42,031 nt of DNA from Nitrosomonadales bacterium (lineage in GTDB: Bacteria; Pseudomonadota; Gammaproteobacteria; Burkholderiales; Gallionellaceae), in NCBI GenBank assembly GCA_016218475.1, contig JACREB010000065.1, forward strand, positions 1-42,031, read 5' to 3'. Positions 1 to 42,031 of this stretch are shown here, in pieces. The stretch's first letter is position 1. Every line of letters starts with the position of its first letter. The translations under genes and the position numbers were made by a program. The notes beneath the pieces are model-generated. The model was not told the DNA's origin. It worked only from the letters and a program-made list of their open reading frames with translations, and ran no database searches.

Positions 1-552
1 AAAATTGGCCTTGTCCACCCAGGTAAACTTGTAGCCGAAGTCAGAATCCGCGCCTTTCGGCGTGCTCTTCACCACGTAGCAGTCGCGCTCGCCCACTTTC
101 TCCTCGCGCTCGACGGCGTGGGTGTCGTCCTCGATGTCGCGCCCGGAGACATCCTCGTAAGTGAAGTCGGAGCCAACGAAGCTGGATCGCTTGTCCTGTG
201 CGGCGATGCGCTTGACCATGTTGATGGCCGGAATGAACATCCAGCGGTCATCATCCCTGGCCGGATACTTGTTAATCATGAACGTCATGTCCTTCACGTC
301 GGCAGGCTGAAAAAAATACAGGACGTACTTTTGATCGCCGCCCGGCTCGCCCGCGTTCTTGCGCAGCATCGTAAGTTCCCGCACCCGCTCCTGGCCGCCC
401 TTGTTGATGAGCTTCATCACCACCCGCGCCTTGAAGTCCTTGCCCGGATAGAGGAATGCGGCCTGCGACTTCTTCATCACCTCCTCGCCTGAGAGAGCCT
501 GCGCCTGACCAGAGAATGCCAAGGGCAGCAGAGCGGCGATTATCCATATCAA
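1..552 (-). CDS. Outer membrane lipoprotein-sorting-like protein (LolA-like fold), 3' end cut off
   Basis: The minus-strand frame is open from about 552 to the window edge, so the C-terminal part is missing. It starts with a hydrophobic signal-like stretch ending in SGQAQA, followed by LSGEEVMKKSQAAF and the conserved blocks YVLYFFQPADVKDMTFMI and DDDRWMFIPAINMVKRI. These are typical of proteins annotated as outer membrane lipoprotein-sorting proteins (COG2834 type), which are commonly encoded next to MMPL/RND exporters and probably work in the periplasm with them. It is the second gene after the RND transporter on the same strand, separated by a repeat-filled 187-bp gap. The start is uncertain: no ATG fits this frame near the signal sequence, and TTG at 552 is the best candidate. 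An overlapping frame with ATG at 547 gives an arginine/glycine-rich shadow without a signal peptide. Confidence 0.75.
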   Translation of the reverse strand, partial: MIWIIAALLPLAFSGQAQALSGEEVMKKSQAAFLYPGKDFKARVVMKLINKGGQERVRELTMLRKNAGEPGGDQKYVLYFFQPADVKDMTFMINKYPARDDDRWMFIPAINMVKRIAAQDKRSSFVGSDFTYEDVSGRDIEDDTHAVEREEKVGERDCYVVKSTPKGADSDFGYKFTWVDKANF

Positions 553-583
553 CCAGTGTTTTATCCCAGATTGTCCGTTAGGC

Positions 584-686
584 GTAGGTCGGGCTTTAGC
601 CCGACATGTCGGGTTGGCTTTGCATAGCCATTCGGCTAAGTCACCAAAATACGGTGACATAAGCCGCTGGTTAAAACCCGACCTAC
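584..686. repeat. GTAGGTCGGG palindrome interrupted by a second element
   Basis: GTAGGTCGGG (584-593) and CCCGACCTAC (677-686) are perfect inverted arms. Inside the left part is GTAGGTCGGGCTTTAGCCCGAC, itself a hairpin. Related palindromes lie at 3406-3449 and 16152-16205, and a half copy at about 16262-16292. In the half copy, CGACATGTCGGATT runs straight into AAAACCC; here the same junction is split by 57 bp (616-672). This dates the inner insertion as later than the outer palindrome. Confidence 0.8.
616..672. repeat. Hairpin element copy A, nested in another palindrome
   Basis: The left arm is TAGCCATTCGGCTA (624 onward), the inner stem GTCACC/GGTGAC with an A-rich 7-nt loop, and the right arm AAGCCGCTGGTTA ends at 673. 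It has the same architecture as copies at 2015, 32818 and 38837, but this is the most diverged. The residues TT occur on both sides of the insert, which would fit a very short target duplication. Confidence 0.75.
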
Positions 687-739
687 AATCTTTTGATTTT
701 GTTGGTGCTGCACCGGTTAATGAACAATTTGGATTCATT

Positions 740-3220
740 TCAGTCCCCTTTCGCAAGTGCCGGAACAGTATCCACCGCCAGATTGGGTTTATCGAACAGC
801 CAATTTCTCCCCAACATCACCAGAGCGGGCAGATAGAGGATGGTAAACAACGCGGAAAACAGCATCATCGAGACGATGAATGCGCCCACCGCGATATAGG
901 GTGTGAGCGGAGCGAACAGCATGACCGAGAAGGCCGCCGCAAACAGCAGCGCGTTGCGGAAGATGCCCTTGCCCGGCCGCGCCGCCGTCCATAACAGCGC
1001 TTCCCGCACCTCGCGCCCGCCCGTCTCGGCCAGCCGCTGCCGAAAGCGGTTGATAAAGTGGATGGAGAAATCCACCGCCATGCCGAGCGACAGCGTGCTC
1101 AGCACCGAAAGCGGCATGTCGAAATCCTTGCCGGCGAAGCCAACTGCGCCGTAGATCAGCAGGATGGTAAACAGCAGCGGCATGTAGCCAACAATTGCCC
1201 ACCTGACCGAGCGAAAATTGAGGGCGAGGATGACGAACACCACGACCAAAGCCAGCGTGAAACCCAGCACCATGTCGCCCAGCACCTCGTCGTTCCACAC
1301 CAGATTGAAATAGGCGATCCCCGCCGGTTTGACGGTGACGGCGAGCGGATGATCCTTTTGATAATCTGCGGCGGCTTCGATTACCTGGCGCATCGCCTCC
1401 GCATCCCAGGTCTTCAATTGCACCCACAAATTGGCTTTCTGGAACGTGGGGTCGATTACGTTGTCGAGGTCGGAGGGTTTGGCCGACATGCTGAACAGGA
1501 ACAGATATTGGCCGACCGCGTCCTGTGTATCCGGCACCACATCGAATTCCGGGTCGTCATCGTGCAGCACGCGGTTAATGCGTTTCACGTAGTCGGCTAC
1601 CGAGAAGGTCTTGCCCACTGTCGGCATCGTTTCCAGGTGGCGTTGCAGACCCTCCAGCCAGCGCATGGCTTCCGGCCGCTTCATGAAATCCGCTTCGTTG
1701 GACTGCACCACCAGATAGCCGAGCGATGTGCCGCCGAGCGCCTGGTTCATCGCCGTATCGGCTATGCGGATTTCGCTCGACTGCTTGAACCACGCCACCA
1801 GATTGTTGTTCACGTGGATCTTCGTGGTTCCAGTAATCGCGGCGGCAACGAGAACAAGACCGATCAGCACAGTGGACAGGGGACGCGTCGTGCCCACTTC
1901 GGCAATGCGGCGCAGAAAACGGGTTGTGCGATCCAGCTCCGCGCTCTCGCCCCAGAGGACTGAGGACTGAGGACTGAGGTCTGACATTGAGGAGATTTTT
2001 CTGATAAAACTACTAGCCATTCGACTAGGCAGACAAAAAACGTCTGCCAAGTCGCTGGTTATGTCATCTGTCACCTGTCTTCTGTCCTCTGAATCAGCGA
2101 CTTTGGCGATCTTCTCCTCCTTGACGAAGGTAAGAATGGCGGGAATCAGGCTGAAGGAGAACAGCCGCAGCACCACTGTGCCGAAGGCGATCAGCCCGCC
2201 GAACACCTGTACCGGCACTATGTTCATGAACAGCAGCACGGCGAAGCCGGCGGCGGTGGCCAATGCCGTGTAGCGCACCGGACGGCTCACCGCCTGCATC
2301 GTTTCGCGGATTGCCGCCAGCTTATCCCCACGCTCCCGGTAACGGAAATAGAACTCATTGAAGATGTGGATGCTGTCCGTGGCGATGGCCATGAGGAACA
2401 CCGGGGCCATGGAGCTCATGATGTGGATGGGGAAGCCGAGTCCGATGAGGAGCCCCATGCTCCACGCGATGGCGATCATGGCGTCCATCATCAGGGCGAT
2501 AGAAAGGAAGAGGTCTCCGAACATCAGGTACCGGGCCGCGAACATGACCAAGCCGGCGATTGGCGCGAAGATCGCCATCAGCTTGAACATTTCCGCGCCG
2601 AAGGTATCGCGCGCCACCGGGTCGCCAGCGACGTAGTAACGCTCCGGCCCCTTCTCCCTGGACACAATCTCGCGGATTTTTCCGGCGATTTCGGCGCCGT
2701 TGGCATCCTTTTCCAGCGGCGCGTAGATCGCCGTGGTCTTGGCATCTTTCGAGATCACGCGATCAACGAACAGTGGATTGCCGAACAGCGCCGTGTGCAG
2801 CGCTTCCACTTCCGCATCTGTCCGGGGCGCGCCCGGCATGAGCGGCCCGACTTTTAATGTGCCGGCCTCCGCCGTGACATTGGTGATGGTGGTGAAGCTG
2901 TTTACATCGCGGCTCGCCACGCCTTCCAGCTTGATGATTGCGTCGGTGACGCGGGCGATGCGAGCCAGGGTATCCCGGTTGAGCACCCCCGCATCGTTCT
3001 GCACGCCGACGACAATGGTGTCCTCGTAAAGGGCGAAGGTCTTGTCCACCTCGTCATTCCAGACACGCACGCCCGACGTTTCCGGCAGCATGTGCTTCGG
3101 GTTGGTGTCGGTCTTGATATGTATGAACTGGGTGAGAAACAGCATCGTGAGTGCCACCGTCGCCCAGACAACCAGCTTCGGGCGGCGGATGGAAAATTCG
3201 ACGAGCGAAAATTTGAGCAT
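740..3220 (-). CDS. RND/MMPL-family exporter with an in-frame repeat insertion
   Basis: This is a large inner-membrane RND-superfamily transporter (MMPL / COG1033 type), about 826 residues. It has two halves, each with an N-terminal membrane helix, a periplasmic domain and a bundle of helices. The matching motifs DSIHIFNEF in the first half and AVDFSIHFINRF in the second are the expected sterol-sensing/RND signature pair. The substrate is not evident; family members export lipids or hydrophobic compounds driven by the proton gradient. The start at 3220 (MLKFSLVEFSIRRPK) is chosen because CAGGT precedes it and the membrane helix follows at once; an ATG at 3274 would add 18 unconvincing residues. 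Residues of about 376-420, in the cytoplasmic linker between the halves, are encoded entirely by repeat DNA (hairpin element copy B plus flanking tandem CTGAGGA-like repeats), yet the frame stays open. It is followed by the lipoprotein-sorting-like gene. Confidence 0.9.
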   Translation of the reverse strand: MLKFSLVEFSIRRPKLVVWATVALTMLFLTQFIHIKTDTNPKHMLPETSGVRVWNDEVDKTFALYEDTIVVGVQNDAGVLNRDTLARIARVTDAIIKLEGVASRDVNSFTTITNVTAEAGTLKVGPLMPGAPRTDAEVEALHTALFGNPLFVDRVISKDAKTTAIYAPLEKDANGAEIAGKIREIVSREKGPERYYVAGDPVARDTFGAEMFKLMAIFAPIAGLVMFAARYLMFGDLFLSIALMMDAMIAIAWSMGLLIGLGFPIHIMSSMAPVFLMAIATDSIHIFNEFYFRYRERGDKLAAIRETMQAVSRPVRYTALATAAGFAVLLFMNIVPVQVFGGLIAFGTVVLRLFSFSLIPAILTFVKEEKIAKVADSEDRRQVTDDITSDLADVFCLPSRMASSFIRKISSMSDLSPQSSVLWGESAELDRTTRFLRRIAEVGTTRPLSTVLIGLVLVAAAITGTTKIHVNNNLVAWFKQSSEIRIADTAMNQALGGTSLGYLVVQSNEADFMKRPEAMRWLEGLQRHLETMPTVGKTFSVADYVKRINRVLHDDDPEFDVVPDTQDAVGQYLFLFSMSAKPSDLDNVIDPTFQKANLWVQLKTWDAEAMRQVIEAAADYQKDHPLAVTVKPAGIAYFNLVWNDEVLGDMVLGFTLALVVVFVILALNFRSVRWAIVGYMPLLFTILLIYGAVGFAGKDFDMPLSVLSTLSLGMAVDFSIHFINRFRQRLAETGGREVREALLWTAARPGKGIFRNALLFAAAFSVMLFAPLTPYIAVGAFIVSMMLFSALFTILYLPALVMLGRNWLFDKPNLAVDTVPALAKGD
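1957..2095 (-). repeat. Translated insertion in the RND gene: hairpin element copy B plus tandem short repeats
   Basis: The core is TAGCCATTCGACTAG (2015-2029), inner stem GGCAGAC/GTCTGCC (2029-2035 and 2043-2049), loop AAAAAAC, and right arm CAAGTCGCTGGTTA (2049-2062). On one side are three tandem copies of GAGGACT (about 1959-1979), and on the other a TCTGTCNNCTGTC-type run (2068-2092). On the coding strand it reads ITSDLAD...PSRMASS without stops. The rest of the linker, SEDRRQVTDD and SPQSSV, comes from the tandem repeats. Confidence 0.85.
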
Positions 3221-3265
3221 GGTTTTTACCTGAAACTGGTTGATATCGAAAGCGTTGCGTATCCT

Positions 3266-3385
3266 AACGTGCATGGCGAGTAGCCACGCCTGATGATGAA
3301 ACCCGCCATGCCCGTTTCCCCCACCCTAACCCTCCCCCGGAAGGAGAGGGGACAAACGAATCGCTACGCGAGCTTCACGTTAAAC
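3266..3385 (+). repeat. Composite repeat, short copy
   Basis: It starts with an inverted pair GCATGGC (3271-3277) / GCCATGC (3304-3310), then CCCGTTT, a CCCTCCCCCGGAAGGAGAGGGG palindromic core, and the terminal motif TCGCTACGCGA-N3-TCACGTTA (3361-3382). The same left end is found at 32614-32665 and the same right end at 32918-32939 and, inverted, at 41749-41770. It occupies the region upstream of the RND gene. Confidence 0.75.
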
Positions 3386-3405
3386 CGGACGAGCCGGAAC
3401 CAAAT

Positions 3406-3449
3406 GTAGGTCGGGCTCTGCCCGACATGGTGGGCAGAGCCCACCCTAC
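3406..3449. repeat. GTAGG-type palindrome
   Basis: The arms 3406-3425 and 3430-3449 match at 17 of 20 positions as an inverted repeat (GTAGGTCGGGCTCTGCCC against GGGCAGAGCCCACCCTAC). It lies 15 bp past the stop codon of the flavoprotein gene and could act as its transcript end or as a stabilising hairpin. It has no U-tract of note. Confidence 0.7.
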
Positions 3450-3463
3450 GAAACTGCGTTGCC

Positions 3464-4615
3464 TCAGAAACGCCGATACAGCCAGTGTTTCTCGTAGAGG
3501 ATTTTGCCGATATGCCAGAAGCGGCTCGGCCCGCGCATCTCCACTTGCGGCGTCGGTTCGGCATAAAAATCACCCTTGCCGATACCGGCGCGACCGCCGC
3601 CGGTTTCGATAAAGCACATACCCTCACCGGCAAATTGGCGCGGCTCGCCCTTGCCGGTCCAGGCATGGGCGATGTTGTGCGCCACAACCTCGGCCTGGCC
3701 GTGGGCGAACACGCCGGCCTTGGGCAAGGGGCGCCCCATCTTGAGCGGAATGGTGGTGATATCGCCGAGCGCGAAAATGTTCTCGAATTGTGTTTGCAGC
3801 GTGTGGCGGTCAACGGGAACCCAGCCGCTTTCGTTGGTCAAGCCTGCATCGCGCACCACCGCTGGCGCGCGATGCGGCGGGACATAAAGCAGCAGGTCGT
3901 ATTCGGCACTCGCGCCATTGGCGAATGAAATGCGGCGATTGGCCGGGTCAATTTCTTTCACCTGGTGCTCGGGATGGTAGGCGATGCCGCGCGCCTCGAC
4001 CATGCCGCGCACGGCGGCGCCCATTTCCGGGCCGGCGACGAACATCGGTCGCGGTTCGGCGGCAAAGAACTCTATTTCGGTCTTCTCGCGCAGGCCGCGC
4101 TTGCGCAGATACCCATCCACCAGCAACGCGGTCTCGTAGGGGGCGGCCGGGCACTTGTATTGCGGCGCCGCTGTCAGAACGACAATGCGCCCGCCCGAAA
4201 ACCGTGCCAGCGCATCGCGGATCGAGGTTGCGCCTTCCATCGTGTAAATGCAAAGCCCGGCTCCGGCGAGGCCGGGAATGGCCTCCGGCGCGTACTCCGC
4301 ACCCAGCGCGATCACCAGCGCATCGGCACGCAGGGGTTGCCCGTCGATTTCCACTTCCCGTTGTGCGGGGTCGATCCGCGTAACGCTGCCCCGGCGAAAC
4401 TCGATGCCATAACGAAGCAACCGATCCAGAGGCCGGGAAAATTCTTCCGGGTTCCGTTCGCCCACCATCAGCCATAACAGCGAGGGCGGGAAAAAATGCT
4501 GCCCGGCGCGATCCACCGCAATCACGCGGTCGGAAGCGGGCAGCAGCTCGCGCAGCGTCTCGGCGGCGACGATGCCGCCGATTCCCGCGCCCAATACCAG
4601 TGTCGTGCGACTCAT
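3464..4615 (-). CDS. Sulfide:quinone oxidoreductase-like flavoprotein
   Basis: This 383-residue protein belongs to the two-dinucleotide-binding-domain flavoprotein superfamily. An N-terminal FAD-binding GxGxxG (GAGIGG, residues 9-14) and a C-terminal FAD motif FALGD (281-285) are clear. Cysteines C155 in YKCPAAPYE and C334 in EGMCFIETG sit where sulfide:quinone reductases carry their redox-active pair; C122 is a further cysteine. The likely reaction is oxidation of sulfide or another low-valent sulfur compound with electrons passed to quinone at the inner membrane. The start follows AAGGGGAATGAT. It lies 10 bp after the DsrE-like gene and is probably co-transcribed with it under control of the ArsR-rhodanese protein. 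A related oxidoreductase with another thiol substrate cannot be excluded. Confidence 0.85.
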   Translation of the reverse strand: MSRTTLVLGAGIGGIVAAETLRELLPASDRVIAVDRAGQHFFPPSLLWLMVGERNPEEFSRPLDRLLRYGIEFRRGSVTRIDPAQREVEIDGQPLRADALVIALGAEYAPEAIPGLAGAGLCIYTMEGATSIRDALARFSGGRIVVLTAAPQYKCPAAPYETALLVDGYLRKRGLREKTEIEFFAAEPRPMFVAGPEMGAAVRGMVEARGIAYHPEHQVKEIDPANRRISFANGASAEYDLLLYVPPHRAPAVVRDAGLTNESGWVPVDRHTLQTQFENIFALGDITTIPLKMGRPLPKAGVFAHGQAEVVAHNIAHAWTGKGEPRQFAGEGMCFIETGGGRAGIGKGDFYAEPTPQVEMRGPSRFWHIGKILYEKHWLYRRF

Positions 4616-4625
4616 ATCATTCCCC

Positions 4626-4976
4626 TTAGAAAACGATAACTTTATCGGCCCACTGCGTCCACTCGGTGAGCTGATCCATGGTGCTGCGCGACGCGCCTTC
4701 GATCAAACCTTCGGCGGCGATGCCGCGCGCATCGAGGCAACTGCCGCACGCCCCGACCTCACCTCCATTGCGCGCCACCGTGCCCAGCATGTCGCCGATG
4801 TTGTAATAGCCCTGCGGCACCTTCTGCCCGTTTTTGGCGCATGCGGTCGCATCACCGATAAGGAACATCTTGACCTCCGCTTCGCCGGTCTTGAGCAGCG
4901 AGCGCGCAAGCCGCAATCCGTTGTAGCTGCGCTCCGCGCCGTAAGGGGCATCGTTCAAAATCATCAGGTATTTCAT
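4626..4976 (-). CDS. DsrE/DsrF-like sulfur-relay protein
   Basis: The protein is 116 residues and has the DsrE fold signature: MKYLMILNDAPYG at the start, FLIGDATACAK in the middle, and GACGSCLDARG near residues 76-86. C46, C77 and C80 are candidate persulfide-carrying cysteines. Such small cytoplasmic proteins shuttle sulfane sulfur. Two ATGs are adjacent (4979 and 4976); the second has the better spacing to GGAGG. It is the first gene of a two-gene unit with the SQR-like flavoprotein and lies 22 bp from a palindrome that is repeated in front of the divergent regulator. Confidence 0.85.
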   Translation of the reverse strand: MKYLMILNDAPYGAERSYNGLRLARSLLKTGEAEVKMFLIGDATACAKNGQKVPQGYYNIGDMLGTVARNGGEVGACGSCLDARGIAAEGLIEGASRSTMDQLTEWTQWADKVIVF

Positions 4977-4997
4977 CATTTCCTCCGCCGTTCGATC

Positions 4998-5017
4998 AAT
5001 CTAATAATAATTGGATT
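4998..5017. promoter_or_regulatory. Probable ArsR-type operator, copy 1
   Basis: The site reads AATC-TA-ATAATAAT-TG-GATT and fits the pattern AATCNNATAATWATNNGATT shared with 5085-5104. It is 21 bp upstream of the DsrE-like start. AT-rich interrupted palindromes of this sort are typical ArsR/SmtB targets. Confidence 0.7.
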
Positions 5018-5084
5018 GATTAAAGCAATATCTGCACATGATGTCAATAGGATCACTGCCAGATTGTTTGTTGTTATAATTCCG

Positions 5085-5104
5085 AATCAAATAATTATCG
5101 GATT
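5085..5104. promoter_or_regulatory. Probable ArsR-type operator, copy 2
   Basis: The site reads AATC-AA-ATAATTAT-CG-GATT and matches its own reverse complement except for the two-base spacers. It ends 6 bp before the regulator start codon, so binding would block the regulator's own expression. No room for a standard Shine-Dalgarno sequence remains between the site and the ATG. Confidence 0.7.
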
Positions 5105-5110
5105 GTTACG

Positions 5111-5761
5111 ATGAAAGGCACACGCAAGATCAAAGACCTGCTTTATGAACAGGTGGCACGGATTGGCAAGGTATTCTCAAGCCCAAAACGGCTGGAGTTG
5201 ATCGAGCTGCTTTGTCAGGGTGAAAAGACGGTGGAAACGCTTGCGCGTGATGCTTCTATCAGCATGAAGCTGACCAGCGCCCATCTGCGCGAGCTGCGGG
5301 GCGCCCATCTGGTTGAAACCGAGCGGAGGGGCAAAAACATCCTCTATCGCCTGGCTGGCAAGGAGGTCGCCGATTTATGGGTGCATATCCATACTCTAGC
5401 CGAAAACAGACTGATTGAACTGCAAATGGAATTGCAGAAAATCGCGGCGCAACCGGACGATCTGGTGCCCAATGATCGTGAAACGCTGATGAAAATGGCA
5501 CGCCGTGGTGAAGTGGTCGTGCTGGATGTACGCCCAACGGAGGAGTATCTGGCAACACACCTTCCATTCGCCCGCTCCATTCCAATCGACGAGTTGCGCC
5601 AACGGCTTGCGGAACTGCCAAAGGACAGGCCGATTGTCGCCTACTGCCGTGGCCCTTATTGCCTGATGGCGGTAGATGCAGCAGCGCTGCTGCGCAAGGA
5701 GGGTTTCAAGTCTGCGTATTTGCGGGGTGGCGTCGCGGAATGGAGGTTAGCGAAAATTTGA
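5111..5761 (+). CDS. ArsR-family regulator fused to a rhodanese domain
   Basis: The 216-residue protein has an N-terminal winged-helix domain (about residues 12-95; VFSSPKRLELIELLCQGEKTVETLA, with C35) and a C-terminal rhodanese domain (about 120-214; VVLDVRPTEEYLATHLPFARSIP and active-site loop YCRGPYC, C179). The fusion suggests a sensor of reactive sulfur: the rhodanese cysteine could receive or transfer a persulfide and alter DNA binding. It is divergent from the DsrE-SQR genes, and two matching palindromes lie in the 134-bp gap, so it probably represses both itself and those genes. The ligand is inferred from context; arsenite remains possible given the ArsM-like gene downstream. Confidence 0.9.
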   Translation: MKGTRKIKDLLYEQVARIGKVFSSPKRLELIELLCQGEKTVETLARDASISMKLTSAHLRELRGAHLVETERRGKNILYRLAGKEVADLWVHIHTLAENRLIELQMELQKIAAQPDDLVPNDRETLMKMARRGEVVVLDVRPTEEYLATHLPFARSIPIDELRQRLAELPKDRPIVAYCRGPYCLMAVDAAALLRKEGFKSAYLRGGVAEWRLAKI

Positions 5762-5842
5762 TGGGTATGGCTCTCGCCAACCCTGAGTTATTTTCCAGCC
5801 TCGAATGCCACGGTCACCATACCGTTATTTCAGGAAATTGCC

Positions 5843-6880
5843 ATGCATGAAATCGTCAAGGACTATTATGGGAAACAGTTACGGAACTCAGGCGACCTGA
5901 AAACCTCTGCCTGTTGCGACGCATCAAATGTGCCGGGCTGGCTCAAGCCGCTCCTGGCGCGTATCCATCCTGAAGTGATGTCGCGTTATTACGGCTGCGG
6001 CCTGGTTTGCCCGCCATTGCTGGAGGGTTGCCGGATCTTGGATTTGGGCAGCGGTTCCGGTCGGGATGTCTATGCGTTGGCGCAACTGGCGCGCGCGCGC
6101 GGCCATGTGACCGGTGTCGATATGACGGAAGAACAGCTCGCGGTTGCGGAAAGTTATCGCGCCTATCACGCCGAGATATTCGGCTTTGACAACGTCACGT
6201 TCAAGCAGGGCTGCATCGAGAAACTCAACGAACTTGGCCTGGAAAGCGGCAGCTTCGATGTCATCGTATCCAACTGCGTGATCAATCTCTCTCCCGATAA
6301 AGATGCGGTGCTGCGCGAAGTGCATCGCCTGCTCAAACCGGGCGGCGAATTCTATTTCTCGGATGTCTATGCCGACCGCAGAGTGCCTGACGCGGTACGC
6401 AACGATCCCGTGCTGTACGGTGAATGCCTGGGTGGGGCACTGTATTGGAACGACTTTATCGGTTTATCGAAGAGGCATGGCTTTGCCGATCCAAGGCTGG
6501 TCACTGACCGGCCGCTCGACATTACCGATGCAAAGCTTGCAGCGCGGGCCGGCAGCATCAGATTTTTTTCGGCCACCTACCGTCTGTTCAAGCTGGATGG
6601 GCTGGAATCCGCCTGCGAGGATTACGGGCAGGCCGTGATTTATCGCGGCACGATACCCGATCATGCACACCGCTTCGCCCTCGACCGGCACCACGATATT
6701 GAGACCGGGCGTATTTTCCCGGTATGCGGCAACACCTGGCGCATGCTGCATGACACACGTTTCCGGCAGCACTTCGAGTTCATCGGTGGCTTCAGCCGGC
6801 ACTACGGGATTTTCCCCGGATGCGGCAGCGATATACCGTTTGCGCAAGATGAAAGCACAGCCACTTCCGGCTGCTGCTAG
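5843..6880 (+). CDS. ArsM-like SAM-dependent methyltransferase
   Basis: This is a class I methyltransferase of 345 residues with motif I LDLGSGSGRD (66-75) and the acidic GVDM (91-94). C145 in SNCVINLS and C195 in YGECLGGAL match the arsenic-binding cysteines of arsenite methyltransferases. Further cysteines are at 24-25, 52, 56 and the terminal CC pair. The opening KDYYGKQL...DLKTSACC is common to this ArsM-like subgroup. The likely activity is methylation of arsenite in the cytoplasm. The residues after about 260 form a C-terminal extension of unknown role (HRFALDRHHDIETGRIFPVCGNTWRML). It is 81 bp after the ArsR-rhodanese gene on the same strand and may share its control. Confidence 0.85.
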   Translation: MHEIVKDYYGKQLRNSGDLKTSACCDASNVPGWLKPLLARIHPEVMSRYYGCGLVCPPLLEGCRILDLGSGSGRDVYALAQLARARGHVTGVDMTEEQLAVAESYRAYHAEIFGFDNVTFKQGCIEKLNELGLESGSFDVIVSNCVINLSPDKDAVLREVHRLLKPGGEFYFSDVYADRRVPDAVRNDPVLYGECLGGALYWNDFIGLSKRHGFADPRLVTDRPLDITDAKLAARAGSIRFFSATYRLFKLDGLESACEDYGQAVIYRGTIPDHAHRFALDRHHDIETGRIFPVCGNTWRMLHDTRFRQHFEFIGGFSRHYGIFPGCGSDIPFAQDESTATSGCC

Positions 6881-7302
6881 AACGGAAAAGAATAAAATGA
6901 GCTATTCGCAAGAAATCTGGCGAATTCGGCTTGCAAAATTTTCAACAAAGCATGCTTAAAATTTGTTAGCATACGCGCCACTGTCGTATTGGTTTCTGGT
7001 TGGCTCGCCGTAACGCCGTCTTATTTTCCTTCTGGAAGGTGACGGGTCTGACGGCCAGCGTGTAGCCGACCCGGTTCGGATGCGACGGAATGTACCGTAT
7101 CAAAGCGCTGCCAGCGTGCAGGTCAGCAGATCCTATGAGGTGCGAAGCTCCAACCGTTCACGGCAAATCAATCGCCAATTCTGGTTATCGGGAGCTTTCA
7201 TACGCGTGAATCCCATAAAAACGGGATTTGGCGTAGACGCCATTCTAATCTGCTTTCCTTCGCGAGTTCGGTTGTGCCTTCTTTAATTAACGGGAGGTTT
7301 AA
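6881..7302 (+). other. 422-bp gene-free leader with several hairpins
   Basis: No convincing gene is present. Hairpins can be seen at CCTTC-TG-GAAGG (about 7029-7040), GACGGGTC...GACCCGGTTC (about 7041-7077), AATCCC-N8-GGGATT (about 7208-7227) and TGGCGTAGACGCCA (about 7229-7242). The last two lie 60-100 bp before the transglutaminase-like gene, which has GGGAGG as ribosome binding site. The structure could be a long 5' untranslated region; I do not recognise a known riboswitch class in it. Confidence 0.4.
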
Positions 7303-8313
7303 ATGTTTACACGCATGTTTTGGGCGCTTCTATGCGCACTGATTGTTTTCCCCTGCTCTTCGACGGCCAAGGAAAGGAGCGGCGAAGTCGAAATTGTCGT
7401 CACCATCGCCGCCCCGGATGACAGCTCGGACGTAAGAGTCTGGATTCCTTATCCTGTCTCGAACAATACACAGGACATATCGAACGCCAGAATAAACGGC
7501 AACTTCTCACAAAGCGGCATTTACGGCGAGAAGGAAACCGGCAACCTTGCCCTGTACGCCGAATGGGCAAAGCCTGCAAAGGACCGCACCATCACGCTAA
7601 CCTTTAATGCCGCAGCCAGGGAATTGGTAAAAAAAGATTTCCCTGCAGTAGAACCCGCTATTCCTGTTGAAGTGCAGGAGTACCTCAAGAGCTCCAAGTT
7701 CATTCCGACGGATGGTAAAGTCAAGGAAGTTGCCCTCAGCGTAACCAATAACAAACAGAAAATTAGTGATAAGGCACGTGCCGTTTACCAGTGGGTAGTT
7801 GAAAACACAGTAAGGGATCCGGATGTCAAGGGGTGCGGCACCGGAGAAGTTGATATACAGATTGTCAAGAGGAGCGGGAAGTGTGCTGATATCAGTTCGG
7901 TCTTTGTTTCAATTGCCAGGGCAGCAGGCGTGCCGGCACGGGAGGTGTTTGGTCTCAGGCTGGGCAAGAAGGATGATGAGGACATGACCGGCGGGCATCA
8001 CTGCTGGGCCGAGTTTTACGTGCCCGGCTACGGCTGGGTTCCTGCGGATCCGTCCGACGTCAGAAAGGCCATGTTGGCTGAAAAACTGGATCTCAAGGAC
8101 GCCCGGAAGTACATAGATTATTATTTCGGCGCGGTTGACGAATACAGGATTGCCTTGGCTAGGGGCGGAAGAGGGTACTACCTGAACCCGCGACAGAATG
8201 ACGGCCCGTTGAACTATTTCATGTATCCCTATGCCGAAGTAAGCGGGAAATCCCTTGAATGGTTGGCGGCCCAGACCGACCTGAAATACAAGATCAAGTT
8301 TAAGGCGCATTGA
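7303..8313 (+). CDS. Secreted transglutaminase-like cysteine-protease-fold protein
   Basis: The protein has 336 residues. Residues 1-22 form a signal peptide (MFTRMFWALLCALIVFPCSSTA). A beta-rich N-terminal region precedes a transglutaminase-core domain with the expected triad: C194 in RSGKCADISS, H233 in GGHHCWAEF, and D249 in VPADPSD. Proteins with this domain in bacteria are mostly peptidases or amidases acting outside the cytoplasm, and the true substrate is unknown. GGGAGG sits 7 bases before ATG. A secreted rhodanese gene follows on the same strand after 104 bp; no functional link between the two is established. Confidence 0.85.
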   Translation: MFTRMFWALLCALIVFPCSSTAKERSGEVEIVVTIAAPDDSSDVRVWIPYPVSNNTQDISNARINGNFSQSGIYGEKETGNLALYAEWAKPAKDRTITLTFNAAARELVKKDFPAVEPAIPVEVQEYLKSSKFIPTDGKVKEVALSVTNNKQKISDKARAVYQWVVENTVRDPDVKGCGTGEVDIQIVKRSGKCADISSVFVSIARAAGVPAREVFGLRLGKKDDEDMTGGHHCWAEFYVPGYGWVPADPSDVRKAMLAEKLDLKDARKYIDYYFGAVDEYRIALARGGRGYYLNPRQNDGPLNYFMYPYAEVSGKSLEWLAAQTDLKYKIKFKAH

Positions 8314-8417
8314 TTAAGGCGATATGGCAAATTGTATATTGAAAAATAATTTAAACCCGGAAATGTCATGCGGCATTATCCATGCCGCCATGTTTAAACG
8401 TTTAGGAGGTGATTCCG

Positions 8418-8828
8418 ATGAAAAAGTGGCACGGTATTGGTGGTTTTCTTTCCAAATTGAGCATGGCGCTGTTTCTTCTGGCCGGGAGCGCTATCTGCAT
8501 GGCCGGTGTGACAGACATCCCGCAGGCCGAACTGATTCAGCGCATCAAGGCTAACCCCGCAGGCCTTATATTAGACGTGCGCAGCCCGGAAGAGTACGCG
8601 GAAGGCCATATTCCGGGCGCAATCAATATTCCCCATGACCAGTTGGGTTCACGCCTTGCCGAGATCAGTTCGCATAAGGACAAGGATATAGTGCTGTATT
8701 GCAAAAGCGGCAAGCGTGCGGGCATCGCCGCTGGCATCTTGCAAGCTGCAGGTTTCAGCAAATTGCTGCATCTGGTTGGCGATATGAACGGCTGGCTCAG
8801 TAACGGCAATCTGCCGGTAAAGAAATAA
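8418..8828 (+). CDS. Secreted single-domain rhodanese
   Basis: The start at 8418 is set by a near-perfect ribosome binding site TAGGAGGTGAT, which also rules out the GTG at 8409 inside that site. The 136-residue product has a signal peptide (about residues 1-29, ending CMAG) and one rhodanese domain with DVRSPEEYAEGHIPGAINIP and active-site loop C95-KSGKRA. It probably transfers sulfane sulfur in the periplasm. In front of the gene, GCGGCAT/ATGCCGC (8370-8376 and 8382-8388) forms a hairpin flanked by TTTAAAC and GTTTAAA. The 295 bp after the gene hold nothing I can identify. Confidence 0.88.
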   Translation: MKKWHGIGGFLSKLSMALFLLAGSAICMAGVTDIPQAELIQRIKANPAGLILDVRSPEEYAEGHIPGAINIPHDQLGSRLAEISSHKDKDIVLYCKSGKRAGIAAGILQAAGFSKLLHLVGDMNGWLSNGNLPVKK

Positions 8829-9123
8829 CAAACCAGATGTGTAGTCCGCCCACGGCTCTTCCGGGGTGCTGTTGAGCGGCAAAGTCGAGCAACAAATTTA
8901 CCGGTTTGCGCCCTATCTTCAATGTTTGTAGTCCCCGGGTATGCAAAGTCGGGATCATGCCTCCATGGTCCCAGCTTTCGCTCCTCCAGGCTCATCTCAC
9001 GTTGGAAACACGCCCTTTCGTTCAGGCTTATTTGTCGTTGGAGAAGGCTCTAAACTGGCGCATAATCGTTTTGGGCATTACACTGAAACCCATCCAATTT
9101 TTGCATTTTGGCAATCCACGACC

Positions 9124-9663
9124 ATGGGCACTCAAAATAATTATCTGGTAATCACCGCTTCGGGAGAAGATAAAGTAGGTCTCGTCGATCGGCTTTCGAG
9201 CAAAATCACCGAGAGCGGGTGCAATATCGAAGAAAGCCGCATGGCCGTATTGGGGGATCAGTTTGCCCTCATCATGCTGCTTTCCGGCCCATGGAATGCG
9301 CTTACCAAGCTCGAAGGACAAATAGAATCGCTGGGAGATCAGCTCGGGCTCGCCATTATTCACAAGCGAACCCGGCAACGCGAGCGGACGCAACCTGCGG
9401 TTCCTTACGTGGTGGAAGCGGTCGCCATGGATCATCCCGGCATCGTGCGCAACCTGGCCGCTTTTTTCTCCAAAAATGGAATCAATATCGAGGAACTTCA
9501 GACCGGCACCTACCCGGCGCCCCATACCGGCACATCCATGTTTTCCGTTGCCATGACGGTGGGCATTCGTGCCGACGTTCACATTCCCACCTTGCGCGGA
9601 AATTTTCTCGATTACTGCGATGACCTGAATCTGGACGCGAGCTTCGAACCTGCAAGAGTTTGA
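9124..9663 (+). CDS. gcvR: GcvR-like double ACT-domain regulator
   Basis: The 179-residue protein consists of two ACT domains: YLVITASGEDKVGLVDRLSSKITESGCNIEESRM (about residues 7-40) and PYVVEAVAMDHPGIVRNLAAFFSKNGINIEELQT (about 93-126). This is the layout of the glycine cleavage system regulator GcvR, which binds amino acids and acts through a partner rather than DNA directly. Length fits the family (E. coli about 190). The start at 9124 places the first ACT strand near the N-terminus; the open frame reaches 8941 but that extension does not resemble the family. No strong ribosome binding site is seen. No gcv operon lies in this window, so the target is inferred from family only. Confidence 0.8.
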   Translation: MGTQNNYLVITASGEDKVGLVDRLSSKITESGCNIEESRMAVLGDQFALIMLLSGPWNALTKLEGQIESLGDQLGLAIIHKRTRQRERTQPAVPYVVEAVAMDHPGIVRNLAAFFSKNGINIEELQTGTYPAPHTGTSMFSVAMTVGIRADVHIPTLRGNFLDYCDDLNLDASFEPARV

Positions 9664-9736
9664 TAATTTTTATCCCCATGCCACCGGGCTAACCAGATGG
9701 CCATGCGCGCCATCAGGCGCTATGTTGCACTGCACT

Positions 9737-11128
9737 CTAATGCCATTTTTCCAGCCATTCGATCAGCGCATCCTGCGCCGCTTGCCCGTATTTCGCGTTC
9801 GGATGGTTGATGATGAACACCATTATCCATTGTTTTCCGCTTCGCGCATGCACATAGCCGGCAATGGATTTCACTCCTTCCAGCGTGCCGGTTTTGAGAT
9901 GGGCATAACCGGCGACCCCGTTGCCATTCAGGCGTTTTTTCACCGTGCCGTCCATGCCCAGGATCGGCAGGGAGGCCTCCAGTTCGGCGGAGAACGGGCT
10001 GCGCGCGGCGCGTTGCAGGATATCGGCGAGATGTTGTGCGCTGATGCGTTCCGTGCGCGACAGGCCCGCGCCGTTTTCCAGCACCAGTTCGGGAAATTGC
10101 AGTTGCTGTTTATTCAGCCATCGCTGAACGGCTGCGGTGCCGCCGGAAACATTCCCGGGAACACCGTCCGCTGCGCCCAGCGTCAAGAATAATTGCCGCG
10201 CCATGGTGTTATTGCTGAACTTGTTGATGTCGCGGATCACTTCCGCCAGCGGCGGGGAATGGCGTGTGGCAAACGGCGGCCGGTCGGGCGCGCTGCCACC
10301 GCGCAGCTTGCCTTGCAGCGTGCCGCCCAGTTCTTTCCATAATGCGCTGAATACCGACAGGAAATAATCGTCGTGAGGCAGCAGCGAAATGTAATCTTCC
10401 ACCTCGCCGCAGTTTGCCGGAATGGCGCCTTCCAGCACGATGCTGGTTCCTTCCATGCGCGCCTTGAAAGCATCGTCGCCACGGCAGGGCAATGTTGCCG
10501 AGGTCGCAATGCGATTGTCCAGTTTGTAGCCGGACAGGTCGGGTTCGAGTAACGCGGAGGCCGCGCTGCCATCCGGTATCAGGCGCAAACGTAGCGCGTT
10601 GAAATTGAGCAGCAGCGCATCCGCTCCGACGTTATATGCGCGCACGGGGTCGTTGTCGAATGCTGCCGGATCGTGATTGGCGGGCTCGAAAAAACTGCGA
10701 TCCAGTATCACGTCTCCGCGAATTTCGCGCAGCCCGCGCTGGCGCAATTCATGCAGCCACATCCAGAATTGCTCGACGGTCAGCTTCGGGTCGCCGTAGC
10801 CCTTGAACACCAGATTGCCATATAGCACACCATTTCCCAGCTCGCCATCCAGATAGGCCTCGGTCTTCCAGCGGTATGCCGGGCCGAGTGTCTCCAGCCC
10901 GACCAGTGTGGTAAGCAGTTTCATGGCGGAAGCCGGATTGACCGCCAGCCTGGCGTTCTGGCTGATAACAGGCTGTCGTGATTGCGTTTGCTGCACCACG
11001 ATGCTGATGCCGCTCAACGGAATACCTGCGTGCTTGAGCGCCTCGCTGACGGGTTTCGGCAGGCTGGCTGCAGCGGCAGTGTTGCCGATGGCAACCAGTA
11101 ATAACGATGCGGCGAGAATTTGCTTCAT
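9737..11128 (-). CDS. dacB: D-alanyl-D-alanine carboxypeptidase/endopeptidase (PBP4)
   Basis: The 463-residue product has a signal peptide (residues 1-20, MKQILAASLLLVAIGNTAAA) and the three active-site motifs of class C penicillin-binding proteins: S67-x-x-K70 in NPASAMKLLT, SNN near residue 304, and KTGT near residue 412. It trims or cleaves peptidoglycan peptide cross-links in the periplasm. The large inserted domain between the first two motifs is present, as expected for PBP4. It starts 4 bp after the bioA stop codon, so the two are likely co-transcribed. Confidence 0.92.
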   Translation of the reverse strand: MKQILAASLLLVAIGNTAAAASLPKPVSEALKHAGIPLSGISIVVQQTQSRQPVISQNARLAVNPASAMKLLTTLVGLETLGPAYRWKTEAYLDGELGNGVLYGNLVFKGYGDPKLTVEQFWMWLHELRQRGLREIRGDVILDRSFFEPANHDPAAFDNDPVRAYNVGADALLLNFNALRLRLIPDGSAASALLEPDLSGYKLDNRIATSATLPCRGDDAFKARMEGTSIVLEGAIPANCGEVEDYISLLPHDDYFLSVFSALWKELGGTLQGKLRGGSAPDRPPFATRHSPPLAEVIRDINKFSNNTMARQLFLTLGAADGVPGNVSGGTAAVQRWLNKQQLQFPELVLENGAGLSRTERISAQHLADILQRAARSPFSAELEASLPILGMDGTVKKRLNGNGVAGYAHLKTGTLEGVKSIAGYVHARSGKQWIMVFIINHPNAKYGQAAQDALIEWLEKWH

Positions 11129-11132
11129 GGCA

Positions 11133-12569
11133 TCAAGTCAGTTGTTCGACAACCTGCAAGGTTCGCTTTACCAGCAAATCCATTTCTTCCTCACCGATGA
11201 TGTACGGCGGCATGAAGTAAATCGTGTTGCCGATGGGGCGCAGCAACAGTTCGTTTTGCAGCGCGAGCGCGAAACAGCGCTGCGCGAAATCGCGGTGCGT
11301 GCTATCCACTTCGAACGCCCAGATCATGCCGGTGTTGCGCCAGTTGCGCACCGCGCGATGATCGCGCAACGGTAATGCAATACCATTCAGATATGCCGCC
11401 TTGTCGCGGTTTGCGGCTAACACATTGTCCCGCGCAAAGATATCCAGCGTGGCCAGCGCGGCGCGGCAGGCCAGCGGATTGCCGGTGTAAGAATGCGAGT
11501 GTAAAAAACCGTGCGCCGTTTCGTCGGCATAAAACGCCTGGTAAATTTCGTCGCACGTCATCACCACGGACAGCGGCAGATAACCGCCGGTGATGCCTTT
11601 GGAGAGCAGCAGGAAGTCTGGCGTGATTCCCTCTTCCCCAGCCCCCCTTACGTAAACGCGAGAGGGGAGCGTGCCACTGTTTTTGTCCCCTCTCCCCTTG
11701 AGGGAGAGGGTTAGGGAGAGGGGCGAGGCCTGCTCGCACGCAAACATCGTCCCCGTCCGCCCCATGCCGACGGCGATTTCGTCGGCGATCAGATGCACGC
11801 CGTATTCGTCGCACAGTTGGCGCACGCGCTGCAAATAAACAGGGTGATACATCGCCATGCCTGCCGCACCCTGCACCAGCGGCTCGACGATGAAGGCGGC
11901 AAGCTGTGCGCGGTGTTGCTGCAAGTGTTGTTCGAGCGCTATGGCACAGCGCAAAGCGTAATTCTCTGCATTTTCTCCGGCAGCGGCCTTGCGCCAATCC
12001 GGGTTGGGCACGATGGACTGCTGGCGGATCAGCGCGCCATACGCATCGCGGAACAGCGCAACATCCGTTACCGACAATGCCCCCAGCGTTTCACCGTGGT
12101 AGCTGTTTTCAAGGCTGATGAATTGCGTCTTGCCCGGCTTGCCGGTATTGCGCCAATAGTGGGCGCTCATCTTCAGCGCGATTTCTACCGCCGATGCGCC
12201 GTCCGAGCCATAGAAACAATGCCCCAGCCCGACCGGAGCCAGGTCGCGCAATCGTTCGGAAAGCTGCACCACCGGCTCATGGGTGAAACCCGCCAGCATC
12301 ACATGCTCCAGCGCCTCAAGCTGGTCGCGCAGCGCGGCGTTGATGCGCGGGTTGCAATGCCCGAACAGGCTCACCCACCACGAACTGACTGCATCCAGAT
12401 AGCGTTTCCCGTCGCAGTCGTACAGCCACACACCCGCGCCGCGCGCTATCGGCACCAGCGGGAAACTCTCGTAATGCTTCATCTGCGAGCAAGGATGCCA
12501 GACGGCGGACAGGCTGCGCGTGAGAAGACTGGCGTTGGTTTGGATATGATTCAGCATGGGCTGAATCAT
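11133..12569 (-). CDS. bioA: Adenosylmethionine-8-amino-7-oxononanoate aminotransferase with a 32-residue repeat-encoded insertion
   Basis: BioA makes 7,8-diaminopelargonate in biotin synthesis and is a fold-type I PLP enzyme. Conserved blocks are SSWWVSLFGHCNPRI, FYGSDGASAVEIALKM, SYHGETLGALSV, LIADEIAVGMGRTG (PLP-ring aspartate) and LLLSKGITGGYLPLS, where K324 should bind PLP. The total is 478 residues; removing the insertion gives 446, close to the family (about 430). Residues 282-313, between FACEQA and GITPDF, are encoded by 96 bp of polypurine palindromic repeat (11631-11726). They sit in a loop between the RTG motif and the PLP lysine, so the enzyme may remain active. A second ATG at 12557 (MLNHIQTN) is an equally plausible start. 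No other biotin gene is adjacent. Confidence 0.92.
   Translation of the reverse strand: MIQPMLNHIQTNASLLTRSLSAVWHPCSQMKHYESFPLVPIARGAGVWLYDCDGKRYLDAVSSWWVSLFGHCNPRINAALRDQLEALEHVMLAGFTHEPVVQLSERLRDLAPVGLGHCFYGSDGASAVEIALKMSAHYWRNTGKPGKTQFISLENSYHGETLGALSVTDVALFRDAYGALIRQQSIVPNPDWRKAAAGENAENYALRCAIALEQHLQQHRAQLAAFIVEPLVQGAAGMAMYHPVYLQRVRQLCDEYGVHLIADEIAVGMGRTGTMFACEQASPLSLTLSLKGRGDKNSGTLPSRVYVRGAGEEGITPDFLLLSKGITGGYLPLSVVMTCDEIYQAFYADETAHGFLHSHSYTGNPLACRAALATLDIFARDNVLAANRDKAAYLNGIALPLRDHRAVRNWRNTGMIWAFEVDSTHRDFAQRCFALALQNELLLRPIGNTIYFMPPYIIGEEEMDLLVKRTLQVVEQLT
11631..11726 (-). repeat. In-frame polypurine palindromic repeat inside bioA
   Basis: Exactly 96 bp separate the last codons of FACEQA from GITPDF. 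The insert contains CCCCTCTCC and GGAGAGGG-type arms in two successive hairpins, of the kind seen at 3322-3350, 32673-32735 and 41777-41816. The translated peptide SPLSLTLSLKGRGDK and its tail contain no stop codon. Confidence 0.88.
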
Positions 12570-12624
12570 AGCGGTTTTGTGGTTCGACAGCAGGATAATG
12601 TCAAATGTGCGGCGTTTGTTATAG

Positions 12625-12739
12625 CCGCCCCCAGCCCTCTATCCTTTCCCCCAGAGGGGGAAAGGGCAATCGCTCCCCCTCCGGGGGAAGGATTGGGTGG
12701 GGGCGGCGAGCATGGCAGAGGCGGTATTCTTGCCATGCC
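12625..12739 (-). repeat. Composite repeat copy directly after the radical SAM gene
   Basis: Read on the minus strand, it begins with GGCATGGC...GCCATGC (12739-12710), continues with CCCCCACCCAATCC and CCCCCGGAGGGGGAG, then GATTGCCCTTTCCCCC, and ends with GGATAGAGGGCTGGGG. The same blocks in the same order occur at 32691-32780 between atpF and atpH. It starts 2 bp after the stop codon of the radical SAM gene, so it could form the 3' end of that transcript. Confidence 0.8.
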
Positions 12740-12741
12740 TG

Positions 12742-13938
12742 TCAGGGCATGATTTCCACATACTCGTAGACCTCGCAATCGCGCAGAGTCTTGCGTATGT
12801 CCAATGGCGCTTTTGCGTACCATGCCTGTGGGGCGTGACGGTCTATTTCCCTCCCGAGAAACCTGACCAGCTCGCAGATCGGCTCGACAACTTTGCTGCG
12901 GTATTCCTTGTCGCCTTTCACATAAGCGAGATAAAGGTTTTTCATGCAATTGCCCCTGCACCACGCCTCGGCTTCGCAGCTTCCGCAAGGCATGTTCGGG
13001 TGCGGCTGCAGCGGGCTGTGCTTGAGCCAATTCGCGATTACATCCCCTTGCAGCATCTCGGGTACGTACATCATGTCCGGGCATGGGAAAATCTTGCCGT
13101 CCGGCATCACGTTGAGAATATGCGTCGATACCCGGCATTGTGTTTTGCCGTGATAGAGCTCGGCTGCACGCGTGGGCAGCACTTTGTTGCGCACGATGCC
13201 CATGATGGGAATGATCGGGTACAGTGTCTCGCTGGAGAAAAATTTGTCCACCAGTTGCGCGATCACCGCTTTTTTCTTTTCCATCGCGGCGGGAGAATAG
13301 GTTCCTTCGCCGGCGACGAACTGGAAATACACATAATCAAAAGTGCTTGCCAACTCGTCCAGTTCCTCGAACGAGGTTTCCGCGCTGCTCCAGGTCACAC
13401 GCGCCGTGAAAGTGCCCGCCATCCGGTCGCGCACCGCCCGAGTATTTTTGACTACCTGCTGATACACGCCGCGCCCCCGGAAGCCGTCGGTGATTGCTTC
13501 GCCGCCGTCTATGGAAAGCAGGATATTCGAGAGGTTTGCGAGAACGCTGTCCGGCAGGCCATCCAGCAACGTGCCATTGGTCTGGAGCTGGAAGCGGAAG
13601 GCGGGGTAACGTTCCATGATTTCTTTTATGAAGCCGATGTTAAGGGTCGGCTCGCCGCCGTAGAAAGTGACATAAACCTCGTGCCTGGAAAGATGTTTCT
13701 CGATGAAGGCGCCCAGCGTATCCAGATCATAAGAGACTTTGTCCTGCGAGCCTACCACGTCACCCACACCGAGCGAACAATAAGTGCATTTCAGGTTGCA
13801 CTTCAGCGTGGTGAGCAGTTGCAACTCGACGCGGCCGCCTACGATGGGCGAAACCGGGGCGGCTTCATTGGCTGGAACTCTGTCCTGCGACCGAACGGGT
13901 AAAAATGTGACTGGGGTAGATATAGCTGAGTTTTGCAT
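12742..13938 (-). CDS. Radical SAM/SPASM enzyme, putative peptide-modifying
   Basis: The 398-residue protein has the radical SAM cluster motif C47-x3-C51-x2-C54 (CNLKCTYC), GGEP at 94-97, and a SPASM-type C-terminal region with C268, C286, C318, C321, C327, C331 and C355 (MPCGSCEAEAWCRGNC). The SPASM arrangement holds extra Fe-S clusters and is typical of enzymes that modify ribosomal peptides or a protein active site, such as anaerobic sulfatase maturases. No precursor peptide or sulfatase gene is visible nearby, so the substrate is unknown. No clear ribosome binding site precedes the ATG. Upstream lie two MITE-like elements; a nitronate-monooxygenase-like gene is divergent. Confidence 0.85.
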   Translation of the reverse strand: MQNSAISTPVTFLPVRSQDRVPANEAAPVSPIVGGRVELQLLTTLKCNLKCTYCSLGVGDVVGSQDKVSYDLDTLGAFIEKHLSRHEVYVTFYGGEPTLNIGFIKEIMERYPAFRFQLQTNGTLLDGLPDSVLANLSNILLSIDGGEAITDGFRGRGVYQQVVKNTRAVRDRMAGTFTARVTWSSAETSFEELDELASTFDYVYFQFVAGEGTYSPAAMEKKKAVIAQLVDKFFSSETLYPIIPIMGIVRNKVLPTRAAELYHGKTQCRVSTHILNVMPDGKIFPCPDMMYVPEMLQGDVIANWLKHSPLQPHPNMPCGSCEAEAWCRGNCMKNLYLAYVKGDKEYRSKVVEPICELVRFLGREIDRHAPQAWYAKAPLDIRKTLRDCEVYEYVEIMP

Positions 13939-14028
13939 AATAAAATATTTTTTGGTCAGAGAAGGAACAATAAATTTTTGCCCGTGTACCGGTCTTGTAA
14001 CAATAGATATTTGCTGCGCCCGTTACTT

Positions 14029-14216
14029 CTTACTGTGTCACAAAGCGATCAAGGGATGCGGTGCAAGGCAAAATCGGGCGAAGCGGGTCAAGCGGGGGTG
14101 GGCGGCTTGCCGTTGCCGCCCAACTCGCAAAAAACGGAGTTTACATGGAGTAAATGAGCATTTTGAGCCCGGTTTTAACGCCGCAATGCGCCCTTCAGCG
14201 CTTCGTGACACAGTAG
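14029..14216 (+). repeat. MITE-like element, copy 1 (long form)
   Basis: The termini CTTACTGTGTCACAAAGCG and CGCTTCGTGACACAGTAG are inverted repeats with small mismatches. The interior holds AAGGGATGCGGTGCAAGGC, a GGGCGGC-N6-GCCGCCC hairpin (about 14101-14120), and GAGTTTACATGGAGTAAATG. Copies at 14405, 37881 and 41897 share all this; the 37881 copy also has the central hairpin block. It codes for nothing convincing. It lies in the 782-bp gap between the radical SAM gene and the next gene. Confidence 0.88.
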
Positions 14217-14404
14217 AATTACACACCTTGACCAATTATGCACCTAACGAAACCGGCAGTGAATTATCCGCCGATTTACGGGTTCGTTCAATATCGGCGC
14301 CAATCGCGAGTCAAGCGATTGCAGTGGATTGCAGGGATGCATGCTGCCGCTGCTCAAACTGTATTTGAGGGGGTAATTTTCCGACCGACAAGACAGCATA
14401 TAAT

Positions 14405-14545
14405 CTTACTGTGTCACAAAGCGATCAAGGGATGCAGTGCAAGGCAAAATCGGGCGAAAAAGCGGAGTTTACATATAGTAAATGAGCATTTTGAGCCCGA
14501 TTTTAACGCCGCAATGCGCCCTTCAGCGCTTTGTGACACAGTAAG
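14405..14545 (+). repeat. MITE-like element, copy 2 (short form)
   Basis: This 141-bp copy has perfect 19-bp terminal inverted repeats, CTTACTGTGTCACAAAGCG and its complement. Compared with copy 1 it lacks about 45 bp of the middle including the GGGCGGC hairpin. Flanking target duplications are not clear. Between copies 1 and 2 (14217-14404) and after copy 2 up to the next gene I see no gene or site that I can name. Confidence 0.9.
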
Positions 14546-14720
14546 AATAAGTTCGTGCCTGTTTACCTGATCGGGCATCCATAAGCATGCGTTGCAAAAC
14601 CGGCTTTGCTTTCAGTATTGCGCTATCTGTGGCATTCTGCGCGCCTCAAATGTGCGTATAACAATTATTACTGTCGGCCTTGTTTTGTAATTTTAAGGCG
14701 ACAGTTGGGGGATGGCAGCA

Positions 14721-15983
14721 ATGAAGTGTGTGGATGATTTTCGCCTGTGTTTTGGCAAGCATGAGTTGGTGCCAATCATGATCGGCGGGATGGGCGTGGA
14801 TATTTCGACAGCCGAATTGGCATTGGAAGCCGCACGGCTTGGAGGTGTCGGGCATATTTCGGATGCAATGTTGCCGTCGGTTACCGATCGCCTTTACAAG
14901 ACCCACTTCGTCAAGGAAAAGCTACGGCAATATAAATACAACGTCGAAAACCCGGATAAATCCAAGGTTCAATTCGATCTCGGGCACCTCGCCGAGGCGA
15001 CGCGCCTGCATGTCAGCCGCACCATGCAGGCGAAGCGCGGCGAGGGGATGATTTTCATCAACTGCATGGAAAAATTGACCATGAACGCGCCGCGCGAAAC
15101 CTTGCGCGTCCGCCTGAGGGTCGCGCTGGACGAGGGTATAGATGGCATCACGCTCGCGGCCGGGTTACATCTCGGTTCGTTCGCCTTAATGGAAGATCAT
15201 CCGCGTTTCCGTGATGCGAAGCTTGGCATCATCGTTTCTTCGTTGCGCGCCTTGCAATTGTTTCTGCGCAAGAATGCCAAATTGAATCGCCTGCCCGATT
15301 TTATCGTGGTGGAAGGCCCGCTGGCGGGCGGGCACCTGGGCTTCGGAATGGATTGGGCACAGCATGACTTGCGCACTATCGTCGGCGAAATCCGGCAGTA
15401 TCTCCAGGCCGAAAAACTGGATATTCCGTTGATACCGGCGGGTGGAATCTTTACCGGCACCGACGCGGTCAGCTATCTGGACGAGGGTTCTGCCGCAGTC
15501 CAGGTGGCGACGCGCTTTACCGTCGCAAAGGAGTGCGGTATCCCGCAAAAGGTGCAGCAGGAATACTTCAAGGCCAGCGAAAACGACATCGAGGTGAACA
15601 TGTTGTCGCCGACCGGCTACCCGATGCGTATGCTCAAGAATTGCCCGGCAATCGGCTCGGGCATACGCCCAAACTGCGAAGCATTCGGCTATATCCTCGA
15701 CGCCAACGGCAATTGTTCATATATCGAGGCATATAACCGCGAGCTGGCGGCACATCCCGGAGCCAGGAAGATATCCGTCAAGGACAAGATATGTTTGTGT
15801 ACCCACATGCGCAATTATGATTGCTGGACTTGCGGGCATTACACCTATCGCCTCAAGGATACGACCCGCCGCAATGCGGACGGCACTTACCAGATATTGA
15901 CCGCCGAACATATTTTTCACGATTACCAGTTCAGCGCCGGCAACAAGGTTGAACTCCCCGCGCAACACCCCCAAGCAAAATAA
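14721..15983 (+). CDS. Nitronate monooxygenase-like flavoprotein with a cysteine-rich C-terminus
   Basis: The product has about 420 residues and belongs to the FMN-dependent 2-nitropropane dioxygenase/nitronate monooxygenase family. Visible motifs are VPIMIGGMGVDIST at the N-terminus, VVEGPLAGGHLGFG in the middle, and IPAGGIFTGTDAVSYLDEGSAAVQVATRF at the phosphate-binding site. Unlike short nitronate monooxygenases, it carries a tail with C-x-C...C-x2-C (ICLCTHMRNYDCWTCGHY, near residue 365), which may bind a metal or Fe-S centre. Other functions of this fold are possible, for example enoyl-reductase-like or thiolation-related enzymes. ATG 14721 is chosen over 14712 because GGGGGAT lies at a usable distance only from the former. 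Confidence 0.8.
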   Translation: MKCVDDFRLCFGKHELVPIMIGGMGVDISTAELALEAARLGGVGHISDAMLPSVTDRLYKTHFVKEKLRQYKYNVENPDKSKVQFDLGHLAEATRLHVSRTMQAKRGEGMIFINCMEKLTMNAPRETLRVRLRVALDEGIDGITLAAGLHLGSFALMEDHPRFRDAKLGIIVSSLRALQLFLRKNAKLNRLPDFIVVEGPLAGGHLGFGMDWAQHDLRTIVGEIRQYLQAEKLDIPLIPAGGIFTGTDAVSYLDEGSAAVQVATRFTVAKECGIPQKVQQEYFKASENDIEVNMLSPTGYPMRMLKNCPAIGSGIRPNCEAFGYILDANGNCSYIEAYNRELAAHPGARKISVKDKICLCTHMRNYDCWTCGHYTYRLKDTTRRNADGTYQILTAEHIFHDYQFSAGNKVELPAQHPQAK

Positions 15984-16299
15984 ACCCTGCCTCGCTCTCA
16001 CGAATCATGGCCTGCCTTCCCTTATCCACCAACGGCAAACCCAAAATCATACGTACCGGCTCCGGGGTGCAAATAAAAGTGGGGCTTCGTGAAAGAGTGT
16101 GGGTAAAAATGGCCATGTATTCGCTTGAAAGCATTATTGGAAGTGCATTTTCGTAGGGCGGGCTATGCCCGCCAGATAAAGCTGTCGGGCATAGCACGAC
16201 CTACGGATTATTGTCTCTTCAAAATGGAAATGGAATTACCCCCTCTCCGACCGTGTTTGAACTGGCTTCAGCCCGACATGTCGGATTAAAACCCACCCT
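15984..16299. other. Gene-free 316-bp convergent gap with a palindrome
   Basis: The stretch separates the convergent nitronate-monooxygenase-like and cytochrome genes. It holds the palindrome at 16152-16205 and, at about 16258-16292, half of the GTAGG-type repeat (CAGCCCGACATGTCGG). Nothing else is recognisable. Confidence 0.6.
16152..16205. repeat. CGTAGG palindrome
   Basis: The arms 16152-16171 and 16186-16205 pair at 17 of 20 positions with a 14-nt loop. The element belongs to the family at 584 and 3406. In this convergent gap it may serve as a bidirectional terminator, although no T-run follows. Confidence 0.7.
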
Positions 16300-16764
16300 T
16301 TAAAGGCTTGCCTTGATCTGCCACGCAGCATGGCAAGCCACACATTTCGCCAGCGTGTTGGAGGTCATTTTCAGCAGTTCCGGCACCGGTGTGCCGCTTT
16401 CTGCTGCCTTGGCGATGTCGTCCATGTCGCGGTGCAGGCTCAAGCCCAGTTGTTTGAACTCGATCGGCAGTTTTGTCATCAGCGTCGGGTTGGCATCCGT
16501 AGCGGCGGCCATGCCCGCGCTGCGGGCCGCGTTGGCGATAAGTTGCGCATTGCCCTGATTCACGCCCTCAAGTATCGCTTGCGTCGCGGCAAGCAGCCCG
16601 CGCATTTCCTTCATGACAAAGTCGCGCTCGCCGATTTGCAACACGACTGCGGTTCTTCCGTCGGTACCCGCAGCGGTGTTCCCGCGAATGAAGAACCAGA
16701 CAAATACGGCAATAGTGACAACCCAGAGCAGCAGGGCGATTTTGGTAAGCATGTTCGGTTTCAT
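16300..16764 (-). CDS. Small membrane-anchored c-type cytochrome with C-terminal haem motif
   Basis: The 154-residue protein starts with a membrane helix (residues about 9-27, ALLLWVVTIAVFVWFF). The rest is helical and ends with one haem-binding motif C141-VAC-H145, nine residues before the C-terminus. A C-terminal CxxCH on an about 125-residue helical domain is the cytochrome c' arrangement (four-helix bundle, haem near the end). It probably faces the periplasm and serves electron transfer or gas binding. The start at 16764 is preferred because it brings the helix to the N-terminus; the frame continues to 16839 without a family-like sequence. It lies downstream of gyrB on the same strand. 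Confidence 0.75.
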   Translation of the reverse strand: MKPNMLTKIALLLWVVTIAVFVWFFIRGNTAAGTDGRTAVVLQIGERDFVMKEMRGLLAATQAILEGVNQGNAQLIANAARSAGMAAATDANPTLMTKLPIEFKQLGLSLHRDMDDIAKAAESGTPVPELLKMTSNTLAKCVACHAAWQIKASL

Positions 16765-16839
16765 GTGGTGTGCTTTATCGGGTGATGGGGGCGCAAAATA
16801 GAGGGGGTTCGCCGCGTTGTCTGTGCTGAAAGCCCCCAT

Positions 16840-16863
16840 AGGGGCGCGATTTATCGCGCCCCT
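16840..16863 (-). terminator. Hairpin after gyrB
   Basis: AGGGGCGCGAT and ATCGCGCCCCT form a perfect 11-bp stem with a 2-nt spacer, 10 bp after the gyrB stop. There is no T-run on the far side, so it may be an attenuating or stabilising hairpin rather than a strong intrinsic terminator. Confidence 0.5.
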
Positions 16864-16872
16864 GCAATAAAA

Positions 16873-19287
<2,415 letters not shown>

Positions 19288-19434
19288 TTGTGGAATTTGC
19301 GCCCGCCGGATGGTTTGGCCTTGCCCGGTATGGTTTTTATTTATCGTTTGATTCTTCGCGGGCTGGTTTGGGTCATTGCGCGTTGTTTAAAATTATTCTC
19401 TTTAATCCCGGGTAATCCATTAGTGCCAAATACC

Positions 19435-19511
19435 TTTGTGGGAGCGGCTTCAGCCGCGATTGCCCTGTCATCCCCCGCACGATCTGTCGCGGCTGAAGCC
19501 GCTCCCACAAA
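19435..19511. repeat. 25-bp perfect inverted repeat (TGTGGGAGCGGCTTCAGCCG type)
   Basis: The arms 19435-19459 and 19487-19511 are exactly complementary over 25 bp with a 27-nt loop. The arm sequence resembles REP/BIME sequences widespread in gamma- and betaproteobacteria. It lies downstream of dnaN and could end its transcript. Confidence 0.85.
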
Positions 19512-19584
19512 AGCCATGCTGCAATTGGAGGGCGGGCGAATTTCTCTAATAATGGACTATTTGGGTTTAACCCTGATGATTTTC

Positions 19585-20691
19585 TTAAATGCGCATCGGC
19601 ATTACAACATAGCGGAATTCCTGGTTTTCCGATGTCGTTATCAGGATGCTGCTGTTCGGGTCGCCGAACGAGAAGGTGGCGGTGCTGCTGCTGATGTTAT
19701 TTAGCCCATCCATCAGGTAATTGACGTTAAAACCGATATCCAATGGCTCACCGTGGTAATCGGTCTCGATTTCCTCCTGTGCCTCTTCCTGCTCGCTGTT
19801 GCTGCTCAGGATGCTAAGGTTTTTTTCGGTAAGCACAAAACGAACACCGCGAAATTTTTCATTGGATAAAATTGCGACGCGCTGCAATGCCTGTTGCACC
19901 AATATCCGCTCCATATTGAGATGGTTGTCATATTTTGGTATGACGCGCTCATAGTCCGGAAATTTTCCTTCAATGATTTTAGTCGTCAATGTGATGCCGG
20001 AAAAAACGGCCTTGACTTGTTGCTGTGAAAATTCCAGGTCGACGCTTTCATCGTTATCTGCCAGCAGCTTGGATAATTCCACGACTGCTTTGCGCGGTAA
20101 AATAATTTCCTGTTTTTCATGGCTCCCTTCGATCGTTCCGGCGTTGTACGCCAGCCGGTGCCCATCGGTAGCCACTGCTTTGAGTTTGTTTCCCTCGACA
20201 ATCAACAAAACGCCGTTGAGATAATAGCGCACGTCTTGTTGTGCCATTGCGTATTGGACGGAAAGCAATAAGCTCTTCAGGTCTTTTTGCGCCAATGTTA
20301 TTTTTTTGGCATTTTCCAGCTGGTTGCTCAGTTTTGGAAAATCCATCGCGGGTAAGGTTTGCAGGCTGAAACGGCTCTTGCCCGATTTTATTTGCGCTTT
20401 ATTTTCTTTGGTTTCTATGGTGATTTTGCTTGGGTCGGGAAGAACACGCAGGATTTCCTGTAATTTTTTACCGCTGACTGTAATAGACGCGCCGGTTCCG
20501 TTGCCTGAGCCGGTATCAATGGTTGTCGTAATTTGTATTTCTAGGTCGGTCGCGGTGAAACGTATCTTGCCGTCCTGGTTTTCAATTAAAACATTCGATA
20601 GTATGGGAAGTGTTTGCTTTCTTTCCACAATACCTATAACTATTTGTAATGGTTTGAGTATGGTTTCTTTATCTGTTTGTTCAATAAACAT
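19585..20691 (-). CDS. dnaN: DNA polymerase III beta sliding clamp
   Basis: The 368-residue protein is full length for the clamp (E. coli 366). Typical blocks are LKPLQIVIGIVERKQTLPILSNVLI at the N-terminus, FSLQTLPAMDFP, VATDGHRLAY, and the C-terminal YVVMPMRI. It forms the ring that keeps polymerase III on DNA. It follows dnaA after 198 bp that may contain the replication origin. Confidence 0.98.
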   Translation of the reverse strand: MFIEQTDKETILKPLQIVIGIVERKQTLPILSNVLIENQDGKIRFTATDLEIQITTTIDTGSGNGTGASITVSGKKLQEILRVLPDPSKITIETKENKAQIKSGKSRFSLQTLPAMDFPKLSNQLENAKKITLAQKDLKSLLLSVQYAMAQQDVRYYLNGVLLIVEGNKLKAVATDGHRLAYNAGTIEGSHEKQEIILPRKAVVELSKLLADNDESVDLEFSQQQVKAVFSGITLTTKIIEGKFPDYERVIPKYDNHLNMERILVQQALQRVAILSNEKFRGVRFVLTEKNLSILSSNSEQEEAQEEIETDYHGEPLDIGFNVNYLMDGLNNISSSTATFSFGDPNSSILITTSENQEFRYVVMPMRI

Positions 20692-20889
20692 AATATAAAT
20701 CCTTAATAAGAACTAATAAACTTGACCCAATCGTGTTAACAACCTAAAAAATCTTTTTAATTCATTACGATACCAAACGCATAATCACAAAGGATTGCTG
20801 TTGGCAATCGATGGGGCAATGTGGACAACTTTCGCACCTGCGGAAAACATGCAAATTATCCACATTGTGCAGACATTAAATTCACAGCT
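20692..20889. other. oriC: Candidate oriC (dnaA-dnaN gap)
   Basis: The gap contains a perfect DnaA box TTATCCACA (20856-20864), a one-mismatch box TGTGGACAA (20820-20828, reverse), and an AT-rich run at about 20692-20760 rich in AATAA/TTAAT motifs that could unwind. The alternative location is the dnaA-rpmH gap, which has one perfect box. The call rests on box number and AT content only. Confidence 0.5.
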
Positions 20890-22248
20890 TTATCTTCGCA
20901 AAGTTTGAAGCAAAATTTTATAGTCGGCATCGATCGTTGTATCCGACGCTTTAAGGCCTGCTATCGTTTTACAGGCATGTATGACGGTAGAGTGATCCTT
21001 CCCGCCAAAAGCATTGCCGATTTCGGGCAGGCTCATGGTAGTCAATTCACGTGCGAGAGACATCGCTGTCTGTCGCGGCCGGGTCAGGTTCCGAGTTCTT
21101 TTTTTAGAGAGCAGGTCAGCCATTTTGATATGGTAATAGTCGGCAACAGTTTTTTGTATGTTATCGATGGATATCTGCCTGCTTTGTGCAATCAGTATGT
21201 CTTTTAAAGCTTCTTTTGCTGTTTCAACGGAAATGGTGCGGCAATGAAATTTGACATAGGCTTCGACGCGCTTCAGCGCCCCCTCCAGTTCCCGTATATT
21301 TGAATTGACGTGCTTTGCAATAAAGAAAGCCACGGCTTCGTCGAGCATGTAACCGCTCAGGCTGGCTTTTTTCAGCAGGATGGCAACGCGCATTTCCAGC
21401 TCCGGCGGTTCGATGGCGACAGTAAGCCCCCACCCAAAGCGCGAAACCAGGCGACTATCAAGCCCGGCAATTTCTTTCGGGAAGGTATCGCTGGTCATTA
21501 TAACTTGCTTATGCGAGTCGATTAGTGTGTTGAACGCATAAAAGAATTCTTCCTGGGTTTTATTTTTACCGGCAAAAAACTGGATATCGTCGATCAGCAG
21601 GATGTCGAGCGAGTGGTAATATTGCTTGAACTCCTCGAATTTGTTGGACTGGTAAGCGCGCACGACATCTGAAACGTATCGTTCGGCGTGCATATAGCAA
21701 ATTTTCATCTGTGGGCTGTTTGCCTTGATTTGATTGCCAATTGCCTGAATTAAATGGGTTTTCCCTAAACCGACTCCGCCATAAATAAAAAGTGGGTTGT
21801 AGGAGGCGCCCGGCAATTCGGCGACTTGCGTGGCGGCGGCAAAAGCGAGCTGGTTGGCTTTGCCGATCACAAAGCTGTCGAAAGTCAGGTTGGGGTTGAT
21901 TTTTCCATAGCTGCGGAACGAAGTCTCGACTTTAGGTTTGTTAGACGGAGGGGGCGGGGTCGTGATTTTTTTTGGGGCCGTCTCGCTTGGACTATCCTCG
22001 GCATCAGTTTCCAGAACACGAAATTCAAAGGGCGGAATGCGCGAGTAGGCCAAGCCTGCCTGGCGGCTGATTTCCGGTAAAAATCTTTCTTGGACAAGCT
22101 TTAAAGTAAAGCTGTTTGGCGCGGTAAGCACCAGCGCCCCCCCCTCTTTTTTGAGAAGCAATGGTTTTATCCACGAATTGAATTGTTGCGGCGGCAGGCT
22201 CTTTTCAAACGAGCGGAGGCATGAGTCCCAAAAAGAAATGTCCTGCAT
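20890..22248 (-). CDS. dnaA: Chromosomal replication initiator DnaA
   Basis: The 452-residue protein shows all four DnaA domains: an N-terminal oligomerisation domain (SFWDSCLRSFEKSLPPQQFNSWI), a proline-rich linker near residues 85-105, an AAA+ domain with Walker A GGVGLGKTH (about 155) and Walker B LLIDDIQF, and the C-terminal DNA-binding signature RPRQTAMSLARELT...GGKDHSTVIHAC. It recognises DnaA boxes in oriC and starts replication. It is divergent from rpmH. Confidence 0.98.
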   Translation of the reverse strand: MQDISFWDSCLRSFEKSLPPQQFNSWIKPLLLKKEGGALVLTAPNSFTLKLVQERFLPEISRQAGLAYSRIPPFEFRVLETDAEDSPSETAPKKITTPPPPSNKPKVETSFRSYGKINPNLTFDSFVIGKANQLAFAAATQVAELPGASYNPLFIYGGVGLGKTHLIQAIGNQIKANSPQMKICYMHAERYVSDVVRAYQSNKFEEFKQYYHSLDILLIDDIQFFAGKNKTQEEFFYAFNTLIDSHKQVIMTSDTFPKEIAGLDSRLVSRFGWGLTVAIEPPELEMRVAILLKKASLSGYMLDEAVAFFIAKHVNSNIRELEGALKRVEAYVKFHCRTISVETAKEALKDILIAQSRQISIDNIQKTVADYYHIKMADLLSKKRTRNLTRPRQTAMSLARELTTMSLPEIGNAFGGKDHSTVIHACKTIAGLKASDTTIDADYKILLQTLRR

Positions 22249-22317
22249 GATTGCGTGGGAATGGGGATGGGTTCTTCGGTAATGAAAGTTGTGGCATTCT
22301 ACAGGGCAAGCTGAAAC

Positions 22318-22326
22318 TTATCCACA
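22318..22326 (+). promoter_or_regulatory. DnaA box in the dnaA-rpmH gap
   Basis: TTATCCACA is a perfect consensus DnaA box. It lies between the divergent dnaA and rpmH starts and may autoregulate dnaA or belong to the origin. Confidence 0.75.
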
Positions 22327-22346
22327 AGCAAAAAAGTAAAATATGC

Positions 22347-22375
22347 TTGACAGGTGTGCCCGAAGGCTTTGTAAT
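22347..22375 (+). promoter_or_regulatory. sigma70-type promoter of rpmH
   Basis: TTGACA (22347-22352), a 17-bp spacer and TGTAAT (22370-22375) form a strong promoter. It would start transcription about 25 bp before the rpmH start codon and drive rpmH-rnpA-yidD-yidC and perhaps further genes. Confidence 0.8.
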
Positions 22376-22405
22376 GCCGCGTTTTACGATTTACCCGGGA
22401 AAAAC

Positions 22406-22540
22406 ATGAAACGTACATATCAACCATCCGTAGTTAAGAGGAAGCGCACCCACGGTTTTTTGGTGCGCATGAAGACACGCGGTGGCCGCGCTGTTATCAA
22501 TGCGCGCCGCGCAAAGGGCCGTGCCAGGCTCGCGGTTTAA
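22406..22540 (+). CDS. rpmH: 50S ribosomal protein L34
   Basis: The 44-residue protein [20 protein letters not shown]... is full-length, highly basic L34. The start at 22406 matches all known L34 proteins; the open frame before it runs through the promoter. It precedes rnpA as in nearly all bacteria. Confidence 0.98.
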
Positions 22541-22907
22541 TATACCGGCCCCGCAGCCCGGCCTATCGGCCAAATTCACCGCCGCGCACCGCTTGTTGCG
22601 CGAAAATGGTTTTGATCGGGCTGTCCGGGCCAAAAGCATATCTGACAGCCACTTCAAAATTTTCTTTGTGGGCAACGGAAAAAAAAATGCCAGGCTAGGA
22701 ATAATTGTGGGTAAAAAAACGCTATCCGGCGCAGTCGACCGAAACCGCGCAAAAAGAATCATCAGGGAGGCGTTTCGTCAACACGGCATCAAACTGCTCA
22801 AACTTGATATAGTTGTGATGTTGAGGCGCGCAGATCCGCCGGGCGCGCAAGCCGGAAATTTGAAAACGCTGTTTAGCCAGGTAGAAAACAGATGCGCAGA
22901 ATTGTGA
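22521..22907 (+). CDS. rnpA: Ribonuclease P protein component
   Basis: The protein subunit of RNase P supports the catalytic RNA in tRNA 5' maturation. The signature [15 protein letters not shown] (RNR box) and [13 protein letters not shown] are present, along with [13 protein letters not shown] at the start of the fold. The start is uncertain: GTG 22521, ATG 22500 and GTG 22482 all overlap the end of rpmH, and none has a convincing ribosome binding site at normal distance. With 22521 the protein has 128 residues, within the family range. Its 3' end overlaps yidD by 16 bp. Confidence 0.9.
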
Positions 22908-23101
22908 TCAAGCTGATACATGGCTATCAATATCTGATCAGTCCACTCAAACCGCCAGCGTGCCGATTTACACCCACCTGCTCATACTATACCTGCGACG
23001 CACTGGCGAAACACGGTGTAATAAGGGGAGGGTGGCTCGGCATTAAACGGTTGCTGCGTTGCAATCCCTGGAACCCCGGCGGATACGACCCCGCACCATA
23101 A
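22892..23101 (+). CDS. yidD: Membrane protein insertion efficiency factor YidD
   Basis: The 69-residue protein has the YidD pattern [23 protein letters not shown]...[21 protein letters not shown]. It is a small peripheral inner-membrane protein that supports YidC-dependent insertion. It overlaps rnpA and ends 16 bp before yidC. Confidence 0.95.
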
Positions 23102-23117
23102 AACATCAGGTTCGATC

Positions 23118-24791
23118 ATGGATTTGCAAAGACTTTTTTTGTTCTTGATTTTTGCGTTTTCTCTGGGTTTGGTTTGGGATGGCTGGCAACGCCACCAGCA
23201 CCCCGAGCGATATACCCAGCAAAGCGCGCCAACAAAAGAAGCGTCACCAGCGGCTTTGGCGCAGCCGCCCGCAACTTTTGTTCCGGTCGCCCAGCCTTCT
23301 GCCGCAACCGCACCGGTCGTTGTTGTCCAGCAGCCTGCCCGGCAAGCCGCCGGAAAAACAATCCATGTCAAGACCGATATTCTTGAGGCCGAAATCAGCA
23401 CCCTGGGCGGGGACATCAGCCGGCTGGCGCTGTTGAAGCACCCTGACGCGCTGGACAAAAACAAGCCCCTGGTGCTTTTTCATCGCGGTGCCGGGACACA
23501 CAATTATGCCGCGCAGAGCGGCTTGCTCGGAGATGGGCTGCCCAACCACACCAATACGTTTATTCCGGAACAAGACCAGTATGTGCTTTCCGGGAATGCC
23601 GAACAGGTGCTGGTGCGGCTGAAAGCCGAGGGCAAATTCGCGCTAAAGGCAACCAAGGTAATCACCTTCCATAAAGGAAGCTACCTGATCGGTGTCGGCT
23701 ATGAGCTGGAGAATGGCGGGCAACAACCGGTAGCGGCAAACAGTTACTACCAACTGGTTCGCGATAGCGCCGCGCTGGCGGGCAGCACCGCGTTTTTACC
23801 TACCTATGTCGGCGCTGCGGTCTATACCGACAAGGAGAAATTTCAAAAGGTGGAGTTTCCGGAAATAGAAAAGGGCAAAGCGAACTACCCCAAACAGGCC
23901 GAAGACGGCTGGATCGGGATATTGCAACACTATTTTGTTGCGGCCTGGCTGCCCGGGGAAAAGGCAAATCGCGAATATTTCACGCGCAAACTGGACGGCG
24001 ATTTATATTCGGTGGGGGTGATCTTGCCGGCGCAAGCCGTAAATCCCGGCCAGAAAGCGCTGGTGGGCAGCACACTTTATGTCGGTCCCGCCCGGACCGA
24101 CCTGGACAAAATCGCCCCAGGATTGGGGCTGACGGTTGATTACGGCTGGCTGACCGTCCTTTCTGCTCCGCTGTTCTGGGTCATGGCGCTGTTTTTTGAC
24201 TGGACGCACAACTGGGGCGTCGCCATCATTCTGCTGACCGTCCTGATCAAGCTGTTGTTTTTCCCGCTGTCTGCTGCAAGCTACCGCTCCATGGCAAAGA
24301 TGCGCGTGGTTGCGCCCAAGCTGGAAAAAATAAAACAGCAATGCGGCAGCGACCGGGAAAAGCTGAACAAGGCCATGATGGAGCTGTACAAAACCGAGAA
24401 GATCAACCCGCTGGGCGGATGCTTGCCGGTGGTGGTGCAAATCCCGGTTTTTATCGCCTTGTACTGGGCTATCCTGGCGAGCGTAGAGTTGCGTTACGCG
24501 CCATTCTTCGGCTGGATAACCGACTTGTCGGCCGCCGATCCGTATTACATTCTGCCGCTGGTGATGGGGGTCAGCATGGTTATCCAGATGCGCCTCAATC
24601 CGAAACCGCCGGATCCCATCCAGGCCAGGGTCATGCAAATCATGCCGATCGCCTTCAGCATCATTTTCTTCTTCTTCCCCGCCGGGTTGGTGTTGTACTC
24701 CATCGTGAACAACATCCTTTCCATCGGCCAGCAGTGGTACATCACCCGGGCTGCCGAGGATGAAAGCAAAGCTGCCGCAACCAAACGCTGA
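23118..24791 (+). CDS. yidC: Membrane protein insertase YidC
   Basis: YidC inserts and folds inner-membrane proteins, including ATP synthase subunits. The 557 residues contain an N-terminal membrane anchor (LQRLFLFLIFAFSLGLVW), an Ala/Gln/Pro-rich linker, a large periplasmic domain, and the conserved membrane core from about residue 345 (WVMALFFDWTHNWGVAIILLTVLIKLLFFPLS, with the functional arginine region, and NPLGGCLPVVVQIPVFIALYW). Its 3' end overlaps mnmE by 32 bp in another frame, suggesting translational coupling. Confidence 0.97.
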   Translation: MDLQRLFLFLIFAFSLGLVWDGWQRHQHPERYTQQSAPTKEASPAALAQPPATFVPVAQPSAATAPVVVVQQPARQAAGKTIHVKTDILEAEISTLGGDISRLALLKHPDALDKNKPLVLFHRGAGTHNYAAQSGLLGDGLPNHTNTFIPEQDQYVLSGNAEQVLVRLKAEGKFALKATKVITFHKGSYLIGVGYELENGGQQPVAANSYYQLVRDSAALAGSTAFLPTYVGAAVYTDKEKFQKVEFPEIEKGKANYPKQAEDGWIGILQHYFVAAWLPGEKANREYFTRKLDGDLYSVGVILPAQAVNPGQKALVGSTLYVGPARTDLDKIAPGLGLTVDYGWLTVLSAPLFWVMALFFDWTHNWGVAIILLTVLIKLLFFPLSAASYRSMAKMRVVAPKLEKIKQQCGSDREKLNKAMMELYKTEKINPLGGCLPVVVQIPVFIALYWAILASVELRYAPFFGWITDLSAADPYYILPLVMGVSMVIQMRLNPKPPDPIQARVMQIMPIAFSIIFFFFPAGLVLYSIVNNILSIGQQWYITRAAEDESKAAATKR

Positions 24792-26127
24792 CGCCATCGC
24801 CGCTATTGCCACCGCGCAGGGGCGCGGCGGGATCGGGGTGGTCAGGGTGTCCGGGCGGCACATCGAAACCCTGATATGCGGAATATTGGCCAAGCTGCCT
24901 GTCGCGCGGCATGCCACACTCAGCAATTTCATGGACGAAAACGGCGGCATCCTGGATCAGGGTGTCGCCCTGTTTTTTCCCGCACCGCATTCGTTTACCG
25001 GTGAAGACGTGCTCGAGCTGCAAGGGCACGGCGGCCCCGCCGTGTTGCAACTGGTGCTGCGGCGCTGCCTCGATCTGGGTGCGCGCCTGGCACAGCCCGG
25101 CGAATTCACGCGCCGTGCCTTTTTGAACGGCAAACTCGACCTGGCACAGGCAGAAAGCGTTGCCGACCTGATCGAGGCCAATACCACCGAAGCCGCGCGC
25201 AGCGCGATGCGCTCCCTGCGCGGGGAGTTTTCAGCCGCCATCCGCGGCATGGTCGATGAATTGGTCCATCTGCGCATGTTGGTCGAGGCGATGCTGGATT
25301 TTCCGGAAGACGAGGTGGGCAGCGTCGATCTGGAGCGTCGCGATGCCTTGCTGAATACTGTCCGGTCGCGCTTGCAGCATACGCTGGATACTGCCAAGCA
25401 GGGCAGCCTGCTGCGCGAAGGCGCGCATGTGGTCATTGCCGGGCAGCCGAATGTCGGCAAATCCAGCCTGCTGAACCGCCTGGCCGGTGAGGAGGTGGCG
25501 CTGGTCAGCAACATTCCCGGCACCACCCGCGATGTGATCCGCCAGGCGATCCATATCTGCGGGGTTCCGTTGTACATCATGGATACCGCAGGGTTGCGCG
25601 ACCCCGACGACGCGGTGGAGAGCATGGGTATCGCGCGCGCCCATCAGACCATGCACCGCGCCGACCTGATCCTGTTGCTGCTGGATGCGAGCAAAGGGTT
25701 GACGGCGCAGGATGAGGCGATTCTTTCCGGTTTGCCCGCAGACATTCCGAGACTGCTGGTATTCAACAAGACCGACCTGCTGGATAGGGACGCTGTTGTG
25801 TTTGACAACGCGCCGCTTGCCGGGGCCGCGTTTGTCGGCGTATCCGCCAAAACGGGCGCCGGGATAGAGGAGCTGTGCGGCAAGTTGCTGGAAGCGGTGG
25901 GTTGGCGCGACCAGGAAAGCGGCGCCTTCATGGCGCGGGAGCGGCATTTGCGCGCCTTGAGGTTGGCGCAAACCCATCTCGCCCAGGCGCAAACAGTGCT
26001 GGACAGGGCGGAGTTGTTCGCCGAGGAGTTGCGCATGGCGCAACGCGCGCTGAACGAAATCACCGGTGAATTCACCCCGGACGACCTGCTCGGTGAGATT
26101 TTCAGCAGATTTTGCATCGGAAAATAG
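24760..26127 (+). CDS. mnmE: tRNA modification GTPase MnmE
   Basis: With MnmG, MnmE installs the carboxymethylaminomethyl group on U34 of certain tRNAs. The 455-residue protein has the N-terminal folate-binding domain ([18 protein letters not shown]), a central helical region, the GTPase domain with P-loop GQPNVGKSS (about residue 229), DTAGLRD and NKTD, and the invariant C-terminal CIGK. The start lies inside yidC. A parS site follows 7 bp after its stop codon, before mnmG. Confidence 0.97.
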
Positions 26128-26134
26128 TTTGCAT

Positions 26135-26150
26135 TGTTCCACGTGGAACA
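26135..26150. promoter_or_regulatory. parS site, variant
   Basis: TGTTCCACGTGGAACA is a perfect 16-bp palindrome that differs from the canonical parS at two symmetrical positions. Such symmetric variants are common among chromosomal parS sites near gidA/mnmG. Confidence 0.9.
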
Positions 26151-26224
26151 ATTTGTTGGTCAAGGTGTTTGGGATTGTAGATGCGCTGTTGTATGATGCG
26201 CGTCCTTTCCAAAATAGTTGTAAC

Positions 26225-28141
26225 ATGAATTTTTCTGGCAGTTTCGATGTGATCGTGGTGGGCGGCGGCCATGCCGGCACGGAGGCCGCCTTGGCCAGCG
26301 CGCGCGCGGGCTGCAAGACTTTGCTGCTCAGCCACAACATCGAGACGCTCGGGCAGATGTCCTGCAATCCCTCGATCGGCGGGATCGGCAAGGGGCATCT
26401 GGTCAAGGAGGTGGATGCGCTCGGCGGCGCGATGGCGGCGGCCACCGACGAGAGCGGCATCCAGTTCCGCATCCTGAATTCCAGCAAGGGTCCGGCAGTG
26501 CGCGCGACGCGCGCGCAGGCCGACCGCATCCTTTACAAGCAGGCGATCCGCTCAAGACTGGAAAGCCAGCCCAACCTGTGGTTGTTTCAGCAGGCCGTGG
26601 ACGATCTGCTGGTCGGGTCATCCACCGCTGGGCAGGATCGGGTGAGCGGGGTGGTCACGCAACTGGGCTTGCGCTTCGGCGCGAAAACCGTGGTGCTGAC
26701 GGCGGGCACCTTCCTGTCCGGGCTGATCCACGTCGGGCAGGCCAATTACCCTGCCGGGCGTGCCGGCGACCCGCCTTCCATCAGCCTGGCGCGCCGCTTG
26801 CGCGAACTGAACCTGTCGGCGGGACGGCTGAAGACCGGCACACCGCCGCGTATCGACGGGCGCAGCATCGATTATTCGGTGATGCGGGAGCAGCCGGGCG
26901 ACGACCCGGTGCCGGTATTCTCGTTCATGGGCAATGCCGCGCAGCACCCACGGCAGATGCCGTGCTGGATCACAGAGACCAACCCGCGCACCCACGATAT
27001 CATCCGTGGCGGGCTGGATCGCTCGCCGCTGTTCACCGGGGTGATCGAAGGGATCGGGCCGCGCTATTGCCCGTCCATCGAGGACAAGATCACGCGCTTT
27101 GCCGATAAATCCTCGCACCAGATTTTCCTCGAACCGGAAGGGTTGACCACCCACGAGGTGTACCCGAACGGCATATCCACCAGCCTGCCGTTCGACGTGC
27201 AACTGGCCTTGGTGCGCTCGATCAAGGGGCTGGAGAACGCGCATATCCTGCGCCCCGGCTATGCGATCGAATACGATTACTTCGACCCGCGCGGGCTGAA
27301 AAGCTCGCTGGAAACCAAAGCGATCCACGGGTTGTTTTTTGCCGGGCAGATCAACGGCACGACCGGTTATGAAGAGGCCGCCGCACAGGGCCTGCTGGCC
27401 GGGCTGAATGCGGCGCTGCAAGCCACCGGGCGGGAAGCCTGGTGCCCGCGCCGCGACGAGGCCTATCTGGGCGTGATGGTGGATGACCTGATTACGCGCG
27501 GCGTTTCCGAGCCGTATCGCATGTTCACCAGCCGCGCGGAATACCGCTTGCAATTGCGCGAGGATAACGCGGATCTGAGATTGACCGAGATCGGTTGCAA
27601 GCTGGGTATCGTGGACGAGGTGCGCTGGCAGGCCTTCGAGCAGAAGCGCGAGGCCATCGCGCGCGAACAGGAACGGCTGCGCAATACCTGGGTGAATCCG
27701 CGCAACCTGCCTGAAGTGGACGCGATGCGCGTGCTGGGCAAGCCGGTCGAGCGCGAATACTCGTTGCACGAACTGTTGCGTCGCCCGGATGTGAATTATG
27801 CCAGCCTGCTGACCTTGCCCGGCGCGGGCACAGGGGTGGTCGATGAAAAGGTCGCCGAGCAGGTGGAAACGCAGGCAAAATATCACGGCTATATCGAGCG
27901 GCAGCGCGACGAGATCGGGCGCAACGAACAATATGAAACGCTGGGGTTGCTGGAAGACCTGGATTATCGCGAGGTGCGCGGGCTGTCCGTCGAGGTGCAG
28001 CAAAAGCTCAATCAGTACAAACCTGAAACGGTCGGGCAGGCGGCGCGCATTTCCGGGATCACCCCGGCGGCGATTTCCTTGTTGCTGGTGCATATCAAGC
28101 GCGGTTTTCGCGATGGGCAGCAAGTGCAAAAATGCGCATGA
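26225..28141 (+). CDS. mnmG: tRNA U34 modification FAD enzyme MnmG (GidA)
   Basis: The 638-residue flavoprotein is the partner of MnmE. It shows the FAD-binding [14 protein letters not shown] (residues about 9-22), [24 protein letters not shown], and [16 protein letters not shown]. The start at 26225 is fixed by family alignment; the open frame extends back to 26066 through parS and is not coding there. Its stop overlaps the start of rsmG. Confidence 0.97.
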
Positions 28142-28773
28142 ACTTGGCTGAGGAATTACAGCACGGCGTGGCACAATTGGGAATCACGCTAGACGGGGAC
28201 GCGCAGGGCAAGCTGCTGGATTATCTGGCGCTGCTGCACAAATGGAACAAGGTTTACAACCTGACGGCGATTCGCGATCCGCAGCAGATGGTAAGCAATC
28301 ACTTGCTCGATAGCCTCGCAGTGTTGCCGCATCTGTGGGCGGGGCGGTGGCTGGATGTGGGGTGCGGCGCGGGTTTGCCGGGGCTGGTGTTGGCGGTCGC
28401 GCAGCCGGACTGGCAGTTCGCCATGCTGGACAGCAACAGCAAGAAAACCGGCTTCGTGCAACAGGCGACCATTGAATTGGGGTTAAATAATGTGAGTGTT
28501 CACTGCGCGCGCGTGGAAGATTGGCAAACTGATGAGCGGTTTGATGGAATTACCTCGCGGGCATTCAGTGAGTTGGGTGAGTTTTTGCGTAGCACCCGTC
28601 ACCTCATTGCGCCGCAGGGGAGATGGGCGGCGATGAAGGGTGAGCCGCAGCAGGAATTGGCAGGGGTGCCGGACGGATGCAGGGTTGAGCAAATTGTGCA
28701 GTTGTGTGTTCCGGGCTTGGCTGCGGCACGCAGTCTGGTAATTGCAACATGTGATGGGGGCAAGGCAATATGA
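28132..28773 (+). CDS. rsmG: 16S rRNA (guanine527-N7)-methyltransferase RsmG (GidB)
   Basis: The 213-residue protein has the RsmG pattern [28 protein letters not shown], the SAM-binding [12 protein letters not shown], and [11 protein letters not shown]. It methylates G527 of 16S rRNA. It overlaps mnmG and parA by a few bases, so the genes form one operon. ATG 28138 is an alternative start. Confidence 0.96.
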
Positions 28774-29552
28774 CAAAAATACTGGCCATAACCAATCAGA
28801 AGGGCGGAGTGGGGAAGACCACGACCACCGTGAACTTGGCGGCCAGCCTTTCGGCGGCCCAGCAGCGCGTGCTGCTGATCGACCTCGATCCGCAGGGCAA
28901 CGCCACGATGGGCAGCGGCATCGACAAGCGCGATTTGCAGGCCAGCATCTACGATGTGTTGCTGGGCGGCAAGACGATAGCCGAGGCGCGGATACGCTCG
29001 GAGGCCGGAAAATACGACCTGCTGCCCGCCAACCGGGAATTGGCCGGCGCGGAAATCGAGCTGGTCGATTTGCAGCATCGAGAAATGCGTCTGCGCGATG
29101 CGCTGCACTGTGTCGCGGCGGAATATGACTATGTGCTGATCGATTGCCCGCCCGCGCTGAATCTGCTGACGCTGAACGGCCTGTGCGCGGCCAGGTCGGT
29201 GATGATTCCGATGCAATGCGAATACTACGCGCTGGAGGGGCTGAGCGACCTGGTGAACACCATCCGCAAGGTGCGCGCCAATCTCAACCCTGATCTGGAG
29301 ATCGAAGGGTTATTGCGCACCATGTTCGACCCGCGCAACATGCTGGCGCAGCAAGTCTCGGACCAATTGCAGGAACACTTCGGCAGCAAGGTTTACCGGA
29401 CCGTGATTCCGCGCAATGTGCGGCTGGCGGAGGCGCCCAGCCATGGCGTGCCGGCGCTGTATCACGACAAGTTATCCAAGGGGACGCAGGCTTATCTGGC
29501 TTTGGCCGGAGAGTTGTTGAACAACGCGGCGCAATCGGCTGCAACAGCATAA
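28770..29552 (+). CDS. parA: Chromosome partitioning ATPase ParA (Soj)
   Basis: The 260-residue deviant Walker ATPase has KGGVGKTTTTVNLA at residues 11-24, DLDPQGNATMG and VLIDCPPALNLLTLNGL. It is short and lacks an N-terminal DNA-binding domain, as chromosomal ParA proteins do. It moves ParB-parS complexes of new origins. It overlaps rsmG by 4 bp. Confidence 0.97.
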   Translation: MTKILAITNQKGGVGKTTTTVNLAASLSAAQQRVLLIDLDPQGNATMGSGIDKRDLQASIYDVLLGGKTIAEARIRSEAGKYDLLPANRELAGAEIELVDLQHREMRLRDALHCVAAEYDYVLIDCPPALNLLTLNGLCAARSVMIPMQCEYYALEGLSDLVNTIRKVRANLNPDLEIEGLLRTMFDPRNMLAQQVSDQLQEHFGSKVYRTVIPRNVRLAEAPSHGVPALYHDKLSKGTQAYLALAGELLNNAAQSAATA

Positions 29553-29563
29553 GGGAAGCGATC

Positions 29564-30424
29564 ATGACAAAGCTGCACAAGGGGTTGGGGCGGGGGCTGG
29601 ATGCATTGCTGTCCGGCGGCAAGAGCGAAAAGGACGAAGTACTGCGCGATCTGAATGTCGCGATGCTCAAGCCGGGCAAGTACCAGCCGCGTTCGCATAT
29701 GGACGAGGCCTCGTTGAATGACCTGGCGGCTTCGATCAAGGCGCAGGGGATCATGCAGCCGATCCTGGTGCGGCAACTCGCAGACAGCAGCTACGAAATC
29801 ATCGCCGGCGAGCGGCGCTGGCGCGCCGCGCAACTGGCGGGGTTGACCCATGTCCCGGTGCTGGTGCGCAGCGTCCCGGATAATGCGGCGCTGGCGATGG
29901 CGCTGATCGAAAACATCCAGCGGGAAAACCTGAACCCGCTGGAAGAGGCGATCGGCCTGCAACGCTTGATCGACGAATTCAAAATGACGCATCAGGTCGC
30001 CGCAGAGGCGGTCGGTCGTTCACGCAGCGCGGCCAGCAACCTGCTGAGGCTGCTCAAGCTGCCCCCGGCCGTGCAGGCCATGCTGATGGAAAACAAGCTG
30101 GATATGGGGCATGCGCGTGCCTTGTTATCGCTGGAGGGCGCGCAGCAGGTGTTGCTGGCCAATAAAATTGTGCTGGAAGGGCTTTCGGTGCGCGAAGCGG
30201 AAAAACTGGCACAGAAACCGGGCCACGAACCGGGAAAGGGTAAGCCCAAGAAAACACACCGGCTCAGCCGCGATACCCAGCGGCTGCAGGAAGAAATGAG
30301 CGCGTGTCTCGGAACGCATGTGGAAATCAGACCAGGCAACAAGGGCGGGGGGAAGCTGGTCATCGAATATGCGAACCATGACCAGTTGGACGAGTTCCTG
30401 AACAAGCTCAAAAAGGGCAGGTAA
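29564..30424 (+). CDS. parB: Chromosome partitioning protein ParB
   Basis: The 286-residue CTP-dependent clamp has the N-terminal GLGRGLDALL motif that contacts ParA, the CTP-binding GERRWRAAQLAG and ENIQRENLNPLEEA motifs, the helix-turn-helix VGRSRSAASNLLRLLKLP that reads parS, and a C-terminal dimerisation region ending DEFLNKLKKGR. Its targets in this window are the parS sites at 19272 and 26135. It ends 38 bp before the atp operon promoter. Confidence 0.97.
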   Translation: MTKLHKGLGRGLDALLSGGKSEKDEVLRDLNVAMLKPGKYQPRSHMDEASLNDLAASIKAQGIMQPILVRQLADSSYEIIAGERRWRAAQLAGLTHVPVLVRSVPDNAALAMALIENIQRENLNPLEEAIGLQRLIDEFKMTHQVAAEAVGRSRSAASNLLRLLKLPPAVQAMLMENKLDMGHARALLSLEGAQQVLLANKIVLEGLSVREAEKLAQKPGHEPGKGKPKKTHRLSRDTQRLQEEMSACLGTHVEIRPGNKGGGKLVIEYANHDQLDEFLNKLKKGR

Positions 30425-30461
30425 GTTGGACAAGGAGGCCGGCGATTTACCGCGGCAATGT

Positions 30462-30490
30462 TTGACACCTTTGGAAAACGCCGCTATCAT
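30462..30490 (+). promoter_or_regulatory. Strong sigma70-type promoter of the atp operon
   Basis: TTGACA (30462-30467), exactly 17 bp, then TATCAT (30485-30490). This is one base away from the perfect consensus. It lies within the nominal open frame of atpI that begins at TTG 30426, which argues that translation starts further down. Confidence 0.82.
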
Positions 30491-30539
30491 CGCCGCCCTT
30501 TACGCTGCCGAGTCTAGGGAAAAGAAGCTGGCGCGCCAG

Positions 30540-31788
<1,249 letters not shown>

Positions 31789-31816
31789 GTCAACATCACT
31801 AAATCAACACCCATAA

Positions 31817-32098
<282 letters not shown>

Positions 32099-32141
32099 TT
32101 TCCCATAAGCGGCAACACATAATTCAGGAAAGGTAGCTTGC

Positions 32142-32612
32142 ATGAATATCAATGCAACTCTTCTCGCCCAGACGATCATGTTCGCACTGTTCGTGTGGTT
32201 CTGCATGAAGTTTGTTTGGCCACCCATCGTGGCAGCGCTGGAGCAACGCAAAAAACAAATCGCCGACGGTTTGGCGGATGCGGAGCGGGCGAAGCACGAC
32301 TTGGAGCTGGCGGCCAAACGCTCTGCGGAAATTTTGCGGGAAGCGAAAGAGAAGGCCGGTGAAATTGTCGTCCATGGTGAAAAACGCGCCAGCGAAATTG
32401 TTGAAGAAGCCAAGGTACAGGCCAAGCTGGAAGGCGAGCGCCTGATTACGGGTGCCAAGGCTGAAATCGATCAGGAGGTGTTTCGTGCCAGAGAGCAATT
32501 GCGCACTCAGGTGTCGGCAATCGCGCTGGCGGGCGCGGGCAAAATCCTCGGCCGTGAAATCGATGCCAAGGCGCACAACGATTTGCTCGACAAATTGGTT
32601 GCGGAAATCTAA
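32142..32612 (+). CDS. atpF: ATP synthase Fo subunit b
   Basis: The 156-residue protein has an N-terminal membrane helix ([19 protein letters not shown]) followed by a long charged coiled coil (about residues 35-140), the peripheral stalk. The length is normal. A 333-bp block of nested repeats separates it from atpH; these genes usually touch. Confidence 0.97.
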
Positions 32613-32613
32613 C

Positions 32614-32939
32614 GGGCATGGCAAATATGACGCACCTGATAATGAAAACCGCCATGCCCGTTTTCTCCCACCCCATCTCTCCCCTGCAAACGGGCAACCC
32701 CCACCCAATCCCTCCCCCGGAGGGGGAGGGTTCGATTGCCCTTTCCCCCTCGGGGGGAAAGATGGATAGAGGGCTGGGGACGAGAATCCCCTCACCTCAA
32801 TCCTCTGGTGGAACTCCTAGCCATTCGACTAGCCTGGCAAAAGACGCCAGCCAAGTCGCTGGTTATCCCGCAAGCGGGAGAGGAGGCGAACGAGAAAAAC
32901 AATTGTCAATATCTGAATCGCTACGCGAGTTTCACGTTA
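32614..32939 (+). repeat. Composite nested repeat between atpF and atpH
   Basis: It starts 2 bp after the atpF stop with GGGCATGGC (32614-32622) and GCCATGCCC (32651-32659), an inverted pair. It continues with CCCCCACCCAATCC, CCCTCCCCCGGAGGGGGAGGG, GATTGCCCTTTCCCCC and GGATAGAGGGCTGGGG (as at 12625-12739), then the hairpin element copy C (32818-32866), and ends with TCGCTACGCGA-N3-TCACGTTA (32918-32939; as at 3361-3382). It sits inside an operon whose genes must be co-expressed and leaves atpH without an obvious ribosome binding site. Confidence 0.85.
32818..32866 (+). repeat. Hairpin element copy C
   Basis: Left arm TAGCCATTCGACTAG (32818-32832), inner stem CTGGC/GCCAG (32834-32838 and 32846-32850) with loop AAAAGAC, right arm CAAGTCGCTGGTTAT (32852-32866). 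The arms equal those of copies B and D while the inner stem sequence differs and still pairs. Preceding bases CTGGTGGAACTC match CTGATAAAACTA and CTGATAGAGCTA at the other two copies. Confidence 0.88.
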
Positions 32940-32945
32940 AACGCC

Positions 32946-33479
32946 ATGTCTGAAGCCATCACCATAGCACGGCCATACGCGCAGGCGGCATTTGACGAAG
33001 CGCAAAAACTGGCGGATTTGAAAGGCTGGTCTGAGGCGTTGTTGTCTCTCGCCGGGGCAGTCTGTCACCCGGAAGTGCGTGCGGTCGTCACCAGCCCGCG
33101 GGTTGCCAAAGCGCAACTCGAAAGCCTGATGGAGGATTTGCTGGGCGGGCAGGCAAAAACTCAACTGCGCAATTTCATTCGCACACTGGTAGATAACCAA
33201 CGTCTGCTGGTGCTTCCGGAAATTGCCGCGACTTTCGAGTCACTGCGGGCGGAGGCGGAGAAAACCGTCAACGTGGTGGTGGACTCGGCTTTCGAGCTGT
33301 CTGTCGCGCAGCAGGAAAAAATCGTCAGTTCGCTGAAAGCGCGCATGGGCCGGGAAATCAAGCTGGTCTGCAAGGTCAATAAAGAATTGCTGGGTGGCGT
33401 GGTGATTCGTGCCGGAGATAAGGTGATCGATGGTTCCGCGCGCACCCGCCTCGGCGAAATGGCAAACGCACTCGCTTAA
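32946..33479 (+). CDS. atpH: ATP synthase F1 subunit delta
   Basis: The 177-residue protein links F1 to the b stalk. It begins MSEAITIARPYAQAAFDEA and ends GGVVIRAGDKVIDGSARTRLGEMANAL, both family signatures. The start at 32946 is set by family alignment. The frame is open back to 32736 because the repeats upstream carry no stop in that frame; a fused product is unlikely but not impossible. No good Shine-Dalgarno sequence is seen: the bases before ATG come from the repeat end. Confidence 0.95.
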   Translation: MSEAITIARPYAQAAFDEAQKLADLKGWSEALLSLAGAVCHPEVRAVVTSPRVAKAQLESLMEDLLGGQAKTQLRNFIRTLVDNQRLLVLPEIAATFESLRAEAEKTVNVVVDSAFELSVAQQEKIVSSLKARMGREIKLVCKVNKELLGGVVIRAGDKVIDGSARTRLGEMANALA

Positions 33480-33528
33480 TACAAATATATTTGCCTGATA
33501 AAAGATTTATCAAGATAAGGAAATCCAG

Positions 33529-35070
<1,542 letters not shown>

Positions 35071-35083
35071 GGTGGGGTGAGGA

Positions 35084-37433
<2,350 letters not shown>

Positions 37434-37450
37434 CGTCAAAGGAGACTAGC

Positions 37451-37879
37451 ATGGCAATGACCGTACATGTCGATGTGGTTAGCGCGGAAGAAGCCATCTT
37501 CTCCGGGCTAGCGGAAATGATAGTCGTCCCCGGAGAAATGGGCGAACTGGGCATTTATCCGCGCCACACCGCGTTGATGACGCGCATCAAACCGGGCTCG
37601 GTCAGGATCAAGCGCCCGGAGCATGAGCAGGAAGTGCTAATCTACGTCTCGGGCGGTATGCTTGAAGTGCAGCCCGGTGTAGTGACCATTCTGGCCGACA
37701 CGGCAATACGCGGCGCCGACCTGGATGAAGCGCGTGCGATGGAGGCGAAGCAAGCTGCGGAAGAGGCGATGAGAAATCGTGCTTCCGATATTGACTACGC
37801 ACAGGCGCAAGGCGAATTGGCGGAAGCCATCGCACAGTTGCGCGCGATCCAGCAATTGCGCAAACAGACGGCACACTAA
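37451..37879 (+). CDS. atpC: ATP synthase F1 subunit epsilon
   Basis: The 142-residue protein has the N-terminal beta sandwich ([38 protein letters not shown]) and the C-terminal helical hairpin that regulates ATP hydrolysis. It is the last gene of the operon. Its stop codon TAA (37877-37879) falls inside a 6-bp direct repeat ACTAAT created on both sides of the adjacent MITE-like element. Confidence 0.97.
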
Positions 37880-37880
37880 T

Positions 37881-38069
37881 CTTACTGTGTCACAAAGCGC
37901 TGAAGGGCGCATTGCGGCGTTAAAATCAGGCTCAAAATGCTCATTTACTACATGTAAACTCCGCTTTTTGCGAGTTGGGCGGCAACGACAAGCCGCCCAT
38001 CCCTGCTTGACCCACTTCGCCCGATTTTGCCTTGCACTGCATCCCTTGATCGCTTTGTGACACAGTAAG
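37881..38069 (-). repeat. MITE-like element, copy 3 (long form) with target duplication
   Basis: The 189-bp element has perfect 19-bp ends CTTACTGTGTCACAAAGCG and complement. ACTAAT occurs at 37875-37880 and again at 38070-38075, a clear 6-bp target duplication. The orientation is opposite to copies 1 and 2. Its strong hairpin directly after the atpC stop may terminate the operon. Confidence 0.93.
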
Positions 38070-38476
38070 ACTAATGCCATTTTGTAACTACTCAGGTGCA
38101 GCGGGTTTCACTCCCCTCCCCCGCAGGCGGGGGAGGGGACTGGTGTTGTGGCGCTTCCGCGAGCATCGTATTTCGGCCTGAGTAGTTATTCCATTTCTAA
38201 TTTAATAATGCCATAATAAACCAAAGCTGTCCGCTGCAAACCAGTTCGAACATTATATTGTGGCTAATCAGGTATTATTTTGGGAATGGCGGTTGGCGGT
38301 TTCGTAGGTGCGAATTCATTCGCACCTACGAAGGCGGTTGCGCAGGGAAGGCAGCTTTCCATTCTTGGTTCCGGCTTGTGTTCTGCTGTCCATAAAGCAC
38401 TTCACGCACAACCCATGCGGCACAATGGCCAACGGGCAAGCACCGAATATACGCCGAGCACATCCGGTTTTTTACC
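38070..38476. other. Gene-free convergent gap after the atp and cys operons
   Basis: The 407 bp hold two perfect palindromes, at 38112-38139 (13-bp arms TCCCCTCCCCCGC) and 38301-38332 (see there). The short plus-strand open frames here do not look like genes. Confidence 0.6.
38301..38332. terminator. 15-bp perfect hairpin between convergent operons
   Basis: TTCGTAGGTGCGAAT and ATTCGCACCTACGAA are exact complements with a 2-nt spacer. It is positioned between the 3' ends of the atp and cys operons and could act in both directions. It has no T-run, so it may instead be a REP-type repeat. Confidence 0.5.
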
Positions 38477-39889
38477 TCAGGCAATCATCCCCGCCGCAAC
38501 CGTGTTGTTGCTTGCCTCGTCGATCACGATAAAGCTGCCAGTAAAGCGGTTCTTGCTGTAATGGTCGAGCGCCAGCGGTTGCTGCACTTTCATCGCCACG
38601 CGGGCGATGTCGTTCATGTTGAGTTTGTCTGTTTCGTGGTGCGCCAGGGTGTTCACGTCCACACGATAGTCGAGACGCGAGAACAGGCACTTCACCATGC
38701 GCGTGGTGTGCTTGATGATGTATTTCCGGTTCAGGTCGAGCGGCGCTTCGGCCAGCCAGCACAACATGGCTTCGAATTCCTTGGCAACAGTCGGCATCGC
38801 GGTACCTGCCCCCGACACGTTACTGATAGAGCTACTAGCCATTCGACTAGGCGAGCCAACTACGCTCGCCAAGTCGCTGGTTATGGCGGAGCAAGCCGAT
38901 TGCGGGAGGGGGCAGTCGGACGGCATTCCCGCACCAGCCGCATTCGCGCACCGTGTCATGCCGTCCGCTTTGACGAACATGTCGCCGCGCGAGATGTCGA
39001 TCTCGTCTTCCAGCGTGAGCGTGACGGATTGCGGCGCGTAGGCACGTTGCAGGTTGCTGTCGTAGGTGACGATTTCCTTCACCTTGCTGGTGCGCCCCGA
39101 GGGCAGCACGGTGATCTCGTCGCCGACCGCGATTTCGCCCGATTCGATGCGCCCCATGTAGCCGCGAAAGTCGTGATATTCCTGCGTCTGCGGGCGGCAT
39201 ACCCATTGCACCGGATAGCGGAAGTCGGCGGTATTCACGTCGTAGTCGATCACCACGTTTTCCAGAAAATCCAGCAGCGGCGCGCCCTTGTACCAGTTCA
39301 GGTTGTCGCCGTGTTCCACCACCATGTCGCCGTTCAGCGCGGACATCGGGATGCAGGTCACATCATGGATGCCGAGCTGCGCGGCAAAGGCGCGGTACTC
39401 GGCGACGATGGCGTTGAAGGTATCTTCGGAATAGCCCACCATGTCCATCTTGTTCACGGCCAGCACGATGTGCGGCACGCCGACCAGGCTGGCGAGGAAA
39501 GTATGGCGGCGCGTCTGCGTCAGCACGCCCTTGCGCGCATCGATCAGTATGACCACCAGATTGGCCGTGGAGGCGGCGGTGACCATGTTGCGCGTGTACT
39601 GCTCGTGCCCCGGCGTGTCGCCGATGATGAACTTGCGCTTGGGCGTGGCGAAGTAGCGGTACGCCACGTCGATGGTGATGCCCTGTTCGCGCTCGGCCTG
39701 CAGGCCATCTGTGAGCAGCGACAGGTCGACGGCTGCCATGCCGCGCTTCTCGCTGGTCTTGGAGATCGCCGAGAGCTGATCCTCAAAGATGGATTTCGAG
39801 TCGTGCAACAGACGCCCGATCAGCGTGCTCTTGCCGTCATCCACGCTGCCGGCGGTGATGAATCTTAGTAATTGTGTTGTGTTGCTCAT
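38477..39889 (-). CDS. cysN: Sulfate adenylyltransferase subunit 1 (GTPase) with a 54-residue repeat-encoded insertion
   Basis: CysN is the GTPase that drives ATP sulfurylase with CysD. G motifs are [14 protein letters not shown] (residues 12-25), DTPGHEQY and NKMD; the EF-Tu-like domains 2 and 3 follow. Of the 470 residues, about 312-365 are foreign: between VKADGM and [11 protein letters not shown], which should adjoin, lie 162 bp that include hairpin element copy D and an extra GGACGGCAT/ATGCCGTCC hairpin. Without it the length is 416, near normal. The frame is intact and later motifs ([27 protein letters not shown]) are conserved, so the protein probably works. The apparent ribosome binding site AGAGG comes from the inverted-repeat element upstream. 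Confidence 0.93.
38797..38959 (-). repeat. Translated insertion in cysN containing hairpin element copy D
   Basis: The core spans 38837-38885: left arm TAGCCATTCGACTAG, inner stem GGCGAGC/GCTCGCC (38851-38857 and 38865-38871), loop CAACTAC, right arm AAGTCGCTGGTTAT. On the coding strand it reads ITSDLAS...SPSRMASS, in the same frame as in the RND gene. ATG codons preceded by GGC or GCG lie at both ends (38959 and 38797), 162 bp or 54 codons apart. Confidence 0.88.
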
Positions 39890-39895
39890 GTATGT

Positions 39896-40037
39896 GGATG
39901 CCTCTAAAAATTCAAATTTCTAAGCCAGACGCGGCGCGCGCGAAAAATCGCAGCGCCGCATAGGCAGGACTATGTAAGCAAGATTTTTCGAGCGCAACAA
40001 AGTATGGCGACGAAACTTTGGATTTTGAGAGGTATCC
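39896..40037. repeat. Inverted-repeat (MITE-like) element filling the cysD-cysN gap
   Basis: The ends GGATGCCTCTAAAAATTCAAA and GGATACCTCTCAAAATCCAAA (complement) match at about 17 of 21 positions. Internal blocks GCGAAAAATCGCAGCGCC and GATTTTTCGAGCGC are also related. It stops 1 bp from the cysD stop codon and 6 bp from the cysN start, so it makes up nearly the entire gap. Confidence 0.85.
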
Positions 40038-40038
40038 A

Positions 40039-40944
40039 TCAGAAATAGCCTTCTTTCTTGCGTAGCTCCATCGACGCCTCGGATGTCTGGTCGTCCATGC
40101 GCGTCGCACCGCGTTCGGTGATGCGCGTGGTCGAGGTTTCCTCAATGATCTCCTGCGCGTTGCGCGCATACGATTCCACCGGCGCGGTGCAGGTCATGTC
40201 GCCCACTGTGCGGAAGCGCACCGAGAGCACTTCCACTTTTTCGCCCGGCTTTGGGTGTACCAGGTGCGATACCGGGATCACCGAATTGCCACGGCGGATT
40301 ACTTCGCGTTTATGCGCGTAGTAAATTTCCGGGATATACAGCTTCTCGCGCGCGATGTATTCCCAGATGTCCATTTCCGTCCAGTTACTGATCGGGAACA
40401 CGCGAATGTTCTCGCCTGCATGAACGCGCGTGTTGTAGATGTCCCACAGTTCCGGGCGCTGGTTCTTCGGATCCCACTGGCCGAATTCGTCGCGGAACGA
40501 GAAGATGCGCTCCTTGGCGCGCGCTTTTTCCTCGTCGCGCCGCGCGCCGCCCATGCAGGCGTCGAAGCCGAACTCGGCGATGGTTTCCAGCAGCGTCACG
40601 GATTGGTAAGGGTTGCGCGGTTTATCCGGGTCTTTAATGACGATGCTGCCGCGCTTGATGGAGCCTTCCAGCGAGCGCACGATCAGCCGCTCGCCCAGAT
40701 CGGCGGCCAGTTTGTCGCGGCAGGCAATTACTTCCGGGAAGTTGTGCTCGGTATCGATATGCACCAGCGGGAACGGAAATTTCGCCGGACGGAACGCCTT
40801 CTCCGCAAGGCGCAGCATCACGATGGAATCCTTGCCGCCGGAAAACAGCAGCGCCGGATTTTTACACTCCGCCGCGACCTCGCGCATGATGTGGATGGAT
40901 TCGCTTTCCAGCGCGTCCAGATGGGTAAAAGTGCGGTTGCTCAT
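40039..40944 (-). CDS. cysD: Sulfate adenylyltransferase subunit 2
   Basis: CysD is the catalytic subunit that makes adenosine 5'-phosphosulfate from ATP and sulfate. The 301 residues show the PP-loop LLFSGGKDSIVML (about residues 32-44), HIDTEHNFPEV, KERIFSFRDEFGQWDPKNQRPELW and the C-terminal STTRITERGATRMDDQ. The length is normal. It lies between cysH and cysN on the same strand. Confidence 0.97.
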   Translation of the reverse strand: MSNRTFTHLDALESESIHIMREVAAECKNPALLFSGGKDSIVMLRLAEKAFRPAKFPFPLVHIDTEHNFPEVIACRDKLAADLGERLIVRSLEGSIKRGSIVIKDPDKPRNPYQSVTLLETIAEFGFDACMGGARRDEEKARAKERIFSFRDEFGQWDPKNQRPELWDIYNTRVHAGENIRVFPISNWTEMDIWEYIAREKLYIPEIYYAHKREVIRRGNSVIPVSHLVHPKPGEKVEVLSVRFRTVGDMTCTAPVESYARNAQEIIEETSTTRITERGATRMDDQTSEASMELRKKEGYF

Positions 40945-40961
40945 TTTTCTCTCTCGTTAAT

Positions 40962-41035
40962 AGCCTGTAGCTTGTGGCTGGTAGCGGGTAGCCAACCCGG
41001 TTTCGCTACGAGCTACCAGCCACAAGCTACAGGCT
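40962..41035. repeat. 24-bp perfect inverted repeat between cysH and cysD
   Basis: The arms 40962-40985 and 41012-41035 (AGCCTGTAGCTTGTGGCTGG... ) are exact complements; GGGT-N5-ACCC adds an inner hairpin. It lies 8 bp past the cysH stop codon and would form a very stable hairpin in a cysHDN transcript, either reducing read-through or protecting the cysH mRNA. Confidence 0.88.
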
Positions 41036-41042
41036 TAAAATT

Positions 41043-41747
41043 TTACAATGCCGCCTTTTTCAATGGGCTTCTGCCTACATGCAAACCACACTCCTTGTTT
41101 TCGGGATTTTCCCACCACCACCGCCCGGAGCGGATATCCTCGCCCGGCGTGATCGCGCGCGTGCATGGCGCGCAGCCGATGCTCGGATAAAAGCTGTCGT
41201 GCAATTTATTGTACGGTACCCCGTTTTGCCTGATGTATTCCCACACCTCGGTATTAGTCCAGTCGAGCAACGGGTTGAATTTTTGCATACCGTGATCCGC
41301 ATCGAACGCCGATACTTCCAGGCTGCCGCGCGTGACGGCCTGATCGCGGCGCATTCCGGTGATCCACGCGCGGTGGCCTGCCAACGCGCGTTTTAACGGC
41401 TCGACCTTGCGGATATGGCAGCAGCGCTTGCGCATTTCCACGCTGTCGTAAAAACCGTTCACGCCATGCTGTGCCACATACTCTTCAACCTCTGCGGTGT
41501 CAGGAAAATAAATGTGCAGCGGCACGCTGTAACGCTTGCGCACTTCCTGCATCAGATCATAAGTTTCCTGCGGCAGGCGTCCCGTGTCGAGGCTGAACAT
41601 TTTAATGTCCGGCTGGTGTTTGGCAATCAGGTCGGTCAGCACCATATCTTCCGCGCCCAGGCTGTTGGCAAAACACGCCGGCGCAAAATCGCGTGCGGCC
41701 TGTTGCAGCACGGCGATAGTCTGTTCGATTTTTTGTTGCAGGCTCAT
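41043..41747 (-). CDS. cysH: Assimilatory APS/PAPS reductase
   Basis: The enzyme reduces activated sulfate to sulfite. The 234 residues contain NSLGAEDMVLTDL (PP-loop fold), the pair C109-C110 and the pair C192-x2-C195, which ligate a [4Fe-4S] cluster, and the catalytic C220 in ECGLH. The cluster cysteines point to an APS-using reductase, which fits the absence of a cysC kinase domain here. It is the first gene of cysH-cysD-cysN. No clear ribosome binding site is visible; the bases just before ATG are the end of a repeat. Confidence 0.95.
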   Translation of the reverse strand: MSLQQKIEQTIAVLQQAARDFAPACFANSLGAEDMVLTDLIAKHQPDIKMFSLDTGRLPQETYDLMQEVRKRYSVPLHIYFPDTAEVEEYVAQHGVNGFYDSVEMRKRCCHIRKVEPLKRALAGHRAWITGMRRDQAVTRGSLEVSAFDADHGMQKFNPLLDWTNTEVWEYIRQNGVPYNKLHDSFYPSIGCAPCTRAITPGEDIRSGRWWWENPENKECGLHVGRSPLKKAAL

Positions 41748-41748
41748 A

Positions 41749-41816
41749 TAACGTGACCGTCGCGTAGCGACACAGCGCCCCTCTCTCCCGTTTGCGGGAG
41801 AGAGCTAGGAGAGAGG
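41749..41816 (-). repeat. Composite repeat end directly before cysH
   Basis: On the minus strand: a CCCTCTCTCC...GGGAGAGAGGGG palindrome followed by TCGCTACGCGA-N3-TCACGTTA, then TATG with the cysH start. The same 22-nt end precedes atpH and lies upstream of the RND gene. Confidence 0.75.
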
Positions 41817-41896
41817 GAAAACAAGCCGCATGCGGCGAGTTTCGAGGTACGGCCAACGGGCATGTCGATTTCCATGATTAAAGGCAGCATTTTAGT

Positions 41897-42031
41897 CTTA
41901 CTGTGTCACATAGCGCTGAAGGGCGCATTGCGGCGTTAAAATCGGGCTCAAAATGCTCATTTACGCTATGTAAACTCCGCTTTTTCACCCGATTTTGCCT
42001 TGCACTGCATCCCTTGATCGCTATGTGACAC
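41897..42031 (-). repeat. MITE-like element, copy 4 (short form), cut by the window edge
   Basis: It has the ends CTTACTGTGTCACATAGCG and CGCTATGTGACAC; the final bases lie outside the window. Both ends carry the same change relative to the other copies (AAAGCG to ATAGCG and its complement), so pairing is kept. The interior matches copy 2 in lacking the GGGCGGC hairpin. Confidence 0.88.

Follow-up and report, generated by a model that had tools for sequence, protein, structure and literature searches.

A palindromic in-frame insert in cysN is probably a copy of a small non-autonomous mobile element family in Gallionellaceae-type bacteria

The cysN gene of a Nitrosomonadales bacterium is split by a 54-codon palindromic insert that, on the evidence of sequence comparison, is probably a copy of a non-autonomous mobile family, moved conservatively and translated in place. 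The gene (38477..39889, minus strand) lies near the end of the window, the whole stretch of 42,031 nucleotides analysed here, and forms a single open frame of 470 residues including the insert, which confirms the proposal of a first-pass annotation that 54 codons interrupt CysN without breaking its frame. Its product is identified as CysN by NCBIfam matches above cut-off (TIGR02034, PRK05124), the match falling in two separate stretches; cysD and cysH lie upstream, and the inserted peptide is preceded by VKADGM and followed by PTVAKEF. Measured against the empty cysN of relatives, the net insert occupies 38797..38959 (minus strand; 162 nt, with ends ambiguous by a few nucleotides either way). 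The alignment to close relatives that the annotation had recommended bears out its expectation: in four congeners (G005, G016, G008 and G026; loci L033-L036), at 93-96% identity, the 54 residues are missing, CysN is 416-417 residues long, and the linker runs directly into P..V.KEF. The solved CysN of P. syringae (1zun_B) has a short linker at this position, and Pfam begins the C-terminal domain of CysN at residue 371, which together place the insert between domains II and III. Only 3 of 30 CysN sequences (a genus sample and one MAG) carry the insert, the remaining 27 being empty; its presence in CysN of many unrelated bacteria, named beforehand as the pattern that would speak against a mobile insert, was not seen within the sequences searched. 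From the intact frame we infer that the insert is read as part of CysN. An AlphaFold model of the inserted protein was unusable (mean pLDDT 46.8), and a 191-nt segment of cysN folded as RNA has ordinary stability (z -1.45).

The annotation had described the repeat as a core hairpin. That hairpin does recur, but the repeat unit is larger: the insert is a composite, made of an element of approximately 99 nt, here called E, with a 60-nt core hairpin inside it. The base form of E consists of two inverted hairpins, L-E1-L' and R'-E2-R. In cysN, where all parts lie on the minus strand, the left end L (38958..38966; GGACGGCAT on the gene strand) is followed by E1 (38927..38957), the 31-nt conserved loop of hairpin 1, reading GACACGGTG..GTGCGGGA. 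The 19-nt middle, M (38908..38926), comprises the reverse complement of L, three nucleotides, and the reverse complement of R, so that its first part pairs with L and its last part with R. E2 (38814..38907), the conserved loop of hairpin 2, and the right end R (38806..38813; GGGGGCAG on the gene strand) complete the element. E2 measures 94 nt here and 34 nt in base copies, because the core hairpin (38824..38883, minus strand), which reads an 18-residue peptide, is nested within it. A second flanking hairpin noticed earlier, GGACGGCAT/ATGCCGTCC, is real and corresponds to helix 1 of E, although the L stretch in cysN may be native, as the empty gene of G005 has GGACGGTAT there.

To describe the family we used a set of 132 distinct copies located by three sequence anchors, allowing at most 40 nt for E1 and 70 nt for M and requiring flanks of 60 nt; diverged copies and those at contig edges are absent from it. 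The base plan, with E1 of 31 or 32 nt, M of 19 nt and E2 of 34 nt, holds exactly in 72 of these copies. Terminal inverted repeats, the feature by which MITEs are recognised, occur in most aligned copies, E1 starting with GACACG and E2 ending with CGTGTC. E1 as a whole approximates the reverse complement of E2, and an alternative pairing of the strand, E1 with E2, is possible. Besides the 60-nt core, nested inserts of 81 nt and 27 nt were found; the former, itself palindromic, extends E2 to 175 nt in two loci (L009 and L143), in the first of which the copy lies in frame in dnaE. Several other loci (L173, L185, L220, L225, L261 and others) form a subfamily in which M measures 18 nt and the left flank resembles GTAGCGAGGTTGCCTT; no open frame runs through these copies.

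The core hairpin is dispersed both with and without E. A second in-frame copy (1998..2063, minus strand), reading ITSDLADVFCLPSRMASSFI, lies inside a transporter-like gene of 844 residues (740-3274, minus strand) whose best NCBIfam match, below cut-off, is the HAE3 family, making it HAE3/MMPL-like; another (32805..32866, plus strand) is directly upstream of the coding region of the ATP synthase delta subunit. A 50-nt core pattern matched the window at 38835-38884, 2013-2062 and 32817-32866, and a diverged core stands near 625-670, nested in another palindrome; the earlier count of three more copies in the window is thereby recovered as two further pattern matches and the diverged one. The genome-wide search that had been called for returned many copies: 52 matches to the pattern with three or fewer mismatches, and none to the reversed control. 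With the 163-nt insert as a blast query there were at least 43 matches, 40 of 121 candidates having been scored. By eye, the core stem differs between copies in complementary fashion. Twelve of the 38 distinct core copies in scanned loci read through in the frame that gives ITSDLA, and at least seven of those twelve stand outside any copy of E; two opposite frames are open through 10 and 6 of the 38. The copy in the transporter-like gene is likewise outside any E, keeps the peptide motif ITSDLA..PSRMASS, and has short direct repeats on its flanks. The diverged core lies within a GTAGGTCGGGC..CCCGACCTAC palindrome (window 580-690), indicating that other repeats also host cores.

Copies of E show a pronounced frame preference, as had been claimed for the strand of cysN: the frame reading LPQSAG (+0) is stop-free in 119 of 132 copies, and the remaining two on the same strand in 41 and 1. 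Stops alone do not account for the bias toward +0, because the three opposite-strand frames are also mostly open (92, 100 and 86 of 132); target sequence may set it instead. An ORF extending at least 150 nt to both sides passes through 71 copies. In 55 of them it is in +0; for the other 16 it lies solely outside that frame (-1 in 11, -2 in two, -0 in two and +1 in one). Hosts identified by NCBIfam and Pfam for frame +0 include pgi, ispE, prmA, dnaE, sucA, an acuI-type reductase, pgm, gltD, uvrD, murG, bioD, galU, a dacB-type gene, recG, dapF and earP, and for frame -1 aceE, hemD, aat, trpE and a HrpA-like helicase. All 20 read-through ORFs submitted to NCBIfam fell in known families, 17 above the curated cut-off and three (uvrD, recG and hemD) below it; nine of ten submitted to Pfam had a match, the exception being L017. 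Tandem in-frame double insertions were observed in the acuI-type reductase (L200, 1134-1234 and its neighbour) and in ispE (L003, 1312-1411 and an adjacent copy). Among the 61 copies through which no such ORF passes, 10 are situated at junctions of ribosome-binding site and start codon, several of them hisF-hisI-like by eye; there a TGA is created at the left junction and GGAGGTG..ATG is retained by the right gene. The remaining 51 may include copies that break genes.

Comparison with relatives gave further evidence of insertion. In 16 genes, with loci hand-picked from search matches, the insert was absent at all 44 relatives' sites analysed. Net insert lengths in this comparison were 99, 159, 162 and 240 nt, all multiples of three, which is no proof in itself because the set was chosen as ORFs reading through the element. 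In murG the site is filled in four loci and empty in all 27 others fetched, and in acuI it is filled in three and empty in 19, with nine loci unparsed. The cysN carriers (G000, G019 and the MAG locus L255) stand apart in the gene tree, the nodes between them being supported at up to 1.0. In murG, too, the four carriers are separate, with two placements weakly supported and six of 31 sequences unparsed, and these gene-tree tests are simple. The scattered carriers seem to fit recurrent insertion at preferred sites in cysN and murG; they could instead result from losses or gene exchange. In two murG loci empty at the E site (L436 of G016 and L437 of G031), another in-frame palindromic insert, reading PLPQAVEGANESLREC / PLPHAGEGGNGSLREC, occurs about 30 residues upstream, and probably represents a second family of intragenic palindromic repeats.

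When the outer flanks of inserted copies are joined at GG or GC, they reproduce by eye the empty sequence of relatives in pgi (GTGG|ACGGCAAG), gltD (GAAGTGG|CGGGCGAC), pgm (CGGTGG|AA) and aceE (GGGCGC|AAGG). Junction statistics were compiled for 108 copies in three classes that we defined (31, 32 and M2), assuming fixed offsets. Both junction dinucleotides are GG/GG or GC/GC at these offsets in 72 of 108, and ten more have TG/GC, which fits GC with a shift of one nucleotide; allowing that shift still leaves about a quarter that do not conform to GG/GC at the offset assumed. Agreement of the dinucleotides is in itself not above shuffling, because the dinucleotide is nearly constant within each class. 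The joined ends of the element resemble its targets (e.g., GGAGGC-GG-ACGGCAT or GGAGGT-GC-GGTTAT), and this similarity of target and donor beyond the GG/GC core is greater than in any of 1000 shuffles on both flanks in class 32 and on one flank, not the left, in class 31; in the M2 subfamily it is above shuffling on neither flank. The empty cysN target in G005 reads GCGGACGGTATG. Point changes or small indels have to be admitted for the junction model in murG, ispE, prmA, galU, dnaE and on the right side of cysN. At the start-codon junctions there are 14-nt near-repeats, which may be interpreted as ends of the element that look like its target. A duplication of 14-15 nt of target, with M copied from it, was considered and set aside, since the empty sites of pgi, murG and gltD assign some of the flanking sequence to the element itself.

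Over a set of 67 copies, M is complementary on average at 7.4 of the 8 nt adjoining E1 on the left and at 7.0 of the 8 nt adjoining E2 on the right, means that fall to 4.8 and 4.9 once flanks are exchanged at random among the copies. Alignment of 67 base copies, all having a 19-nt M, shows pairing in 94.6% of the cells of the two helices, compared with 69.6% after shuffling and 36-56% for slid partners, and 15 of 16 pairs have changed on both sides; further pair types, one of five covariation measures, are not above shuffling (68/500). Among 111 copies with a 19-nt M, the left stem has 853 of 888 Watson-Crick pairs and 18 G.T, and the right stem 782 of 888 and six G.T, the weaker right helix being due chiefly to a subfamily ending GCGGGATG. 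The rarity of G.T points to complementarity at the level of DNA rather than to RNA folding. Folding predictions do not favour a dumbbell: for one copy the predicted optimum pairs E1 with E2, and for another hairpin 2 forms and hairpin 1 does not, with stability no better than that of shuffles. Rfam returned no match for the window at gathering scores, nor for one separate copy (L002) at E-values up to 5.

Beyond the existence of inserts with these junctions, we infer the following mechanism. Movement would be conservative recombination of a circle of approximately 99 nt, or 159 or 162 nt when it contains the core hairpin, joined at a GG or GC dinucleotide in targets resembling the circle's own joined ends (R-core-L). 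A single strand of the circle would be able to fold and bring M into pairing with R-core-L, generating a double-stranded attachment site between two loops, and a hypothetical recombinase would perform the joining in trans; a site folded in this manner would account for both the covariation and the scarcity of G.T. Once inserted, the element would simply be translated within the host protein, and would be tolerated by virtue of a length that is a multiple of three and a stop-free preferred frame, aided in cysN by its interdomain position, in the linker that joins domains II and III. A bolder formulation, that E exemplifies a new class of mobile DNA, is one we advance tentatively and hold to be less likely true than false. 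It would comprise a gene-less circle of about 99 nt whose single strand forms a dumbbell, with M and both ends as the double-stranded attachment site; integration would be conservative, at a dinucleotide in matching targets, with retargeting possible when ends and middle change together, and the length and stop-free frame would have evolved for translation within essential genes.

Candidate enzymes were sought in eight element-rich and eight element-poor genomes, chosen by hand from candidate counts; other rich genomes, G069, G074 and G083 among them, fall outside this comparison. A serine recombinase (IS607-like) is not supported as the mover: members of the resolvase family were found in none of the eight rich genomes and in four of the eight poor ones, some of these MAGs being incomplete. 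IS110 DEDD transposases were found in six rich and five poor genomes, and not in the rich G072 and G078; a guide role for M like that of a bridge RNA was set aside on this ground, and because M fits its own element's ends and pairs in near-strict Watson-Crick fashion.

Mobilisation of E as a REP/REPIN-type element by a REP-associated Y1 (RAYT) transposase would suit its small size and two inverted hairpins, and Y1_Tnp genes are present in most genomes. They are, however, equally frequent in rich and poor genomes (seven of eight each), with none in the rich G021; a core hairpin adjoins one (L354) of the 18 Y1_Tnp loci fetched, and the two RAYT-like loci of this genome (L342 and L343) are both flanked by different, GTAG-type palindromes, so that we regard this route as rather improbable. 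An integron-type tyrosine recombinase, for which the folded strand would serve as substrate much as attC sites do by folding into a double-stranded recombination site, is also unlikely, though somewhat less so. E can in principle fold into such a site, and integron integrases above cut-off occur in seven of eight rich and two of eight poor genomes, a correlation (Fisher two-sided ~0.04, uncorrected for the four families tested or for kinship) that we treat as a lead only. Against it, the window's own genome, 86% complete, has no integron integrase above cut-off; some integrase loci contain ordinary attC-like sites (GCCTAAC..GTTAGGC), unlike E; and GG/GC is not the cut site known for IntI. One such integron with ordinary attC-like sites (L426, 10460-11420) lies on a contig that has a copy of E at its far end (28-115).

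Two further readings dispense with present movement or with translation of the insert. Insertions of ancient date, passed on by vertical descent and frequently lost, in which quasi-palindrome correction alone keeps M matched to the ends and which no longer move, would be consistent with sites common to several species (four in murG, three each in cysN and acuI), and template switching is able to perfect imperfect palindromes. The separate positions of cysN and murG carriers in their trees argue against this history, as does the strong difference in match counts among congeners, from zero in three genomes upwards, and we give it little credence. Removal of the insert after transcription, by self-splicing or protein splicing, or its omission by translational bypassing between repeated codons, appears least probable. 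Flank similarity does resemble that of take-off and landing sites, and a skip assisted by a hairpin would be well served by an M complementary to both ends; yet skipping would need neither the maintenance of frame by many intragenic copies nor one preferred stop-free frame, the Rfam searches described above returned nothing, and near-strict Watson-Crick pairing is unlike the usual covariation of RNA. A mobile element translated in place is the reading we favour.

The family is widespread in one bacterial group. A query with a composite copy found matches in 58 of 61 genomes of the genus, themselves a sample of a larger group, and the number of matches varies strongly among congeners. The exact E2 pattern occurs in at least 113 stretches of named genomes among the matches listed, largely from Gallionella/Sideroxydans-type MAGs: 73 titles name Gallionella, Sideroxydans, Candidatus Ferrigenium or Gallionellales/-aceae, 28 name Nitrosomonadales, and 12, by label only, name Proteobacteria (six), Gammaproteobacteria (three), Betaproteobacteria (two) and Sulfuricaulis (one); Rickettsiales appears in no title among these listed matches. 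The pattern is present in the genomes of Candidatus Ferrigenium straubiae KS03 and Ca. F. bremense BP06. Most of the genomes are MAGs, in which copies were located through sequence anchors. Phage and plasmid collections contained no match to the element; the E2 pattern was present in four viral-contig stretches, one of which (L274) is within the set of 132 copies.

The element works like the Rickettsia palindromic elements (RPEs), the comparison first suggested for cysN and now supported by its many copies, its in-frame positions in conserved genes, its preference for one strand and frame, the peptide conserved among copies, and the lack of an insert at the relatives' sites; the likeness, read from sequence, is one of behaviour, and membership is not claimed. 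RPEs, according to PMC10969869, are elements of approximately 150 bp in many copies, often in frame within genes and each encoding a conserved peptide, and by that description E is similar in being small, multi-copy, in frame in genes and the source of a conserved peptide. It differs in its Gallionellaceae-type rather than Rickettsiales hosts, its modular nesting, its two covarying hairpins with a middle that mirrors both ends, and its GG/GC junctions. With MITEs such as ERIC and Correia, described in the same source as short, non-autonomous, inverted-repeat elements occasionally fused to ORFs (PMC10969869), E shares all of these features. Unlike them it has, in our reading, no clear target duplication beyond 2 nt, no autonomous parent was encountered, and a large share of its copies are intragenic and in frame. 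REPINs are non-autonomous pairs of inverted short hairpins, and REPs are mainly extragenic; E likewise consists of two inverted hairpins and is non-autonomous, whereas its stems vary and covary, and the RAYT-like genes of this genome lie among different palindromes. In attC cassettes structure is conserved over sequence and a small circle is inserted conservatively, as structure is kept more than sequence in E and as the proposed insertion would proceed; E, however, has no cassette gene, has a GG/GC core, and in its alignment shows by eye no R box pair of the RYYYAAC / GTTRRRY type, a pair that the attC-like sites close to integrases in this genus do have.

In-frame mobile palindromes have so far been known mainly from Rickettsia, and in the open-access literature, as distinct from subscription papers and preprints, we found no report of in-frame palindromic insertions in Gallionella. 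The present family would constitute a second case, with no known kinship to the first, in free-living iron-oxidising betaproteobacteria. Dozens of insertions in core genes, together with the empty sites of congeners, provide tests of how proteins absorb 33-54 foreign residues and make it testable whether such elements supply new protein sequence, while the covarying design of ends and middle and the apparently re-hit targets point to a transposition mechanism open to reconstitution. Other small repeats lie near cysN. The region downstream of the ATP synthase genes has, at window 37874-38076, a pair of 34-nt inverted repeats (88%) that stand 135 nt apart and form another small palindromic element; perfect 12-nt terminal inverted repeats (TAACTACTCAGG) surround a G-rich hairpin at 38085-38188, a possible small element; and a perfect 15-nt inverted repeat, TTCGTAGGTGCGAAT, occupies 38301-38332.
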